A DNA stretch of 64,000 nucleotides, from positions 434,001 through 498,000 of the forward strand of contig NZ_CP063813.1 in assembly GCF_015277815.1 (NCBI RefSeq), given 5' to 3'. The position numbers were made by a program, and so were the translations under genes. The notes beneath the pieces are model-generated. The model saw nothing but the letters and a program-made list of their open reading frames with translations. It did no database searches and had not been told where the DNA came from. Below are positions 1-64,000 of this stretch, piece by piece. Position 1 is the stretch's first letter; every line of letters starts with the position of its first letter. The stretch comes from Microbacterium atlanticum (GTDB lineage Bacteria; Actinomycetota; Actinomycetes; Actinomycetales; Microbacteriaceae).

Positions 1-1627
1 CGGTGGCGGCCGTCATCGTGGCCGTGAACGTCGAGGTCTTGTTGTTCTTGACGTAGTCGGCGCGAAGGTTGACCGAGCCGAGGTTCACCGGGGCGCTGCC
101 GTTCGATGTCAGCACGTCGACGGTGTCGCCGGCGTTTCCGAGAGCGAGCAGGTTGCCGTCGCGCAGCCGCAGCGACACGGCGGTGCTCGCGCCGTTCCAG
201 CCGGGCATGATGCTCGCCGGGTTCATCTGCGTGCTGTATGTGAAGGTGATCGTGTCGCCGGCATCCAGCCTGCCGGCCGTCGCGCCGCCGTTCGCGGTCT
301 GCACGTCCGCACCGCGCACCGCGCGGTTGTCGACGCGCCGCTGCGCGACGACGGTCGAGGTGGTCGTCTTCCCGGCGGAGTCGGTGAGCACGGCCCGGAA
401 GTCGTACGGGCCGTCCGCGACCGTGCGCGTGTTCCACGAGCAGCCAAACGGCGACGCCGTCGGCGCGCACACCGTGCTCCACGTGGTCGTGCCGCTCGGC
501 GCGATCTGTATCGCCACGCTCGCGACGCCGGCCGTCGAGTTCGCCGTGGCGGTGAGGGGCACGGTGCCGGTGAGGAAGGGGCCCGGGTCCTCCATCGCCA
601 CGGATGCGACGGTGTTGTCGACCAGGCGCGGGCCGATCACGGCGGACGTCGAGACGTTTCCGGCGCCATCGGTCGCGACCGCGCGGAACGAGTAGTTCCC
701 CCCGGGCAGTGCGGCTGTGGAGTACCGGCACGAGTAGGGGGGCGCGGTGACCGTGCAGGCGTCCTGCCACCCCGTGCCGCCGGCCGACAGCTGAATGACG
801 ACGCGGGCGATGCCCGAGGCGGCGTCGGACGCCGTCGCGGCCAGCGTCACGGTGCCGCGCAGCGGCGAGCCCGGGTCGGTCATCGCCACCGCGGGCGCGC
901 CGTTGTCGACGAGCACCTCGGCCACGACGTTCGACACGGTGGTCGCTCCCCCCGTCGTGACGGTCGCGCGGAGGTCGTAGAAGTCGTCCTTGAACCCGCC
1001 GGTCGCCCACGCGCACGTGTACGGCGACGTCGTCGTGACGCACAGCGACTTCCACACGGTGCTGCCCGACGGGGCGTACTCGAAGGCCACGGTGTAGCTC
1101 GCGGTCCCGGGGTTGTGCAGCGTCGCCCCGAGCGACACGATCCCACGGACGATCTCGGCAGGCTCGGCCAGGACGATGCCCACCGCATTGCCGACCGTCG
1201 CCCGGACGCTTGCCGACGTGCTCGTGTAGCCCGCGTCGTCGGTGGCGACGGCCCGCAGGTCGTAGGCGCCGTCGGCGACCGTCCGGGTGTCCCACGGGCA
1301 GCTGTAGGGGCTGGTGGTGTCGGTGCACAGCGTCGTCCACGTCGTGGCGCCGGCGGCCTGGACAGAGATCACGACGTTGCGGATCCCGCTCTTCTCATCG
1401 GCGGCGACGGCGGTGATCGTCGCGATGTCGCGGAGCGCGCCGGCGGGCTGCTGCACCGCCACCGTCGGCGGCGTCCAGTCCGCGGCGGCGCTCACCCGGT
1501 TCGCGCCGTTGCTCGTCTGGGCCGTGAAGGAGGCCGATGAGAGGGCGGGTCCGACGGGGCTGCCGGCGACCAGGAGGACGGCCGCGAGCACGGCGAGCAC
1601 CGCGTTGCGCAAGGCGGTGCGGGTCAT
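1..1627 (-). CDS. Secreted Ig-like repeat protein, C-terminus cut by window edge
   Basis: Reading leftwards from an ATG at 1627, with AGGAGA about five bases upstream, the frame stays open for 542 codons to the window edge, so the stop is outside. The N-terminus has a hydrophobic stretch (about residues 8-30) followed by SSASFTAQTSNGANRVSA, the pattern of SipW-dependent signal peptides. At least four tandem modules of about 95 residues follow. Each carries a Cys pair in the form C-x4/5-(S/P)P(Y/F)xC and a closing D(L/F)RAV-x-TD-x-AG, which fits bacterial Ig-like beta-sandwich surface domains. It is last in a minus-strand run after a TasA-like protein and a SipW peptidase, so it is probably a cell-surface or matrix protein processed by that peptidase. 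The adhesive or structural role is inferred; the family assignment is fairly firm. Confidence 0.8.
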   Translation of the reverse strand, partial: MTRTALRNAVLAVLAAVLLVAGSPVGPALSSASFTAQTSNGANRVSAAADWTPPTVAVQQPAGALRDIATITAVAADEKSGIRNVVISVQAAGATTWTTLCTDTTSPYSCPWDTRTVADGAYDLRAVATDDAGYTSTSASVRATVGNAVGIVLAEPAEIVRGIVSLGATLHNPGTASYTVAFEYAPSGSTVWKSLCVTTTSPYTCAWATGGFKDDFYDLRATVTTGGATTVSNVVAEVLVDNGAPAVAMTDPGSPLRGTVTLAATASDAASGIARVVIQLSAGGTGWQDACTVTAPPYSCRYSTAALPGGNYSFRAVATDGAGNVSTSAVIGPRLVDNTVASVAMEDPGPFLTGTVPLTATANSTAGVASVAIQIAPSGTTTWSTVCAPTASPFGCSWNTRTVADGPYDFRAVLTDSAGKTTTSTVVAQRRVDNRAVRGADVQTANGGATAGRLDAGDTITFTYSTQMNPASIMPGWNGASTAVSLRLRDGNLLALGNAGDTVDVLTSNGSAPVNLGSVNLRADYVKNNKTSTFTATMTAAT

Positions 1628-1731
1628 CGGCGTCTCCTGGTGGGGCGGGGCGGTTCCGACGGTACGCGCGGGCGGGTTACAGCCGTGCCACGGCAGCGAC
1701 TCGTCCGGTCCACAGTCGTCGCGTTCCCGCG

Positions 1732-2292
1732 TCAGGATGCGGCGGCGGCGACCGCGCCGCGCCGCGGGCTGCTCCCGCGGACCAGATCACGCAGGAAGAG
1801 CAGGGCGATGACCGCGGCGGGGACGCCGATGGCCAGCATCCGGATCATCGCATCCGACAGGGCGATGAAGATCCACCCGACGAGCGGCACCCAGCCCACG
1901 ACGCGGGGCTGCACGGAGCCGGCGAGGGTGAAGGTCCAGGGATCGACGCCCGCGTTGGCGTCGCCCTGGGTGCGGAAGACCCGGGTCGCGCTGCCGTCGG
2001 GGCTCGGCTCGATCGAGACGATGCGATGGGTGACGAGCTCGGTGATCCCCGAGTCGGCGGGAGGGAGGTAGGTGATGATGTCGCCGGTGCGCAGCTCCGA
2101 CACCGGCACCTGGCGCTCCAGCACGAGCGCCCCGCGTTCGAACGTCCCCGACATCGAGCCGCCCGTGATGACGTAGCGGTCCAGCCCCACAAGGCCCGGC
2201 ACGAACATGAGCGCCGCGATGATGGCGGCCACGACCGCGGCGACCGTGATCGCGGCGCTGCCCACTCGCTGGAACGTCCTCGCGGCGCTCAT
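1732..2292 (-). CDS. sipW: SipW-type signal peptidase I
   Basis: A 186-aa membrane peptidase of the ER/SipW branch of signal peptidase I (S26B). An N-terminal membrane segment (about residues 13-36) precedes the catalytic serine S46 in GGSMSG. The general base is a histidine, H89 in VTHRI, as in the SipW/ER branch, rather than the lysine of typical bacterial LepB. A second hydrophobic segment lies at about residues 140-170. It sits between a TasA/camelysin-like protein and an Ig-repeat protein, both with SipW-style signal sequences, and so is very probably their dedicated processing enzyme. The ATG at 2292 has a GGGGAG-like site about ten bases upstream. Only 27 bases separate it from the upstream gene, which supports co-transcription. 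Confidence 0.88.
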   Translation of the reverse strand: MSAARTFQRVGSAAITVAAVVAAIIAALMFVPGLVGLDRYVITGGSMSGTFERGALVLERQVPVSELRTGDIITYLPPADSGITELVTHRIVSIEPSPDGSATRVFRTQGDANAGVDPWTFTLAGSVQPRVVGWVPLVGWIFIALSDAMIRMLAIGVPAAVIALLFLRDLVRGSSPRRGAVAAAAS

Positions 2293-2319
2293 GTTCGTGC
2301 TCCCCTTCCCCAGCTCGGA

Positions 2320-2886
2320 TTACTGGTTGGTGACCGTCGCGGCGGTCTGGGTGGCGTCCCACGTGTAGGTCGCGGTGGCCGTCTTGCCCTGCTCCTCGTT
2401 GCCGGCGGTCTGAGCGAGGGCGACGCTGAAGGTGTACTCGCGGGCCTCGCCGGCGGCGAACTGGCCGAGGGCGACCGGGCCGGCCGTGGTGAGGGCGCCG
2501 AAGGTGCCGCTCCAGACGGTGGTCGCACCGGTCGTGATGGTCAGCTTGAGGTTGTCCTTGTTGGCGAAGCCGTTGCTGGCGCTCTCGGTGAGCTTGAGGA
2601 CGGCGGCCAGCGACCCGGAGTTCGTGATCGTGACCTTGCCGTTGACGGTGTCACCCGGCTTCAGGTTGTCGAGGTTGAAGATGGCGCTGTTCGCCTTGGA
2701 GTTCTGCTGCGTGAGCGTGCCCGAGCTGTAGGCGTTGCCGGTGTTGACCGAGTTGGCGACGAAGTCCGCTCCCGAACCCACGGTGATCGCCGCGGCGACC
2801 AGCAGACCGGCCAGCGGGACGAGGATGCGCTTGCGCGAGCGAACGGGCGCGGCGGTCGGAGCGGCCGGGGCGGTGGTGGTGTCCAT
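2320..2886 (-). CDS. TasA/camelysin-like SipW-dependent secreted protein
   Basis: A 188-aa protein starting at the ATG at 2886. A short N-terminal tail leads to a basic RSRKR patch and a hydrophobic segment (about residues 22-40). The mature part begins near FVANSVNTGNAYSSGTL, the familiar start of TasA/camelysin-type proteins. The rest is a Thr/Ala/Asn-rich beta-sandwich with a conserved LKPGDTVNGKVTITNSGSL strand pair. In Bacillus such proteins form biofilm fibres (TasA) or have protease activity (camelysin); neither role is shown here. It is the first gene of the minus-strand SipW operon. The frame stays open far upstream, but that part is only a shadow of the dehydratase gene on the other strand. 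The 225 bases between this gene and the divergent dehydratase must carry both promoters; I see only weak candidates. Confidence 0.82.
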   Translation of the reverse strand: MDTTTAPAAPTAAPVRSRKRILVPLAGLLVAAAITVGSGADFVANSVNTGNAYSSGTLTQQNSKANSAIFNLDNLKPGDTVNGKVTITNSGSLAAVLKLTESASNGFANKDNLKLTITTGATTVWSGTFGALTTAGPVALGQFAAGEAREYTFSVALAQTAGNEEQGKTATATYTWDATQTAATVTNQ

Positions 2887-3111
2887 CGTGGGTGGGTTCC
2901 TGTTCTGAGAAGGGGTCTTCGTGTTGCTCACGACGCTATGCAGGCCCGGGCAACAGCAATCCCACAGCCGTTCCACGACAGCGCCAGGGTTTCGACACAG
3001 GCCCGTCGGCGACGGGCGGACGACGGATGCCGCGCCCCGGCCGCGCCGAAGCCGCGCCGGGTGCGCCCGGGTCGGGCAGGATGGCAGGAGCGCCCGCGCC
3101 GAGCGGGCGGG

Positions 3112-4836
3112 ATGAGGTCGAGGGTGACGCTTCGCAGTTCGCAGTGGTACGCGGGCGACGATCGCAACGCGTACATCCATCGCGCGTGGATGCGCCGCGG
3201 ACTGCCGGATTCGGCGTTCACCGGGCGCCCGCAGATCGCGATCGTGAACACCGCCTCCGATCTCACGCCGTGCAACGCGCACTTGACCGAGGTCGCCCAG
3301 TCGGTGCGCAACGGCGTCTACGAGGCCGGCGGCATCCCGCTGGAGCTCCCGGCGATCTCGCTCGGCGAGACGAACGTGCGCCCCACGGCGATGCTGTGGC
3401 GCAACCTCGCGGCGATGGCGACCGAGGAGCTGCTGCGCGCGAATCCCATCGACGGCGCGGTGCTCCTCGGGGGGTGCGACAAGACGATTCCGGCGCTGCT
3501 CATGGCTGCGGCATCCGTCGATCTTCCGGCCGTGGTGGTGCCCGGAGGTCCGATGCTCACCGGCCACTTCCGCGGCGAAGCGCTCGGCTGCGGCACCGAC
3601 GTCTGGCGGCTGAGCGAGGAGGTGCGCGCCGGCACGCTCAGCGAGGCGATGTTCCTGAGGTCCGAGTCGTCGATGATCCGCTCCAAGGGGCACTGCAACA
3701 CGATGGGCACGGCCTCGACGATGGCGCTCGTCGCCGAGGCGCTGGGCGTGGTGGTGCCCGGCGTAGCCGGCACCCCGGCCGCCGACGCGCGCCTCCTGGA
3801 GGCGGCGCACCTGACCGGCGCACGGGCGGTGGGGCTGGTGGCGGAGGACCGCCGGCCGTCGACGTTCCTCACCGCGGGCAGCTTCCGCAATGCGATCGTG
3901 GCGCTCGCGGCGATCGGCGGCTCCACCAACGCCGTCGTGCACCTGCTGGCGATCGCGGGAAGGCTCGGCATCGACCTGACGATCGACGACTTCGACCGCA
4001 TCGGCGCCGACGTGCCCCTGCTGGTCAACCTGCAGCCGGCCGGCCGGCACCTGATGGAGGACCTGTTCCGCGCGGGCGGATTCCTCGCCGTGATGCGCGA
4101 GGTGCGCGACCTGCTCGACCCCGAGGCGCTCACCATCACCGGGAGGCCGTTCGCAGCGTACCTCGACGACGCGCGCATCTGGGACGCCGAGGTCATCACC
4201 CCGCGCGAGGCGCCGCTTCAGCCGCACGCCGGGATCTCGGTGCTGCGCGGGACGCTGGCGCCGGGCGGCGCCCTCATCAAGCCGGCTGCGGCCTCCCCGC
4301 ACCTCCTGCGGCACCGGGGCCGGGCCGTGGTCTTCGACTCCATCGAGGACTTCCACGCCCGTGTCGACGATCCGGACCTCGACGTCGACGCGGACTCCGT
4401 CCTGGTGCTGCGCGGCTGTGGCCCGAAGGGCTACCCGGGCATGCCGGAGGTGGCGAACATGCCGCTGCCGAAGAAGCTCCTGGAGCGAGGCATCCGCGAT
4501 GTCGTCCGCATCTGCGACGGACGCATGTCGGGAACGGCATACGGCACCGTGGTGCTGCACGTGACGCCCGAGGCGGCCGCCGGCGGACCGCTCGCGCTGG
4601 TGCGATCGGGGGACGTCATCAGCCTCGACGTCCGCGCGCGCCGCCTCGACCTCGAGGTGCCCGCGGAGGAGCTCGCGGAGCGGATGCCGAGCCAGGCGAC
4701 GCTCGACGGCTACGCTCGCCCTCGGCGGGGGTGGGAGCGCCTCTACGTCGACCATGTCCTGCAAGCTGACAGGGGCGCCGACCTGGACTTCCTCGTCGGC
4801 GCGTCCGGATCCGAGGTGTCACGTGAGTCCCATTGA
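3112..4836 (+). CDS. IlvD/Edd-family sugar-acid dehydratase
   Basis: A 574-aa Fe-S dehydratase of the dihydroxy-acid/6-phosphogluconate dehydratase family. Three cysteines sit where the family places its cluster ligands: C54 in TPCNAH, C122 in GGCDKT and C195 in HCNTMG. The N-terminal RSSQWYAGDDRNAYIHRAW resembles pentonate/hexonate dehydratases more than biosynthetic IlvD. It heads an overlapping run with an SMP-30 lactonase and a zinc dehydrogenase, so it probably dehydrates an aldonic acid such as xylonate, arabonate or a hexonate to a 2-keto-3-deoxy acid. The exact substrate cannot be read from sequence. The ATG at 3112 follows a GAGCGGGCGGG stretch inside a small hairpin; a GTG at 3124 behind GATGAGG is an alternative start. 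Confidence 0.85.
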   Translation: MRSRVTLRSSQWYAGDDRNAYIHRAWMRRGLPDSAFTGRPQIAIVNTASDLTPCNAHLTEVAQSVRNGVYEAGGIPLELPAISLGETNVRPTAMLWRNLAAMATEELLRANPIDGAVLLGGCDKTIPALLMAAASVDLPAVVVPGGPMLTGHFRGEALGCGTDVWRLSEEVRAGTLSEAMFLRSESSMIRSKGHCNTMGTASTMALVAEALGVVVPGVAGTPAADARLLEAAHLTGARAVGLVAEDRRPSTFLTAGSFRNAIVALAAIGGSTNAVVHLLAIAGRLGIDLTIDDFDRIGADVPLLVNLQPAGRHLMEDLFRAGGFLAVMREVRDLLDPEALTITGRPFAAYLDDARIWDAEVITPREAPLQPHAGISVLRGTLAPGGALIKPAAASPHLLRHRGRAVVFDSIEDFHARVDDPDLDVDADSVLVLRGCGPKGYPGMPEVANMPLPKKLLERGIRDVVRICDGRMSGTAYGTVVLHVTPEAAAGGPLALVRSGDVISLDVRARRLDLEVPAEELAERMPSQATLDGYARPRRGWERLYVDHVLQADRGADLDFLVGASGSEVSRESH

Positions 4837-5731
4837 TCCCCAGGCGGCCTACGCCGACGTGCCGTCGCTCGGCACCGCGCAACCCGCCACCGAGCTTGCC
4901 CACCACCTCGGCGAGGGACCGACGTGGGACCCGGTGCGCGAGCGCCTGCTGTGGGTCGACATCATGGACGGCGTCGTGCACGAGGGGCGCCTCGGCGAGG
5001 ACGGCCGCATCGACCACGTCGAGAGCTTCCCGTTCCCCGACACCGCCGGTGCGGTCGCTGTGGCCGGTGACGGAGCCATGGTGGTCGCCGGCACTCACCG
5101 GCTGCAGTACCGCGACGCCGACGGCCGGGTCGAGTCCGGGCGCGAGCTCTTCGGCGGCGCGGGTCGCCGCTTCAACGACGGCAAGCCCGATCCGGCGGGG
5201 CGGTTCGTCGGCGGCACCAAGGGCCCGGGCGACGAGCTCCTGCTGCGCATCGACGAGGACGAGCGGATGACGGTGTTCGACGACGACCTCGGCATGTCGA
5301 ACGGCCTCGCATGGAGCCGTGACGGGCGGCGCCTCTTCAGCATCGACACCCCGGCGCGCCGCATCTTCGTGCGCGACTACGATCCCGCCACCGGCGAGGC
5401 GGGTCGCCGGAGCGTCTTCGTCGAGCTGCCGCACGGGCATCCCGACGGGATGACGATCGATGCCGAGGAGCACCTGTGGGTGGCGGTCTTCGGCGGCGGC
5501 GTCGTCCTGCGGATCGCCCCCGACGGGCGCATCGTCGCCCGCGTCGAGGTGCCCGCACCGAACACGACGTGCCCCGCCTTCGCGGGGCCGGACCTCGCGA
5601 CCCTGGTGATCACCACGGCGACGGAAGGAATGGATGCCGAGGAGCTCGCCGAGTTTCCGCTCGCGGGGAGGCTCTTCACCATCCGCCCGGGGGTCGCCGG
5701 ACTGCTCCCGCACCTGTGGGCAGGGCGATGA
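4823..5731 (+). CDS. SMP-30/gluconolactonase family sugar lactonase
   Basis: A 302-aa six-bladed propeller lactonase. Family signatures are LGEGPTWDP with the metal-ligand Glu, a WVDI blade, RFNDGKPDPAGRFVGGT with the central Asn/Asp, and SNGLAWS. It would open an aldonolactone to the acid used by the dehydratase encoded just upstream. The start is the GTG at 4823, which overlaps the dehydratase stop by 14 bases and gives the family-normal length. A longer reading from 4754 would lie inside the dehydratase gene. The stop overlaps the next ATG (ATGA), so translation of the three enzymes is probably coupled. Confidence 0.88.
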   Translation: MSPIDPQAAYADVPSLGTAQPATELAHHLGEGPTWDPVRERLLWVDIMDGVVHEGRLGEDGRIDHVESFPFPDTAGAVAVAGDGAMVVAGTHRLQYRDADGRVESGRELFGGAGRRFNDGKPDPAGRFVGGTKGPGDELLLRIDEDERMTVFDDDLGMSNGLAWSRDGRRLFSIDTPARRIFVRDYDPATGEAGRRSVFVELPHGHPDGMTIDAEEHLWVAVFGGGVVLRIAPDGRIVARVEVPAPNTTCPAFAGPDLATLVITTATEGMDAEELAEFPLAGRLFTIRPGVAGLLPHLWAGR

Positions 5732-6735
5732 GAGCACTCGTCATCACGGCGCTCCGCCGCGCGGAGGTGTGCGAGGTCCCCGAACCCGAACCGGCGCCGG
5801 GCGAGGTCGTGGTCGACGTCCGGCGCGCGGGCATCTGCGGGACCGACCTCGAGTTCTTCACCGGCGAGATGGCTTATCTGCACACCGGCCACGCCGCGTA
5901 CCCGATGCGGATCGGGCACGAGTGGATGGGAGTCGTCTCGGCGGTCGGCGCCGACGTCGATCCGGCGTGGGTCGGCCGCCGCGTCACCGGCGACACGATG
6001 CTGGGCTGCCGCACGTGCCGGCGGTGCGCGCACGGCCTGCAGCACGTGTGCGAGCGCCGGCTCGAGCTCGGCATCCGCGGAGGCAAGGCGGGGGCGCTCG
6101 CCGAGAAGGTCGCGACGCCGGCGTCATCGCTCCACGCGCTCGCGGACTCGGTCGACGATGCGACCGGGGCCATGGTCGAGCCCGGGGGCAACGCCTTCCG
6201 CGCGGTGCAGGGCGCGGCCCTGCGGCCCGGCGACCGCTGCCTCGTGCTCGGTCCCGGAACGATCGGGCTGCTCAGCGCCATGTTCGCGCGCGCCGCCGGC
6301 GCCGAGGTGCACCTCTTGACGCGCCACGAGGGCGCCGCGGCGTTCGCCCGCTCGCTGGGCATCGACGACGTGTGGACGCAGGACCGGCTGCCGGAACTTC
6401 CGTGGGACGCGGTGATCGACGCCTCCAACGCGTCGCAGCTGCCGGCGAAGGCGCTGGAGCTCGTCGAGCCGGGCAAGCGCGTGGTCTACATCGGCCTCGC
6501 CGGCACGCCGAGCCGCATCGACACGCGCGACCTCGCGCTCAAGGACGTCACGGCGGTCGGCGTGCTGAGCGCCTCACCGGGCCTCGCCGGCACGATCGAC
6601 GCGTTCGCGGCCGGCGTGGTCGACCCGCGGCCTCTCGTGGCCGCGACGGTGACCCTGGAGGAGCTTCCGGCGATCCTGGCCGGCGAGCGGCCGGCGGGCG
6701 CGGGCCCGGGCCCGAAGTTCCACGCCGTGCTCTGA
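5728..6735 (+). CDS. Zinc-dependent medium-chain sugar/polyol dehydrogenase
   Basis: A 335-aa MDR-family dehydrogenase. Catalytic zinc ligands are C37 (GICGTD) and H64-E65 (GHEW). Structural zinc would be held by C94, C97, C100 and C108. The Rossmann motif is VLGPGTIGLLSAM at about residue 173. It starts four bases inside the lactonase gene and is third in the sugar-acid operon. It probably oxidises a sugar, polyol or keto-deoxy intermediate of the same pathway; NAD(H) versus NADP(H) preference is not clear. The following 263 bases (6736-6998) carry no convincing gene and lead into a leaderless promoter. Confidence 0.85.
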   Translation: MRALVITALRRAEVCEVPEPEPAPGEVVVDVRRAGICGTDLEFFTGEMAYLHTGHAAYPMRIGHEWMGVVSAVGADVDPAWVGRRVTGDTMLGCRTCRRCAHGLQHVCERRLELGIRGGKAGALAEKVATPASSLHALADSVDDATGAMVEPGGNAFRAVQGAALRPGDRCLVLGPGTIGLLSAMFARAAGAEVHLLTRHEGAAAFARSLGIDDVWTQDRLPELPWDAVIDASNASQLPAKALELVEPGKRVVYIGLAGTPSRIDTRDLALKDVTAVGVLSASPGLAGTIDAFAAGVVDPRPLVAATVTLEELPAILAGERPAGAGPGPKFHAVL

Positions 6736-6986
6736 TGCCGCAGTCGGCCCCGGGGTGTGTCGCAAGCGCGCGCGGACGAGCCGCTCGTCGATCCGCTCAC
6801 GATCGATTCCGCCGCTCACCGTGCCGAGGCCGCCTTCGCGGAAAGGGGCCCGATCGGGTGGTTTCCCGTCGCCGCTGTGCTCATCGCACCATTGTCCCGC
6901 GACGCGTGCCGCTCTCGCGGCGGAAGGGGAGAAGCACAGAAGCGGTGCTCTGCGCAAGCCCCCTGAGAGTCGCACTCGGGCGTGCC

Positions 6987-7001
6987 TAGCATCGCGGCAT
7001 G
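6987..7001 (+). promoter_or_regulatory. Leaderless -10 box for the ABC transporter operon
   Basis: TAGCAT at 6987-6992, six bases, then ATG at 6999. This TANNNT plus six-base spacing is the actinobacterial leaderless layout and puts the transcript start on or next to the small ORF's start codon. No good -35 box was found. Confidence 0.6.
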
Positions 7002-7127
7002 ATGTCGCAGTCTGTCCACTTCTCGCCCGGTGAACGCGTCCCGGCGCCTGCCGCTGCGGGCGATGCGCGGCGGCAGAAGTCCGACTGCATTCGCCCACCC
7101 TCGCCGATCGCCGAGACCGCGTCATGA
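6999..7127 (+). CDS. Small leaderless ORF (42 aa) coupled to ABC permease
   Basis: Forty-two codons from an ATG ATG pair at 6999/7002 to a TGA at 7125-7127. The stop overlaps the ATG of the first permease gene in an ATGA junction. The peptide (MMSQSVHFSPGERVPAPAAA...) has no hydrophobic segment and no recognised family. The support is positional: a leaderless -10 box exactly six bases upstream and a stop-start overlap downstream. It could be a leader ORF that feeds ribosomes to the permease. Alternatively the true mRNA start is downstream and this frame is accidental. I do not know a function. Confidence 0.4.
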   Translation: MMSQSVHFSPGERVPAPAAAGDARRQKSDCIRPPSPIAETAS

Positions 7128-8152
7128 GCGTGACGTCGCAGAACGACGCGGTCGTCGAGGCCCTCAAGGAGGCCACCGACTCGAGCGCCGACGGCGGCAG
7201 CGGCCGCAAGGGCCGTCTGCGCCGCAAGGAGCGTCCGCGCAAGGTCAAGGTCAAGCAGCACTACGACAAGCGCGAGGTGCTCGCCGGCTACCTCTTCATC
7301 TCACCGTGGATCATCGGCTTCCTCGTGTTCACCGCGGGCGCGATGGTCTACAGCCTCTACATCTCGTTCAGCAACTACAACCTCGCCACCAACGTCGCAC
7401 GCCCCGTCGGGGTCACGAACTACGCCAACCTCTTCGAGGATCCGCGCGTCGGCGTCTCGCTGGCGAACACGCTGTTCTACGTGGTGCTCGCGGTGCCGCT
7501 CGAGATCATCTTCGCGCTGGTCCTCGCGATGCTCCTCAACCGGGTCGGCCGCGGAGCGGGCGCGTTCCGCACGCTGTACTACCTGCCGAAGATGACGCCG
7601 GCGGTGGCCACCGCAGCGGTCTTCTTCCTGCTGCTCAACGGGAACACCGGTGCGATCAACCAGGGCCTGCGGATCTTCGGCATCGAGGGACCGCAATGGC
7701 TCGTCGACCCCGCGTGGGTGAAGCCGAGCATCGTGATCATGACGCTGTGGACGGTCGCCGGCACGATGGTGATCTTCCTCGCGGCGCTGAAGAACGTCCC
7801 GGTGGAGCTGTACGAGGTCGCCTCGCTCGACGGTGCGGGACCGGTGCGCAAGTTCTTCTCCATCACGCTGCCGATGATCTCGGGCGCGATGTTCTTCAAC
7901 GTCATCGTGCTCTCGATCGCGGCTTTCCAGGTCTTCGACCAGGCGTACCTGCTGTTCTGGCGAGATCAGAGCAACGCGTCGCCCGAGGCATCCCTCTTCT
8001 ATGCCATCTATCTGTTCCAGCAGGCGTTCCGTCAGTTCAACTTCGGGTTCGCGGCGGCGATGGCGTGGCTGCTGTTCGTCATCATCATGATCATCACGGT
8101 CATCCAGGTGAAGTTCGGCAACCGCTTCGTCTACTACGAGGGGGACCGCTGA
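7124..8152 (+). CDS. Sugar ABC transporter permease (MalF type)
   Basis: A 342-aa inner-membrane permease. A basic cytoplasmic tail of about 45 residues precedes six predicted membrane segments; the first is LAGYLFISPWIIGFLVF. The EAA loop that docks the ATPase is ELYEVASLDGAGPVRKFFSITLPM. It is followed with a one-base stop/start overlap by a MalG-type partner and then by a lipoprotein binding protein. The importer is probably for an oligosaccharide or sugar acid linked to the upstream catabolic genes. No ATPase gene is encoded here, so a shared MsiK-like ATPase elsewhere is likely, as is common in actinobacteria. Confidence 0.88.
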   Translation: MSVTSQNDAVVEALKEATDSSADGGSGRKGRLRRKERPRKVKVKQHYDKREVLAGYLFISPWIIGFLVFTAGAMVYSLYISFSNYNLATNVARPVGVTNYANLFEDPRVGVSLANTLFYVVLAVPLEIIFALVLAMLLNRVGRGAGAFRTLYYLPKMTPAVATAAVFFLLLNGNTGAINQGLRIFGIEGPQWLVDPAWVKPSIVIMTLWTVAGTMVIFLAALKNVPVELYEVASLDGAGPVRKFFSITLPMISGAMFFNVIVLSIAAFQVFDQAYLLFWRDQSNASPEASLFYAIYLFQQAFRQFNFGFAAAMAWLLFVIIMIITVIQVKFGNRFVYYEGDR

Positions 8153-9108
8153 TGTCGTCGTCGCTGCAGACCCCGGGGGTCACCCGGGCCACCCCCGAGG
8201 CCGCGACCGCCGCCGTGACGGTGCCGGAGAAGCGGCGCGGACGCTGGCGCCGCGGGCTCTCCCAGCCGAAGACGCTCGCCGGCCGCATCGTCCTGACGAT
8301 CCTCCTGGTCGGGTTCGCGCTGCTGTTCCTCTACCCGTTCGCCTGGCTGCTCGCGGCGAGCTTCAAGCCGAAGGGCGAGGTGTTCGACAACTCGCTCATC
8401 CCGAAGACGTTCGTGCCGGAGAACTACGTCGAGGTCTGGAACCAGCTTCCGCTGGTGAGCTGGATGTTCAACAGCGTCGCCATCGCGATCCTGGCGGCGG
8501 GGACGGTGGCGATCTCCAGCTCGATCGTCGCGTTCGGGTTCGCCTACTTCCGCTTCCCGCTGCGCGGGCTGCTGTTCGGCCTGGTGCTGGCGACGATGAT
8601 GCTCCCCGGCGCCGTCACCATGATCCCGATCTACCTCATCTGGAAGGAGACCGGGTTCCTCGGCACCTGGGTGCCGCTGTGGGGCATGAACCTCTTCGGC
8701 TCCGCCTTCTACATCTTCCTGCAGCGCCAGTTCTTCCTCGGTCTGCCCAAGGAGCTGTTCGAGGCGGCGCGCCTGGACGGCGCGAGCTACTGGGGACTGT
8801 TCTGGCGCATCGCGATGCCGCTGTCGATCCCGTCCTTCGTCATCGTGTTCCTCTTCGAGTTCCAGGCGAGCTGGAACAACCTGCAGGCCGCGCTGATCTA
8901 CCTGAACGCGGGGTCCGTCGACGAGTTCACCGCGCCGCTGGGCATCGCCTACGCGATGACGAAGTACAGCCCGACGGCGGGCGGTCAGGGCGATTACCAG
9001 TACGTGATGGTGGCGTCGCTCCTGGTGACGCTTCCCATGCTCATCCTGTTCGCGTTCGGCCAGCGGTACTTCATCGAGGGCGTCGCGACGCAGGGCCGGA
9101 AGGGATGA
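8152..9108 (+). CDS. Sugar ABC transporter permease (MalG type)
   Basis: A 318-aa permease partner of the preceding gene. The N-terminal about 40 residues are polar and cytoplasmic; six membrane segments follow, starting at IVLTILLVGFALLFLYPF. The EAA motif reads ELFEAARLDGASYWGLFWRI, the normal ATPase contact of carbohydrate-type (CUT1) permeases. The ATG at 8152 shares its A with the TGA of the upstream permease, so the two are translationally coupled in equal amounts. Confidence 0.88.
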   Translation: MSSSLQTPGVTRATPEAATAAVTVPEKRRGRWRRGLSQPKTLAGRIVLTILLVGFALLFLYPFAWLLAASFKPKGEVFDNSLIPKTFVPENYVEVWNQLPLVSWMFNSVAIAILAAGTVAISSSIVAFGFAYFRFPLRGLLFGLVLATMMLPGAVTMIPIYLIWKETGFLGTWVPLWGMNLFGSAFYIFLQRQFFLGLPKELFEAARLDGASYWGLFWRIAMPLSIPSFVIVFLFEFQASWNNLQAALIYLNAGSVDEFTAPLGIAYAMTKYSPTAGGQGDYQYVMVASLLVTLPMLILFAFGQRYFIEGVATQGRKG

Positions 9109-9166
9109 CGGATGCCTCGCGCCTGACTCCCCGCTTCTTCACGTCAACCAACCGAAAGGCAAGCAA

Positions 9167-10540
9167 ATGCGCAAGCGCGTGATCGGAATCGCCGCCATCG
9201 CGGCATCCGCTGTCCTCCTCGCCGGCTGCGGCGGCGGCGGGAACGGCGGCGGGGGGACGGGCGGCGGAGAAGCCGACTTCGAGGCCGAGCCGACGGGCAC
9301 CCTCTCGGCCTGGGGCTTCGAGAACGCCGACGACGTCGGACAGTCGCGGCTGGACTATGCCGAGGAGCAGCTGTCGGACGTCGAGGTCGAGCTCGACGCG
9401 ACGGCGTTCGACGCGCAGAAGTTCACCACGCGCATCGCGAGCGGCGACGTGCCGGACGTCGTGCAGATGGACCGCCGCTACGTGACGCAGTACGCGGCCC
9501 AGGACCTCATCATCCCGCTGGACGCGTGCTTCGAGGCACAGGGGGTCACCCCCGACGACTACTGGTACCCCTTCGTCGTCGACGATGTGCGCTACGAAGA
9601 CGCCATCTGGGCCGTGCCGCAGTTCTACCAGCCGCCGGCGATCATGCTGAACAAGCGGGTGATGGACGAGGCAGGCGTCACCAACGAGGAGATCGACACC
9701 TCCAACCCTGAGGCGCTCCTCGGCGCGATCGAGAAGATGTACCAGGAGTCCGGCGGCGTGCCGACGCGGCTCGGGTTCGACCCGGTCTCGACGGGCCAGG
9801 CGCCGCTGTGGATCCTCGGGATGGGCGGCCAGCTCACGGACGACGACGGCACGCCGACGCTCGACGACCCGAGCAACATCGCCGGCATCGAGCTGCTCAA
9901 GCAGATCAACGACGCTCAGGGCGGCTACGCGGACGTGAAGAGCTTCACCGACTCCTTCGACACGTTCGGCGACAACAACCAGTTCGTCACCGACCAGGTC
10001 GGCGCCCAGGTGAACGCGCAGTGGTATCCCAACGTGCTGTCGCCGTACGTCGACCAGGTGCAGATCGAGGCGGTCCCGTTCAAGAACAGCGACGGCGAGC
10101 CTTTCTCGGTCGCCGGCGGCTCGGCGTTCGTCATCCCCGCCGGAGCCGAGAACCCCGCCGCCGCCTGCGCGTGGATGATCGACCTGACCAGCGAAGAGGG
10201 CTGGGCGGCTGCCGGTGCGGCGCGCGCCGAGACCCGCGCGGAGGACGGCGGCATCAACACCGGCCTGTTCACCGGTTCGCCCGGTCCCGACCAGTCGATC
10301 CGTGACGAATATGTCGTTGAGACCGGCAACGCCGGCTTCGACCAGACGATCGCGACCTACTACGACGTGCTCGACTACGGCCGTTCGTTCGGCTCGTCGC
10401 CGGCCGGTCAGGACATCCAGAACGAGCTGAACAACGCCGTCACCGCGGCGCTGCTCGGCGACAAGACGCCGGAGGAGGCGCTCGCCGACGCGCAGTCCGC
10501 CGCGATGCGCGCGTACGACAACGCGACCGCCGGCGGCTGA
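9167..10540 (+). CDS. Sugar ABC transporter substrate-binding lipoprotein
   Basis: A 457-aa extracellular binding protein. The signal peptide ends in the lipobox LAGC with C21 as the lipidated residue; a Gly-rich linker of about 15 residues leads to the bilobed domain of family 1 solute-binding proteins (TLSAWGFENADDVGQSRLDY onward). The ATG at 9167 is preceded by an AAAGG-like site. It lies 58 bases after the MalG-type gene and ends the operon before a strong hairpin. The ligand is unknown; upstream sugar-acid enzymes suggest a pentose-, hexose- or uronate-derived sugar. Confidence 0.88.
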   Translation: MRKRVIGIAAIAASAVLLAGCGGGGNGGGGTGGGEADFEAEPTGTLSAWGFENADDVGQSRLDYAEEQLSDVEVELDATAFDAQKFTTRIASGDVPDVVQMDRRYVTQYAAQDLIIPLDACFEAQGVTPDDYWYPFVVDDVRYEDAIWAVPQFYQPPAIMLNKRVMDEAGVTNEEIDTSNPEALLGAIEKMYQESGGVPTRLGFDPVSTGQAPLWILGMGGQLTDDDGTPTLDDPSNIAGIELLKQINDAQGGYADVKSFTDSFDTFGDNNQFVTDQVGAQVNAQWYPNVLSPYVDQVQIEAVPFKNSDGEPFSVAGGSAFVIPAGAENPAAACAWMIDLTSEEGWAAAGAARAETRAEDGGINTGLFTGSPGPDQSIRDEYVVETGNAGFDQTIATYYDVLDYGRSFGSSPAGQDIQNELNNAVTAALLGDKTPEEALADAQSAAMRAYDNATAGG

Positions 10541-10569
10541 GCCACCGGATACCGACGCGGGGGAGCATC

Positions 10570-10599
10570 GGGGCGGGTCGACATCGGTCGGCCCGCCCC
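10570..10599 (+). terminator. Terminator hairpin after the ABC transporter operon
   Basis: An inverted repeat with arms GGGGCGGGTCGAC and GTCGGCCCGCCCC (one G-T pair) and a short loop, 29 bases after the binding-protein stop. There is no T-tract, as is common in high-GC actinobacteria. Confidence 0.7.
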
Positions 10600-10634
10600 G
10601 TCTCCGGTTCGGCCCGCACGTCGGAGGGCCTGAG

Positions 10635-10649
10635 TAGCCTGCCTCCATG
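10635..10649 (+). promoter_or_regulatory. Leaderless -10 box
   Basis: TAGCCT at 10635-10640, six bases, then the ATG at 10647. No Shine-Dalgarno site is present, which supports this start. Confidence 0.55.
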
Positions 10650-11624
10650 GCGACCGATCCGCGCGTGCTCGACTGGCTGCTGGACTCCGACCCCGCGCTG
10701 CGGTGGCAGGTCGAACGCGATCTCGCCGGCGCACCGCCGGTGGTATGGCAGGCCACACGAGCCCGCGTGGCGACGGAAGGCTTCGGCGCCCGGCTGCTCG
10801 CGGAGCAGGACGACGACGGGCAATGGGCCGGCGGAGCCTTCTTTCCTGCCGGCTTCTTCGGCAGCCCGGAGGCCGACGAGCCCGGCCAGCCGTGGACGGC
10901 GACGACGTGGGTGCTGAAGGATCTGCGCGAGTGGGGGCTGGACGCCGAGGCCCTCGCGGGCACAGCCGAGAAGCTCGCGGCGAACAGCCGGTGGGAGTAC
11001 GACGACCTGCCGTACTGGGGCGGCGAGGTCGACGTGTGCATCAACTCGTACACGCTGGCCACCGGAGCGTGGCTGGGCGCGGACGTCTCACGGCTGGCCG
11101 CCTGGTTCCCCGCGCACCGGCTGGCCGACGGCGGCTGGAACTGCGAGGCCGAGGAGGGCGAGTCGGTGCGCTCGTCCTTCCACTCCACCCTCAATGCCGT
11201 CCGGGGCATGCTGGCCTACGAGCGGATCACCGGCGACACCGCCCTGCGCGATGCCCGTCACGGCGGCGAGGAGTACCTGCTCTCGCGGCGCCTGATGTTC
11301 CGCGCATCGACCGGCGAGGTGGTCGGCGACTTCGTCAGCCGGTTCGTGTACCCGAACCGCCACCGCTACAGCGCCCTCGCGGCGCTCGATCACTTCCGCG
11401 ACGTCGCCCTGCTCGAGGGCACACGACCCGACCCGCGGATGACCCAGGCCGTCGAGCTCGTGCGCTCGGCGCGACAGCCCGACGGGTCGTGGCTGCAGAC
11501 CACCCCGCTGCCCGGCCGCACCTGGTTCCCGGTCGATGTCGCCGAAGGCGAGCCCTCGCGGTGGCTCACCCTGATCGGCACGCGCGTGCTGCAGTGGTGG
11601 GATGCCGCGCGCGACGCGCGCTGA
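10647..11624 (+). CDS. Squalene-cyclase-like alpha-toroid protein, unknown role
   Basis: A 325-aa soluble protein with repeated helical-pair signatures of the prenyltransferase/squalene-cyclase superfamily: DGQWAGG, DGGWNCE and DGSWLQT, each a D-G-x-W turn. WTATTWVLKDLREWG and similar helices lie between them. The DxDD motif of true cyclases is absent, so catalysis on terpenes is doubtful. Short stand-alone proteins of this kind are common in actinobacteria and uncharacterised. It has its own leaderless promoter and lies 182 bases before a MalT-like regulator. I cannot assign a function. Confidence 0.65.
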   Translation: MATDPRVLDWLLDSDPALRWQVERDLAGAPPVVWQATRARVATEGFGARLLAEQDDDGQWAGGAFFPAGFFGSPEADEPGQPWTATTWVLKDLREWGLDAEALAGTAEKLAANSRWEYDDLPYWGGEVDVCINSYTLATGAWLGADVSRLAAWFPAHRLADGGWNCEAEEGESVRSSFHSTLNAVRGMLAYERITGDTALRDARHGGEEYLLSRRLMFRASTGEVVGDFVSRFVYPNRHRYSALAALDHFRDVALLEGTRPDPRMTQAVELVRSARQPDGSWLQTTPLPGRTWFPVDVAEGEPSRWLTLIGTRVLQWWDAARDAR

Positions 11625-11769
11625 CGCCCGAGGGCGCGGCCGTGGGCTGCGGGTGGGCGGGGACGCGGTCTCGGTGGGGCGCGGTCGCGGGGCCGCGGCA
11701 TCCGTCACCTCTGCGCCTGCGAGCGCGGTGCTTTCGCACACGGAGCTTTCGCTTCTGTTACCCGGGTGT

Positions 11770-11809
11770 TTGTGGCAGAGTTCGCCGCGCCCCTATGATT
11801 CCGAACGTG
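11770..11809 (+). promoter_or_regulatory. Promoter deciding the start of the LuxR regulator
   Basis: A -35-like TTGTGG (11770-11775), an 18-base spacer, and a near-consensus -10 TATGAT (11794-11799), followed seven bases later by GTG at 11807. An alternative ATG at 11795 lies inside the -10 box itself and so would not be transcribed from this promoter. The GTG is therefore preferred, giving a leaderless mRNA. Confidence 0.65.
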
Positions 11810-14050
11810 ACGGAGACTCTCCGTGAGACGGGTGTGGGGACCCCCGATCTGCACGCTGTGCTGCTGCACGGCAAGACCCAGCCGCCGCCTCCTCGCCCGG
11901 GTGCGGTGAGCCGGAGTGCACTGATCGATCGTGCCCGGACGAGTGGTGCCCGCGTCGTTTCGGTCACGGCGCCCGCCGGCTACGGCAAGTCGACGCTGCT
12001 GGCCGAATGGGCGGCATCCGAAGATCGCACCGTCGCGTGGGCGTCGCTGGACCGCACGGATGCCGACCCCGCGTCCCTGTTGTCGGTCATCGCGGCGGCC
12101 GCCGCGTCGTTCTCGCCGGCAGCGGCCGGCGTGGTCTCCGAGATGCGCGGCATCGGCACCGGCGCGCTGGGCCGCTCGGCCCCGATGCTCGCGGGTGCCC
12201 TCGCCGCCGCCCCGGCCCCCTTCGTGCTGTTCGTCGACGACCTGCACTGGGCTGACTCGCACGAATGCCAGGACGCGCTGGAAGTGCTTCTCGGTCGTGT
12301 GCCGGCCGGCTCGCACGTCGTCCTCGCCAGCCGGCGCGAACCGGCGCTCGTGGGACGCCTCCGCGTGGCGGGCGACGCGTGGGAGATCACGACGGCGGAC
12401 CTGTCGCTCGACCACGCCTCGGCGCGCGTCCTGTTCGATCACGCCGGCGCTGCCGACGTCGACGACGCCGATCTGCACACCATCGTGGAGCGCTGCGAGG
12501 GCTGGCCGACCGGGCTCTCGCTCTGCGCCCTGGTGGCGCGCTCGGGCGGCGATGCCGCCTCGGTCACGGGGGACGACCGCTTCGTCGCCGACTTCCTCTA
12601 CCGCGAGTGCCTGGCGCGGCTTCCCGAGGACACGCAGGTCTTCCTCCGTCGCGCGGCGGTGCTCGACCAGTTCTCGGCCGCCTCGTGCAACGCCGTGCTC
12701 GACATCGAGGATGCGCGCGCTCGGCTTCGCGACCTCGAGGACGCGAATCTCTTCCTCATCGGGCTCGACCACCACCGCGGGTGGTTCCGCTTCCACGCGC
12801 TGTTCCGTGAGTTCCTCCAGACCGAGCTCGAACGAGCCGAGGGCGCCGCCGCCGTCGCCGCGCTGCACCGCCGCGCGGCGCGGTGGCACGACGACCACGG
12901 CATGCCGGCGCAGGCCGTGGAGCACCTGCTGCTGGCAGGTGAGATCGAGAGTGCCGCCGAGCGCATCGCCGAGCTGGGACTGCCGATGTACCAGAGGGGG
13001 CGGGTGTCGACGGTGCGGCGGTGGCTGTCCGAGCTCGGCGACGGGCTGGTGCGCACATACCCGCCGCTCGTGGTCTCGATGACGTGGACGGCGGTGCTGC
13101 TGGGCGAGGTGGCAGCCGGCGAGCGCTGGGCGCGCATCCTCGCCGCGTTCGATGTCGAGTCCCTTCCCGAGGAGGACCGTCTTTCGTTCGAGTCGGCCCG
13201 CGCCATGGTCCGCGCCGCGATGTGCGAGCGGGGACATGAGCGGGTGGTGACGGATGCCGCGTACGCGATGAAGCACGAACCGCCGACGAGCCCGTGGCGC
13301 GATCAGGCGCTGCACCTGTGGGGATCGGCGCGCCTGCTGGTGGACGATCCGATCGGCGCGCAGGCGGCGTTCGAAGAGGCTGTCGAGGTCGCCGCGGTGG
13401 CCGGCAACGCCGACACGGTGATCCTCAGCGAGCCCGAGCTGGCGCTGCTGGCGATCGAGGCCGGCCGCTGGGGAGCCGCGCGCGCGCACGCGGAGCGGGG
13501 AGTGGACGCGATCGCTTCGAGCCACATGGACGGGTACCCGACGACCGCCCTTGCGCTGGCGGTTGCGGCCCGCGTCGCGCTCCACGACGGCGACCGCGAG
13601 GAGGGGGCCCGGCTGCTCTCGCGGGGCATGCGCGCGCGCGTCGGTTGCACGCACCTGCTGCCCTACCTCTCGATCCGGGCGCGCATGCAGCTGGCGAAGG
13701 CGCACATCGCGGCGGGAGACCGGTCGGCGGCGTGGCACCTCCTGAAGGAGATCGACGACCTGCTGCGCAAGCGGCCGGATGTCGGCGCGGTCGCCGCGCA
13801 AGCCGCAGAGCTGCGCGTCGCCCTTGCCGCCGAGCCGGTCGCGGGGGGATCCGTTCCGCTGACGCCGGCCGAGCTGCGCCTGCTGCCGTACCTGCAGACG
13901 CACCTCACGATCGCCGAGATCGGGCAGCGCCTGTTCATCTCACGCAACACCGTGAGCTCGGAGGTCGGCTCGATCTACCGCAAGCTCGGCGTGACCACAC
14001 GGGGCGGCGCGGTGGACCGGGCGAGCGCCCTGGGGCTGCTCGGCGGCTGA
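11807..14050 (+). CDS. MalT-type LuxR-family ATP-dependent transcription regulator
   Basis: A 747-aa STAND-type regulator. The P-loop is APAGYGKST with K61; Walker B is FVLFVDDLHWAD with D144/D145. A winged-helix and helical arm and TPR-like repeats occupy the middle. A LuxR helix-turn-helix sits at the C-terminus (about 685-747: LTPAELRLLPYLQTHLTIAE then RLFISRNTVSSEVGSIYRKL). Such proteins activate target promoters when an inducer triggers ATP-driven oligomerisation. Neither inducer nor targets are known; neighbours are a squalene-cyclase-like gene and, beyond the convergent CMD gene, a sulfatase. Confidence 0.85.
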   Translation: MTETLRETGVGTPDLHAVLLHGKTQPPPPRPGAVSRSALIDRARTSGARVVSVTAPAGYGKSTLLAEWAASEDRTVAWASLDRTDADPASLLSVIAAAAASFSPAAAGVVSEMRGIGTGALGRSAPMLAGALAAAPAPFVLFVDDLHWADSHECQDALEVLLGRVPAGSHVVLASRREPALVGRLRVAGDAWEITTADLSLDHASARVLFDHAGAADVDDADLHTIVERCEGWPTGLSLCALVARSGGDAASVTGDDRFVADFLYRECLARLPEDTQVFLRRAAVLDQFSAASCNAVLDIEDARARLRDLEDANLFLIGLDHHRGWFRFHALFREFLQTELERAEGAAAVAALHRRAARWHDDHGMPAQAVEHLLLAGEIESAAERIAELGLPMYQRGRVSTVRRWLSELGDGLVRTYPPLVVSMTWTAVLLGEVAAGERWARILAAFDVESLPEEDRLSFESARAMVRAAMCERGHERVVTDAAYAMKHEPPTSPWRDQALHLWGSARLLVDDPIGAQAAFEEAVEVAAVAGNADTVILSEPELALLAIEAGRWGAARAHAERGVDAIASSHMDGYPTTALALAVAARVALHDGDREEGARLLSRGMRARVGCTHLLPYLSIRARMQLAKAHIAAGDRSAAWHLLKEIDDLLRKRPDVGAVAAQAAELRVALAAEPVAGGSVPLTPAELRLLPYLQTHLTIAEIGQRLFISRNTVSSEVGSIYRKLGVTTRGGAVDRASALGLLGG

Positions 14051-14074
14051 CGCCGGGCGGTCTTGTGGGGCCGC

Positions 14075-14401
14075 TCAGAGTGCCGGTTCCGGCACCAGGT
14101 CGTCGCCGTAGCCGAGGGCCGCGGCGATGCGTGGGGCGGCGGCGACCACGCGTGGCAGTCCCACCACGCTCACCATGCCCTCGAGCACCGCGACGATCTC
14201 GTGCAGCGTGACGCCGGCCGTCACCGCCTCGTCGACGGCGGAGCGGATCGACGCGGCCGGCGCATCGGTCGCGATGAGCGCCCCCATCCGCACCAGGGCA
14301 GCGGTGCGCACGTCGAGCGCGCCCGACCACGAACCGCCCGGGTCTGCAGCCAGCGCCGGATCGTCGACGCAGAACCGTCGCAGCCGATCGACATCGTCCA
14401 A
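14075..14401 (-). CDS. Carboxymuconolactone decarboxylase (CMD)-family protein
   Basis: A 108-aa helical protein starting at a TTG at 14401, which has GGAGG six bases upstream. LDVRTAALVRMGALIA, the amphipathic AVDEAVTAGVTLHEIVAVLE and VGLPRVVAAAPRIAAALGY match the CMD/AhpD-like fold. The catalytic CxxC of AhpD peroxidases is absent, so peroxidase activity is unlikely. An in-frame ATG at 14469 would add about 23 residues but has no comparable ribosome site. It is divergent from the sulfatase; the function is unknown. Confidence 0.65.
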   Translation of the reverse strand: MDDVDRLRRFCVDDPALAADPGGSWSGALDVRTAALVRMGALIATDAPAASIRSAVDEAVTAGVTLHEIVAVLEGMVSVVGLPRVVAAAPRIAAALGYGDDLVPEPAL

Positions 14402-14533
14402 TGCCCGCCTCCGCTTCGAAACCCGGACAACTGGACTAAGTGCACAATGTGCGCCGGTGGCGCGCACCATGCAGATCGTATGAACCGGAACGCCGCCCCA
14501 CCGCGCGGCCGGCGCTTCACACGATCCGAGTGA

Positions 14534-14562
14534 TGTGACGGCGGGATGCCCCCGGCTACCTT
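14534..14562 (+). promoter_or_regulatory. Candidate sulfatase promoter with overlapping inverted repeat
   Basis: TGTGAC (14534-14539), a 17-base spacer and TACCTT (14557-14562). The -10 box is enclosed by a CCCCCG / CGGGGG inverted repeat (14549-14554 and 14567-14572), which could be an operator or simply a GC-rich hairpin. Confidence 0.35.
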
Positions 14563-14635
14563 GACGCGGGGGTCTCGGGTGGGCCGCCCCGGCGCGCCGC
14601 TCGAGCGGATGATCGCGCACTGACGGGAGATGACG

Positions 14636-16987
14636 ATGACCGAGGACGCACGCACGATCGTGGGAGCGCCGCTCCCGCCGAGCAGGACTCTCCCGTTCCC
14701 GCCCAAGCCGTCCGGCAGCTACGCGGGGCGGACGCTCGCCGAGTCGACGTATTCGCCGCTGCCGCCCGAGCGCCGCCTGAACGAGGACGCGCCCAACGTG
14801 CTCGTCATCCTCATCGACGACGCCGGGCCGGCGCTGCCGGCACCGCTCGGCGGCAAGGTCGCCACGCCCACGCTCGATCGCATCCGCCAGGACGGCATCG
14901 GCTACAACCGCTTCCACACCACGTCGATGTGCTCGCCGACGCGCGCCTCACTGCTGACCGGTCGCAACCACCATCGCGTCGGCGCCGGCCAGATCGCCGA
15001 GCTCGCCAACGACTGGGACGGCTACTCGGGCCACATTCCCAAGTCGAGCGCCACCATCGCCGAGGTGCTGCGCAACTACGGCTACTCGACCGCGGCGTGG
15101 GGCAAGTGGCACAACACACCCGCCGAGGAGACGACCAAGGCGGGTCCGTACGACAACTGGCCGACCGGCAACGGCTTCGAGTACTTCTACGGCTTCCTCG
15201 CGGGCGAGGCGTCGCAGTACGAGCCCAACCTCGTGCGCAACACGACGTCGGTGCTGCCGCCGAAGTCGCCGGAGGAGGGGTATCACCTCAGCGAGGACAT
15301 CGCCGACGACGCGATCGCGTGGCTGCGCGACCACAAGGCGCTCTCGCCCGACAAGCCCTTCTTCATGTACTGGGCGACCGGCGCCATCCACGGGCCGCAC
15401 CATGTGCACAAGGAGTGGGCCGACAAGTACAAGGGCGTCTTCGACGACGGCTGGGACGTCTACCGCGAGGAAGCGCTCGCGGGGGCGAAGGCGGCCGGCT
15501 GGGTCCCGGAGGATGCCGTGCTCACGCCTCGCCCCGACTCGCTGCAGGGCTGGGACGAGATCCCCGACCACCAGAAGCCGTTCCAGGCGCGTCTGATGGA
15601 GGTGTGCGCCGGCTTCGGTGAGCACGCCGACGTGCAGGCCGGCCGCGTGGTCGACGAGCTCGAGCGACTCGGGTACGCCGATGACACGATCGTCATCTAC
15701 ATCTGGGGCGACAACGGCTCGTCCGGCGAGGGCCAGAACGGCACCATCAGCGAGCTGCTCGCGCAGAACATGATCCCGACCACGATCGACCAGCACATCG
15801 CGGCGCTGGAGGAGCTCGGCGGCCTCGACGCCCTGGGCACGCCGGCGACCGACAACCAGTACCACGCCGCCTGGGCCTGGGCCGGCTCCTCGCCGTACCA
15901 GGGCATGAAGCTGATGGCCTCGCACCTCGGTGGCACCCGCAACCCGATGTTCATCCAGTGGCCCGGGCACATCGAGCACGACCCCGTGCCGCGCACCCAG
16001 TTCCATCACGTGATCGATCTGGCGCCGACCATCTACGAGATCCTCGGCATCTCCCATCCCGACACCGTCAACGGCATTCCCCAGGACCCCATCGACGGCA
16101 CGAGCTTCGCCTACTCGATCGACGACAAGACCGCCGAGGGCCGGCACCGCGTGCAGTACTTCGAGATCATGGCGAGCCGGTCGATCTACGAGGACGGCTG
16201 GATCGCGTCCACCCCCGGTCCGCGCCTGCCGTGGGTGCCGGGCGTGCCGGCCGGCATCCAGACCTGGACGCCCGACGACGACAAATGGGAGCTGTACAAC
16301 CTCGACGAGGACTGGAGCCAGGCGCATGACCTGGCCGATCAGCATCCCGAGAAGCTCGCCGCGATGAAGGAGCTGTTCGCGATCGAGGCGGCCAAGAACA
16401 AGGTGCTGCCGATCGGCGGCGGGTTGTGGGTCGTGCCCTTCCATCCCGAGCTGCGGATCTCACCTCCCTACACGCAGTGGGAGTTCTCGGGCGACACGTT
16501 CCGCGTGCCCGAGTTCTGCGCGCCTGCTCTGGGCAACAAGCCGAACGTCGTCACGATGGAGGTGAAGGTCGGCGACCGGGCCAACGGCGTGCTGTACAAG
16601 CTCGGCGGCGCAGGCGGCGGCCTGACGGCGTACGTCGTCGACGGCATCCTGACGTACGAGTACAACCTGTTCCTGGTGCAGCGGACGACCATCGCCGCCA
16701 CCGAGGCCCTCACCGCGGGCGACCACACGATCGAGATCGAGACCACTTACGTCGAGCCGCGCCCCGGCGGCCCGCTCCGCGTGGTGCTGCGCGTCGACGG
16801 CGCCGAGGTCGCGTCGGGCACGGTGCCGGTCAGTGCGCCGCTGCTGTTCTCGGCGAACGACTGTCTCGACGTGGGCCGCGCGTACGGCGGCGCGGTGTCT
16901 CGGGCGTACGCCGACCGGATGCCGTTCGCGTTCGACGGCGAGATCGGCCGCGTGCACGTCGCGTACCGGGTGCCCGCCACGGCGTAG
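14636..16987 (+). CDS. Cytosolic type I arylsulfatase (AtsA-like)
   Basis: A 783-aa sulfatase hydrolysing sulfate esters. The Cys-type activation motif is in CSPTRASLLTGRN, where the Cys must become formylglycine. Metal and catalytic residues appear in NVLVILIDDAG and GKWH, and in WGDNGSS near residue 360. A C-terminal beta-rich domain of about 150 residues ends the protein. There is no signal peptide, so it acts in the cytoplasm. The start is ATG 14636 because GGGAG lies six bases upstream; the ATG at 14630 has no gap from that site. No formylglycine-generating enzyme gene is in the window. It may serve sulfur scavenging or use of sulfated glycans. Confidence 0.88.
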   Translation: MTEDARTIVGAPLPPSRTLPFPPKPSGSYAGRTLAESTYSPLPPERRLNEDAPNVLVILIDDAGPALPAPLGGKVATPTLDRIRQDGIGYNRFHTTSMCSPTRASLLTGRNHHRVGAGQIAELANDWDGYSGHIPKSSATIAEVLRNYGYSTAAWGKWHNTPAEETTKAGPYDNWPTGNGFEYFYGFLAGEASQYEPNLVRNTTSVLPPKSPEEGYHLSEDIADDAIAWLRDHKALSPDKPFFMYWATGAIHGPHHVHKEWADKYKGVFDDGWDVYREEALAGAKAAGWVPEDAVLTPRPDSLQGWDEIPDHQKPFQARLMEVCAGFGEHADVQAGRVVDELERLGYADDTIVIYIWGDNGSSGEGQNGTISELLAQNMIPTTIDQHIAALEELGGLDALGTPATDNQYHAAWAWAGSSPYQGMKLMASHLGGTRNPMFIQWPGHIEHDPVPRTQFHHVIDLAPTIYEILGISHPDTVNGIPQDPIDGTSFAYSIDDKTAEGRHRVQYFEIMASRSIYEDGWIASTPGPRLPWVPGVPAGIQTWTPDDDKWELYNLDEDWSQAHDLADQHPEKLAAMKELFAIEAAKNKVLPIGGGLWVVPFHPELRISPPYTQWEFSGDTFRVPEFCAPALGNKPNVVTMEVKVGDRANGVLYKLGGAGGGLTAYVVDGILTYEYNLFLVQRTTIAATEALTAGDHTIEIETTYVEPRPGGPLRVVLRVDGAEVASGTVPVSAPLLFSANDCLDVGRAYGGAVSRAYADRMPFAFDGEIGRVHVAYRVPATA

Positions 16988-17029
16988 TGTGGCCCGGCGG
17001 AGGGCGCTTCGGCACGGGAGGAAGTGGAC

Positions 17030-17104
17030 GTGCGCGCCGCCGGCGGCCCCTCCGGTATTTTTGAATCCGGTTCAGCCGTCCTGAACCGGATCCACGCGCC
17101 GTGA
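17030..17104 (+). CDS. Possible 24-codon leader ORF before the pantothenate operon
   Basis: GTG at 17030 with GGGAGG eight bases upstream opens a 24-codon frame (MRAAGGPSGIFESGSAVLNR...) ending at TGA 17102-17104, sixteen bases before the first pan-operon gene. A perfect hairpin lies inside it. The strong ribosome site and the position are the only support; it may be chance. Confidence 0.25.
   Translation: MRAAGGPSGIFESGSAVLNRIHAP
17065..17091 (+). promoter_or_regulatory. Perfect 11-bp inverted repeat upstream of pan operon
   Basis: ATCCGGTTCAG, loop CCGTC, CTGAACCGGAT. It lies 28 bases before the ATG at 17120. A TATTTT at 17056-17061 just upstream could be a -10 box, which would place the repeat at the transcript start as an operator. 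No T-tract follows on either strand, so it is not a simple terminator. Confidence 0.5.
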
Positions 17105-17119
17105 CGGGAGACGACGACG

Positions 17120-17857
17120 ATGCCGGACTCGCACCCCGCGCACGCGCTCGCCCGCGTGGCGATCGTCGGCGACGGCCGCATCGGCCGCGCGATGGTGTCG
17201 GCCCTCCGGCAGGCGGGCGTCGACGTGCAGGGTCCCCTCGCACGCGGCGCGACGGGCGAGCACGCCGACATCGTGCTGCTGGCGGTGCCGGATGCCGAGA
17301 TCGGCGCCGCCGCGGCGCTCATCGCACCGGACCGCGTCGTGGGGCACTTCTCGGGCGCGACGACGCTCGAGCCGCTCGCGCAGCACGAGGCGCTCAGCAT
17401 CCATCCCCTCACGACCGTGACCGGCGTGACCTCGTTCGAGGGTGTGCCCGCGGCCCTCGCCGGCTCGACCGCGCGGGCGCTCGCCACGGCTCACGCGCTC
17501 GCCGACGCGCTGGGGATGAGATCGTTCGACGTCGCTGATGCCGACCGGCCCGCGTACCACGCCGCGGCGTCGATCGCCTCGAACTTCCTCGTGACGCTCG
17601 AATCGTTCGCCGAGGAGCTCGCCGCGACCGCGGGCGTTCCGCGCGAAGCGCTCGCACCCCTCGTGCGCGCCACGGTCGCGAACTGGGAGGCGCACGGCGC
17701 CGCGGCTCTGACCGGTCCGATCGCCCGGGGCGACGCCGACACCGTCGCCCGTCAGCGCGCCGCCGTGCGCGAGCGGCTGCCCGCCCGCGCCGCCCTCTTC
17801 GACGCGCTCGTCGCCGCCACGGAGGACCTCCGCACTCGACAGGAGGTGGGACCGTGA
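17120..17857 (+). CDS. Rossmann/DUF2520 protein, ketopantoate-reductase-like
   Basis: A 245-aa two-domain protein: an N-terminal NAD(P)-binding Rossmann fold (VAIVGDGRIGRAM at about 13-25) and a helical DUF2520 C-terminal half with the conserved AYHAAASIASNFLV. It is first in an overlapping operon with panC and panB, so it may supply the ketopantoate reduction step missing between PanB and PanC. This is context inference; classical PanE has a different C-terminal signature. The ATG has a GGGAG site nine bases upstream. The GTG of panC overlaps its stop. Confidence 0.75.
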   Translation: MPDSHPAHALARVAIVGDGRIGRAMVSALRQAGVDVQGPLARGATGEHADIVLLAVPDAEIGAAAALIAPDRVVGHFSGATTLEPLAQHEALSIHPLTTVTGVTSFEGVPAALAGSTARALATAHALADALGMRSFDVADADRPAYHAAASIASNFLVTLESFAEELAATAGVPREALAPLVRATVANWEAHGAAALTGPIARGDADTVARQRAAVRERLPARAALFDALVAATEDLRTRQEVGP

Positions 17858-18723
17858 TCGTCGTGCGTACCGTGGCCGCCCTCCGGGACGCGTTGCGCGA
17901 CCGGCGGGCCGGGGCGGTCGGACTCGTCCCGACCATGGGGGCGCTGCACGAGGGCCATGCGACGCTGCTGCGCGCGGCCCGCTCGGCCGACGACACCGTC
18001 GTGATGTCGATCTTCGTCAACCCCGCCCAGTTCGACGAGCAGGCCGACCTCGCCGCCTACCCGCGCACCGAGGAGGCCGACCTCGCGCTCGCCGAGGCGG
18101 AGGGCGTCGACGTGGTGTTCGCCCCGGAGGCCGCGGAGGTGTACCCCGCGGGTTTCGCCACCACCGTCAGCGTCGCCGGCCTGATCGCCGAGACGCTCGA
18201 AGGCGCGGAGCGCGGTCGCTCCCACTTCGACGGCGTCGCGACGGTCGTCACCAAGCTCCTGCTCGCCGCGCTCCCCGACCGCGCCTACTTCGGAGCCAAG
18301 GACGCCCAGCAGGTCGCCGTCATCCGCCGGCTCGTCGCCGACCTCGGCGTCCCGGTCGAGCTCGTCGTCTGCCCGACCTCGCGCGACGCCGATGGTCTCG
18401 CGCGGTCCAGCCGCAACACCCGCCTCTCGCCCGACGAGCGCGCGCGGGCGCTCGCCATCCCGCGTGCGCTCGAGGAGGTGACGGATGCCGCCGCCGCCGG
18501 CACCACGGACCCCGAGGCGCTGCGGGCACGGGCGATCGCCGTGCTCGAGGCATCCGGAATCCACCCCGACTATGTCGCGGTCGTCGACCCGGCGAGCTTC
18601 GCGCCGATCGCGCGCTTGGACGGCCCGGCGCTCGTCGCCATCGCGGGCCGGGTGGGCGCGACGCGACTGATCGACAACACCCTCATCGCGCCTTCGGGCG
18701 CCCTCGCACCTGGAGGTTCCTGA
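17854..18723 (+). CDS. panC: Pantothenate synthetase
   Basis: A 289-aa cytosolic ligase joining pantoate and beta-alanine with ATP. The nucleotide-binding HIGH-type motif is PTMGALHEGH at residues 26-35. VMSIFVNPAQF is the pantoate site, GAKDAQQVAVIRR carries the second ATP-contact loop, and LARSSRNTRLS is the KMSKS-like loop. Start GTG 17854 overlaps the upstream TGA, and its own TGA overlaps the panB ATG, so the three genes are coupled. The length is normal for the family. Confidence 0.95.
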   Translation: MIVVRTVAALRDALRDRRAGAVGLVPTMGALHEGHATLLRAARSADDTVVMSIFVNPAQFDEQADLAAYPRTEEADLALAEAEGVDVVFAPEAAEVYPAGFATTVSVAGLIAETLEGAERGRSHFDGVATVVTKLLLAALPDRAYFGAKDAQQVAVIRRLVADLGVPVELVVCPTSRDADGLARSSRNTRLSPDERARALAIPRALEEVTDAAAAGTTDPEALRARAIAVLEASGIHPDYVAVVDPASFAPIARLDGPALVAIAGRVGATRLIDNTLIAPSGALAPGGS

Positions 18724-19610
18724 TGCGCGCGCCGGTGACGCTGCAGCGACTCGACGAGATGAAGGCGCGCCGCGAGCCGATCGTCATGGTCACGGCGTAC
18801 GACTTCCCGACCGCGCGCACCGCCGAGCAGGCCGAGGTCGACATGGTGCTGGTCGGCGACTCGGGCGCGCAGGTCGTGCTCGGGCACGAGTCGACCGTGT
18901 CGGTGACCGTGGACGAGATGCTGGTGCTCGCGCGAGCGGTGCGTCGCGGCGTGCGCTCCGCGTTCGTGGTGTGCGACGTGCCGTTCGGCTCTACCGAGGT
19001 CTCGGACGAGCAGGCCGTGGCGACCGCGGTGCGTTTCGTGAAGGAGGCCGGCGCCGACGCCGTGAAGCTCGAGGGCGGCGGTGCGGCGCGACTCAGCCGC
19101 ATCCGCGCGATCGCCGAGGCGGGCATCCCCGTCGTCGCCCACGTCGGCCTCACGCCGCAGACCGCGGTCGCCCTCGGTGGTCTGCGTGCCCAGGGCCGCA
19201 CCGCCGAGTCGGCGGCGCGCCTCGTGCGAGAGGCGCTCGCCGTGCAGGATGCCGGCGCCTCGGTGCTCGTCATCGAGGCGGTGCCCGCCGACGTGGCCGC
19301 GATCGTGCTTCCGGCGCTGCGGATCCCCGTGATCGGGATCGGCGCCGGTCCGGCTGACGGGCAGGTGCTCGTGATGCACGACCTGCTCGGCATCACCGAG
19401 GGGAAGACCGCCGCGTTCGTCAAGCGCTACGCCGAGATCGGCCACGACATGGTCGCCGGGGTGACCGCGTACGCGCAGGAGGTGCGCGAGGGGGTGTTCC
19501 CCGGTCCGGAGCACGGGTACGCGGCGACCGAGGCCGCGATCGCCGCGGCTCGCGACGCGCTCGAGGCCGCGGCATCCGGAATCGACACCTCCGCCCCCGG
19601 CGACCGCTGA
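18723..19610 (+). CDS. panB: 3-methyl-2-oxobutanoate hydroxymethyltransferase
   Basis: A 295-aa TIM-barrel enzyme adding a hydroxymethyl group from methylene-tetrahydrofolate to ketoisovalerate, the first step to pantothenate. Mg-ligand regions are MVLVGDSGAQVVLGH and FVVCDVPFG; VKLEGG and VVAHVGLTPQ follow in family order, with IEAVPADVA and IGIGAGP near the end. It is last of the DUF2520-panC-panB operon and is followed by a long hairpin before a convergent gene. Confidence 0.95.
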   Translation: MRAPVTLQRLDEMKARREPIVMVTAYDFPTARTAEQAEVDMVLVGDSGAQVVLGHESTVSVTVDEMLVLARAVRRGVRSAFVVCDVPFGSTEVSDEQAVATAVRFVKEAGADAVKLEGGGAARLSRIRAIAEAGIPVVAHVGLTPQTAVALGGLRAQGRTAESAARLVREALAVQDAGASVLVIEAVPADVAAIVLPALRIPVIGIGAGPADGQVLVMHDLLGITEGKTAAFVKRYAEIGHDMVAGVTAYAQEVREGVFPGPEHGYAATEAAIAAARDALEAAASGIDTSAPGDR

Positions 19611-19630
19611 CTCCGGCCCTCACCCCGGTG

Positions 19631-19685
19631 TCGAACCGCGCACTGTGCAGCCGGAGCAGGCCGGACTGCAGCGTGCGCGGTTCGA
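19631..19685. terminator. Bidirectional terminator between convergent genes
   Basis: Perfect outer arms TCGAACCGCGCAC and GTGCGCGGTTCGA, with a second imperfect stem (CAGCCGG / CCGGACTG) inside. It lies between panB (plus) and the Gfo/Idh gene (minus). Confidence 0.75.
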
Positions 19686-19705
19686 GAGCCGGTGGGCGCG
19701 GCGGC

Positions 19706-20833
19706 CTACAGCGTCGCGGCCAGCGGGTCGAAGTCCGCGGGAAGTGACCCGACCTCACCGAGCGTGCTCTCCACCTCGACGAAGCCGTGGGACTCGGCGG
19801 CCTCCTCGATCGAGAGCAGCGTGTCGAGCACGTGGAAGCCGAATTCGCCGGTGGCGATGTGCGGGCGGTCCTCGCGGATCGAGCGCGCCATGTCGAGCAG
19901 GCCGAGGCCTCGACCGGCGAGCACGCCCTCCTGCGGCACCGCGATGATCTCCTGCTCGCTGACCGACGCGTCGGTGAGAGGTCGGATGATCGAGATGTCG
20001 CCGCCGAACATGTTCGGGTCGGGGATCACGATCGTGCCCTCGGTGCCGTTGATCTCCACGACGCCGTGGCGCTTGAGCGGCGAGTCGGTGCTGTACAGGC
20101 TCTGCGCCTGGCCGCCCTTCTCGAAGTCCATCAGCACCGACAGCGTCGACGGGATCTCGACCGGGAACTCCTGGCCGGCCAGCGCGCCCGACTTGACGGT
20201 GCGGGTCGGGACGCCCCGCAGGCCGAGAGCCGCCACGGACGCGACGGGACCGAACACGTGCACGAGCGTCGAGACGTAGTAGGGGCCCATGTCCAGCAGC
20301 GGTCCGGCGCCCTTCGCGTACAGGAAGGCGGGATTCGGATGCCACAGCTCCGGGCCCTGCCACTGGAACGTGGTCGTCGCGAACAGCGGCCGCCCGATGT
20401 CGCCGCGGGCGATCGCGCGCTTGGCGGTCTGCACCCCGGGGCCGAGCACCGTGTCGGGCGCGACGCCGACCCGCAGGCCCGCCTCCCGCGCTGCGTCGAG
20501 CAGACGCTGCGACTCCTCGCGGTCGATGCCGATCGGCTTCTCGGTCCACACGTGCTTGCCGGCGGCGATGATCGCCAGCGACACCTCGACGTGCGCGGCC
20601 GGGATCGTGAGGTTCACGATGATGTCGATGTCGGGATCGTTCAGCACCGACTCGACGCTGCCGGCGCGCGGCACACCGTAGGCGTCTGCCTGCGCCCGTG
20701 CGCGCTCCTCGAGGAGGTCGCCCACGGCGAGGACGCGCACGTCGGGGAAGCTCGTGAGGTGCGTGAGGTACTGGTCGCTGATGTTGCCGGCGCCGATGAT
20801 GCCGACGCCGACCGGCTGCGTGGCGGCGGCCAT
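19706..20833 (-). CDS. Gfo/Idh/MocA-family sugar oxidoreductase
   Basis: A 375-aa NAD(P)-dependent dehydrogenase. The Rossmann motif is VGIIGAGNISDQYL at the N-terminus. The catalytic EKP motif is in GKHVWTEKPIG. The C-terminal alpha/beta domain carries [15 protein letters not shown]. Its ATG shares one base with the TGA of the upstream isomerase gene, so the pair is coupled. It is clearly paralogous to the gene at 35171-36250 (shared VNLTIPAAH and PDTVLG-x-GVQTA). The substrate is probably a sugar, inositol or sugar acid; it cannot be specified further. Confidence 0.88.
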   Translation of the reverse strand: MAAATQPVGVGIIGAGNISDQYLTHLTSFPDVRVLAVGDLLEERARAQADAYGVPRAGSVESVLNDPDIDIIVNLTIPAAHVEVSLAIIAAGKHVWTEKPIGIDREESQRLLDAAREAGLRVGVAPDTVLGPGVQTAKRAIARGDIGRPLFATTTFQWQGPELWHPNPAFLYAKGAGPLLDMGPYYVSTLVHVFGPVASVAALGLRGVPTRTVKSGALAGQEFPVEIPSTLSVLMDFEKGGQAQSLYSTDSPLKRHGVVEINGTEGTIVIPDPNMFGGDISIIRPLTDASVSEQEIIAVPQEGVLAGRGLGLLDMARSIREDRPHIATGEFGFHVLDTLLSIEEAAESHGFVEVESTLGEVGSLPADFDPLAATL

Positions 20834-21654
20834 CAGGCGGCGCCCTGGTCGCCCTGGCCGCGCTCGTCGAGGAAGCGCCGGCTCTGCTCGACGGCGTCGA
20901 ACAGGTCGCCGGGGAAGTGGTCGAACTCGACCACCGCGACCTCGAGAGCGGATGCCGCGGCCAGCGCCTCCTCGAGCGGCACGACGCCCCGGCCGGCGGG
21001 CACCTGGTCGGCCGGCGGGTAGGCGGCGACGGCCTCGGGGTCGAGCGTGCCGTCCTTGACGTGCACCGCGATCACGCGGTCGCCGAGGGCGCGCAGCAGG
21101 GCGGGGGAGTCCACCCCGGCGCGCGCCACCCAGTACAGGTCGACCTCCAGCACGACGCGCTCATCGAGCTGGTCGGCGAAGACCTCGAGGCCCGTCCGGC
21201 CGTCGAACGTCGCCTCGAGCTCGTGGGCGTGATTGTGGTACCCGACGCGGATGCCGCGCGCGGCGCCGATCTCGGCGGCGGCGTTCAGCTGCCGGGCGAT
21301 GTCGGCGATGTGCTCCCGGCTTTGCCAGAGGGCGGGGTCGGTGTAGGGCTCGATCACCGTCGTCATGCCGAGAGCCTCGGCGGCGTCGAAGACCTCCTCG
21401 GCCGGAGGGACGGGACGGGTCGTCGTCGTGCCGTCGGGGTTCACGAACGATGTCGAGGCGAGGAAGGCGTGACCGGTGGGGGCCGCGATGCCGTTGGCCC
21501 TCAGCGCGGCGGCGAGCGGCTCGGCGCGGCGCACGAAGTCGTAGGGTTCGGCCGCGGTGAAGCCGCGCGCGGCGAGTTCGGCCAGCGTGCCTTCGAGGTC
21601 GGCCTCGAGCGCCTCTCGGACGGTGAACAGCTGGATGGATGTCTGGACCGGCAT
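20833..21654 (-). CDS. Sugar phosphate isomerase/epimerase (xylose-isomerase-like TIM barrel)
   Basis: A 273-aa AP-endonuclease-2-type TIM barrel. QTSIQLFTVREAL starts the barrel, and metal-ligand regions appear in IEPYTDP, GYHNHAHEL, VLEVDLYWVARAG and VVEFDHFPGD. The start is ATG 21654 with GGAG about nine bases upstream. It is the first gene of a two-gene operon with a Gfo/Idh dehydrogenase and is divergent from a TetR regulator; a perfect 22-bp operator lies between them. It probably isomerises or epimerises the product of its partner. Confidence 0.82.
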   Translation of the reverse strand: MPVQTSIQLFTVREALEADLEGTLAELAARGFTAAEPYDFVRRAEPLAAALRANGIAAPTGHAFLASTSFVNPDGTTTTRPVPPAEEVFDAAEALGMTTVIEPYTDPALWQSREHIADIARQLNAAAEIGAARGIRVGYHNHAHELEATFDGRTGLEVFADQLDERVVLEVDLYWVARAGVDSPALLRALGDRVIAVHVKDGTLDPEAVAAYPPADQVPAGRGVVPLEEALAAASALEVAVVEFDHFPGDLFDAVEQSRRFLDERGQGDQGAA

Positions 21655-21740
21655 CGGTCGCGCTCCTTCGTTGTCTGCTTCGACGTGGTCTGCGGGCGGT
21701 GTCTCCGGGCTGGACCCGGCACCGGGATCACGGTACCACC

Positions 21741-21762
21741 AAAACCTCCGCATGGAGGTTTT
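21741..21762. promoter_or_regulatory. Perfect 22-bp operator between isomerase operon and tetR
   Basis: AAAACCTCC, four bases GCAT, GGAGGTTTT: a perfect nine-base inverted repeat. It covers the expected -35 region of the leaderless tetR promoter, and TACCGT (minus strand, 21732-21737) beside it could be the -10 box for the isomerase operon. It is very likely the binding site of the adjacent TetR protein, controlling both directions. Confidence 0.75.
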
Positions 21763-21769
21763 CGTCGGA

Positions 21770-21784
21770 TAGCATGAGCGCATG
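21770..21784 (+). promoter_or_regulatory. Leaderless -10 box of tetR
   Basis: TAGCAT at 21770-21775, six bases, ATG at 21782. The -35 position falls within the operator repeat. Confidence 0.6.
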
Positions 21785-22408
21785 GCGGACGATGAGCAGC
21801 AGCCGGCCCTGCGCGGCTCGTATGCGAAGGGCATCGCCCGTCGCCAGGAGATCCTCGACCGGGCGATCGAAGTCTTCGCGAAACGCGGCTCCGACCGCAC
21901 CAGCCTCCGCGCCATCGCCGAGGAGGTCGGCGTCACCCACGCCGCCCTCAAGCACTACTTCGGGTCGCTCGAGGAGCTCCTCGTCGCGGTGTACCGGCAG
22001 TCCGAGGAGCGCGGGGACGACCGGCATCCGGTCCCGCTCGATGTGACCCCCACCGAGCTGGTGCGACGCTGGAGCGATGCCAACCACGAGGTGCAGGGGC
22101 TGGTGCAGCTGTACTCGACCCTCGTCGCGTCGGCGCTGGAGGAAGGCCATCCCGCGGCCCACGCATTCGCGACGGAGCGGTTCGCCCGCGTGCGCGCCGA
22201 GCTCGCCGAGCGCGTGCGGCACAACCAGTCGACAGGGAGGCTGCGGCCGGATGTGGACCCGGAGGCGGTGGCGGCACTCGTGGTGGCGGCATCCGACGGC
22301 CTGCAGACGCAGTGGCTGCTTGACCAGGACGCGCCGCAGGATGCCGCGCTGCGTCTCCTCGACCGGCTGCTCACCGGCCCCGGAACCCCGCCGGGCGCGG
22401 CCGGCTGA
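21782..22408 (+). CDS. TetR-family transcriptional repressor
   Basis: A 208-aa regulator. The DNA-binding domain spans about residues 18-65: RRQEILDRAIEVFAKRG, SLRAIAEEVGVTHAALKHYF, then SLEELLVAVY. The rest is the helical ligand-binding/dimer domain. It is transcribed away from the isomerase-Gfo operon and its promoter overlaps the palindrome at 21741-21762, so autorepression plus control of that operon is the simple model. The ligand is likely a sugar or its oxidation product (inference). Confidence 0.88.
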   Translation: MADDEQQPALRGSYAKGIARRQEILDRAIEVFAKRGSDRTSLRAIAEEVGVTHAALKHYFGSLEELLVAVYRQSEERGDDRHPVPLDVTPTELVRRWSDANHEVQGLVQLYSTLVASALEEGHPAAHAFATERFARVRAELAERVRHNQSTGRLRPDVDPEAVAALVVAASDGLQTQWLLDQDAPQDAALRLLDRLLTGPGTPPGAAG

Positions 22409-22438
22409 GCCTTTTGCGACGCCCGCGCCCGCTGATCC

Positions 22439-22836
22439 GGGACGTCGACGCGAGCGCGGGCTGCTCGGGTGGCGCGATGTGCGGGTTCGTGGGGTGGGAT
22501 GCCGCGTGTCGTGACATGTCGACGCGGGCGCGGGCCGTTCGGGTGGCGCGATGTGCGGATTCGTGGGGTGGGATGCCGCGCGTTGTGACATGTCGACGCG
22601 GGCGCGGGCCGTTCGGGTGGCGCGATGTGCGGGTTCGTGGGGTGGGATGCCGCGTGTCCTGCCATGTCGACGCGGACGCGGGCGGTTCGGGCGGCGCGAT
22701 GTGCGGATTCGTGGGGTGGGATGCCGCGTGTTGTGACATGTCGACGCGGGCGCGGGCCGTTCGGGTGGCGCGATGTGCGGGTTCGTGCGGTGGGATGCCG
22801 CGTGCCGTGCCACCTCGGCACGGGCGCGGCCGGACG
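22439..22836. repeat. Five-copy 74-bp tandem repeat array
   Basis: Head-to-tail copies start at 22467, 22541, 22615, 22689 and 22763, with a decayed half copy before the first and a diverged end in the last. Each unit begins GGGTGGCGCGATGTGC and contains GACATGTCGACGCG, with the 8-bp palindrome GACATGTC. Copies 1, 3 and 5 read GCGGGTTCG while 2 and 4 read GCGGATTCG, so a 148-bp dimer may be the true expansion unit. The period is not a multiple of three and no stops occur, which makes spurious open frames on both strands. It fills most of the 477-base gap between tetR and the helicase gene; I see no gene here. Confidence 0.9.
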
Positions 22837-22885
22837 GCACCGCAGCCGAGAGGGGCGGGCGCGGGTGTCGGCGGCATGAGGCAGG

Positions 22886-25018
22886 GTGGAACCTGTGACC
22901 GCGACGACCACGACCCGCGCCGAAGCTCTCGACGTGCTCCGGGCACTGGTGGGTCGCGGCGATGCGGATTTCCACGACGGCCAGTTCGAAGCGATCGAGG
23001 CGCTCGTCGACGACCGGCGCCGCGCGCTCGTGGTGCAGCGCACCGGCTGGGGCAAGTCGGCAGTGTACTTCGTCGCGACGCTGCTGCTCCGGCGTCGCGG
23101 AGCCGGACCGACGGTGCTCGTGTCTCCGCTCCTGGCCCTCATGCGCGACCAGATCGCGGCGGCCGCGCGCGCGGGGGTGCGCGCGGTCAAGATCGACTCG
23201 ACGAACGCGCACGAGTGGTCGGATGTGCTCGCGCAGCTGGACCACGACGAGGTCGACGTGCTCCTCGTCTCGCCGGAGCGGCTCAACAACCCTTCGTTCC
23301 GCGACGAGCAGCTGCCCCAGCTCGTCGACCGCATCGGCCTGCTGGTCGTCGACGAGGCGCACTGCATCAGCGACTGGGGGCATGACTTCCGCCCCGACTA
23401 CCGCCGGCTGCGCGACCTCATCGCGCGCATGCCGGCCGGCGTGCCGGTGCTGGCCACCACCGCGACGGCCAACAGCCGCGTCGTCGCCGACGTCGCCGAG
23501 CAGCTCGATGCGGGTATGGCGGAGTCGGATGCTGCGTCCGCCGGCGTGCTCACGATCCGCGGGCCCCTGGCGCGCGCGTCGCTCCGGCTCGGCGTGCTCC
23601 GCCTCCCCGACTCGCCCAGCCGGCTGGCGTGGCTCATCAGCCACCTCGGCGATCTCCCCGGTTCGGGCATCATCTACACCCTCACGGTGGCGGCGGCGAA
23701 CGACACCGCACGGCTCCTGCGCGAACGCGGCCACGACGTGCGCGCCTACACCGGGCAGACCGACACCGACGAGCGGGAGGAGTCCGAGGCGCTCCTCAAA
23801 GACAACGGGGTGAAGGCCCTCGTGGCCACCAGTGCGCTGGGGATGGGCTTCGACAAGCCCGATCTCGGTTTCGTCGTGCACCTGGGTGCGCCGTCGTCGC
23901 CGGTGTCGTACTACCAGCAGGTCGGACGTGCCGGCCGTGCGACCGAGTCGGCCGACGTGCTGCTGCTGCCGGGCACCGAGGACCGCGAGATCTGGCACTA
24001 CTTCGCCACGGCGTCGATGCCCGACCGCGAGCGCGCCGAGCGGGTGCTCGCGGCGCTCGGCGACGCCCCGGGCCCGCTGTCGACTCCGGCGCTCGAGGCC
24101 GTCGTCGACATCCGCCGCACACCGCTCGAGCTGCTGCTGAAGGTGCTCGACGTCGACGGAGCCGTCGCCCGAGTGCGTGGCGGCTGGATCGCCACCGGCG
24201 AACCCTGGACCTACGACGAAGACCGTTACCGGCGCATCGCCGCCGAGCGGATCGCCGAGCAGCAGCACATGATCGAGTACGAGGAGACGTCGGGCTGCCG
24301 CATGGAGTTCCTGCAGCGCTCGCTCGACGACGACACCGCAGCGCCCTGCGGCCGGTGCGACAACTGCGCGGGCGCCTGGTTCCCGGTCGAGATCGCGGCG
24401 GGAGTGACGGATGCCGCCGCCGCTGCCCTCGATCGCGTCGGCGTGCCGATCGAACCGCGTCGGCAGTGGCCGACCGGCGCCGACCGGCTCGGCGTCCCGG
24501 TGAGGGGCCGCATCGCCGCGGACGAACAGGCCGCGGAAGGACGCGCGCTCGCGCGTCTCACCGATCTGGGGTGGGGTGGGCCGCTTCGCGACCTGTTCGC
24601 CGCCGGTGCCGGGGACGCACCGGTGCCGGCCGGGGTGCTGCAGGCCTGCGTGCGCGTGCTCGCCGAATGGGGCTGGGAGCGCCGCCCCGCCGCCGTGGTC
24701 GCGGTGCCCTCGCGGTCGAAGCCGCAGCTGGTTGCCTCGCTCGCCCGTGGCCTCGCCGAGATCGGCCGGCTGCCCTTCCTCGGCTCGCTCGACGTGGTCG
24801 ACGGCGGTCCGGCGGGCAGTCCCGGCGGCAACAGCGCCTTCCGGGTGGCCGGCGTCTGGGGCCGCTTCTCGGCAGCTGCTCTCGACCTCCCCGACGGACC
24901 CGTGCTGCTCGTCGACGACCGGGTCGACAGCGGCTGGACCCTCACGATCGCCGCCCGCGAGCTGCGGCGGGCGGGGGCATCCGAGGTCCTGCCCTTCGCG
25001 CTCGCGCTCCGCGGCTGA
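22886..25018 (+). CDS. RecQ-family DNA helicase with phosphoribosyltransferase-like C-terminus
   Basis: A 710-aa superfamily 2 helicase. Motif I is RTGWGKS with K57; motif II is DEAH at 156-159 followed by CISDWGHDFRPDY, typical of RecQ. Motif VI is QQVGRAGR. A RecQ zinc-binding segment is marked by SGCR (about 471) and CGRCDNC (about 490). No HRDC domain follows; about 150 residues end in VLLVDDRVDSGWT (about 673-685), which matches the PRPP-binding loop of type I phosphoribosyltransferases. This fused architecture is unusual relative to canonical RecQ. It probably unwinds DNA in repair. The start is GTG 22886 or GTG 22895; neither has a decisive signal. Confidence 0.85.
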   Translation: MEPVTATTTTRAEALDVLRALVGRGDADFHDGQFEAIEALVDDRRRALVVQRTGWGKSAVYFVATLLLRRRGAGPTVLVSPLLALMRDQIAAAARAGVRAVKIDSTNAHEWSDVLAQLDHDEVDVLLVSPERLNNPSFRDEQLPQLVDRIGLLVVDEAHCISDWGHDFRPDYRRLRDLIARMPAGVPVLATTATANSRVVADVAEQLDAGMAESDAASAGVLTIRGPLARASLRLGVLRLPDSPSRLAWLISHLGDLPGSGIIYTLTVAAANDTARLLRERGHDVRAYTGQTDTDEREESEALLKDNGVKALVATSALGMGFDKPDLGFVVHLGAPSSPVSYYQQVGRAGRATESADVLLLPGTEDREIWHYFATASMPDRERAERVLAALGDAPGPLSTPALEAVVDIRRTPLELLLKVLDVDGAVARVRGGWIATGEPWTYDEDRYRRIAAERIAEQQHMIEYEETSGCRMEFLQRSLDDDTAAPCGRCDNCAGAWFPVEIAAGVTDAAAAALDRVGVPIEPRRQWPTGADRLGVPVRGRIAADEQAAEGRALARLTDLGWGGPLRDLFAAGAGDAPVPAGVLQACVRVLAEWGWERRPAAVVAVPSRSKPQLVASLARGLAEIGRLPFLGSLDVVDGGPAGSPGGNSAFRVAGVWGRFSAAALDLPDGPVLLVDDRVDSGWTLTIAARELRRAGASEVLPFALALRG

Positions 25019-25031
25019 CCGGCCGCGGCGT

Positions 25032-25073
25032 CCTCTCGCTCACGCGGCCCGCCGGCGCCCTCTCGCTCACGCG
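25032..25073 (+). repeat. Pair of 15-bp direct repeats after the helicase gene
   Basis: CCTCTCGCTCACGCG occurs at 25032-25046 and again at 25059-25073, a 27-base period. The 25019-25184 stretch otherwise shows no gene or clear hairpin. Confidence 0.6.
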
Positions 25074-25184
25074 CCCGGCGCAGCGCTCACCGTCGACTCG
25101 CCATGTCTCGTTCCGGTCGCGGTCATCCGTGCGCGCCGAAGACCCCAACCGGATCGCAACGCCGCGACTCGGCGTGCCGGCCGC

Positions 25185-25224
25185 TCGACGGCGCGCGGCC
25201 CTTGCGCATAGAGTGGTCGGCGTG
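25185..25224 (+). promoter_or_regulatory. Promoter of cysteine operon and leader ORF
   Basis: A -35-like TCGACG (25185-25190), an 18-base spacer, -10 TAGAGT (25209-25214), seven bases, then the GTG of the leader ORF at 25222. The layout predicts a leaderless transcript starting at the leader ORF. Confidence 0.6.
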
Positions 25225-25248
25225 TTGACCTGTCGCTGTTGTCGCTGA
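25222..25248 (+). CDS. Leaderless polycysteine leader peptide (8 aa)
   Basis: GTG TTG ACC TGT CGC TGT TGT CGC TGA encodes MLTCRCCR, three cysteines in eight residues, directly behind a -10 box and about 70 bases before the first gene of a cysteine/methionine operon. In mycobacteria, leaderless polycysteine short ORFs upstream of cysteine genes act as cysteine-responsive attenuators: ribosome stalling at Cys codons changes downstream structure. Content, position and promoter layout all match, so the same control is likely here. TGT is chosen for all three Cys codons, although TGC is the commoner codon in neighbouring genes. Confidence 0.8.
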   Translation: MLTCRCCR

Positions 25249-25317
25249 GTGCTCCGGCACGCCTCCGCGACCCCGACACACCCACGCGCCCTGCGCGGCA
25301 ACACTCCAGGACTCATC

Positions 25318-26400
25318 GTGCGTTACGCCGAAAGCGTGGCCGACCTCGTCGGCAACACCCCCCTCGTCCGCCTCACCCGCGTCACCGACGGCATCGCCGC
25401 GACGGTGCTCGCCAAGGTCGAGTACTTCAATCCCGGCGGCTCCGCCAAGGACCGCATCGCCCGCCGGATCATCGACGCCGCCGAACGAGACGGGCAGCTG
25501 CTGCCCGGCGGCACGATCGTCGAGCCGACCAGCGGCAACACCGGCGTGGGCCTCGCGCTGGTCGCGCTGCAGCGCGGCTACCGCATGATCTTCGTCGTGC
25601 CCGACAAGTTCTCCGGAGCCAAGGTCGACGTGCTGCGGGCGTACGGCGCCGAGGTCGTCGTGACCGACACGAGCGTGCCGCCCGAGGACCCGCGCTCGTA
25701 CTACAGCGTGTCGGACCGGCTGGTGCGCGAGATCCCCGGCGCCTTCAAGCCGAACCAGTTCGCGAACCCGAACGGGCCGCTGAGCCACTACGAGACCACC
25801 GGGCCCGAGATCTGGCGCGACACCGACGGGCGCGTCACGCACTTCGTGGCCGGCATCGGCACCGGCGGCACCATCACCGGGACCGGTCGGTACCTGCACG
25901 AGGTCTCCGAAGGCCGCGTGCGCGTGATCGGCTCCGACCCCGAGGGGTCGATCTACTCCGGCGGGCCCATCCACGGCTACCTCGTCGAAGGCGTCGGCGA
26001 GGACTTCTGGCCCGAGAGCTACGACCCGTCGGTGCCGGACGAGATCCACCGCATCCCCGACGCCGAGGCGTTCGCGATGACCCGCCGGCTCGCCCGCGAG
26101 GAGGGTCTCCTCGTCGGCGGGTCCAGCGGCATGGCTGTCGTCGCGGCGCTGCGCGCCGCCCGCGACCTGTCCCGCGACGCGGTCGTGGTCGTGCTGCTCC
26201 CGGATCACGGCCGCGGCTACCTCAACCGCTTCTACGACGACGGGTGGATGCGCGAGCACGGCTTCGACGTCGAGCCGGAGGCATCCGCCGTCCCCGCCGC
26301 CGGCACGAACCCCGTCGACCCCGCGACCCCCGCCGACGGCGCGTCCCGCGCCGGCTCCACCACGCCCGACGCAGCCCCCCACGAAGGAGCGACCGAATGA
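25318..26400 (+). CDS. PLP-dependent cystathionine beta-synthase / cysteine synthase
   Basis: A 360-aa fold-type II PLP enzyme. SVADLVGNTPLVRL starts the domain; the PLP lysine is K44 in NPGGSAKDR; TSGNTG binds the substrate carboxylate; GTGGTITGTG binds the PLP phosphate. VDPEGSIYSGG and the following cystathionine lyase gene favour cystathionine beta-synthase over a plain O-acetylserine sulfhydrylase. The regulatory CBS-domain pair of longer homologues is absent; instead there is an Ala/Pro/Thr-rich tail of about 45 residues. The chosen GTG has AGGA six bases upstream; a GTG at 25249 abutting the leader stop would add 23 residues. The stop overlaps the next ATG. Confidence 0.88.
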   Translation: MRYAESVADLVGNTPLVRLTRVTDGIAATVLAKVEYFNPGGSAKDRIARRIIDAAERDGQLLPGGTIVEPTSGNTGVGLALVALQRGYRMIFVVPDKFSGAKVDVLRAYGAEVVVTDTSVPPEDPRSYYSVSDRLVREIPGAFKPNQFANPNGPLSHYETTGPEIWRDTDGRVTHFVAGIGTGGTITGTGRYLHEVSEGRVRVIGSDPEGSIYSGGPIHGYLVEGVGEDFWPESYDPSVPDEIHRIPDAEAFAMTRRLAREEGLLVGGSSGMAVVAALRAARDLSRDAVVVVLLPDHGRGYLNRFYDDGWMREHGFDVEPEASAVPAAGTNPVDPATPADGASRAGSTTPDAAPHEGATE

Positions 26401-27557
26401 CCGACCCCAGGAACACCGCCGGCTTCGAGACCCGCGCCGTGCACGCCGGCCAGGCGTTCGACCCGGCGACGGGCGCGGTGATCCCGCCCGTGCACTTCTC
26501 GACCACGTACGCGCAGGACGGCATCGGCGGACTCCGCGGCGGCTACGAGTACGGCCGCAGCGGCAACCCCACCCGCACGGCGCTCGAGACCCAGCTCGCC
26601 GCCCTCGAGGGCGGCGCGCACGCGCTGTCGTTCGCCTCGGGTCTCGCCGCCGAGGATGCGCTGCTGCGCGCGGCGCTCGGGCCCGGCGACGAGGTGCTCC
26701 TCGGCAGCGACGTCTACGGCGGCACCTACCGGCTCATCGCGCGCGTGCTCGGCGCGTGGGGGGTCGGCGTCCGCGTCGTCGACATGAGCGACCTCGGCGC
26801 GGTGCGAGCCGCCCTCGAGGAGCGCGCCGCGCGGATCCTGTGGGTCGAGACTCCGAGCAACCCGCTGCTGCGCATCACCGACATCGCGCGGCTCTCGGAA
26901 CTCGGGCACGACGCCGGCGCGCTCGTCGTCGTCGACAACACCTTCGCGTCGCCCGCGCTGCAGCAGCCGCTCGCGCTCGGCGCCGACGTGGTCGTGCACT
27001 CGACCACCAAGTACCTCGGCGGGCACTCCGACGTCGTCGGCGGGGCGCTCGTGCTGAACGACGAGGAGCTGTTCGCGCAGGCGAAGTTCCTTCAGTTCGC
27101 CGTCGGCGCCGTGTCGGGGCCGCTCGACGCGTGGCTCACCACCCGCGGCATCAAGACGCTGGCGCTGCGGATGCGCCGGCACAGCGAGAACGCGCACGCC
27201 ATCGCCGAGTTCCTCTCCGGCCACGAGGCGGTCGAGCGCGTGTACTACCCCGGCCTGCCGTCGCACCCCGGCCACGACATCGCCGCCCGACAGATGAGCG
27301 GGTTCGGCGGGATCGTCTCGGTGGGGCTGGCGGATGCCGCGTCCGCACGCCGCCTGGCCGAGTCGACGCGGCTGTTCCAGCTGGCCGAGTCGCTGGGCGG
27401 GGTCGAGTCGCTCATGAACTACCCCGACGAGATGACGCACGCCTCGGTGCGGGGGACGGAGCTCGCCGTCCCGCCGGAGGTCGTGCGGCTCTCGGTCGGC
27501 ATCGAGTCGATCGACGACCTCATCGCCGACCTCGACCAGGCCCTCGACCGCCTCTGA
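26397..27557 (+). CDS. Cystathionine gamma-synthase/lyase
   Basis: A 386-aa fold-type I PLP enzyme of the Cys/Met metabolism family. Signatures: ETRAVHAGQ at the N-terminus, YEYGRSGNPTR, SFASGLAAEDALL, and the PLP lysine K205 in HSTTKYLGGHSDVVGG. The C-terminal GGVESLMNYP is typical for the family. Coupled to the cystathionine beta-synthase-like gene (ATGA), it most likely runs reverse transsulfuration (cystathionine to cysteine); gamma-synthase activity toward methionine cannot be excluded from sequence. Confidence 0.9.
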   Translation: MTDPRNTAGFETRAVHAGQAFDPATGAVIPPVHFSTTYAQDGIGGLRGGYEYGRSGNPTRTALETQLAALEGGAHALSFASGLAAEDALLRAALGPGDEVLLGSDVYGGTYRLIARVLGAWGVGVRVVDMSDLGAVRAALEERAARILWVETPSNPLLRITDIARLSELGHDAGALVVVDNTFASPALQQPLALGADVVVHSTTKYLGGHSDVVGGALVLNDEELFAQAKFLQFAVGAVSGPLDAWLTTRGIKTLALRMRRHSENAHAIAEFLSGHEAVERVYYPGLPSHPGHDIAARQMSGFGGIVSVGLADAASARRLAESTRLFQLAESLGGVESLMNYPDEMTHASVRGTELAVPPEVVRLSVGIESIDDLIADLDQALDRL

Positions 27558-27577
27558 TGGAGCGGATGCCGCGGACG

Positions 27578-27592
27578 TAGGCTCGGAGGATG
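27578..27592 (+). promoter_or_regulatory. Leaderless -10 box
   Basis: TAGGCT at 27578-27583, six bases CGGAGG, ATG at 27590. CGGAGG looks like a ribosome site but touches the ATG, so it is better read as spacer. Confidence 0.55.
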
Positions 27593-29638
27593 ACCGCGAG
27601 TCCCGGCATCCGCTCCTCCGTCCTCGCCGAGCCGCTGCGGATCGGGGCGGTGACGGTGCCCAACCGCATCATGCAGACGGCGCACTCGAAGCAGTACTCC
27701 GATCGCGTCGAGTCCGGGCGCGAGGCGGCCTACTACGTGCGACGGGCGCGCGGAGGCTGCGGTCTCTTCGTCGCCGGCAATCACTTCGTGCACCCCACCG
27801 CGTCGATCCGCGGCTTCCAGGACGCCTACCGTCCGGAGGGCGTCGCCGCGTCGAGGAGGATGACGGATGCCGTCCACGAGGCCGGCGCCCGGATCTTCGT
27901 GCAGCTCAACCACCACGGCGCGCAGGCGCAGCCCGACGGCCCCGACGGGCCGCGGGCGGTGTACGCGCCGTCGCGCATGCTCTCGCCGTCGACCGGGCAC
28001 GCCACGCGCGAGATGGATCACGACGACATCGCGGCTCTCGTCGACGGCTGGGCGCTGTCGGCGGAGCACGCCCGCGACGGCGGCTTCGACGGCGTCGAGA
28101 TCCACATGGCCCACGGCTACCTGCTGCACCAGTTCCTCTCACCGCTGTACAACGCGCGCGGCGACGAATACGGCGGCGACCTCGAGGGGCGCACCCGCTT
28201 CCCCCGCGAGGTGCTGCGGGCGGTGCGCGCGCGGGTCGGCGACGACTTCACGGTCGGCATCCGGATCGTGGCGAACGAGTTCCACCCCGACGGCATCGAC
28301 GGCTCCGGGATGCGCGAGGTGATCGCGCGGCTGCGTGCGGAGGCGCGCATCGACTTCCTCGACCTCGCCGGCGGCGGCTACCACAACGTGCACTACGTCT
28401 TCCCTTCGTCGCCGATGCCCTACGCCTGGCTGCGGGACGACGTCGCCGCGGTCAAGGCCGCCAACCCCGACGTCCCGGTCTTCGGCGTCGGCGCGGCCCG
28501 CAGCGTCGAAGAGGCCGAGGAGGTCGTCGCGTCCGGCACGGCTGACATGGTCGCCCTCACCCGCGCGCAGATCGCCGACCCCGACCTCGGCCGCAAGCTG
28601 ATCGGGCTCGAGGCGGCCGACGGCGTGCGGAGAGGCATCCGTCATTGCATCCGGCTGAACCAGGGATGCCTCGGCCGTGGCAGCCGCGGCCTGGCGATGT
28701 CGTGCACGGTGAATCCGCTCGCGGGGCGCGAGCTCGAGCGGGGCGAACGGCCCCGCACCACGACGCCGCAGCGGTGGATCGTGGTGGGCGGGGGACCGGC
28801 CGGCATGCGCGCCGCAGTCGAGCTCGCGACCGACGGGCACGCCGTGACGCTGCTCGAGAAGGCGGACGCGCTCGGCGGCCAGCTGCGGCTCGCCCGGCGC
28901 GTGCCCGGCCGCGAGAGCGTCGGCCTGCTCGTCGACGACCTCGAGCGCGACCTCGCGGCGGCCGGCGTTGACGTCCGGCTCGGCGTGGCGGCGACCGCCG
29001 CGTCGCTGCGGGCGGAGGGTGCCGACGGGATCGTCGTGGCGACCGGCGCTGCCGCCCCGCCGGCGACGTCGCTCGCGCTCGGCGGTGCGTACGCGGACGG
29101 CTTCCCGGCGGCGGGCACGGTCGACGCCTTCGCCGCAGCCGCGGCGGTGGCCGCCGCCGGCGCGGGGGAGCGCCCGCTCGGACGCCGCCTCGCCGTCGTC
29201 GACGCCGACGGGACCGCGTACGCCGCCGGCATCGTCCTCACGCTGCTGCCTCATGTCGACGAGCTCGAGCTGGTCACGCCGTTCGAGACCGTGTTCCCCC
29301 ACATCGGCGCGGGGTACGACCGGCCGCTGCTGCTGGAGCGGCTCGGCGCACACGGCGGGTTCCGCCGGCGCACCGCGCACCGCGTCGATGTCGTCGAGCG
29401 CGGGGCGATCCAGGTCATCGACGGGTTGACCGGGGTCGCCGACACCGTCGCGGGCGTGGACGCCGTCGTAGCGGTCGAGCCTCGCGCGTCGGTCGGGATC
29501 GCCGGTGTGGTGACGGATGCCGCCCCCCGCGTCGTCACCATCGGCGACGCGTTCGCGCCCCGGACGATCGACGCCGCGGTCTTCGAGGCCGTCGAGCTCG
29601 CCTACGACGTGGCGGGCCTGGCGGCTCTCCGCGGCTGA
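27590..29638 (+). CDS. Old-yellow-enzyme-type FMN/FAD oxidoreductase (2,4-dienoyl-CoA reductase-like)
   Basis: A 682-aa protein with an N-terminal FMN TIM barrel (LRIGAVTVPNRIMQTAHS; HGYLLHQFLSPLYNARGDEYGG with the catalytic Tyr region; RTRFPREVLRAVR) and a C-terminal FAD/NAD(P) domain (IVVGGGPAGMRAA at about 398). Between them the [4Fe-4S] site normally reads C-x2-C-x3-C-x11-C. Here C353, C360 and C372 are present but the second ligand is L356 (CIRLNQGC). The cluster may be three-ligand, use another residue, or be lost. It may reduce enoyl or dienoyl compounds, or demethylate amines or betaines. It is monocistronic with its own leaderless promoter. Confidence 0.85.
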   Translation: MTASPGIRSSVLAEPLRIGAVTVPNRIMQTAHSKQYSDRVESGREAAYYVRRARGGCGLFVAGNHFVHPTASIRGFQDAYRPEGVAASRRMTDAVHEAGARIFVQLNHHGAQAQPDGPDGPRAVYAPSRMLSPSTGHATREMDHDDIAALVDGWALSAEHARDGGFDGVEIHMAHGYLLHQFLSPLYNARGDEYGGDLEGRTRFPREVLRAVRARVGDDFTVGIRIVANEFHPDGIDGSGMREVIARLRAEARIDFLDLAGGGYHNVHYVFPSSPMPYAWLRDDVAAVKAANPDVPVFGVGAARSVEEAEEVVASGTADMVALTRAQIADPDLGRKLIGLEAADGVRRGIRHCIRLNQGCLGRGSRGLAMSCTVNPLAGRELERGERPRTTTPQRWIVVGGGPAGMRAAVELATDGHAVTLLEKADALGGQLRLARRVPGRESVGLLVDDLERDLAAAGVDVRLGVAATAASLRAEGADGIVVATGAAAPPATSLALGGAYADGFPAAGTVDAFAAAAAVAAAGAGERPLGRRLAVVDADGTAYAAGIVLTLLPHVDELELVTPFETVFPHIGAGYDRPLLLERLGAHGGFRRRTAHRVDVVERGAIQVIDGLTGVADTVAGVDAVVAVEPRASVGIAGVVTDAAPRVVTIGDAFAPRTIDAAVFEAVELAYDVAGLAALRG

Positions 29639-29819
29639 GTGTCCCCGCTCGGGGAGCAGCTTCAGCCACGCCGGCCGACAGGTCAACCGGGGTCGTGCAG
29701 GAGTCCTCCCTCGCAGAGGCGCCTGTCGAGGCCCGGTCGATCGGTCGAAGCCGCCTGGGACACCGGTTCCTCGGTGCCGACCCCAGCCGTCGGGAGGGCG
29801 CCCGAGCTGCGGCGGTGGC

Positions 29820-29834
29820 TACGCTGGGCGCGTG
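29820..29834 (+). promoter_or_regulatory. Leaderless -10 box deciding a GTG start
   Basis: TACGCT at 29820-29825, six bases, GTG at 29832. The preceding 193 bases hold no gene that I can support. Confidence 0.55.
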
Positions 29835-31391
29835 GACCCCGTCGCCGCGACCCTCGCGATCCTGGGGCTCGCGGTGGCCGCCTTCGTGAGCAACCGCGTG
29901 CCGATCGCGGTCGTGGCGATCGGCGTGGCGCTGGCACTGTTCTTCACCGGCGTCCTGACGCTCCCGGAGGCGCTGGCCGGCTTCGGCGATCCGACCGTTC
30001 TGTTCATCGCCGCGCTGTTCGTGGTGAGTGAGGCCCTTGACTCCACGGGCGTGACGGCGTGGGCGGGCCAGCGGGTGATCGGCCGGGCGGGCACCGGGCG
30101 ACGGTCGCTGATCGCGGTGATCTCGCTGCTCGTCGCTGCCGTGACGGCGCTCATCAGCATCAACGGCGCGGTCGCGGCGCTCCTGCCGCTGGTGGTCGTC
30201 GTCGCCGCGCGCGCCGGGCAGCCGTCGTCGAAGCTGCTCATGCCGCTCGCGTTCGCGGCATCCGCAGGCTCCCTGCTGCTGCTCACCGGCACGCCGGTGA
30301 ACATCCTCGTGTCCGAACTCGCCGCCGACGCCGGCGGGCGGGAGTTCGGGTTCTTCGAGTTCGCGCTCGTCGGCATCCCCGTGCTGCTCGGGACCGTCGT
30401 CATCCTGCTCCTCGGCGGACGCCTCCTTCCCGAGCGCCCCGGCGGCCTCATGCCCGTCGACCTCGCGCGCCACGCGCGCATGCTGCGACAGCAGTACTCC
30501 CTCACCCTCGACACCGGGACGCTGCTCGGACCCACGAGCGGCGTCACGGAGGTCGTCGTCCCGCCGCGGTCGGCGCTCATCGGCCAGCGCGTCTACGCGG
30601 GCATGACGACGCCCGACGGCGATCTCGTCGTGCTGGCCGGGCGCCGGGGCGACGAGCACCTCGCCGGCACGGAGTTCGTCCTGCAGGCGGGCGACGCCCT
30701 GCTGCTCCAGGGCACATGGGACGACCTCTCGCGGCGCGCCCGTGAACCGGGGATGCTCGCCGTGGACGACCCGGCCCTGCTGCGCCGGTCGGTGCCTCTC
30801 GGCCCCGGCGCGAAGCGGGCGATCGGCGTCCTTCTGGCGATGATCGTGCTGCTCGCGACCGGTGTGGTGCCCGCGGCGATCGCCGCGCTGCTCGCCGCGT
30901 GCGCGCTGGTGCTGACCCGCACCGTGAGCGTCCCGCAGGCCTCCCACGCGATCTCGTGGACGACGGTCGTGCTCATCGCGGGAATGATCCCGCTGTCCAC
31001 GGCCTTCATCAGCACCGGAACAGCCGACCTCGTCGCCGGATGGATGCTGTCACTGCTGGGCGACGCGGGTCCTCAGGTCGCGCTGCTCACGCTCGGGCTG
31101 CTCACGGTCGTGCTCGGCCAGCTGATCAGCAACGTCGCGACGGTGCTCATCGTCGCCCCGATCGCGATCGCGGTCGCTCAGACGCTCGACGTATCGGTGC
31201 AGCCCTTCATGATGGGGCTCGCGGTCGCCGGCGCGGCGGCTTTCCTGACGCCGATCGCGACGCCGGCGAACCTGATGGTGATGGAGCCCGCGGGCTACCG
31301 GTTCGGCGACTACTGGCGGCTCGGCCTGCCGCTGGTGCTCTTCTTCCTGGCGATGGCTGTGCTGTACGTGCCCCTCGTCTGGCCGTTCTGA
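29832..31391 (+). CDS. SLC13/DASS-type anion transporter with RCK_C domain
   Basis: A 519-aa membrane protein. N-terminal membrane segments begin PVAATLAILGLAVAAF. A first re-entrant half carries FGDPTVLFIAALFVVSEAL and LLLLTGTPVNILVSE; a soluble central region (about residues 225-310, EVVVPPRSALIGQRVYAGMT...LQAGDALLLQG) fits one TrkA-C/RCK_C domain. The second half repeats the pattern with ISNVATVLIVAPIA and LTPIATPANLMV. Such proteins carry sulfate, dicarboxylates or similar anions with sodium or protons. The substrate is not predictable. The GTG start comes from the leaderless promoter. Confidence 0.82.
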   Translation: MDPVAATLAILGLAVAAFVSNRVPIAVVAIGVALALFFTGVLTLPEALAGFGDPTVLFIAALFVVSEALDSTGVTAWAGQRVIGRAGTGRRSLIAVISLLVAAVTALISINGAVAALLPLVVVVAARAGQPSSKLLMPLAFAASAGSLLLLTGTPVNILVSELAADAGGREFGFFEFALVGIPVLLGTVVILLLGGRLLPERPGGLMPVDLARHARMLRQQYSLTLDTGTLLGPTSGVTEVVVPPRSALIGQRVYAGMTTPDGDLVVLAGRRGDEHLAGTEFVLQAGDALLLQGTWDDLSRRAREPGMLAVDDPALLRRSVPLGPGAKRAIGVLLAMIVLLATGVVPAAIAALLAACALVLTRTVSVPQASHAISWTTVVLIAGMIPLSTAFISTGTADLVAGWMLSLLGDAGPQVALLTLGLLTVVLGQLISNVATVLIVAPIAIAVAQTLDVSVQPFMMGLAVAGAAAFLTPIATPANLMVMEPAGYRFGDYWRLGLPLVLFFLAMAVLYVPLVWPF

Positions 31392-31461
31392 GCCACGGAA
31401 GCCGAGACGGATGCCGCGCCAGTCGTTTCGCCGCGCCATTCGCGCCGCGGGCGCCAGCCGC

Positions 31462-31476
31462 TAGGCTCCTGCCATG
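31462..31476 (+). promoter_or_regulatory. Leaderless -10 box
   Basis: TAGGCT at 31462-31467, six bases, ATG at 31474. Confidence 0.55.
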
Positions 31477-31791
31477 GGCAGGTTCATCTACGACACGAAC
31501 GCGAACGCGGTCGACATCGAGGACCGCACTCTCGCCCACCTCCGCATCGTCATGATGAACAAGCTGCGGCGCTCCGAACCCTTCATGTTCGACGTCGAGA
31601 TCGGGGACGGGAGCGGCCGCCGCAGCTTCTGGATCCACCCTTCGGTGCCGCTGCAGTTCCACTTCTTCGGCGGACGCCAGCCCCGCATCAACCGGCGCTG
31701 GGTCGAAGAGCTCATGCGCACCGCGAGCGGTCCGAACGGGCTCCACGTCGTCCCCGAGCCCGAAGAGTCCGACGCCGACGAGAACGACTGA
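31474..31791 (+). CDS. Small conserved actinobacterial protein (DUF7882-like)
   Basis: A 105-aa soluble protein: MGRFIYDTNANAVDIEDRTL at the start, KLRRSEPFMFDVE, WIHPSVPLQFHFFG and RQPRINRRWVEEL in the middle, and an acidic tail. The pattern matches, from memory, an uncharacterised protein family of about 100 residues common in Microbacteriaceae. No function is known. It is monocistronic, with a leaderless promoter, and convergent with the aminotransferase gene. Confidence 0.7.
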   Translation: MGRFIYDTNANAVDIEDRTLAHLRIVMMNKLRRSEPFMFDVEIGDGSGRRSFWIHPSVPLQFHFFGGRQPRINRRWVEELMRTASGPNGLHVVPEPEESDADEND

Positions 31792-31839
31792 CGCGGGCCT
31801 CGGCGCGGTTCATCGCAGAGTCACCCTCACCACACCGCG

Positions 31840-33255
31840 TCAGAGCCGCGTCCACGCCTCCGTCAGCACGCCGCGGAGGATCTGCTCGATCTCGTCGAAC
31901 TCCGCCGGGCCGATGGTGAGCGGCGGGGCGAGCTGGATGACGGGGTCGCCGCGGTCGTCGGCCCGGCAGTACAGCCCCGCGTCGAACAGCGCCTTCGACA
32001 GGAACCCGCGCAGCAGCCGCTCGGACTCGTCGTCGTCGAAGGTCTCCTTGGTCGCCTTGTCCTTCACCAGCTCGATGCCGAAGAAGTAGCCGTCGCCACG
32101 CACGTCGCCGACGATCGGCAGGTCGGTGAGCTTCTCCAGCGCGGAGCGGAACAGCGGCGAGTTCTCCCGCACGTGCTCGTTCAGCCCCTCCTCCTCGAAG
32201 ATGTCGAGGTTCTCCATCGCGACCGCCGCCGAGACCGGGTGACCGCCGAACGTGTAGCCGTGGTAGAAGGCGCGGTCGCCGTGCGCGAACGGCTCGTAGA
32301 TCCTGTCGCTGACGATCGTGGCCCCGATGGGGGAGTAGCCGCTGGTCATGGCCTTAGCGCATGTGATCATGTCGGGCACGTACCCGTAGGCGTCGCATCC
32401 GAACATGTGGCCGATCCGGCCGAACGCGCAGATGACCTCGTCCGACACCAGCAGCACGTCGTAGGCGTCGCAGATCTGCCGCACGCGCTGGAAGTACCCG
32501 GGCGGCGGCGGGAAGCATCCGCCGGAGTTCTGCACCGGCTCGAGGAAGACGGCCGCGACGGTGTCGGGACCCTCGAAGAGGATCATCTCCTCGATGCGGT
32601 CGGCCGCCCACACGCCGAACGCCTCGAGGTCGTGGGTGGGCGCGCCCATGTCGTCGGCCCGGTAGAAGTTGGTGTTCGGCACGCGGAACCCGCCGGGGGT
32701 CACCGGCTCGAACATGGACTTCATCGCCGGGATGCCGGTGATCGCGAGCGCACCCTGGGGCGTGCCGTGGTAGGCCACCGAGCGGGAGATCACCTTGTGC
32801 TTGGTGGGCCGGCCCTGGATCTTCCAGTAGTACTTCGCGAGCTTGAACGCCGTCTCGACCGCCTCCCCGCCGCCGGTGGAGAAGAACACCTTGTTGAGGT
32901 CGCCGGGCGCGTAGTCCGCGAGGCGGTCGGCGAGCTCGATGGCGGCCGGGTGCGCGTACGACCAGATCGGGAAGAACGCCAGCTGCTCGGCCTGCTTGGC
33001 GGCCACCTCGGCGAGCCGGCGCCTGCCGTGGCCGGCGGCCACGACGAAGAGTCCGGCGAGCCCGTCGATGTACTTCTTGCCCTGGGAGTCCCAGATGTGA
33101 TGCCCCTCGCCCTTGACGATGATGGGCACGCCCTGGCCGTCGGTCATCACCGACTGACGGGCGAAGTGCATCCACAGGTGGTCCTTCGCCATCTGCTGCA
33201 GCTCCGCGTCGCTGCGGGCCGGGCGTCGGGTCACGGACTGCGCGGTGGTGGACAT
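31840..33255 (-). CDS. Class III PLP aminotransferase
   Basis: A 471-aa omega-type aminotransferase. It carries DGLAGLFVVAAGHGR, the PLP-phosphate loop STGGGEAVETAFKLAKYYW, LVSDEVICAFGR with the ring-stacking Asp, and the PLP lysine in MITCAKAMTSGYSPIGA. The length and N-terminus (DHLWMHFARQ) resemble the putrescine/GABA/beta-alanine:pyruvate group. The start ATG at 33255 has GGAAGG about seven bases upstream. It is monocistronic between a convergent small gene and a lacI gene on the same strand. The amino donor is not determined. Confidence 0.88.
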   Translation of the reverse strand: MSTTAQSVTRRPARSDAELQQMAKDHLWMHFARQSVMTDGQGVPIIVKGEGHHIWDSQGKKYIDGLAGLFVVAAGHGRRRLAEVAAKQAEQLAFFPIWSYAHPAAIELADRLADYAPGDLNKVFFSTGGGEAVETAFKLAKYYWKIQGRPTKHKVISRSVAYHGTPQGALAITGIPAMKSMFEPVTPGGFRVPNTNFYRADDMGAPTHDLEAFGVWAADRIEEMILFEGPDTVAAVFLEPVQNSGGCFPPPPGYFQRVRQICDAYDVLLVSDEVICAFGRIGHMFGCDAYGYVPDMITCAKAMTSGYSPIGATIVSDRIYEPFAHGDRAFYHGYTFGGHPVSAAVAMENLDIFEEEGLNEHVRENSPLFRSALEKLTDLPIVGDVRGDGYFFGIELVKDKATKETFDDDESERLLRGFLSKALFDAGLYCRADDRGDPVIQLAPPLTIGPAEFDEIEQILRGVLTEAWTRL

Positions 33256-33378
33256 GAGAGGCCTTCCGTCGGTCGTCCTCCCCACGCTACTCGCGTGCCC
33301 CGCGCGCCCGGAGGGGACGTTTCGTCCGGTTCGGATGCCGCGGCCACGCTGTCCGTGCGGATCCCTCGCGCCGCGGCG

Positions 33379-34377
33379 TCAGGTCGAGCCGCGCGGGATG
33401 AGGCGGGTGGGGAGCATGATCGGGCCCGGGGGGAGCGTGGCCCCGGCGGCGGCGGCGGTGAGCGCCGTGACGGCGGCGGCCGCCATCTCGCGGATCGGCT
33501 GGCGCACCGTGGTGAGGGGCGGTGTCAGCCACCGCGCGCCGCGCAGGTCGTCGAACCCGACGACGAGGACCTCGTCGGGAATGCTCCGGCCCGCAGCGGC
33601 CGCCGCGGCGTACACGCCCGCGGCCATCTCGTCCGAGCAGGCGAACACCCCGAGGCGCTCGCCGGCGGGGACCGCGCGCAGCAGGGGCAGCGCCGCCTCG
33701 CGGGCGGATGCCGCGCCCCAGTCTGCCTGCAGGGTCACGTGCTCCGCCGCGGGGCGCGCGGCGCGCAGGCCGTCGCGGAAGCCGTCGTGGCGGGCGCGGC
33801 CGTACCGGTACGGCGGGCTGCCGAGCACGATCGCGAACCGTGTCGCGCCGCGCGCGGCGAGGTGCGCAGCCGCGGCGGCGCCGCCCTCGCGATCGGTCGT
33901 GCGCACGCTGGTGAGACCCCGCGACGTCTCGGCCTGCGGATCCATCAGCACCACCGGGATCTCGGCGTCCGTGAGCGCCACGAGCTGCGACGCGGTGGGT
34001 GAGATGAGTCCGAGGACGACGCCCGCCGAGCCCCGCCGACGCACCCGCATCGGCCAGTCGTCGTCCGGGGTGTCGCGCTCCTCGGTGAGCACCAGGTCAT
34101 AGCCGGCCGCCGCCGCGGCGCTGCGCGCGCCGGCGGTGACCTCGTCGGAATACGCGTTGTGATACCCCCCGAGCACCAGGTCGACCAGCCGCGCCGACCC
34201 GGCGGGGCGGCCGCCCACGGCGGGATCGCGGAGGTACCCGAGCGCGCGGGCGGAGGCGAGCACGCGACGCCGCGTGGCGGCGGCGAGGTCGCCGCGCCCC
34301 GAGAGCGCCCGCGAGGCCGTCGCCACGCTGACGCCGGCGTGGGCGGCGACGGCGGCGAGGGTGACGCGGGCAGGCAT
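33379..34377 (-). CDS. LacI-family transcriptional regulator of the ThuA/arabinofuranosidase operon
   Basis: A 332-aa repressor. The N-terminal LacI HTH reads VTLAAVAAHAGVSVATASRAL followed by the hinge TRRRVLASARALGY. A periplasmic-binding-type sensor domain (RLVDLVLGGYHN... to FACSDEMAAGVYAAA and VVGFDDLRGARWLTPPLTTV) follows. The ATG at 34377 is chosen over an upstream ATG at 34395 because homologous proteins begin shortly before the HTH. It is divergent from the ThuA-Gfo-GH51 operon, with a TTGCGCAA-centred palindrome between. The inducer is probably an arabinose- or arabinoxylan-derived sugar (inference). Confidence 0.88.
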   Translation of the reverse strand: MPARVTLAAVAAHAGVSVATASRALSGRGDLAAATRRRVLASARALGYLRDPAVGGRPAGSARLVDLVLGGYHNAYSDEVTAGARSAAAAAGYDLVLTEERDTPDDDWPMRVRRRGSAGVVLGLISPTASQLVALTDAEIPVVLMDPQAETSRGLTSVRTTDREGGAAAAAHLAARGATRFAIVLGSPPYRYGRARHDGFRDGLRAARPAAEHVTLQADWGAASAREAALPLLRAVPAGERLGVFACSDEMAAGVYAAAAAAGRSIPDEVLVVGFDDLRGARWLTPPLTTVRQPIREMAAAAVTALTAAAAGATLPPGPIMLPTRLIPRGST

Positions 34378-34383
34378 GGATCC

Positions 34384-34399
34384 AGTTTTGCGCAAGTTT
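34384..34399. promoter_or_regulatory. Candidate LacI-family operator
   Basis: AGTTTTGCGCAAGTTT, centred on the perfect palindrome TTGCGCAA (34388-34395), in the 104-base divergent region. A central CG step in an even palindrome is the usual form of LacI/GalR-family operators. Confidence 0.5.
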
Positions 34400-34481
34400 C
34401 TCGACCGGTGGGGCGCCGGATGGCATCGTCTGTGGCTGGACGGGCCATCGCCGGCCCGCGCGCCCGAAGGAGGGATCCCGC

Positions 34482-35174
34482 ATGACCCGCACCGCCCTCG
34501 TCGTCCGCGGCGGATGGGACGGACACCATCCCGTCGAGGCGACCGACCTCTTCCTGCCGTTCCTCCGCGACAGCGGCTTCGATGTCTCGGTCGAAGGCGA
34601 TCCCGAGGTCTATTCCGACGCCGAGCGCATGGCGGGGGTGGACCTCGTGCTCCAGTGCGTCACCATGTCCGAGGCCTCCCGCGAGGCCGTGACCGGGCTC
34701 CGCGACGCCGTCGCCGCCGGCGCCGGGCTCGCCGGCTGGCACGGCGGGGTCGCCGACTCGTTCCGCGCGAGTTCGGACTATCTGCAGCTCGTCGGCGGAC
34801 AGTTCGCCACGCATCCCTCCAAGCACCCCGACGAGGTGCACGGCGACGAGACCGACAACTACCTCCCCTACACGGTCGAGCTGACCGATCTCGGGCGCAC
34901 CCACGAGATCACCGCCGGCCTCGACGACTTCACCCTCACGACCGAGCAGTACTGGGTGCTGCACGACGACCTCAACGACGTGCTGGCCACCACCACCCAC
35001 CCGGTGCAGCCGTACCACCCGTGGCACCGCCCGATCACCTCGCCCGCGGTGTGGACGCGCGACTGGGGCAAGGGCCGCGTCTTCGTCGCGACACCCGGCC
35101 ACAGCGTCGACGTGCTCCAGGATCCGAACGTCCGCACCATCATCGAGCGGGGGCTGCTGTGGGCGGCGCGGTGA
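34482..35174 (+). CDS. ThuA-like domain protein
   Basis: A 230-aa protein of the ThuA family (class I glutamine-amidotransferase-like fold, implicated in trehalose/disaccharide use in rhizobia). Key stretches are [46 protein letters not shown] and [17 protein letters not shown] strands near the end. The ATG has GGAGGG about eight bases upstream. Its stop overlaps the GTG of a Gfo/Idh dehydrogenase, a very common partner of ThuA proteins. The operon continues with a GH51 glycosidase. The enzymatic role of the family is still unclear. Confidence 0.85.
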
Positions 35175-36250
35175 CCCGCGTCGGCATCGTCGGCACCGGC
35201 TACATCTCGGGCCAGTACCTCGACACCCTCCGTGGCGTGTCGGGTGTGCAGATCGTCGCGGTCGCCGACCTCGACGCGGCGCGCGCTCAGGCCGCGGCCG
35301 ACGCGATCCCCGGCGCGCGGGCGCTCACGACGGCCGAGCTGGTCGCCGACCCCGACGTCGACACCGTGCTCAACCTCACCATCCCCGCGGCCCACGCCGA
35401 GGTGGCGCTCGCGGCGATCGCCCAGGGCAAGGACGTCTTCGGCGAGAAGCCGCTCGCGGCCACGCTCGACGACGCGGCACGGGTGACGGATGCCGCGGCC
35501 GCCGCGGGCGTGCGCATCGGCGCCGCTCCGGACACGGTCCTCGGCACCGGCGTCCAGACCGCCCGCGCCGCGGTCGACGAGGGACTCATCGGCCGCCCGG
35601 TGTCGGCGTCGGCGATGTGGATCTCGGCGGGCCACGAGTCGTGGCATCCGCACCCCGACTTCTACTATCGCGAAGGCGGCGGACCGCTCCTGGACATGGG
35701 GCCGTACTACGTCACGTCCCTCGTGCAGCTGCTCGGTCCGGTGGCCGCCGTCTCGGGGGCCGCCTCGCGGTCGCGCGACGAGCGCGTGATCGGATCCGGA
35801 CCGCGCGCGGGGGAGCGCATCGGCGTCGACGTCGACACGCATCTCACCGGCATCCTGCACCACGCCTCCGGCGCGCTGTCGACCGTGACCATGAGCTTCG
35901 ACGGGGTCCGCTCGACGGCGGCGCCGATCGAGGTGCACGGCGTCGACGGGTCCCTCATCGTGCCCGACCCCAACATGTTCACCGGCGACGTGCAGCTGCA
36001 TCGCCGCGGCGGCGCCTGGGAGACCCTCCCGCCGTCTGCGGGATACGCCGACGCCGGCCGCGGCATCGGGCTGGTCGACTTCGCCGTCGGTCCGGGCCGC
36101 GCCTCCGGCGCGATGGCCCACCACGTGCTCGAGATCATGACCGCCCTCGCTGCCTCCGCCGCCTCCGGCGTGCGCGAGGCGCTGCACACGACCGTCGAGC
36201 GCCCCGCCCTCGTTCCCCTCACGCCCGCCGCCGCCTGGAGAGACCTGTGA
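35171..36250 (+). CDS. Gfo/Idh/MocA-family sugar oxidoreductase
   Basis: A 359-aa NAD(P)-dependent dehydrogenase. It has [14 protein letters not shown] (nucleotide fold) at the N-terminus, FGEKPL with the catalytic Lys, [15 protein letters not shown] and the [11 protein letters not shown] loop. It overlaps ThuA (GTGA) and its TGA overlaps the GH51 start. It closely resembles the product of 19706-20833, so the two are likely paralogues partnered with ThuA here and with an isomerase there. Its probable role is oxidation of a sugar released by the glycosidase. Confidence 0.87.
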
Positions 36251-37752
36251 CCACCGCCCGCGCCGTGATCGACCTCGACGTCCCCGGCGACGTCATCAGC
36301 CGCCACCTCTACGGGCACTTCGCCGAGCACCTCGGCCGCTGCATCTACGGCGGCTTCTGGGTCGGCGAGGACTCGCAGATCCCGAACGTGCGCGGCATCC
36401 GCTCCGACGTCGTCGAGGCGCTGCGGGCACTCGGCATCCCGAACCTCCGCTGGCCCGGCGGCTGCTTCGCCGACGAATACCACTGGCGCGACGGCATCGG
36501 CCCGCGCGAGAGCCGCCCGCAGATGGTGAACACCCACTGGGGCGACATCGTCGAGAACAACCACTTCGGAACGCACGAGTTCATGGACCTGTGCGAGATG
36601 CTCGGCGCCGACGCGTACGTCAACGGCAACGTCGGCAGCGGCACGGTCCGCGAGATGAGCGAGTGGGTCGAGTACCTCACGCGCGACGGCGACAGCCCGA
36701 TGGCGCGCCTGCGCCGCGAGAACGGCCGCGACGAGCCGTGGCGCGTGCCCTTCTGGGGCATCGGCAACGAGGCCTGGGGCTGCGGTGGCAACATGACCGC
36801 GGAGCAGTACGCGCTCGAGGCGCGCCGCTACGGCACGTTCTGCCGAAACCACGGCGGCAACGAGCTCTATCGCATCGCGGCCGGCGCGTCGGACGACGAC
36901 ATCACCTGGACGCGGGCGCTCATGGAATCGCTCGGATGCCTCACCTGCGGCTCGACCCCGGCCCCGGTGTTCCAGGGCGTGTCGTTCCACTACTACTCGC
37001 ACGCCGGCGGGGGCATCAACACCGAGTCGGCGACCTCGTTCACCGAGGACGAGTACTACGGCACGATGCGCAAGGCGCTGGACGTCGAGCGGGTGATCCG
37101 CCGCCACGAGGCGGTGATGGACTCCTACGATCCGGACCGGACGATCGGCCTCATCCTCGACGAGTGGGGCACCTGGTGGAACGTGGAGCCGGGCACGAAC
37201 CCCGGCTTCCTGTACCAGCAGAACACGGTGCGCGATGCGCTCGTGGCTGCCGTGCACTTCGACGCCTTCCACCGGCACGCGGGGCGTCTGAAGATGGCCA
37301 ACATCGCGCAGACGCTCAACGTGCTGCAGGCGATGATCCTCACCGACGACGACGGCGCGATGGTGCTGACCCCCACCTACCACGTGTTCGAGATGAACCG
37401 GGGCCACCACGACGCCACCGCCCTCGCCGCCCACGTGCTGTCGGCGCCGACGGTGGCCGACGGCGTCCCGGGACTCTCGATCTCGGCCTCGACGACCGAC
37501 GGATCGGCGCTGGTGTCCCTGTCGAACCTCTCGCACGAGGCGGCGCTCGACGTGCGCGTCGACCTGCGTGGCCGCGCCGCGACGGTGCGGCGGGCGCGCG
37601 TGCTGACGGGGACGGATGCCGCAGCCCACAACACTCCTGAGGCGCCCGACGCCGTCTCCCCGACACCCCTCCCCACGTCGCTCGACGGCCGCGTGCTGTC
37701 GGTGTCGCTGCCGCCGCACTCGTTCGCGACCGTGGAGCTCGACCTGGCCTGA
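36247..37752 (+). CDS. GH51 alpha-L-arabinofuranosidase
   Basis: A 501-aa intracellular glycoside hydrolase. The acid/base is E175 in [11 protein letters not shown] and the nucleophile is E306 in [10 protein letters not shown]; both sit in classical GH51 contexts. The N-terminal [18 protein letters not shown] and [14 protein letters not shown] are also typical. A beta-sandwich C-terminus completes it. There is no signal peptide, so it acts on imported arabino(xylo)oligosaccharides. It is third in a ThuA-Gfo-GH51 operon controlled by a divergent LacI regulator, and is followed by two terminator hairpins. Confidence 0.93.
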
Positions 37753-37820
37753 GGTCGCCACGTCGGCGGTACTCGCAGACCCCGTCTGCCTTTCGACGGT
37801 CACCGGGCTCCCACAGGAGC

Positions 37821-37858
37821 GCGGCGCCGCTGCGTCTCCTGCAGAGACGCGGCGCCGC
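37821..37858. terminator. Terminator hairpin 1 between convergent operons
   Basis: Arms GCGGCGCC...GCGTCTC and GAGACGC GGCGCCGC with a three-base bulge and a five-base loop, after the GH51 gene. Confidence 0.65.
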
Positions 37859-37865
37859 CTGGGTC

Positions 37866-37900
37866 ACCGCCCCGGGCGCACGGAGGCGGCCCGGGGCGGT
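37866..37900. terminator. Terminator hairpin 2 between convergent operons
   Basis: Perfect 12-base arms ACCGCCCCGGGC and GCCCGGGGCGGT around an 11-base loop, immediately beside the stop of the minus-strand GH3 gene. Confidence 0.7.
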
Positions 37901-37904
37901 GGGC

Positions 37905-40202
37905 TCAGCGGGTCTCGGGGACCAGGGCCGACACCGACGCGGTCGCCATGCGGGCGTCACGCGCGGTGACCGCGTGCACGTCGCCGTGCAGCTCGATGCG
38001 GGTCTCGGTGTCGCGCTCGGCGCACGACGGGCCGACCCAGAGGTCCACCGCGCCGGGCTCGACGATGCGACGCCCGTCGCGCCCGGTGAACGCCAGGCGC
38101 GTCGTGGGCACCGTGAACTCGACGGTCGCCGACTCGCCCGGCTCCAGCGTCACGCGCTGGTACGCGAGGAGCTGAGCCACCGGCCGCGTGACGGATGCGA
38201 CCACGTCGCGGGCGTAGAGCTGCACCACGTCGGTTCCCGGGCGCCCGCCCGTGTTCGTCACGCGCACGGTCGCCGTGAGGGCACCGCCGGTGGCGGCGTC
38301 GGACGCAGCCAGGTCCTCGCGCGCGAAGCGGGTGTACGTCAGCCCGTGACCGAAGGGCAGCGCCGGCGTGTTGTCGGCGCTGGTGATCTCGGTCGGCCCT
38401 CCCAGCACCGGGTGCAGGTAGGTGTACGGCTGCGCCCCGGCCGAGCGGGGAAGCGACACCGGCAGACGCCCCGAAGGCTCCGCGGCGCCCGACACGAGGC
38501 TGGCCAGCGCGGGGCCGCCCTCCTCGCCGGGGAAGAACGCCTGCACCACGGCGCCGGCGGACGACGGCCCGTCCAGCATCCACCCGATCGCATACGGCCG
38601 TCCCGAGACGACGATCACGACCGTCGGGGTGCCGGTGGCCACGACCTCCTCGACGAGGCGGCGCTGCGCTCCCGGCAGCTCGAGGTCGTCGATGTCGTTG
38701 CCCTCGCCGACGGTTCCCCGGCCGAAGAGGCCGGCGCGGTCGCCCACCACCACCACCGCCACGTCCGCGGAGGCGGCGGCGCGCACCGCGTCGGCGATGC
38801 CGCGGGGGTCGCTGTCCTCCACATCGCAGCCGCGCTCGAGCACGAGCTCGGCGCGCGGGAACTCGGCCCGCAGCGCCTCGGCGATCGTGGGGATCTCGAA
38901 GCCGAGCGCAACGCCGGGATGATGCGCGAGCACGTGGTTCGCGAACGAGTAGCAGCCCATCAGGGCTTCCGCCGCGTCGGCGTTGGGGCCGAGCACGGCG
39001 ATCCGGCGCGGGTCGGCGAGCGGGAGCACGCCGTCGTTGCTCAGCAGCACGAGGGACTCCTCGGCGGCCCGGCGGGCGAGTGCCCGCAGCTCCGGCCCGT
39101 CGAGCTCGACCGTGCTCGGCGGCGTCGAGAAGTCGGCGTCGAGGAGGCCGAGCTCCTCCTTCTGCGACAGCACGCGCAGCACGGCGCGGTCGACCACGGC
39201 GATGTCTTCGGGGTGGGCCTCGAGCCGCTCGCGCAGCGGCGCGGTGAACGCGTCGCCGGTCGGCAGCTCGATGTCGATCCCCGCACGCAGCGCCAGGATC
39301 GCGGCTTCGCCGAGGTCCGCCGCCACCCCGTGCAGGGCGTGGAGGAAGGCCACCGAGAAGTAGTCGGCGACCACCGTGCCGTCGAAGCCCCACTGCTCGC
39401 GCAGGACGCCGGTGAGGAGGTCCGGATCGGATGCCACGGGCACGCCGTCGATCTCGGCGTACGAGTTCATGACCGATCGCACGGCGCCGTCCCGCACGGC
39501 CATCTCGAACGGCGGCAGGATGACGTCCTGCAGCCGCCGGGTGCCCATGTGGACGGGGGCGTGGTTGCGTCCGGCCTGCGACGCGGAGTACCCCGCGAAG
39601 TGCTTGAGCGTCGCGTGCACCCCGGCCGACTGCAGGCCGCGGACGTAGGCCGTGCCGATCGTGCCCACCACATAGGGGTCCTCGGCGATGCACTCGTCCA
39701 CGCGGCCCCATCGCGGGTCCGTCACGACGTCCAGCACCGGAGCAAGCCCCTGGTGGATGCCGAGCTCGGCCATCGACCGGCCGATCGCCGCCCCGAGCTC
39801 CTCGGTCAGCTCCGGGTCGAAAGCGGCCCCCCACGCCAGCGGGGTCGGCAGGGTTCCGGCCTTCCAGGCGGCAAGGCCCGTGAGGCACTCCTCGTGCACG
39901 ATGGCCGGGATGCCCAGCGGCGTCTGCTCGCGCAGGCGTCGCTGCTCCGACCACAGCCACGCGGCCCGCTCGACCGGCTCCACCGGGCGCGTGCCGTAGA
40001 CGCGCGTGAGGTGGCCGATCCCGTGGGCGGTCGCATCCTCGTATCGCGTGGTGGTGACCATCTCGCCGGCCATCGGCGCGACCACCTCGTCACCCTGATC
40101 GACCCAGTAGCCGACCAGCTGCGCGAGCTTCTCGTCGAGGCTCATGCGGGCATGCAGCGACCGCACCCGCTCGGACACCGCGGGCAGTTCCGTACCGCTC
40201 AT
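37905..40202 (-). CDS. GH3 beta-glycosidase (beta-xylosidase/beta-glucosidase)
   Basis: A 765-aa cytosolic family 3 hydrolase: an N-terminal TIM barrel (MSLDEKLAQLVGYW, DPRWGRVDECIAEDP, KHF at 200-202), the nucleophile D280 in GTVVADYFSVAF, then the alpha/beta sandwich (VLLSNDGVLPL) and a C-terminal fibronectin-like domain (TNTGGRPGTDVVQLY). The VVADYFSV variant of the usual SDW motif occurs in beta-xylosidase-type GH3 enzymes, which suits the arabinoxylan context. ATG 40202 overlaps the TGA of the upstream permease gene, so it is the last gene of an ABC transporter operon. The frame stays open upstream into the permease gene, but that part is not this protein. Confidence 0.88.
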   Translation of the reverse strand: MSGTELPAVSERVRSLHARMSLDEKLAQLVGYWVDQGDEVVAPMAGEMVTTTRYEDATAHGIGHLTRVYGTRPVEPVERAAWLWSEQRRLREQTPLGIPAIVHEECLTGLAAWKAGTLPTPLAWGAAFDPELTEELGAAIGRSMAELGIHQGLAPVLDVVTDPRWGRVDECIAEDPYVVGTIGTAYVRGLQSAGVHATLKHFAGYSASQAGRNHAPVHMGTRRLQDVILPPFEMAVRDGAVRSVMNSYAEIDGVPVASDPDLLTGVLREQWGFDGTVVADYFSVAFLHALHGVAADLGEAAILALRAGIDIELPTGDAFTAPLRERLEAHPEDIAVVDRAVLRVLSQKEELGLLDADFSTPPSTVELDGPELRALARRAAEESLVLLSNDGVLPLADPRRIAVLGPNADAAEALMGCYSFANHVLAHHPGVALGFEIPTIAEALRAEFPRAELVLERGCDVEDSDPRGIADAVRAAASADVAVVVVGDRAGLFGRGTVGEGNDIDDLELPGAQRRLVEEVVATGTPTVVIVVSGRPYAIGWMLDGPSSAGAVVQAFFPGEEGGPALASLVSGAAEPSGRLPVSLPRSAGAQPYTYLHPVLGGPTEITSADNTPALPFGHGLTYTRFAREDLAASDAATGGALTATVRVTNTGGRPGTDVVQLYARDVVASVTRPVAQLLAYQRVTLEPGESATVEFTVPTTRLAFTGRDGRRIVEPGAVDLWVGPSCAERDTETRIELHGDVHAVTARDARMATASVSALVPETR

Positions 40203-41095
40203 CCCTTGACCGCTCCCGTCAGGCCGCCGACGATCCGGCGCTCGAAGAGGCTGAAGAACACCAGCGCGGGCAGCATCGACAGCGACGTGAAGGCGAGCAC
40301 CTTCGCCGTGTCGACCGAGTACTGGGACGAGAACGCCTGGACTCCGAGCGGGAGGGTGAACGTGGACTCGTCGTTCAGGATGAACAGCGGCAGGAGATAT
40401 CCGTTCCAGCTTCCGATGAAGGCGAGGATGCCGACGGTGATCACGCCGGGCACTGCCAGCGGCAGCACCATCCGCCAGAAGAACGACAGGCGACCGCAGC
40501 CATCGATGTAGGCGGCCTCCTGGATCTCGTCCGGGATCGCCTTCAGGAACGGCACCAGGATGATGATGGTCGTCGGCAGGGCGAACGCGATCTGCGGGAG
40601 GATGACCCCCGGCAGCGAGTTCATGAGGCCGAGGTTGCGCACCACGATGTACAGCGGCGTGATCGCGACCGTGATGGGGAACATCAGGCCCGCGGCGAAG
40701 AGCGCGTACAGCGCCCCGCGCCCGACGAACTGATACCGCGCGATGACGTAGCTGGCCATGAGGCCCAGCACCACCGCGCCGGCGGTCGTGGCGAGGCCCA
40801 CCACCGTGGAGTTCAGCACCTCGTTCCAGAACAGGCCGCTGGTGAGGACGTCGACGTAGTTCTGCGGGTTCCAGTCGACTGGCAGGCCCGACGGGTCGAC
40901 GGTGATCTCGGAGTTCGTGCGGAAGCCGCCGATGATGATGTACAGCACCGGCCCGAGCATCAGCGCGATGACCAGCAGGGCGATGAAGTACACCGCGGGG
41001 CTGCCCCACGGCAGCTTGTTGACGTCGCGGCGCCGCGACGGGACGGTGTCGCGGATCATGATGGTCCGGGTGCTCATGGAGTCGGTGGCGCTCAC
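40199..41095 (-). CDS. Sugar ABC transporter permease (MalG type)
   Basis: A 298-aa permease with a basic N-terminal tail, six membrane segments from SPAVYFIALLVIALMLGPV, and the EAA loop EIQEAAYIDGCGRLSFFWRM. GTG 41095 overlaps the stop of the MalF-type gene. With its partner and the binding protein it imports an oligosaccharide, probably a beta-linked xylo- or gluco-oligosaccharide, which the GH3 enzyme encoded next would cleave. Confidence 0.87.
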   Translation of the reverse strand: MSATDSMSTRTIMIRDTVPSRRRDVNKLPWGSPAVYFIALLVIALMLGPVLYIIIGGFRTNSEITVDPSGLPVDWNPQNYVDVLTSGLFWNEVLNSTVVGLATTAGAVVLGLMASYVIARYQFVGRGALYALFAAGLMFPITVAITPLYIVVRNLGLMNSLPGVILPQIAFALPTTIIILVPFLKAIPDEIQEAAYIDGCGRLSFFWRMVLPLAVPGVITVGILAFIGSWNGYLLPLFILNDESTFTLPLGVQAFSSQYSVDTAKVLAFTSLSMLPALVFFSLFERRIVGGLTGAVKG

Positions 41096-42105
41096 TTGAC
41101 ACCCCTCTCTGTGATGGCCCCTGCCGTGTCACGGCGAAGGATCGTGCGCTGGTAGATCAGTGCGACCACCAGCGAGATGACGAAGATGACGACGGCCACG
41201 GCGCTGCCGTACCCGAAGTTGCCGGAGTTGCGTCCGGTCGCGACCATGTAGATCGCCATCGTGTTGGTGCCCGCAACGGACGACACGTACTGACCCCAGA
41301 TGATGTAGACGAGGTCGAAGAGCTGCAGCGCGCCGATGATGGAGAGGAACGCCCAGATCCGCAGGGTCGGGCCCAGCAGCGGCAGGGTGATGGACCGCTG
41401 GATCTGCCAGTAGGACGCGCCGTCGATCGCGGCGGCCTCGTAGAGCTCTTGCGGGATGCCCTGGAGGCCGGCGAGGAAGAGGATGACGGCGAAGCCGATG
41501 TACTTCCACGTCAGGATCGCCATGAGGGTCCAGATCGCGATGCTGGGGTCGGCGAGCCAGTCCTGCGCGAACGCGCCGAGCCCGACCTTCTCGAGGAAGC
41601 TGTTGACCGCTCCGGTGGTGGCGAGCATGAGGCTGAAGCCCGTGCCGACGATGACCTCGGCGATGACGTACGGGACGAAGATCAGCACGCGGATGATCGA
41701 CTGGCCGCGCATCCGGCGGTTGAGCAGCAGCGCCAGCAGGACCGCGAGGGGGCCCTGCAGCACCAGCGAGGCGACGACGATGAAGGCGTTGTGCCCGAGG
41801 GCCTGCTGGAAGATCGGGTCGGTGAAGATCGTGACGTAATTCTGCAGGCCGATGAAGTCGGTGGCGGGACCGAATCCGGACCAGCGGAAGAACCCGTAGT
41901 ACGCGGCCATGATGACCGGGAAGATCACGAAGCCGAGGAAGAAGATCAGGGCCGGACCCACCAGGATCGCGACCTCGAGGCGGCCCGCCCACCCCAGGCC
42001 ACGGGGACGTCGGCGGCCCTGCGGCACCGACGGGGGCGGCGTGACGCCGCCCCCGTCGTGCTCTGCAAGGCCGCGAGCGTCGGAAGACATCTCGCGGGTG
42101 GTCAC
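41092..42105 (-). CDS. Sugar ABC transporter permease (MalF type)
   Basis: A 337-aa permease. A polar, Pro/Arg-rich tail of about 45 residues precedes membrane segments from LEVAILVGPALIFFLGFVIF; the EAA motif is ELYEAAAIDGASYWQIQRSI. The start is placed at GTG 42105, two bases after the binding-protein stop; ATG 42090 is an equally possible start that removes five residues. It is the middle gene of the binding protein-permease-permease-GH3 operon. Confidence 0.85.
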   Translation of the reverse strand: MTTREMSSDARGLAEHDGGGVTPPPSVPQGRRRPRGLGWAGRLEVAILVGPALIFFLGFVIFPVIMAAYYGFFRWSGFGPATDFIGLQNYVTIFTDPIFQQALGHNAFIVVASLVLQGPLAVLLALLLNRRMRGQSIIRVLIFVPYVIAEVIVGTGFSLMLATTGAVNSFLEKVGLGAFAQDWLADPSIAIWTLMAILTWKYIGFAVILFLAGLQGIPQELYEAAAIDGASYWQIQRSITLPLLGPTLRIWAFLSIIGALQLFDLVYIIWGQYVSSVAGTNTMAIYMVATGRNSGNFGYGSAVAVVIFVISLVVALIYQRTILRRDTAGAITERGVK

Positions 42106-42107
42106 GA

Positions 42108-43397
42108 TCAGCCCTGCTTGCCTGCCGCGTTGACGGCTTCGACGAGCTTCTCGGGGTCGCTGTTGCCCGCCAGCATGTCGACGACGGCCACGTTGAGCGC
42201 GTTCCCGACGTTCTGGCCGAGCACCGTGTCGAGCCACTGCGAGACGAACGGCGCGGCGTTGTACGCCTCGAGGATCTGCTGCAGGTAGGGCTCGGTCACG
42301 GCCTCCTGCGCCACGGTGTTGACCGGCGGCGAGTTGAAGGCCTTGTAGTAGGCCGTCTGCTGCTCGGCGCTGGCGACGAAGTTCAGGAAGTCCGCGCACT
42401 CGTCCGGGGCGTCTGCCGCGCAGGAGTATCCGTCGAGGCCGCCCATCATCGAGCCCGGCTCACCCTCGCCACCGGAGATCTCCGGGAACGGGAACCACGC
42501 CAGGTCGGGAAGCGGCTTCTGGTCGGGCGTCAGGGAGGCGATCACGCCCGGGTCCCACGCGCCCATGAGCTCCATCGCCGCCTTGCGGTTCGCGATGAGG
42601 CCGGCCGAGCTGCCCGCGCCCTGCTGGGGCTCGGTGGTCAGGAAGCCTTCGTTGAAGGGGTCGATCGACGCGAAGTCCTGCAGGTCCTCGCCGGCGCGCA
42701 GCCAGCACTCGTCGCTGAAGTCCTTGGTGTCGCCGGTCTCCTCGATGACCTCCGGGCTGCACTCGCGCAGCGCGAAGAAGTAGTACCAGTGCGCGGCGGG
42801 CCAGGCGGCCTTGGCGCCGAGGGCGATGGGCTCGATGCCCGTCTCCTTCAGGCTGCCGACCGCGTCCTTCAGCTCGTCGATCGTCTCGGGGTTCTCGGTG
42901 ATGCCGGCGTTGTCGAACGCGTCCTGGCTGTAGAAGAAGCCACCCGGCAGCACCGAGAGCGGCATCGCCCACACCTTGTCCTGGTACGTCTCGGCGGCGA
43001 AGGATCCCTCGGGGATCTCGCTCTTGATGTCGTCCGAGATGAGGTCGGTGAGGTCTTTGAGCTGCCCGGCCTGCACCATCGCGGCCAGCTTGCCGCCGCC
43101 GCGCTGGAGGAAGATGTCGGGCGGATCACCGGCGTTGAGCGCCGTCTGGAGCTTGCCGTCCATGTCCTCGTTCTGGACGGACTGCATCTTGATCGTGACG
43201 CCGGGGTTCTCCTCCTCGAACGCGGCGATCGCGTCCTTCCAGAACTGCTGTCCGGGGCCGGTGGTGGAGTTCTGCCACAGCGTCATCTCGACGCTGCCGT
43301 CGCTGCTCTCGCCCGAGCCGCCCGCACCGCAGCCGGCGAGTGCGAGCACGCCGGCGACGAGTGCAGCCGAACCCGCGAGGATCCTGTTGCGCTTCAT
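42108..43397 (-). CDS. Sugar ABC transporter substrate-binding lipoprotein
   Basis: A 429-aa extracellular binding protein. The signal peptide MKRNRILAGSAALVAG ends in LALAGC with C23 lipidated; a Ser/Gly linker leads to EMTLWQNSTTGPGQQFW, a family 1 binding-protein start. ATG 43397 has GGAGAG about ten bases upstream; the longer open frame to 43514 crosses the promoter and is not used. It is first in the operon and is controlled by a consensus-like promoter next to a LacI-type operator. Confidence 0.88.
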   Translation of the reverse strand: MKRNRILAGSAALVAGVLALAGCGAGGSGESSDGSVEMTLWQNSTTGPGQQFWKDAIAAFEEENPGVTIKMQSVQNEDMDGKLQTALNAGDPPDIFLQRGGGKLAAMVQAGQLKDLTDLISDDIKSEIPEGSFAAETYQDKVWAMPLSVLPGGFFYSQDAFDNAGITENPETIDELKDAVGSLKETGIEPIALGAKAAWPAAHWYYFFALRECSPEVIEETGDTKDFSDECWLRAGEDLQDFASIDPFNEGFLTTEPQQGAGSSAGLIANRKAAMELMGAWDPGVIASLTPDQKPLPDLAWFPFPEISGGEGEPGSMMGGLDGYSCAADAPDECADFLNFVASAEQQTAYYKAFNSPPVNTVAQEAVTEPYLQQILEAYNAAPFVSQWLDTVLGQNVGNALNVAVVDMLAGNSDPEKLVEAVNAAGKQG

Positions 43398-43496
43398 GTG
43401 ATTCCGTTCTCTCCTTCGAGGAGCACCTCTGCTTCGCGGTGCCTTGTCTGCGCGATCGGGGTCGCGCGGCCCCGGAGCTCGGCCCGGGGTCTGAAA

Positions 43497-43525
43497 AGTC
43501 TGAAATGCCAACAAACCAATGTCAA
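43497..43525 (-). promoter_or_regulatory. Promoter of the ABC transporter/GH3 operon
   Basis: On the minus strand a perfect -35 TTGACA (43525-43520), a 17-base spacer and CAGACT (43502-43497) as -10. The -35 box lies one base from the operator, so a bound repressor would block polymerase. Confidence 0.65.
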
Positions 43526-43526
43526 A

Positions 43527-43540
43527 CGTTTTCGAAAACG
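43527..43540. promoter_or_regulatory. LacI-type operator between divergent genes
   Basis: CGTTTTCGAAAACG, a perfect 14-base palindrome with a central CG step, flanked by AAA and GTTT. It lies next to the transporter -35 box and over the lacI -35 position (TTCGAA 43531-43536; -10 TATGCT 43554-43559), so one site could control both directions. Confidence 0.75.
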
Positions 43541-43568
43541 GTTTCCATCGCGTTATGCTTTCGAGATC

Positions 43569-44564
43569 ATGAAGCGCCGCCCCACCATCACCGACGTCGC
43601 CGCGGCCGCGGGCGTCTCGGTGGCGACGGTGTCGAAGGCGGTCAACGGGCGGTACGGCGTCTCGAGCGAGACGGTGGACCGCGTGCTCGCGGTCGTCGCC
43701 GAGCTCGGGTACGAGTCCAGCCTCATCGCCAGCAGCATGCGCTCACGCAAGACCGGCGTGATCGGCGTGCTCGTCGCCGACTTCGAGCCGTTCAGTGCCG
43801 AGATCCTCAAGGGAGTCGGCCAGGCGCTGCGCGACTCGCGGTACGACCTGCTGGCGTACACGGGGTCGCGCGGCGCCGCGGACGGCTGGGAGCGCCGGTC
43901 GCTGTCGCGCCTCAGCGGAACCCTGATCGACGGCGCGATCATGGTCACGCCCACCGTCGTGAACGTCAGCGCGGAGGTGCCGCTCGTCGCGATCGACCCG
44001 CACACCGGCCCCGCCGACCTGCCGACGGTCGAGTGCGACAGCTTCGGCGGCGCGCTCCTGGCGACGAGGCACCTGATCGAGCTCGGCCACTTCCGCATCG
44101 GGTTCATCGCCGGGCGCCCCGACCTGCGCTCCTCGATCGCGCGCGACGCCGGCTACCGGAGGGCGTTGACGGATGCCGGACTCCCGGTGGATCCGGCGCT
44201 GGTGGGTTCGGGCAGCTACCGTCAGGACGCGGTCCGGATGGCGGCGCTCGAGATGCTCCGCCGGCCGGACCGGCCGACCGCGATCTTCGCGGCCAACGAC
44301 ATCTCGGCCATGGAGATCGTCAAGGTGGCCGCCGAGCTCGGCCTCGACGTCCCTCGCGACCTCTCGATCATCGGGTTCGACGATGTGCCCGAGGCATCCA
44401 AGTCGTCCCCGGCGTTGTCCACTGTGCGCCAGCCGATGCAGACCCTCGGCGCCGAGGCGGCGAGGCTGCTGCTGGCCCTCATGCAGGGCGAGCAGCCCGA
44501 GGTCACGCACGTGACGCTGCCGACCCGGCTGGTTCCGCGCGCGACGACGGCCGCTCCCGCCTGA
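43569..44564 (+). CDS. LacI-family regulator of the oligosaccharide ABC/GH3 operon
   Basis: A 331-aa repressor. The HTH reads PTITDVAAAAGVSVATVSKAVNG, then ETVDRVLAVVAELGY. The sensor domain spans TGVIGVLVADFEPF to IFAANDISAMEIVKVA and IIGFDDVPEASKSSPALSTV. It is divergent from the binding-protein gene, with a perfect palindrome in the 171-base gap. The ATG at 43569 lies nine bases after TATGCT, so the leader is very short. The inducer is probably the transported oligosaccharide or its product. It converges with the ROK gene, leaving only 11 bases between stops. Confidence 0.88.
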   Translation: MKRRPTITDVAAAAGVSVATVSKAVNGRYGVSSETVDRVLAVVAELGYESSLIASSMRSRKTGVIGVLVADFEPFSAEILKGVGQALRDSRYDLLAYTGSRGAADGWERRSLSRLSGTLIDGAIMVTPTVVNVSAEVPLVAIDPHTGPADLPTVECDSFGGALLATRHLIELGHFRIGFIAGRPDLRSSIARDAGYRRALTDAGLPVDPALVGSGSYRQDAVRMAALEMLRRPDRPTAIFAANDISAMEIVKVAAELGLDVPRDLSIIGFDDVPEASKSSPALSTVRQPMQTLGAEAARLLLALMQGEQPEVTHVTLPTRLVPRATTAAPA

Positions 44565-44575
44565 CCCGGGCTCTC

Positions 44576-45739
44576 TCAGCGGAGCGCGATCGCCGACGGG
44601 TCGTGCAGCAGCTCCGCGAAGGCGGCCTCGGCCGCTCCGATCAGCAGCCGGTCCTCCGCGAGCGCGGCCGCCCGGATCTCGAGATCCTCGCCGTTCGCGG
44701 GCATCGTCTGCGCGACGACGGCGCGCGTGAGGCCGGGCAGGTCGTGGTCGGCGAGCATCGCCAGAAATCCGCCGAGAACGACGACCGCCGGATTGAGCAC
44801 ATTCACCGCGTTGGCCAGTGCGGTGGCGAGGATGCGGCGCTGCCGGGCGACCTCCTCGGCCACCCCGGGAGCGTCCGACGTGCGCAGCAGCTCGGCGAGC
44901 TCCGGCTCGTCGGCGTTGCCGCGCCCGAGGGCGGCGAGCAGGCGGGCACGGCTGACCTCGTCCTCCAGCACGCCGTCGGCCGCGCGGCGGTCGGTCGGCG
45001 ACGCGATGCCCGGGCGGTTCTGGCCGAACTCGCCCGAGTACCCCGACGCGCCGCCGACGGGGATGCCCTGCACGATGAGCCCGCCTCCGATGCCGCTCGC
45101 GCCGCCGTTGAGGTAGACGACGTCGTCGATCCCCTCGGCGGCTCCGAACAGGTGCTCGGCGACCACGCCCATCGCGGCGTCGTTGCCCACGGCCACCGGA
45201 AGCCCGGTGGTCTCCTGGACCAGCTCGCGCAGGGCGACGTCCCGCCACTGGAGGTGAGGGGCGTCGCGGACCATTCCGTCCGTCGCCCGCACGAGTCCGG
45301 GCACGGCGATTCCGATGCCCGCGATGACCGTTCCGGCGAGATCGTCCCGGCGCCACTGCGAGATGCACTCGGCGATGAGAGCCGCCGTGCGCTCGGGCGT
45401 GAGCAGCTCGGTCATCTCGATGCGCTCGCGGCGGCGCACCCGGCGGTCGAGCCCCACGGCGGCGATGGAGAGCGCGTCGACCTCCGGGTTCACCGCGATG
45501 GCGATGACCCGCGGATGGGCGGTGACCATCGGCGAGGGCCGCCCGACGCGCCGGCTGGGGTCGGGAGCCCGCTCCTCCGCCACGCCCAGGGCGACCAGGT
45601 CGCCGACGAGATCGGCGATCGTGGAGCGGTTGAGGCCGGTCGCGGCGGTCAGCGTGGCCCGTGAGACCGGGCCTTCCAGGTGGACGATGCGCAGCAGTCG
45701 CGCGAGGTTCGCCTGGCGGCTGCCGACCGGATCGCTCAT
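44576..45739 (-). CDS. xylR: ROK-family transcriptional repressor, XylR-like
   Basis: A 387-aa protein with an N-terminal MarR-like winged helix (NLARLLRIVHLEGPVSRATLTAATGLNRSTIADLV) and a ROK sugar-kinase-like domain (GIGIAVPGLVRATDG, GNDAAMGVVAEHLFGAAEG, NGGASGIGGGLIVQG). The usual ROK zinc motif (CxCGxxGC) is absent: the matching place reads GGASGYSGEFGQNRPG with no Cys. That is common in ROK repressors that do not act as kinases. It sits near xylA/xylB, so it is assigned as the xylose repressor by context. Confidence 0.75.
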   Translation of the reverse strand: MSDPVGSRQANLARLLRIVHLEGPVSRATLTAATGLNRSTIADLVGDLVALGVAEERAPDPSRRVGRPSPMVTAHPRVIAIAVNPEVDALSIAAVGLDRRVRRRERIEMTELLTPERTAALIAECISQWRRDDLAGTVIAGIGIAVPGLVRATDGMVRDAPHLQWRDVALRELVQETTGLPVAVGNDAAMGVVAEHLFGAAEGIDDVVYLNGGASGIGGGLIVQGIPVGGASGYSGEFGQNRPGIASPTDRRAADGVLEDEVSRARLLAALGRGNADEPELAELLRTSDAPGVAEEVARQRRILATALANAVNVLNPAVVVLGGFLAMLADHDLPGLTRAVVAQTMPANGEDLEIRAAALAEDRLLIGAAEAAFAELLHDPSAIALR

Positions 45740-45751
45740 CCCCTCACTGTA
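45737..45751 (-). promoter_or_regulatory. Leaderless -10 box of the ROK repressor gene
   Basis: Minus strand TACAGT (45751-45746), six bases GAGGGG, then ATG at 45739. Confidence 0.55.
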
Positions 45752-45829
45752 GAGGCGACGCGGCGGCGGTCACGTCCGTGAGACGGGGCGGGGCGTCGCC
45801 GCCGTGGCGAGCGGGGCGGTCGGCGCCCG

Positions 45830-46168
45830 TCAGGTGCGAGACGGCCCGGCCGAGGCCTGCGGCTCCGTGACTGCGGGGCAGATGGACTGCACGGCGGTGG
45901 CGAAGTCGAGTGTCTGCAGCACCTCGACCGCGCGGTCGTAGCGTGCGCCGCGCAGCACCACGAACACCGCGCCGACCACGTCGATGAAGCCCACAGTCGT
46001 GCCGCTGGCCTTCACCTCGTAGCGGTCGAGGCCCACGCGGTCCCACCGGACGGCCGAGTCCTGCGGGGGCGGCGGCTCCGGCATCCGCAACGGCAGCTCT
46101 CGCAGGGAGGGCATCGCACGCGACCGGAAGCCTCGGCGTGCGGGCGAGGAGGGCCTCTCGAGAACCAT
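45830..46168 (-). CDS. Hypothetical protein in the xylose locus
   Basis: A 112-aa protein starting at ATG 46168 with a strong AGGAGG about seven bases upstream. The N-terminal half is basic and Pro-rich (LPLRMPEPPPPQDS). The C-terminal half is a compact alpha/beta stretch (VRWDRVGLDRYEVKASGTTV, then VVGAVFVVLRG and YDRAVEVLQTLDFATAV). There is no membrane segment and no recognised family. It lies between the xylR-like gene and xylA on the xylR strand. The strong ribosome site and GC-rich third positions argue it is real; the function is unknown. Confidence 0.6.
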   Translation of the reverse strand: MVLERPSSPARRGFRSRAMPSLRELPLRMPEPPPPQDSAVRWDRVGLDRYEVKASGTTVGFIDVVGAVFVVLRGARYDRAVEVLQTLDFATAVQSICPAVTEPQASAGPSRT

Positions 46169-46179
46169 GGGGCGCCTCC

Positions 46180-46380
46180 TCACGTCGTAAGGAGATCCTG
46201 GTCGCGCAGGCCTTCCGACGCATGGGGCTTGACGACGGTGAGCGGTGAGGCTATGCGGAGGGCGGGTGCCGGCGCGTGCGTGTCGGCGGTCTTCGCCGGC
46301 ACGAGCCTCGCCATCGCCTCGCGAGGCTGACCCGCACTGGACGGGGCATCCGTTCTGGTATAGGTTGTCGTCAGCAACAT
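46180..46380 (-). CDS. Doubtful small ORF upstream of the hypothetical gene
   Basis: An open frame of 66 codons ending 11 bases before the ATG of the 112-aa gene. Its first codon lies inside the xylA operator, so the full length is unlikely. A shorter form from ATG 46314 (44 residues, [15 protein letters not shown]...) has normal codon use but no clear ribosome site. It is kept as a weak candidate only. Confidence 0.2.
46359..46378 (+). promoter_or_regulatory. xylA promoter and candidate XylR operator
   Basis: A -10-like TATAGG (46359-46364) runs into GTTGTCGTCAGCAAC (46364-46378), an imperfect inverted repeat with GTTG/CAAC ends (11 of 15 positions symmetric). Its place at the expected transcript start suits a repressor site for the ROK protein. 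The xylA ribosome site AAGGAG follows. Confidence 0.5.
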
Positions 46381-46399
46381 TTACCCGCAAAGGAGCGTC

Positions 46400-47590
46400 A
46401 TGCCCACCCCCACCCGCGACGACAAGTTCTCGTTCGGCCTCTGGACGATCGGCTACAACGGCACCGACCCGTTCGGCGGACCGACCCGTCCCGCCCTCGA
46501 TGTCGTGCACGCGGTCGAGAAGCTGGCCGAGCTCGGCGCCTACGGACTCACCTTCCACGACGACGACCTGTTCGCGTTCGGGTCGACCGATGCCGAGCGC
46601 CAGACCCAGATCGACCGCCTCAAGGGCGCGCTGGCCGACACCGGCCTCATCGTGCCGATGGTCACGACCAACCTCTTCTCGGCCCCGGTCTTCAAGGACG
46701 GCGGCTTCACCTCGAACGACCGGCAGGTGCGCCGGTTCGCGCTGCGCAAGGTGTTCCGCCAGCTCGACCTCGGCGCCGAGCTGGGCGCCAAGACCTTCGT
46801 CATGTGGGGTGGCCGCGAGGGCGCCGAGTACGACTCGGCCAAGGACATCCGCGCCGCGCTCGAGCGCTACCGCGAGGCCGTGAACCTCCTCGGCGACTAC
46901 GTCACCGACAAGGGCTACGACATCCGCTTCGCGATCGAGCCCAAGCCCAACGAGCCCCGCGGCGACATCCTGCTGCCGACGCTCGGCCACGCGATCGCGT
47001 TCATCGAGTCGCTCGAGCGCCCCGAACTGGTCGGCCTCAACCCCGAGGTCGGCCACGAGCAGATGGCAGGCCTGAACTTCGCCGCCGGCATCGCGCAGGC
47101 GCTGTACCACGGCAAGCTCTTCCACATCGACCTCAACGGCCAGCGCGGCATCAAGTACGACCAGGACCTCGTGTTCGGCCACGGCGACCTGCACAACGCG
47201 TTCGCCCTCGTCGACCTGCTCGAGAACGGCGGCCCCGGCGGCGTGCCCGCCTACGACGGCCCGCGCCACTTCGACTACAAGCCCTCGCGCACCGAGGACG
47301 AGACGGGCGTGTGGGAATCGGCATCCGCCAACATGCGCACGTACCTCCTCCTCAAGGAGCGCGCCGCGGCCTTCCGTGCCGACCCCGAGGTGCAGGAGGC
47401 GCTCGCCGCAGCCAAGGTCGACGAGCTCTCGGTGCCGACGCTCAACGACGGCGAGTCGTACGACGACTTCCTGGCCGACCGCTCGGCCTACGAGGACTTC
47501 GACGCCGACGCCTACCTCGGCGGCAAGGGCTTCGGGTTCGTCCGCCTGCAGCAGCTGGCCACCGAGCACCTGCTCGGCGCCCGCGGCTGA
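46400..47590 (+). CDS. xylA: Xylose isomerase
   Basis: A 396-aa cytosolic enzyme converting D-xylose to D-xylulose (and glucose to fructose). H53 and D56 in TFHDDDL are the catalytic pair of class I (Streptomyces-type) isomerases. [10 protein letters not shown], the metal-ligand regions [11 protein letters not shown] and [14 protein letters not shown], and [22 protein letters not shown] are all present. The ATG at 46400 has AAGGAG about five bases upstream. It is followed by a long perfect-type hairpin and then xylB in the same direction; expression probably responds to the nearby ROK repressor. Confidence 0.96.
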
Positions 47591-47645
47591 GGCATCCGAC
47601 CGCGACCGCGGCGGGCTGCCCGCGCTGCCGCTGGTCCGGCCAACC

Positions 47646-47700
47646 CACTCGCCAGGACACGCCGACGACCGGCCCGCCGGTCGGCGTGTCTTGGCGAGTG
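47646..47700 (+). terminator. Very long hairpin between xylA and xylB
   Basis: Arms of 21 bases (47646-47666 and 47680-47700) starting CACTCGCCAGGACACG and ending in the matching CGAGTG, with a single G-T pair. It probably terminates or attenuates transcription after xylA, giving less xylB, or protects the xylA mRNA end. Confidence 0.7.
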
Positions 47701-47737
47701 AGGTATCGACACAGGGAGCCTTCCGAGGAGGAAGAGG

Positions 47738-49093
47738 ATGACGCTGGTCATGGGGGTCGACTCGTCGACCCAGTCGTGCAAGGTCGTGATCACGGATGAT
47801 CTCGATACGCCGGGCGCCGCTTCGCGGGGCTCGGCACTCGATCCGGCGGCCGCCACCGGCGCGGTCGTGCGGCAGGGGCGCGCGTCGCACCCCGACGGCA
47901 CGTCGGTCGACCCGGAGGCGTGGTGGACCGCGCTGCAGGCGGCCATCGCCGACGCCGGCGGCCTGGACGACGTGGCGGCCTGGGCGATCGGCGGACAGCA
48001 GCACGGCATGGTCGTGCTGGACGCCGAGGGCCGGGTGATCCGCGACGCGCTGCTGTGGAACGACACCCGCTCCGCGCAGGCGGCCGCCGACCTCACCGCC
48101 GAGTTCGGCGCGGAAGAGCTCGCACGCCGGACGGGCCTCGTGCCCGTGGCATCCTTCACCATCACCAAGCTCCGCTGGCTGCGCGATGCCGAACCCGAGA
48201 ACGCCGCGCGGGTCGCCGCCGTCGCGCTGCCGCACGACTGGCTGACGTGGCGGCTGCGCGGCTTCGGGCCCGAGGGCGAGTCGCCCCGCGGCCCGGTGCT
48301 CGACGAGCTGGTCACCGACCGCTCCGACGCGTCGGGCACCGGCTACTGGAACCCCGCCACCGGCGGCTACGACCGCGAGCTGCTGGTCGCCGCGCTCGGC
48401 CACGACGCGGTGCTGCCGCGCGTGCTCGGGCCGGCGGAAGCGGTGACGGATGCCGCCGGCCGCCGTGTCGGCGGCGGCGCGGGCGACAACGCGGGGGCGG
48501 CCCTCGGCCTCGGCGCCGGACCCGGCGACGTCGTGGTGTCGATCGGGACCAGCGGGACGGTCTTCGCCGTCAGCGAGCAGCGCACGATCGACCCGACGGG
48601 CACGGTCGCGGGCTTCGCGGACTGCACCGGGCGCTTCCTGCCGCTGGTGGCGACCCTGAACGCCGCGCGCGTGCTCGACGCGATCGCGCGCCTGCTCGCC
48701 GTCGACCACGCCGAGCTGTCGCGGCTCGCGCTCGCGGCCGAGCCGGGCGCGGCCGGCCTCACGCTCGTGCCCTACTTCGAGGGCGAGCGCACGCCGAACC
48801 TGCCCGATGCGACGGCGTCGCTGAGCGGCATGACGCTGGCCTCCACGACGCGCGAGAACCTGGCGCGCGCGGCAGTGGAGGGCATGCTGTCGGGGCTCGC
48901 GGCGGGGCTCGAGGCGCTGCGCGGCCTCGGCGTGCCCCTCGAGCGCGCCCTGCTCGTCGGCGGCGGCGCGCAGTCCGAGGCGGTCCGGCGCATCGCCCCG
49001 CTCGTCCTCGGGCTGCCCGTCGAGGTGCCGGAGCCGGGGGAGTACGTGGCGCTGGGCGCGGCGCGGCAGGCGGCATCCGTCCTCTCCTCCTGA
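47738..49093 (+). CDS. xylB: Xylulokinase
   Basis: A 451-aa FGGY carbohydrate kinase phosphorylating D-xylulose. It shows [14 protein letters not shown] (first phosphate loop), the substrate loop [39 protein letters not shown], and in the C-terminal half [25 protein letters not shown] and [14 protein letters not shown] for ATP binding. The ATG has AGGAGGAAGAGG directly upstream. It follows xylA after the hairpin and is followed by its own terminator. The length is normal for actinobacterial xylulokinases. Confidence 0.93.
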
Positions 49094-49102
49094 TTCTGGC
49101 GC

Positions 49103-49127
49103 CCGGGCGGGTTTGGCGCCTGCCCGG
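49103..49127 (+). terminator. Terminator hairpin after xylB
   Basis: Arms CCGGGCGGG and CCTGCCCGG (one G-T pair) around TTTGGCG, nine bases after the stop. Confidence 0.6.
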
Positions 49128-49174
49128 AACGCTCACCCGGTGCCCGGCCCCTCCACGGCGCACCCGCCCAGCGG

Positions 49175-49189
49175 TACGATTCCCGCATG
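49175..49189 (+). promoter_or_regulatory. Leaderless -10 box
   Basis: TACGAT at 49175-49180, six bases, ATG at 49187. Confidence 0.6.
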
Positions 49190-50812
49190 GCGGACTCGGC
49201 GTCCGTGCTCGAGAGGGCGCGGACGGCATATCGGTCCGGTGACTGGGTGACAGCACGGGACGGCTTCGCAACCGCCCGGGACGGGGAAGCGGCCACCGGC
49301 CGTGATCTGCGTGCCCTCGCGTCGTGCGAGTGGTGGCTGGGGCGGCAGGAGTCGTGTCTCGAGATCCTCGAAAGCGCCTTCCGGCTCCTCGACTCCGGCG
49401 GGGACGAGGCGGCCGCCGCCGAGGCCGCGCTCGTGGTGGCGCTCGTGCGGCTGACGCGGGGCGAGCTGACCGTCGGCACCGCGTGGGCGCGGCGGGCTCA
49501 CCGCACCCTCGCCGAGCTGCCGGACTCGGCGGCGCATGCGTATGACGTCTACCTGACGGCGAGCATGGACCTCGACGGCACCGGCACGCTGTGGCCGGCC
49601 GAGAGCGTGTCGCGGATGCAGGAGCTCGCGGCCGCGCTGCGGGCGCCGGCGGTCTCGGCACTCTGCGCCGTCGTGTCGGGCATGCACGCCATCCGCGCGG
49701 GGCGGCCGGCCGAGGGCTTCGCGCAGCTCGACGAGGCGATGCTCTGCGTCGTGTCGGACGAGCTCGACGCGGAATGGGCCGGCGACATCCTGTGCACGAC
49801 CATTCACGTGTGCCACGAGCTCGCCGACTTCCGGCGGATGGCGGACTGGACCCGCGCCGCCGAGGCGTGGTGCGCGTCACGGGGCACCGACGTCGTGTAC
49901 GCCGGCGTGTGCCGCGTGCACCGGCTCGAGCTGCAATCGGCGAGCGGGGAGTGGGATGCCGCCGAGGCCGCGCTGCAGCGCGCGTGCGACGACCTCGCCT
50001 CCGACCACCCGTGGGTCGCCGGCGACGGGTGGTATCAGCTCGGGGAGATCCGGCGCCTGCGCGGAGACGCCGCCGGGGCGCACGACGCCTACGCCCGTGC
50101 CCGCGCCTGCGGCGTCGACCCCGTGCCGGGTGAGGCGCTGCTCGCGCTGGAGGCGGGTGATGCGCGGCTGGCTGCCGCCATGATCACGACCCCGCTGGAG
50201 CGGCGGGACCGCATGGGCCGCGTGCGGCTGCTGCGCCCCGGCATCCAGATCGCCCTGGCCGGCGGGCACGCCCCGCGGGCGGAGCAGCTGCTGGACGAGC
50301 TCGAGACGGACGCCGGGGACTTCGGCAGCGACGGCTTCCGGGCGTGGGCGGCGCACGCGCGGGGGATGGTCATGGTGGCCGCCGGCGATGCCGACGGTGC
50401 GATCAGCCGCCTGCACGCCGCCCTCCACCTCTTCCGGCGCCTGCGGCAGCCCTGGGAGCAGGCGAACGTGCTCAGCTGGCTGGCCTCCGCACACGAACTG
50501 CGCGACGACGACACGCTGGCGGCGCAGCTCCGCGAGCAGGCCGCGGCCATCTTCGAGCGCTTGGGCGCACCCCCCGTGGTGGTGCGCGCGGCGGTCCCCT
50601 CGGCGTCGGACGGCCCGTTGACGGCCCGCGAACGCGAGATCGTCGAGCTCGTCGCGCAGGGCAAGTCGAACCGCCGGATCGCGGAGGAGCTGTTCATCAG
50701 CGAGAAGACGGTCAGCCGGCACCTTGCCAACGTCTACGTGAAGCTCGACGTCGGCTCCCGCACGGCCGCGGCGGCGTGGTGGCACGCGCAGGCCGCGGGC
50801 CGCACCCGCTGA
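49187..50812 (+). CDS. TPR-containing LuxR-family regulator
   Basis: A 541-aa protein made of Ala-rich helical (TPR-like) pairs over residues 1-460, with a LuxR HTH at the C-terminus (PLTAREREIVELVAQGKSN, RRIAEELFISEKTVSRHLAN, VYVKLDVGSRTAAAAW). There is no P-loop ATPase domain, unlike the MalT-type regulator at 11807. Such proteins are common in actinobacteria next to single target genes. The following gene, a methyltransferase in the same direction 183 bases on, is a plausible target but unproven. Confidence 0.82.
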   Translation: MADSASVLERARTAYRSGDWVTARDGFATARDGEAATGRDLRALASCEWWLGRQESCLEILESAFRLLDSGGDEAAAAEAALVVALVRLTRGELTVGTAWARRAHRTLAELPDSAAHAYDVYLTASMDLDGTGTLWPAESVSRMQELAAALRAPAVSALCAVVSGMHAIRAGRPAEGFAQLDEAMLCVVSDELDAEWAGDILCTTIHVCHELADFRRMADWTRAAEAWCASRGTDVVYAGVCRVHRLELQSASGEWDAAEAALQRACDDLASDHPWVAGDGWYQLGEIRRLRGDAAGAHDAYARARACGVDPVPGEALLALEAGDARLAAAMITTPLERRDRMGRVRLLRPGIQIALAGGHAPRAEQLLDELETDAGDFGSDGFRAWAAHARGMVMVAAGDADGAISRLHAALHLFRRLRQPWEQANVLSWLASAHELRDDDTLAAQLREQAAAIFERLGAPPVVVRAAVPSASDGPLTAREREIVELVAQGKSNRRIAEELFISEKTVSRHLANVYVKLDVGSRTAAAAWWHAQAAGRTR

Positions 50813-50995
50813 CGGCGGCGGCGCCGGAGGAGAGACGTCGAGGCGACTCGCGGCGCGGGGTGCGGCATCCGTCATCTGCATCGAATGGTGCAGACGGCGT
50901 GCGCGCGATTGCGCCGTTCGCCCGACGCGGGGCGCGCCGCGGCCTTCGTAACGTCGTACTCGGATACCCGAATGGACACAGGGAAGGAGACGACG

Positions 50996-52081
50996 ATGTC
51001 CACGACGATCACCGAGACGAACGCAGCGGCCACGGCCGCGTTCGAGGACCGGATCATGAACGCCGCACTGGGCTGGTTCGACCTCACCGCCGTGCACCTC
51101 GGCTCGCAGCTCGGCTGGTACGCCGCGCTGGCGCAGTCCGACGGCCTCACGGCGGAGGAGCTGGCCGCCCGCACCGGCACCCACGCCCGCTACGCGCAGG
51201 AGTGGCTCGAGCAGCAGGCCGCCAGCGGCTTCCTCCGCGCCGAGGAGGGCCGGACGTACGCCGAGCGGCGCTTCACGCTCGCCCCCGGTGCCGAGGAGGT
51301 CCTGCTGGACCGCGGCAGCCGGTCGTACCTCGAGCCGCTCGCCCGCATGGCGGCCGCCGCCTCCGGACAGCTCGAGGCGCTCCTGCAGGCCTACCGCACC
51401 GGCGGGGGCGTCAGCTGGGAGCAGCTCGGCCGGCATGCGCGCGAGGCTCAGGCAGACATGAACCGCCCGTGGTTCGAGCAGCTGGGACCGGTCTTCGCCG
51501 GTATCGAGCACATCGACGCGGCGCTGCGGCGCCCCGACGCCCGCATCGCCGACCTCGGGTCGGGAGGCGGCTGGTCCTCCATCTCGCTCGCACAGGCGTA
51601 CCCGCAGCTGCGGGTCGTCGGCTTCGACATCGACGAGGCGTCGGTCGAGCTGGCACGGCGCAACGCCGCGGAAGCCGGCGTCGCCGACCGGGTCGAGTTC
51701 CTTCTCGCGGACGCGGCGCTCGCCGCCGAGCACGGGCCGTTCGACGCCGTCTTCGCGTTCGAGTGCCTTCACGACATGCCGCACCCCGTCGAGGTGCTCG
51801 CCGCGGCACGCGCCGCGGTGCGCGAGGACGGCGTGGTGGTGATCATGGACGAGGCCACCGAGGAGCGCTTCGCCGCCGACGCGAGCGAGCTCGAGCGGCT
51901 GCTGTACGGGTTCAGCATCTTCGTGTGCCTCCCGGACGGGCTCTCACACCGGCCGAGCGCGGGCACCGGCACGGTCATGCGCCCCGACACGCTGCGCCGG
52001 TACGCGCGGAATGCGGGCTGGAGCGACATCCGCGTCCTCGTGCCCGAGTTCGGGCTGTGGCGCTTCTACGAGATCGTCTGA
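50996..52081 (+). CDS. SAM-dependent class I methyltransferase with winged-helix N-terminus
   Basis: A 361-aa protein. The N-terminal 110 residues form a winged-helix-like dimer domain (LGSQLGWYAALAQSDGLTAEELAARTG, then YAQEWLEQQAASGFL). The SAM-binding Rossmann core follows (RIADLGSGGGWSSISLAQAYP, VVGFDIDEASVELARRN, FAFECLHDMPHPVEVLAAAR). Related proteins are often annotated as transcriptional-regulator-like methyltransferases. The ATG at 50996 has GGGAAGGAG about six bases upstream, preferred over an earlier in-frame start at 50885. The substrate is unknown. The upstream 183 bases hold no other gene. Confidence 0.82.
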   Translation: MSTTITETNAAATAAFEDRIMNAALGWFDLTAVHLGSQLGWYAALAQSDGLTAEELAARTGTHARYAQEWLEQQAASGFLRAEEGRTYAERRFTLAPGAEEVLLDRGSRSYLEPLARMAAAASGQLEALLQAYRTGGGVSWEQLGRHAREAQADMNRPWFEQLGPVFAGIEHIDAALRRPDARIADLGSGGGWSSISLAQAYPQLRVVGFDIDEASVELARRNAAEAGVADRVEFLLADAALAAEHGPFDAVFAFECLHDMPHPVEVLAAARAAVREDGVVVIMDEATEERFAADASELERLLYGFSIFVCLPDGLSHRPSAGTGTVMRPDTLRRYARNAGWSDIRVLVPEFGLWRFYEIV

Positions 52082-52134
52082 GGCGTCAGGGCCGGCCGCG
52101 TGGCGGCATCCGCTCCCTCTCGCTTCCTTCCCTG

Positions 52135-52181
52135 TTCGTTCGCCGGACGCCGGAACGCCGTCATCGCGTCCGGCGGACGAA
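52135..52181 (+). terminator. Terminator hairpin after the methyltransferase gene
   Basis: Sixteen-base arms TTCGTTCGCCGGACGC and GCGTCCGGCGGACGAA (one G-T pair) with a 15-base loop. Confidence 0.7.
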
Positions 52182-52196
52182 CGCCGGGGAAGCGGC

Positions 52197-52211
52197 CACA
52201 ATGAGGGCATG
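52197..52211 (+). promoter_or_regulatory. Candidate leaderless -10 box
   Basis: CACAAT at 52197-52202, six bases, ATG at 52209. Weaker than the TANNNT boxes elsewhere but with identical spacing. Confidence 0.4.
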
Positions 52212-53048
52212 GCGACGGATGCCGACGACTTCGATGCGATCGCACGCGAACTGTACGCCCTGCCACCCGCGCAGTTCACGGCCGCGCGCAACGCGCGCGC
52301 GGGGCTCGCCGCACCGGCGCTGGCCAAGCGGATCAAGGCCCTGCGCAAGCCGACCGTGCCGGCGTGGAGCGTGAACCTCCTCGCGCGCGAGGGGCAGCTG
52401 TCGGAGGCGCTCGAGCTCTCCGCCGCGCTGCGCGAGGCGCAGGACGACCTCGACGCCGCCGAGCTGTCGAGGCTCGGCAAGCAGCGGCGCCAGCTCGTCG
52501 CCGCCCTGGCCAAGGAGGCGGTGGGTCTCGCCGCCGACGCCGGCGTGACGCTCGGTCCCGCCGCGCGCGAGGAGGCAGAGAAGACGATCAACGCGGCGGT
52601 GATGGACGCCGGCGCCGCCGCGGCGGTGCTCACCGCCCGGCTCGTCAAGCCGCTCGAGGCCGGCGACATCGACGACAGCACGCTCGCCGACGCGGTGGGG
52701 GGCTCGCTTCCCGGGGTGGCAGCGCCGCCGCCGCGCGACGACCTGGCCGAGCGCCGGGCGCGCCGCGCGGCGGAGAAGGCCGCGCGCGAGGCCGAACGCG
52801 CGGCCGGCGAGGCGGAGCGGGAGCTCGCCCGCGTCGACGCCCGCCGGGCGAAGGCTCAGGAGCGCGTCGACCACGTGCGCGAGCGCATCGACGACCTCCG
52901 ACGCGATCTGGCCGGGCTCGAGGCCGACGAGGAGGCCGCCGTCGGCAAGCTGGACGCCGTCGAGCGGGAGCGGGCCGATGCCGCGGCGAAGGCGAGTGCG
53001 GCGGCGAAGGAGGCCGAACGCGCACAGCGCGCGCTCGACGGCCTCTGA
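52209..53048 (+). CDS. Coiled-coil hypothetical protein
   Basis: A 279-aa cytoplasmic protein. The first about 150 residues are helical with LRKPTVPAWSVNLLAREGQL as the most distinctive stretch. From about residue 180 to the end it is an uninterrupted Ala/Glu/Arg-rich coiled coil (AERRARRAAEKAAREAERAA and onward). There is no membrane segment or enzyme motif. I recognise it only as a conserved actinobacterial type of unknown function. It is followed 54 bases later by an antiporter gene with its own promoter-like box. Confidence 0.65.
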   Translation: MATDADDFDAIARELYALPPAQFTAARNARAGLAAPALAKRIKALRKPTVPAWSVNLLAREGQLSEALELSAALREAQDDLDAAELSRLGKQRRQLVAALAKEAVGLAADAGVTLGPAAREEAEKTINAAVMDAGAAAAVLTARLVKPLEAGDIDDSTLADAVGGSLPGVAAPPPRDDLAERRARRAAEKAAREAERAAGEAERELARVDARRAKAQERVDHVRERIDDLRRDLAGLEADEEAAVGKLDAVERERADAAAKASAAAKEAERAQRALDGL

Positions 53049-53068
53049 TCTCCCCCCGCCGCGGGGTC

Positions 53069-53085
53069 GCGGGAGCACCTCCCGC
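53069..53085 (+). terminator. Small hairpin before the antiporter gene
   Basis: GCGGGAG, loop CAC, CTCCCGC, 20 bases after the coiled-coil gene stop and just upstream of the next -10 box. Confidence 0.45.
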
Positions 53086-53090
53086 GCTGG

Positions 53091-53105
53091 CACTCTGTTC
53101 GAGTG
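53091..53105 (+). promoter_or_regulatory. Candidate leaderless -10 box for a GTG start
   Basis: CACTCT at 53091-53096, six bases, GTG at 53103. A weak box at standard spacing. Confidence 0.35.
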
Positions 53106-54305
53106 GACGACCTCACCCCCACGACCCTGGTGCTGATCCCGCTGCTGGCGGTGCTCGCGCCGCTGCTCGCCCGCGGGATCGGCCGGTGGGTGCGCGTGCC
53201 CGTCGTGGTGTTCGAGCTCGTGCTGGGCATCCTCATCGGCCCGGCGGTGCTCGGGTGGACGGGCCCCAGCGAGTTCGTCGAGACGTTGGCGAACTTCGGC
53301 CTGGCCATGCTGTTCTTCGTCGCCGGCACCGAGATCGAGTTCGGCTCGTTCCGCGGCCGGCTCGGACGCCGGGCCTCGCTCGGCTGGCTCATCAGCCTCG
53401 TCGCGGGCATCGCCGCCGGGTTAATCCTCGCGCCCGGAGAGGCGGCCGTCGTCATCGGCATCGCCCTCTGCTCGACCGCGCTCGGCACGCTGCTGCCGAT
53501 CCTGCGCGACGCGGGGGAACTGCCGACGCCCTTCGGCAAGGCCGTCGCGGCGGTCGGCGCCATCGGCGAGTTCGGCCCGCTCGTCGCGATCTCGATCTTC
53601 CTGGGCGGGCGGGAGCCCGGCCTGTCCACGGTGGTGCTCGTGCTGTTCGCCGCGTTCGCGGCGGGCGCCATCTGGCTCGCATTCCGCATCCCGCGGGGGG
53701 CGATGCACGCCTTCATCAACTCCACGCTGCACACCTCCGGCCAGTTCGCCATCCGCGTCATCTTCCTGATCCTCGCGGTGCTCGTCGCGCTCAGCGTCGT
53801 GCTCGATCTCGACATGCTGCTGGGGGCGTTCACGGCGGGCGTGGTCTGGCGCCTGCTCATGCGGGACGCGTCCGAGCACGACCGCCACGCGGTCGAGAGC
53901 AAGATCGAGGGCGTGGCCTTCGGCTTCATGGTGCCCATCTTCTTCATCTACACCGGGATCACCTTCGACCTCGAGGCGCTGATGGCAGACCCGGTGCTGC
54001 TGGTGCTCGTGCCGGTGGTGCTCGTCGCGCTGTTCGTGGTCCGCGGGCTGCCGTCGACCCTCGCGGTGCCGGAGGGATCGTCGCGGCGCGACCGGCTCGC
54101 GATGGCCCTCCTGGGGGCCACCGGCCTGCCGATCATCGTCGCCGTGACGGCGATCGGCGTGGACGAGGGGATCCTCACGACGACCCAGCAGTCCGTGCTC
54201 GTCGCGGGCGGCATGCTCTCGGTGCTCGTGTTCCCGCTCGTGGGCGTGACGCTGCGCGGTCGCCGGGCGACGGCCCCGATCGCACTGCAGGACGACATGG
54301 CGTGA
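53103..54305 (+). CDS. CPA2-family cation/proton antiporter (Kef-like)
   Basis: A 400-aa membrane protein with about 12 hydrophobic segments: LVLIPLLAVLAPLLARGIG first, then VVFELVLGILIGPAVLG, and FGLAMLFFVAGTEIEF, the conserved LxFxxGxE loop of monovalent cation:proton antiporters. No C-terminal RCK domain is present, unlike full KefB/C. It probably exchanges sodium or potassium for protons. GTG 53103 gives the normal N-terminus; a small 161-aa gene overlaps its stop by four bases. Confidence 0.87.
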   Translation: MDDLTPTTLVLIPLLAVLAPLLARGIGRWVRVPVVVFELVLGILIGPAVLGWTGPSEFVETLANFGLAMLFFVAGTEIEFGSFRGRLGRRASLGWLISLVAGIAAGLILAPGEAAVVIGIALCSTALGTLLPILRDAGELPTPFGKAVAAVGAIGEFGPLVAISIFLGGREPGLSTVVLVLFAAFAAGAIWLAFRIPRGAMHAFINSTLHTSGQFAIRVIFLILAVLVALSVVLDLDMLLGAFTAGVVWRLLMRDASEHDRHAVESKIEGVAFGFMVPIFFIYTGITFDLEALMADPVLLVLVPVVLVALFVVRGLPSTLAVPEGSSRRDRLAMALLGATGLPIIVAVTAIGVDEGILTTTQQSVLVAGGMLSVLVFPLVGVTLRGRRATAPIALQDDMA

Positions 54306-54787
54306 GCGCCGTCGACCTGCTGGAAGCCGCCCGGGCGCGCCTCGCGACCGCGCCGCGCGAGGCGCTGGGCGAGCTCGTGGTGCCGCGACGCATCCTCGGA
54401 GTCGCGCGCGCCGCGCGCATCGAGCCGCGTGGGAGTGCGTGGCACCTCGGCGTGCTGCTGCTCACCGACGACGCCGTGCTCGCGACCGGCGAGGTGATCC
54501 GCGCGCGTGCGGAGGTGCGGCGCGGCTACACCGCCGAGTCCCAGCGCCGGCGTGCGGAGCTCGCGGCAGCGGCCCGGCGCGGCGGCTTCGGCGAGGGAGA
54601 GACGGTCCACATCGGGTGGCGGATGCTGCGCCCCGACGCGCTCGACGGGGGCGAGGCATCCGCTCCACTGGCGCTTGCCGACGGCGTGCCCAGCGTCCGC
54701 TGGAGCGCGGCGGGCGGGCTCGTCCCCCTCGCCGCGTACCTCGACGAGCGGATCGGCCTTCTGCTCGACCCGCCGGGCGGTGCGTAG
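54302..54787 (+). CDS. Conserved hypothetical protein coupled to the antiporter
   Basis: A 161-aa soluble protein whose GTG overlaps the antiporter TGA (GTGA). It contains LVVPRRILGVARAARIEPRG, WHLGVLLLTDDAVLATGEVIRA, RRGYTAESQRRRAEL and IGWRMLRPDAL. No membrane segment or catalytic motif that I recognise. Coupling suggests it works with the antiporter, perhaps as a cytosolic regulator; this is inference only. Confidence 0.65.
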   Translation: MSAVDLLEAARARLATAPREALGELVVPRRILGVARAARIEPRGSAWHLGVLLLTDDAVLATGEVIRARAEVRRGYTAESQRRRAELAAAARRGGFGEGETVHIGWRMLRPDALDGGEASAPLALADGVPSVRWSAAGGLVPLAAYLDERIGLLLDPPGGA

Positions 54788-54892
54788 CGGCGCCGCACGG
54801 AAGCGACCGCAGCGGCGTGGTGACCCGCCGCCGGCGGCGTATCAGCACCTCTCGGCAGGGTCAATGGGTCGCGACCGCCGCAGCGCGCCCCC

Positions 54893-54907
54893 TACCGTGT
54901 GAGCATG
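54893..54907 (+). promoter_or_regulatory. Leaderless -10 box deciding the TspO-like start
   Basis: TACCGT at 54893-54898, six bases, ATG at 54905. A GTG at 54899 immediately after the box would be too close. Confidence 0.55.
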
Positions 54908-55705
54908 GCGGGACGCGACCTCACCCGGCAGATCGTCGTCATCAGCGCGTTCTGCTTCATGATCATCGCCGCGATGGTCGGCTCGGGCCTGTTCGGCGGC
55001 ACCTCCGTCGAGAACCTGCAGGACGGCGCGCTCGACGAGGACGGCTCGTACCTTGCGCCCGCCGGACCGGCATTCGCCATCTGGAGCGTCATCTACCTGG
55101 GCCTGTTCGCCTACACGATCTGGCAGGCGCTGCCCTCGCGCCGCGGCGACGAGCGGCAGCGGGCCCTCGGATGGCTGATCGCGGGCACCATGGCGGTCAA
55201 CGGGCTGTGGCTCGTCGCGGCCCAGTTCGGGTCGCTCGCCCTCACCGTGCTCGTCATCGTCGTGCTGCTCGCGCTCCTCGGCGTGACCTTCCACCGCACC
55301 GTGATCGACCCGGCCGACGGCTGGCTGGACCGCCTCCTCGTCGACGGCGTGACCGGCCTCCACCTCGGCTGGGTCACCCTCGCCACCGTGGCGAACACCA
55401 CCGCGTGGCTCACCGGCATCGGGCCGCCGGAGTGGGAGGCATCCGCGGATCTCTGGGGCGTCGTGGTGCTCCTCGCCGTGGCCGTCATCGGCCTGGGCAT
55501 CGAAGCGGCCGGCCGCTGGCGCCTGGGTCCCGCGCTCGCCCTCGCCTGGGGACTGTGCTGGCTCGCCGTCGGGCGGCTGACGGGCGAGCCGCCGAGCACC
55601 GCGATCGGGACCACCGCGCTCGTCGTGGCCTTCGTGATCCTCGCGGCGGCCGTCGTCGGCACGGTCATCCGCGAGGCGGCGTCCTTCCGCAACGCCGGGG
55701 CGTGA
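54905..55705 (+). CDS. TspO/MBR-like tryptophan-rich membrane protein
   Basis: A 266-aa integral membrane protein with seven or eight hydrophobic segments. PAGPAFAIWSVIYLGLFAY corresponds to the signature of TspO/MBR proteins (P-x-FxxxWxxxY), and later segments are Trp-rich (WVTLATVANTTAW, WGLCWLAVG). It is longer than classical five-helix TspO (about 160 aa), as are many actinobacterial homologues. Tetrapyrrole or stress-related roles are known for TspO; none is shown here. It is convergent with the amidotransferase gene, only one base apart. Confidence 0.75.
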   Translation: MAGRDLTRQIVVISAFCFMIIAAMVGSGLFGGTSVENLQDGALDEDGSYLAPAGPAFAIWSVIYLGLFAYTIWQALPSRRGDERQRALGWLIAGTMAVNGLWLVAAQFGSLALTVLVIVVLLALLGVTFHRTVIDPADGWLDRLLVDGVTGLHLGWVTLATVANTTAWLTGIGPPEWEASADLWGVVVLLAVAVIGLGIEAAGRWRLGPALALAWGLCWLAVGRLTGEPPSTAIGTTALVVAFVILAAAVVGTVIREAASFRNAGA

Positions 55706-55706
55706 G

Positions 55707-56450
55707 TCAGCCGCGGGCGAACCGCGTCGCGAAGGCGCGCAGCAGCCGTGCCGGCTCGGTGACGGATGCCGCCAGCACGCGCGCCGCGATCGCCTCGTAG
55801 TCCGCCGACTCGAAGTATCCGTCGTCGCGGTAGACCGCCATGCGCTCGGTGAACGCCTTCGTCGTCGGCTCGGGGTGGAACTGGGTGGCGTAGAGCCGGT
55901 CGCCCACGCGGTACGCCTGGACGGGGCATGCGTCGTTCGACGCCAGCAGCACCGCCCCGTGCGGGAGCTCCTCCGTTCCCTCCTTGTGCGCGGTGAGAGC
56001 CGAGAACCGATCGGCCAGGCCGCCGAACACCGGGTCGGCGCCGGCGGCGTCGGTCAGGTCGATCGTCACCGGGCCGGTGTCCTCGGGGAACGCGCGGCTG
56101 ACGCGGCCGCCGAGCGTGCGGGTGGCCACGCCGATGCCGTAGCAGGTGAACAGCGCCGCCGCGCCCATGCTGGACGCGGCGTGCTCCGCGATCCGGGCGA
56201 GCTCGGCCTCGAGCCGACGCTGGGCGTCGGTCTTCGTGGACTCGGGATCGGCGACGTTGAACGGGCTGCCGCCGACCAGGAACCCGGCGTACCGGTCGAA
56301 GACGCGGTCCGGCAGCGGCTCGCGCACCAGATCATGACGGGCCAGCGCGTCGGCGTCGAGGCGCATGGCCGTGCGGAACGACTCGTACTCCGCCTCCGCC
56401 GCATTGCGCTGCGGGCGTACGCAGACGTAGAGAAGCGGCCGCGTGGTCAT
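55707..56450 (-). CDS. Class I glutamine amidotransferase-like protein
   Basis: A 247-aa cytosolic protein. The nucleophile is C103 in FTCYGIG (the usual context is CxGxQ, here G-I-G), and the His-Glu partners are H192 and E194 in QFHPEPT. GFLVGGSPFNV is the conserved early loop. It resembles stand-alone GMP-synthase-like amidotransferases that act in gamma-glutamyl or polyamine catabolism. The acceptor is unknown. Confidence 0.82.
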   Translation of the reverse strand: MTTRPLLYVCVRPQRNAAEAEYESFRTAMRLDADALARHDLVREPLPDRVFDRYAGFLVGGSPFNVADPESTKTDAQRRLEAELARIAEHAASSMGAAALFTCYGIGVATRTLGGRVSRAFPEDTGPVTIDLTDAAGADPVFGGLADRFSALTAHKEGTEELPHGAVLLASNDACPVQAYRVGDRLYATQFHPEPTTKAFTERMAVYRDDGYFESADYEAIAARVLAASVTEPARLLRAFATRFARG

Positions 56451-56462
56451 GCACGAAGTCTA
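56448..56462 (-). promoter_or_regulatory. Leaderless -10 box of the amidotransferase gene
   Basis: Minus strand TAGACT (56462-56457), six bases, ATG at 56450. Confidence 0.55.
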
Positions 56463-56519
56463 GGTCGGCGCCCGCCGGACGAGCGAGGCGGCCGAGATCT
56501 GCGGAATCCGTCGGGTCGT

Positions 56520-56549
56520 TTCGTGTATCAGACGGCCCCTTCCGCGCTC
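56520..56549 (+). promoter_or_regulatory. Bipartite motif, copy 1, upstream of the ECF operon
   Basis: TTCGTGTATCAG (56520-56531), 11 bases, CGCGCTC (56543-56549), ending 27 bases before the sigma-factor ATG. The same two blocks at the same spacing recur after the last gene of the operon (62138). It may be the target promoter of the encoded ECF sigma factor or a flanking repeat. A GGAATC at 56503 is not at usual ECF spacing. Confidence 0.5.
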
Positions 56550-56563
56550 GGGCATGGTGTGGA

Positions 56564-56579
56564 CAGAATGGGCGCTATG
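56564..56579 (+). promoter_or_regulatory. Weak leaderless box at the sigma-factor start
   Basis: CAGAAT at 56564-56569, seven bases, ATG at 56577. There is no ribosome site, which favours a leaderless mRNA from here, or reading from the bipartite motif upstream. Confidence 0.3.
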
Positions 56580-57194
56580 ACGCACGCGGGCGCCGAGCCA
56601 TCCGTCGACTCCGTGGAGCCGGCGAGATGGGAGCGTGCCGCCGCACTCTTCGTGCGGTGGCGCGAGGGCGACAGCCGTGCGATGGACGAGCTCGTCCGCC
56701 TGATGTCGCCACCGCTGTGGCACGTCGTACGGGCGTACGGACTCGACCATGCGCTGGCACAGGACGTCGTGCAGACGACCTGGCTGACGCTCGTTCGCCG
56801 TCACGAGACCATCAACGACCCCCTCGCGGTGTCGGGATGGCTCACCATGTGCGCACGCCGTGAGGCGTGGCGGGTCGGCAAACAGCATCGCAAGGCCGAT
56901 GCGACCGAGGCCGAGACGCTCGCACCGCACCTTCCTGTCCACGAATCCGCCGAGCACACGGCAGCGCAGGACGACGAGACGCGTCGCCTCTGGACAGCTG
57001 TCGCGACGCTCAACGACCGATGCCAGCGCCTGCTGCGGATCGTCGCGTTCGAGGATCGTCCGGACTACGCCCGCATCGCCGAAGACCTCGCGATGCCCAT
57101 CGGATCCATCGGGCCGACCCGTCAGCGCTGTCTCGCGAAGCTCCGCGCCGTGCTGGAGGGCGAGGGATGGAAAGGGGACGACGATGGAAACTGA
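56577..57194 (+). CDS. ECF-type RNA polymerase sigma factor
   Basis: A 205-aa sigma-70-family factor with region 2 (FVRWREGDSRAMDELVRLM, ALAQDVVQTTWLTLVRR) and region 4 (LNDRCQRLLRIVAFEDRPDY, ARIAEDLAMPIGSIGPTRQRCLAKLR). The linker is long and acidic. No membrane anti-sigma gene follows; instead the next gene overlaps by 11 bases and encodes a 155-aa soluble protein, then a subtilase and a CHAT protease. It probably activates this operon and perhaps other targets. Its control may be through the overlapping companion. Confidence 0.88.
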   Translation: MTHAGAEPSVDSVEPARWERAAALFVRWREGDSRAMDELVRLMSPPLWHVVRAYGLDHALAQDVVQTTWLTLVRRHETINDPLAVSGWLTMCARREAWRVGKQHRKADATEAETLAPHLPVHESAEHTAAQDDETRRLWTAVATLNDRCQRLLRIVAFEDRPDYARIAEDLAMPIGSIGPTRQRCLAKLRAVLEGEGWKGDDDGN

Positions 57195-57651
57195 GGACTT
57201 CGCGGCCGATGCCGCACTCTTCGCACGCATGCGCCGCATGTGGGAGGACGTCGACCCGGTGCCCGCCGACCTGGTCGACCGCATGGTCGCCGCGGTGGCC
57301 GTGGAGGACCTCTCGCGCGAGTACGCGCTGCTCACCCTCGTCGAGGGGACGCTCGCGGCGGTGCGCGGAGACACCGACACCGCCACGCTGCAGTTCAGCG
57401 ACGGCACGACCAGCGTGCTGCTGCACGTGACGGCCACCGAGGGCGGCGGGCGTCGGGTGGACGGATGGGTGGACGGCACGGCGCTGGCCATCCGGCTCGT
57501 CCAGGACGACCGGGAGTGGTCGGCCGATCCGGGCGAGCACGGACGGTTCGCCTTCGAGGAGGTCACGCCGGGGGTGGCCCGCCTCCGCCTGGTGGTCCGC
57601 GACGCCGACGGGGCGCTGCGCGACTTCCAGACCCCGCAGTTCGAAGTCTGA
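57184..57651 (+). CDS. 155-aa companion of the ECF/subtilase/CHAT operon
   Basis: A soluble protein whose ATG lies 11 bases inside the sigma gene. Residues 1-50 are helical (LFARMRRMWEDVDPVPADLV, then DRMVAAVAVEDLSREYALL), as in anti-sigma N-terminal segments. Residues 60-155 are strand-rich and end in GRFAFEEVTPGVARLRLVVR, which recalls carboxypeptidase-regulatory-like beta-sandwiches (G-x-F-x-F-x-x-V-x-P-G). There are no cysteines, no zinc motif and no membrane segment. A cytoplasmic anti-sigma or adaptor role is possible from position alone; I do not recognise the family with certainty. Confidence 0.7.
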   Translation: METEDFAADAALFARMRRMWEDVDPVPADLVDRMVAAVAVEDLSREYALLTLVEGTLAAVRGDTDTATLQFSDGTTSVLLHVTATEGGGRRVDGWVDGTALAIRLVQDDREWSADPGEHGRFAFEEVTPGVARLRLVVRDADGALRDFQTPQFEV

Positions 57652-57674
57652 CGATCAGTTCGAAGAGACGGATG

Positions 57675-57694
57675 CCGCGGCCTGGGGGCCGCGG
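57675..57694 (+). other. Intra-operon hairpin before the subtilase gene
   Basis: CCGCGGCC, loop TGGG, GGCCGCGG, in the 69-base gap between the companion and subtilase genes. It could lower protease synthesis relative to the sigma factor. AGTTCGAAG occurs twice just before it. Confidence 0.5.
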
Positions 57695-57720
57695 ATTCCG
57701 CATGTGATGAGGGAGAAGAC

Positions 57721-59544
57721 ATGGCGAACGCCGACAGCGCGCAACGAGGCACCTGGCGGGAGCGGGAGGTGGCGGGCGAGCCGAAGGGCGTCGTCCTCGA
57801 CCCTCGCCGCGAGCCCGTCCCCGGCCTGCAGGCCTACGACACCGTGTACGCCGCCGGTCACCTGGTGATCTCCGGCGATCCGGCGGAGGCGGAGGCGGCG
57901 CTCAAGGGCGCGGGGGCGAAGCTCGGCTGGGATGTGGAGGTCGAGGAGCTGCCCAGCGGCCAGGACACGGCAGCGCTCTCGCGCGCGCGGATCGTCCAGG
58001 CGCCGCGCGAGGGCCGCGACGACGAGCCGGTGCCCCCGGTCGACGCGTGGCGGCTGCTGCAGCAGGCGCGCCGTGACGTGCTCATCGCCGAGCGCATGGG
58101 CGTCGCCGCCCGCGGCCTCGCACCGCGCGAGGCCGGCGCGGAGGTTCCCGACTCGGCGGCCCGCGCGGCGGCGACGCGCTCCGTGTCGCTCGAGGCGGCG
58201 ATCGCGAACGACCCGCCGCGCCGTGCCGAAGCGGCGGCGCAGACCGAGACGCGCACGCGGTCGGCCCGGGCGGTCGACGATCCGGTGCTCGCGCAGGTGA
58301 GCCTGGACCACGTGCTCGGCGTGGACCCCATCGACATGAACCCGCACGGCCGGACGAATCCGCACGGGCGCACGAATCCGCACGGCCGTACCAATCCGCA
58401 CGGCCGCACCAACCCGAGCGGCACGGACGGCTACGCCTACCCCGGATCCGGCGGGCTCGAGCTCGTCACCTACATCGGCGCTCCGCCCGCCGACCGGCAT
58501 GCGCTGGCAGACGGCGGGCGTCGCCCCGTCATCGGCTTCGTCGACACCGGCTGCGGCACGCACCCGTGGTTCACGGCGCCCGATGGGCGGTCGGTCGTGC
58601 GCACGATCGACGCGGTCGACGGCTCCGGCGTGATCGGGGTGAACGACCCGGCGACCGACCCGGAGCGGTTCGGCGACCAGGCCGGCCCGCTCGACGGGTT
58701 CCTGGACGACGCAGCCGGACACGGGACGTTCGTGGCGGGCGTGCTGCGTCAGGTCTGCCCGGACGCGGACCTCATCGCGATCCGGGTCGCCGACAGCAAC
58801 GGCAGCGTCCTGGAGAGCGAGCTGATCACCGCGCTCGAGCAGCTCGCCGACTGGATGGATGCCGGGACCAAGACGGACCCCCATCACCTCGACGTGCTGA
58901 ACCTCTCGCTCGGGTACTACCACGAGACGCCCGAGGACGGCCGGTTCAGCCTGCGCCTGTTCGAGGCGCTGCGCAGCCTCCGGTCGCGGGGCTGCGTCAT
59001 CGTCTGCTCGGCCGGCAACGACGCGACCGAGCGCCCGTCGTTCCCCGCCGCCCTGTACGGCTGGGGTGATCCGCTCCTGACCTTCGACGAGCCTGACGGT
59101 CTCGCCGACCACTTCGCGGTCGGGGCCCTCAACCCGCAGCGGTCATCGGTCGCGCTGTTCAGCAACATCGGGGACTGGGTGAACCTGTACGCACCCGGCA
59201 CGTCCGTCATGAGCGTGTTCCCGTCGTTCGCGGGCGGACTCCAGGCGGGGTCCCGCAACGACCGCGCCGACCGCCGGCGCCAGAGCCTGGACCCGGACGA
59301 CTTCGACAACGGCGAGGAGGGCGGCTTCGCCGTGTGGAGCGGAACCTCGTTCGCCGCGCCCTTCGTGGCGGGGACCGTCGCGGCGGAGCTCGCGGGCGAC
59401 CTCATGCGGCCCTCCACCACCCAGGCGCAGGCGCAGGCGTCGAGCCCGCGGAAGGACGCGGTGAAGAAGGCGCTCGATGCGATCCGCGCCGCCGATCGCT
59501 CCCCGCTCGCGGCCGCCCGCACGCCGGGCGCGGCGCGCCGCTGA
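57721..59544 (+). CDS. Cytoplasmic S8 subtilase with NPHGRT repeat tract
   Basis: A 607-aa serine protease. The catalytic triad is D275 (GFVDTGCGTH), H334 (GHGTFVAGV) and S543 (GTSFAAPFVAG), with the oxyanion region CSAGND. No signal peptide: the N-terminus is polar (MANADSAQRGTWREREV). Residues 1-100 look like a propeptide-type alpha/beta domain (AYDTVYAAGHLVISGDP...). Just before the catalytic domain, residues 207-230 are four exact NPHGRT repeats followed by NPSGT. ATG 57721 has GAGGGAG eight bases upstream. It lies between the ECF companion and a CHAT protease. I infer a self-contained intracellular proteolytic pathway; the substrate is unknown. Confidence 0.88.
   Translation: MANADSAQRGTWREREVAGEPKGVVLDPRREPVPGLQAYDTVYAAGHLVISGDPAEAEAALKGAGAKLGWDVEVEELPSGQDTAALSRARIVQAPREGRDDEPVPPVDAWRLLQQARRDVLIAERMGVAARGLAPREAGAEVPDSAARAAATRSVSLEAAIANDPPRRAEAAAQTETRTRSARAVDDPVLAQVSLDHVLGVDPIDMNPHGRTNPHGRTNPHGRTNPHGRTNPSGTDGYAYPGSGGLELVTYIGAPPADRHALADGGRRPVIGFVDTGCGTHPWFTAPDGRSVVRTIDAVDGSGVIGVNDPATDPERFGDQAGPLDGFLDDAAGHGTFVAGVLRQVCPDADLIAIRVADSNGSVLESELITALEQLADWMDAGTKTDPHHLDVLNLSLGYYHETPEDGRFSLRLFEALRSLRSRGCVIVCSAGNDATERPSFPAALYGWGDPLLTFDEPDGLADHFAVGALNPQRSSVALFSNIGDWVNLYAPGTSVMSVFPSFAGGLQAGSRNDRADRRRQSLDPDDFDNGEEGGFAVWSGTSFAAPFVAGTVAAELAGDLMRPSTTQAQAQASSPRKDAVKKALDAIRAADRSPLAAARTPGAARR
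58339..58425 (+). repeat. 18-bp coding repeats encoding (NPHGRT)4-NPSGT
   Basis: Four 18-base units at 58339, 58357, 58375 and 58393, plus a partial fifth to 58425. The units differ only at synonymous positions, so the peptide rather than the DNA is conserved. Confidence 0.9.
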
Positions 59545-59608
59545 CGCCGCCGGGCGGCCCTTGCCGGCGGCGGGCCGCCCGTCGTCGCTGTGCGGACGCT
59601 CTTCGCGC

Positions 59609-59623
59609 CATGATTGCTCCATG
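59609..59623 (+). promoter_or_regulatory. Candidate internal leaderless box for the CHAT gene
   Basis: CATGAT at 59609-59614, six bases, ATG at 59621. It implies the CHAT protein can be made from its own transcript as well as from the operon. Confidence 0.4.
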
Positions 59624-62125
59624 GGGACTCGGATCGACGCGGGGGCGAGGTATGCCCGCGGGGTCGAGCTCGCCAACCGCGGCCGGTACACCGACGCGCG
59701 GCGCATGCTCGCAGAAGCGAGCGACGCGGCAGAGCGCGACGGCGACCGCAACCTGACGGCGCGCATCGCCGGCACCACCGCGTACGTCCTCGCCCGCATG
59801 GGGGACGTGGACGCGGGTGAGCGGCTGTGCCTCGAGGCGCTCGCCCAGGGCGGACTGGATGCCGTCACCGTCGCCCAGCTGCACGGACAGCTCGGTGCCC
59901 TCGCCCTGGAGCGCGGGCTGCTCGACGACGCCGCGTCCTGGCTCGACAAGAGCATCCGCGGACTGCGTGACGATCCGGTGCGGCAGGCCAACATGAGGAT
60001 CAACCGCAGCCTGGTCGACATGCAGCGCGGGCAGCTCGACGCCGCGATGGCCGACCTCGCCGCGGCCGAGCACACCTACCGGGAGGCGGGGCTCGGGACC
60101 GAGGCGGACCTCGCGGTGCACAACCGCGGATACACCCTGATGCTCGCGGGCGACCTCGTGGCGGCTCTGCAGACGATGCAGGCGGTGCGCGAGCCGCTGG
60201 ACGACGCGTCCACAATGTGGGCGGCGGTGAACGAGCTCGATCGTGCGGAGGTGCTCCGGGAGGCCGGGCTCGTGACGGAGGCCGAGCGAAGCCTGTCGGC
60301 GGTGTCGGCGGTGTTCGGCCGGCATCGCGCTCCGCGCGACCGCGCGACCGCCGACTACCACCTCGCGCGGTCGCTGCTCAGTCACGACCCCGAGCGCGCG
60401 GCGACGGTGGCGACAGCATCCGCCCGCCGGTTCGCCGCGATCGGCAGCCCCGGGTGGGCCGTCCGCGCCGAGGCGATCGGGCTTCGCGCGCGCCTCGCCG
60501 TCGGCCGGCTCGATCGCAGCGGCATGCCGGTGCGGACGCCTCGCCGGCTGCCGTCGCCGGCGAAGGTGGCCGCCGTCGCCGACGACCTTGAGGCGCAGGG
60601 CTTCCGCTCCGAGGCCGAGGCGCTCCGGCTCACCGACGCGCTGGCGCGCATCCGCACGGATCATCGAGAAGTGAAGGCCGTGCCGGCGCCGCGTGTCGGA
60701 CCTCGGACGCCGCTCGAGGTGGGACTGCTCGCACACGAGCTGCGCGCCGCGCACGCGGCCGCGCTCGGCCGGGAGCACGACACGCGCAGGCACGCCGCGG
60801 CCGGGCTGGACCTTCTCGACCGGCACCGGCGGTCCTTCGGCAGTCTCGACCTGCAGGTCTCGGCCGCGATGCGGGGCACCGGGCTCGCCACGACCGGGCT
60901 GTCGTCGGCGCTGCGGTCGCGCAGTCACGCCGCCGTGTTCGAGTGGTCCGAGCGGGCTCGGGCCCTCACCGGATTCGTGCTGCCCCTGCGCCCGCCGCCC
61001 GATCCGGACCTCGCGGCGGACCTGGCTGAGCTGCGGGTGCTGCGCGCGGCGCAGCCGGACGGGGACTGGCTCTCGGACCCGCGCGCCGCGCTGCTGCGTG
61101 ACCGCACACGCGAGCGGCAGTGGAGCCACACCGCGGCGGGCGAGCACACCGGACGTGCGACGCTCGACGAGGCGAGGGGGGAGCTGGCCGACGGCGAAGT
61201 CCTCGTCGCGTACGTTTTCGACGGGACGCAGCTGGCCGCGCTGGTCGTGTCGAGGAACGGCTCGCAGCTCGTCGGTCTGGACTGGGCGGCCGCGCGCACC
61301 GCGCTCAGGGGGCTGCGGGCGGACCTCGACATGTCGGCCGCCGTGGTGCGCGGTCCCATGGCCGCCGTCGTGCGCCGCGGCCTGGACGCCCGGCTGGAGA
61401 CCCTGTCGCAGATCCTCTGCGGGCCGATCGACGGCGTCCTCGATCGGGCGGAGCGGGTGCTCATCACGGCGCCCGGAGTCCTGTCCGGGGTGCCGTGGAT
61501 GATGCTTCCCGCGCTCCGCCGCCGCCCGATCTCGATCGCGTCGTCGGTGTCGGCCTGGGTCCGGGAGCGCGCGCGCGAGTGGGTGCCCCCGGAAGCAGCG
61601 GGATTCGCCGCGGGGCCCCGGGTGGCCCGTGGCGAGGAGGAGGTGACCGCCGGGTCGGCCGCCTGGCGGCGGGCCGACGTGCGTGCGGGCGACGACGCCA
61701 CCGTTGCGGACGTGACGGCGCTGGCTTCCCGCGTGGGCGTGCTGCACATCGCCGCCCACGGGCGGCACGCCGCCGACAACCCGATGTTCTCCGGCCTCGA
61801 GCTGGCCGACGGCGCGCTCTTCGGCTACGACATCGACCTGATCCCGCGCGTGCCCGAGACCGTCGTGCTGTCGGCCTGCGAGGTCGGCCGCTCGTCGGTG
61901 CGGTGGGGTGAGGAGGCACTGGGCATGACCCGCATCTGGCTGCACGCCGGCACGCGCAGCGTGATCGCGGCGCCCGTCGTGGTGGCGGACGACAACGCCT
62001 GCGAGCTGCTGGGCGCGGTCCACGAGGGTCTCGCGGCCGGGGTGGCGCCGTCGGTCGCGCTCGCCGAGGCGGCGGAGCGCACGGGCATCGTGGCGCCGTT
62101 CCAGGTCCACGGCGCGGGTTTCTGA
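59621..62125 (+). CDS. TPR-CHAT caspase-like protease
   Basis: An 834-aa protein. Residues 1 to about 450 are TPR-like helical repeats (ARYARGVELANRGRYTDARRM, LGALALERGLLDDAASWLDK, EAGLGTEADLAVHNRGY). The C-terminal about 270 residues form a CHAT domain (caspase HetF-associated with TPRs): catalytic H713 in LHIAAHGRHA and C753 in VLSACEVGRS, with the following EEALGMTRIWLHAGTRSVIA typical of the family. It is last in the ECF operon, 76 bases after the subtilase. CHAT proteases in other bacteria act in defence and regulated cell death after sensing by attached repeats. The TPR region probably senses or binds a partner here. Confidence 0.88.
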   Translation: MGTRIDAGARYARGVELANRGRYTDARRMLAEASDAAERDGDRNLTARIAGTTAYVLARMGDVDAGERLCLEALAQGGLDAVTVAQLHGQLGALALERGLLDDAASWLDKSIRGLRDDPVRQANMRINRSLVDMQRGQLDAAMADLAAAEHTYREAGLGTEADLAVHNRGYTLMLAGDLVAALQTMQAVREPLDDASTMWAAVNELDRAEVLREAGLVTEAERSLSAVSAVFGRHRAPRDRATADYHLARSLLSHDPERAATVATASARRFAAIGSPGWAVRAEAIGLRARLAVGRLDRSGMPVRTPRRLPSPAKVAAVADDLEAQGFRSEAEALRLTDALARIRTDHREVKAVPAPRVGPRTPLEVGLLAHELRAAHAAALGREHDTRRHAAAGLDLLDRHRRSFGSLDLQVSAAMRGTGLATTGLSSALRSRSHAAVFEWSERARALTGFVLPLRPPPDPDLAADLAELRVLRAAQPDGDWLSDPRAALLRDRTRERQWSHTAAGEHTGRATLDEARGELADGEVLVAYVFDGTQLAALVVSRNGSQLVGLDWAAARTALRGLRADLDMSAAVVRGPMAAVVRRGLDARLETLSQILCGPIDGVLDRAERVLITAPGVLSGVPWMMLPALRRRPISIASSVSAWVRERAREWVPPEAAGFAAGPRVARGEEEVTAGSAAWRRADVRAGDDATVADVTALASRVGVLHIAAHGRHAADNPMFSGLELADGALFGYDIDLIPRVPETVVLSACEVGRSSVRWGEEALGMTRIWLHAGTRSVIAAPVVVADDNACELLGAVHEGLAAGVAPSVALAEAAERTGIVAPFQVHGAGF

Positions 62126-62137
62126 GAACTTCTCCCG

Positions 62138-62167
62138 TTCGTGTATCAGGGCGGATGCCGCGCGCTC
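62138..62167 (+). promoter_or_regulatory. Bipartite motif, copy 2, downstream of the CHAT gene
   Basis: TTCGTGTATCAG (62138-62149), 11 bases, CGCGCTC (62161-62167), 12 bases after the CHAT stop. Both blocks and the spacing are identical to copy 1 at 56520. No gene follows before the terminator at 62264. Confidence 0.5.
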
Positions 62168-62263
62168 CTGATCATCGGACCGGCTCGGCATGCCGATGGG
62201 GGTCGGAGCGACGCGAGACCTCGGGGAACGCAGTTCGGGCTGCGTGTCTCGACGCCGGTCCAT

Positions 62264-62299
62264 GAGGGGTGCCGCATGGGAACTGGGGCGGCACCCCTC
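62264..62299. terminator. Terminator between CHAT gene and LysR-like gene
   Basis: Perfect 12-base arms GAGGGGTGCCGC and GCGGCACCCCTC around a 12-base loop, between convergent genes. The 192-base gap (62126-62317) otherwise contains only the bipartite motif copy. Confidence 0.75.
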
Positions 62300-62317
62300 C
62301 CCATGTCCGGCCGGTGG

Positions 62318-63055
62318 TCAGTCGCGCGATGAGTTGGCGGTGCGGCCGCGGACGATCCCGACGAAGCTCTCGACCGCCGACGTCGTCCGCTCGGCGACCC
62401 ACGCGAGCGCGACCGTGGAGCGGGGGCCGTCGGCGAGGGGGCGGTGGTCCGCGTCCTTGCGGTGGTGCAGCCGCGCCACCGACATCGGGACGACGACGAT
62501 CCCGACCCCTGCGGCCACCGTGGCGATCGCCTCGGCCGTGTCGGCGGGAGCCGCGAACGCCGGGGGCAGCGCTCCCGGGACCCGGATGCCGAGCACGTCG
62601 TCGTCCGGGACGATGAGCACCTCGCCCTCCAGGTCCGCGATGGCGAGCTCGTCCGCCGCGGTGAGGTGCGAGTCCCGGGCGCAGACCACGACCGGCACCT
62701 CCTCGTAGAGCGGTATGACGTGGAGCCCGTCCTTCTCCAGCGGGAGTCTCACCAGCGCCGCGTCGACATCGCCGTCGAGGAGAGCCCGGCGCTGGCCGGC
62801 GACGGGGAGGCTGATCAGCTCGAGTGCGGTCTGCGGCATCCGCTCGTTCCACGTGTCGATCCACCGGCCGGGCGTCGCGCCCGGAACCGCCCCCAGCCGG
62901 AAGATCGGCGGCGGTGCGGCGGGCGGCTCGGGCGAAGGGCCCGGGGACGGCTGCGGGCGCCGGGGCCGGACGGCGGGCTTCTGCGCGCGGCCGGCGGTGC
63001 GGCCCCGCGGAGGCGGCGTGCCGCGACCTCGCCCGCGCGACCCGCCCTTCGCCAT
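62318..63055 (-). CDS. LysR-type effector-binding domain protein without HTH
   Basis: A 245-aa protein. Residues 1-50 are basic and Pro/Arg-rich (MAKGGSRGRGRGTPPPRGRT...). Residues 51-240 match the LysR substrate-binding domain (IFRLGAVPGATPGRWIDTW, ALLDGDVDAALVRLP, LHVIPLYEEVPVVVCARDS, TVAAGVGIVVVPMSVARL). The N-terminal winged helix of real LysR regulators is missing. It may bind nucleic acid through the basic tail or act as a ligand-sensing partner; short actinobacterial proteins like this are known but not understood. Confidence 0.8.
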   Translation of the reverse strand: MAKGGSRGRGRGTPPPRGRTAGRAQKPAVRPRRPQPSPGPSPEPPAAPPPIFRLGAVPGATPGRWIDTWNERMPQTALELISLPVAGQRRALLDGDVDAALVRLPLEKDGLHVIPLYEEVPVVVCARDSHLTAADELAIADLEGEVLIVPDDDVLGIRVPGALPPAFAAPADTAEAIATVAAGVGIVVVPMSVARLHHRKDADHRPLADGPRSTVALAWVAERTTSAVESFVGIVRGRTANSSRD

Positions 63056-63068
63056 ACCTCTCAGCGTA
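63053..63068 (-). promoter_or_regulatory. Leaderless -10 box of the LysR-like gene
   Basis: Minus strand TACGCT (63068-63063), seven bases, ATG at 63055. It lies back to back with the box of the next gene. Confidence 0.5.
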
Positions 63069-63077
63069 GCCGGGCGC

Positions 63078-63092
63078 TATCGTTCGCTCATG
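63078..63092 (+). promoter_or_regulatory. Leaderless -10 box of the DUF1304 gene
   Basis: TATCGT at 63078-63083, six bases, ATG at 63090. Confidence 0.55.
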
Positions 63093-63488
63093 GTGGCGAT
63101 CCTGGCGACGGTCTTCGCGGCGCTGGCGGCGCTGCTGCACGTGTACATCTTCGTGATGGAGAGCGTGCAGTGGTCGCAGCCGAGGATCTGGCGCCGATTC
63201 GGCGTGGCCGACCAGGCGGCCGCCGACGCGACGAAGCCGATGGCGTACAACCAGGGCTTCTACAACCTCTTCCTCGCCGTCGGAGTCGTGATCGGTCTCG
63301 TGCTGCTCTACGCCGGCGCCGACTCAGGCGCGGTGCGGGCAGCGGGGCTGGCGCTCGTGCTCTTCGGCCTCGGATCGATGGTGGCCGCCGCCCTCGTCCT
63401 GCTCACGACCGGGACGAAGTATCTGCGGCCCGCGCTCATCCAGGGGACGCTCCCGCTCATTGGCTTCGTGCTGTTCCTCTTCGCCTGA
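63090..63488 (+). CDS. DUF1304 small membrane protein
   Basis: A 132-aa protein with four membrane segments: VAILATVFAALAALLHVYIF, the loop MESVQWSQPRIWRRFGV with NQGFYNLFLAVGVVIGLVLL next, then two further segments ending IGFVLFLFA. HVYIFVMESVQW and YNQGFYNLFLA are the DUF1304 signature. The function is unknown. The start is fixed by the leaderless box. Confidence 0.88.
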   Translation: MVAILATVFAALAALLHVYIFVMESVQWSQPRIWRRFGVADQAAADATKPMAYNQGFYNLFLAVGVVIGLVLLYAGADSGAVRAAGLALVLFGLGSMVAAALVLLTTGTKYLRPALIQGTLPLIGFVLFLFA

Positions 63489-63494
63489 CACCCC

Positions 63495-63515
63495 CCGACG
63501 TCCGAGCGACGTCGG
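63495..63515. terminator. Hairpin between convergent DUF1304 and nuclease genes
   Basis: CCGACGTC, loop CGAGC, GACGTCGG, touching the nuclease stop codon. Confidence 0.6.
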
Positions 63516-64000
63516 TCACCCGCCGCACGCGCGCCAGCGCCCGGCCGGCTCGGACATCGCGGCGTCCTGCAGCGAACGCAGCAGCGCTTCGTGGCGGCGA
63601 TTGGGCGCGTACACCTCGACGCGTGCCGCGCCCTGCGCCACCAGCTCACCGTTGACGAAGCGGCCGTCCGGCGTCCAGACGTACAGCAGCGTCCGGCCGT
63701 ACCGGTCGTGGGACTCCACGTCTGCGGCCGCCCAGATCGTCGACCCCGCGGGCACGAGCGAGGTCAGCACCGCCGTCGCCTCCGCGCCCCAGCAGTCGAC
63801 CTCGGGCGAGACCTCGGGGGTGTCGATCCCCAGCAGGCGGATCCGCGTCGATCCGCGGTCGCCGACGATCGGGTTGGGCGTCGCGACGCGCGCGCGGAGC
63901 GTGTCGCCGTCATGGACGCTCTCGACCGTCATCTCGAAGGCGTCGGCCGGGATCGGCGGCACAGCCGCCGCCGTCGCCCGCCGGTCCGCAGTCGCTTCCT
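63516..64000 (-). CDS. Thermonuclease (SNase-like), 5' end cut by window edge
   Basis: A staphylococcal-nuclease fold: VESVHDGDTLRARV, RIRLLGIDTPEVSPEVDCWG with the catalytic Arg and Glu, and HDRYGRTLLYVW with the second Arg. An internal GTG at 63962 would give 148 residues, but the frame stays open to the edge and reads EATADRRATAAAV before it. The true start is therefore probably outside and would add a signal peptide. It probably degrades DNA/RNA outside the cell. Confidence 0.85.
   Translation of the reverse strand, partial: EATADRRATAAAVPPIPADAFEMTVESVHDGDTLRARVATPNPIVGDRGSTRIRLLGIDTPEVSPEVDCWGAEATAVLTSLVPAGSTIWAAADVESHDRYGRTLLYVWTPDGRFVNGELVAQGAARVEVYAPNRRHEALLRSLQDAAMSEPAGRWRACGG

Follow-up and report, generated by a model that had tools for sequence, protein, structure and literature searches.

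The closest described counterpart of the locus reported here is the ECF54 group of sigma factors, as whose genomic context this gene set is already on record: section 3.3 and the accompanying table of PMC8999054 place ECF54 sigma genes beside carboxypeptidase, subtilase and CHAT proteins and suggest control by proteolysis. In the accessible part of that paper, ECF54 sigma factors, modelled on Geodermatophilus amargosae SFT86700.1, are read as having no anti-sigma factor and as being kept off through proteolysis of the sigma factor, a mechanism stated to be mainly actinobacterial. The nearest worked example is type III-E CRISPR (Cas7-11/Csx29/Csx30/CASP-sigma), where, in the part of PMC10028731 available, Csx29 cuts Csx30, an inhibitor of an ECF sigma factor.

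The window analysed here is a stretch of 64,000 nucleotides of Microbacterium atlanticum DNA. Four intact genes, all on the + strand, occupy 56577-62125: an ECF sigma factor gene in an ECF54-like context (56577..57194, 205 aa; Pfam Sigma70_r2 5.8e-9, NCBIfam sigma70-ECF 9.1e-17), a companion gene overlapping it by 11 nt (57184..57651, 155 aa), a subtilase gene (57721..59544, 607 aa; Peptidase_S8 2.1e-23) and a gene for a TPR-CHAT protease (59621..62125, 834 aa; CHAT 2.2e-24), the start of which at 59621 is our choice, an in-frame ATG lying further upstream at 59477. The closest named proteins come from Microbacterium. Their adjacency and integrity, reported in a first-pass annotation of the same DNA, were confirmed by open reading frames and HMM matches. 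So were the residues it had named, i.e. the subtilase triad D275/H334/S543 and the CHAT pair H713/C753, the latter invariant across 32 aligned relatives. The top 19-residue hydrophobicity in the sigma factor, companion, subtilase and CHAT protein is only 1.47 and thus, by this simple test, all four lack a signal peptide or membrane segment, in agreement with the earlier claims of a subtilase without signal peptide and of a gene set without membrane anti-sigma factor. As in ECF54, an ECF-type sigma gene sits beside carboxypeptidase-type, subtilase and CHAT genes and, because of this context (accessible part of PMC8999054) and of the CarboxypepD_reg matches of the companion's relatives, ECF54 is the closest known group by gene context.

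The companion, previously described as unrecognised, belongs in fact to a CarboxypepD_reg-like family: 12 of 14 family members match CarboxypepD_reg at E up to 1 (best 5e-5), unlike the window's own protein, which gave no such match at that threshold. Its model consists of an N-terminal helix, an uncertain stretch (residues 30-63, pLDDT < 50) and a C-terminal beta sandwich, and a DPxP motif, present in the window, is invariant in the N-terminal part of the family. Foldseek returned nothing under 1e-3 for this fold, just generic beta sandwiches, and the sequence had no convincing match in the PDB. We consider the companion a candidate soluble anti-sigma factor, whereas ECF54 is counted as having none in the part of PMC8999054 available.

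The model of the CHAT protein (pLDDT 84.5) predicts a TPR superhelix (residues ~4-366) and a separase/Csx29-like protease (~435-834). The TPR part is closest to APPBP2 and also resembles Rap and NprR (~330 residues aligned), a likeness that may merely reflect the common superhelix. Foldseek places a cilium protein and the anti-sigma factor DdvA above Csx29, and the CHAT sequence had no match in the PDB at 0.01. Like Craspase, the window has a TPR-CHAT protease whose catalytic residues are His and Cys, and in both systems such a protease is accompanied by an ECF sigma factor and a partner protein, with sigma motifs within the locus itself (PMC10028731, accessible part). A second protease and a peptide array described below set the window's module apart, and a search for a RAMP effector (RAMPs, PF03787) gave no match in its own genome (control positive in 4/14).

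The module is widespread. Sigma, companion, subtilase and CHAT genes are present together on one strand in 85 of 85 Microbacterium loci (by HMM), a set which includes the window and L028, has L098 as a duplicate of L028 and contains one locus, L030, that stops at a contig end. Gene order is that of the window in 78, sigma-companion-chat-subtilase in 4, and 3 have an additional chat or subtilase piece. Simple patterns pick out the His and Cys of CHAT in all of these loci except L030, and the triad of the subtilase in 82 of the 85; in L031, an insertion of about 4 kb (8234-12300) separates subtilase from CHAT. Companion-positive genomes numbered 25/149 in the order, 164/295 in the genus and 25/296 in the phylum (the last by profile). 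Loci were fetched for 24 from the order, 80 of the 164 from the genus (chosen among the matches listed, favouring strong matches and long contigs) and 20 of the 25 from the phylum; the genus module counts therefore cover companion-positive genomes, the 131/295 without a companion lying outside them. Twenty loci from other families of the order contain sigma (20), companion (20), CHAT (17) and subtilase (15) genes, with the subtilase first in 6, and the 20 phylum loci contain sigma (17), CHAT (13) and subtilase (12) genes, some on the opposite strand or divergent. One locus from the order search, L052, has a weak companion match and no module. The earlier view of the four genes as one module is borne out by the 85 loci: across genomes their co-occurrence is not rare, and the module therefore stands.

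Two promoter-like elements of the form GTATCA-N16-CTC are found on the + strand, element 1 (56525..56549) 27 nt ahead of the sigma start codon and element 2 (62143..62167) 17 nt past the CHAT stop. Over 84 Microbacterium loci (L098 dropped), the upstream element has a spacer of 16 in 71 and of 17 in 10, while the downstream element lies no more than 100 nt past the CHAT stop in 70 loci, 600 nt in 76 and 4 kb in 80; elsewhere, a search of 1.13 Mb (both strands) gave 12 further exact matches. Among loci from the order's other families, 14/20 have an element with N14-18 ahead of the first gene, including 4/6 of those with the subtilase first, and the phylum loci contain 30 element sites, some away from module starts, against 0 for the reversed pattern. 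In the window's own genome (a single contig of 3.71 Mb), CGTGTATCAG occurs twice, both times at the module, and its reversed form 4 times, while TGTATCA-N16-CTC has four sites, two of them at the module, and 0 in reverse. G069, a module-less genome in which the companion is absent, has 3 TGTATCA-N16-CTC sites. Thus, given the four reversed copies of CGTGTATCAG and the three sites of G069, the motif by itself is not rare. A stricter pattern was found in 126/295 genus genomes, 7 of which, as we read the table, have no companion match; two of these 7 have module genes on broken contigs. From the sequence, the sigma factor would drive its own operon and the downstream transcript from putative start sites, and the common element ahead of the operon supports, by inference, the earlier suggestion that it drives both proteases. 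The two further TGTATCA-N16-CTC sites in the own genome lie at G000:C1:1778575-1778600 and 3418384-3418409 (loci L063 and L067), the L067 site preceding a small ORF. At L200:1820 and L201:2116 (module orientation) an element stands ahead of a P-loop-like stretch, a possible further sigma target, and in L037, from 14146 (module orientation), the post-CHAT element precedes a gene with an apparently broken frame and then a subtilase-like stretch.

Past element 2, the window encodes a structured non-coding RNA (62168..62300, + strand) with helices P1, P2, P3a and P3b, covarying pairs, G-tracts in four unpaired segments and a strong terminal hairpin, P4 (62264..62299, + strand), which is terminator-like with the U tract absent. 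We surveyed 77 loci with a second element at most 500 nt from CHAT. In most, no gene was seen past element 2, the stretch closing instead in a strong hairpin; a perfect terminal stem with a score of at least 30 was found in 68, and 65 are CUGGGG-rich, with a mean of 4.3 GGGG tracts per 190 nt versus 0.9. A covariance model trained on ten sequences recovered the RNA (E up to 0.005) where it was expected in 44 of 85 sources, a figure that includes the ten training sequences, and scored the window RNA at 49.8 bits (E 4.8e-6). Among 40 aligned RNAs, 86.0% of cells pair and covariation is 0.411 versus 0.169 shuffled and 0.07-0.10 slid, a value on which the fitting of the alignment to the structure bears. 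An alignment-free partner-swap test (67 sequences, 10 of the 77 being left out) gave 0/2000 for P1, P3 and P4 but 42 and 2 of 2000 for controls, and was therefore counted for P1 and P4 only, where the energy gaps are clear. Runs of at least 3 G occupy the four unpaired segments in 37, 30, 39 and 30 of the 40 sequences. Folding by itself, the window RNA is not unusually stable (z -1.39; 18/200 shuffles as good), and an Rfam search confined to window positions 62050-62420 gave no match at the gathering score.

Scanning the genus, we found the RNA in 47/295 genomes at E up to 0.01, of which 44 are beside module genes by position (that of G244 by distance from the companion match only) and 3 are weak and distant; the scan missed the window's own copy. 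Across 21 loci of other families the RNA model R1 had no match (E up to 0.01); in the search of the 85 sources, the palindromic hairpin gave 7 matches on the opposite strand (E up to 0.005). Other subclades have RNA-like stretches outside the reach of the covariance model. In other families, at least 3 G-tracts follow 13/54 element sites versus 7% of random positions, so that putative relatives of the RNA may exist there. G-tract-rich stretches past the element in these families are L205:9259, L196:9354 (module orientation), L049:7214, L038:7471 (minus) and L199:3882. In single loci other features lie past the second element in place of the RNA: a TCAD7-CHAT protein (L144:7690-10045), a vWA (integrin-like) protein (L135:8251-10061 and, judged from L135, L139:7883-9699), an unmatched 178-aa protein (L142) and an ordinary-looking ORF (L176).

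What, then, does the RNA go with? A CsrA-sponge reading was rejected, no CsrA (PF02599) being found in the own genome (control positive in 3/14). A partnership with each CHAT variant was suggested by L110, where CHAT is present twice, the second gene matching the HMM less well, with an element and an RNA copy after each (417 nt past the second), and by the four loci with chat-subtilase order, where the element comes after CHAT. We reject it, since in L179 RNA and element come after the subtilase, and RNA distance over 39 loci tracks sigma (r 0.51) and companion (0.47) rather than the array (0.002) or the subtilase (0.05), although CHAT keeps weaker partial links through its catalytic (0.28) and TPR (0.20) parts. 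The RNA thus appears to go mainly with the sigma factor.

Ahead of its catalytic domain the window's subtilase contains a tandem array, NPHGRT x4 (aa 207-230; 58339..58410, + strand). Arrays of NP units, about 3-8 copies of 5-8 residues, are present in all 85 Microbacterium subtilases examined (84 loci), 33-73 residues ahead of the catalytic Asp. In other families they were found in 9/15 subtilases, several with different units, and the search found none in the remaining 6/15. Among the 85 arrays there are 34 unit sequences, near-identical inside one gene and differing between species. Comparison of neighbouring units (275 pairs) yielded 594 synonymous versus 41 other differences, i.e. pS 0.505 and pN 0.012, the latter lowered somewhat by anchoring units on NP and dropping end units with more than 2 changes. 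Given this disparity, the copies are old yet held near-identical.

The array is part of a polymorphic stretch that covers the entire subtilase gene and CHAT to about residue 690 (57652..61680, + strand; ends approximate, from the comparison of the window with L099). DNA identity between L028 and L100 is 93-97% across sigma and companion, falls to mostly 45-66% beyond the companion stop, through the subtilase and the greater part of CHAT, and returns to 87-93% about 345 nt ahead of the CHAT stop, a level held through the RNA; window and L099 have a like profile (0.88-0.93, falling to 0.40-0.74 and rising to 0.73-0.82). Among 68 close pairs, the proteases are alike where the unit is the same and unlike where it differs, all 56 different-unit pairs falling in one clade of 13 loci; no exchange was seen in the large NPFTRT group. 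In a CHAT (1-700) tree of 23 loci, the loci cluster by unit type: NPHxxT, five-residue, seven-to-eight-residue, GST and GRT. The NPFKG grouping is rejected by the sigma-companion data (p-AU 2.3e-6), as is L028+L100+L109 by the CHAT data (3.8e-7); these groups were named once the distances had been seen. Over 83 loci, unit length requires 4 changes on the CHAT tree versus 16 on the other, and exact units 39 versus 47. On these sequence comparisons, array type in the window's clade tracks the CHAT tree, not the sigma tree, and the subtilase and most of CHAT look to have been exchanged there as a block between a constant sigma-companion pair and a constant RNA. Physical linkage alone explains part of the array-CHAT agreement: with subtilase and CHAT catalytic distances controlled for, only a small correlation between array and TPR is left (partial r 0.10, 4/499 permutations). 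Nor is the matching strict, since the TPR part of the window is closest to NPHGMT species and its subtilase to an NPHGRT species.

In agr and ComQXP, a variable block of processing, peptide and receptor functions lies beside a conserved regulator, and a variable receptor part is joined to a conserved output part. The likeness to the window lies in a polymorphic block beside a conserved regulator, found here for one clade of 13 loci; agr and ComQXP are two-component systems, whereas the window's module has a sigma factor and proteases.

Together, these features suggest a self-inducing proteolytic relay of the ECF54 type with an exchangeable specificity cassette, a tentative reading to which we give a little less than an even chance. 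The companion would hold the sigma factor. The TPR superhelix of CHAT would bind the NPxxxx repeats of its own subtilase, which would serve as a dock or as a multi-copy cleavage site freeing the catalytic domain. Once activated, the protease pair would cut the companion and free the sigma factor, which would raise its own operon and the RNA in a positive loop, the RNA being a constant second output of the sigma factor, outside the exchanged specificity. In a bolder form, possible but doubtful, the protease pairs would be pherotypes: species-specific peptide copies in the subtilase and their cognate TPR-CHAT receptors would move between species as blocks, and the match between the two would control an ECF sigma factor that drives both the pair and the G-tract RNA.

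Among the alternatives, we regard as unlikely that the array serves as precursor, in several copies, of a peptide messenger of 5-8 residues sensed by the TPR part, the protease being the receptor in a pherotype-like scheme. Near-identical copies under strong selection, the 34 unit sequences among species, the block exchange beside a conserved regulator and the resemblance of the TPR part to Rap and NprR, RRNPP receptors with a similar superhelix and peptides of a length similar to the array units, are all in its favour. But the array lies inside a protease rather than in a small precursor; unlike in Rap and NprR, the TPR part is fused to a protease, and it is a subtilase lacking a signal peptide that carries the repeats. 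An exported precursor, as in agr/ComQXP and RRNPP systems, was looked for at the subtilase N-terminus of the window, which is not hydrophobic by the simple test; and, since hydrophobicity shows no signal peptide and the four genes include no transporter, a secreted signal is unsupported.

Somewhat less probable still is an off-switch, in which the proteases degrade the sigma factor and keep it low, the companion being an adaptor that presents it. This is the mechanism proposed in print for ECF54 (PMC8999054, accessible part), and the sigma gene does sit with both protease genes behind one element. However, the sigma factor would then induce its own destruction, which is possible as negative feedback, and both the array and the exchanged block would be left unexplained.

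The first-pass annotation had leaned towards defence, and CHAT and subtilase effectors are indeed known from defence systems. A defence or cell-death module set off by infection is nevertheless improbable and that interpretation is not supported, as the module has a syntenic position amid ordinary-looking genes, with a GATase alongside in 56/85 loci and a LysR gene in 59/85, and PADLOC matches are generic. Although PADLOC includes a subtilase model, of the four module proteins only the subtilase matches (generic 'subtilase' 6.5e-9, IetS 4.6e-4). Three neighbours also match, a LuxR-type gene to CARF3 models, a methyltransferase (window 50885-52078) to mad2 (9.4e-21) and an SNase (window 63516-63962) to SNc+LTD (1.5e-18); since Pfam gives GerE, methyltransferase and SNase, we read these matches as common shared domains. 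A search of viral contigs for close CHAT relatives found none. The occurrence of ECF sigma factors with caspase systems (PMC8195603, accessible part) argues for defence, and a weak pointer the same way comes from single relatives in which a TCAD7-CHAT or a vWA gene follows the second element. Finally, it is very improbable that the array serves as a mere flexible linker and that the exchanged block is a neutral replacement through recombination: the block's edges are sharp and recombination-like, and a linker would be expected where the arrays lie, ahead of the catalytic domain, but not one that keeps identical peptides with strongly diverged synonymous sites.

New here are the element pair, the structured RNA, the tandem peptide array and the exchanged protease block, all missing from the first-pass annotation. 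For these features of the window we found no description for ECF54 in the accessible part of PMC8999054, nor any in a literature search confined mostly to papers outside subscription. ECF54 has so far been a sigma group with adjoining proteases and a merely proposed mechanism, as far as the available part of PMC8999054 goes; with the promoter-like element, the RNA, the two-part companion and a protease pair matched and exchanged together, it gains concrete parts that can be tested. Should the array be the recognition element, the module would be a peptide-specificity system made of proteases plus a sigma factor, a counterpart outside CRISPR of the Csx29-Csx30-sigma relay, and possibly a natural set of orthogonal protease-peptide pairs. 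And if the pherotype reading is true, these lock-and-key protease pairs would represent a new kind of bacterial specificity system.
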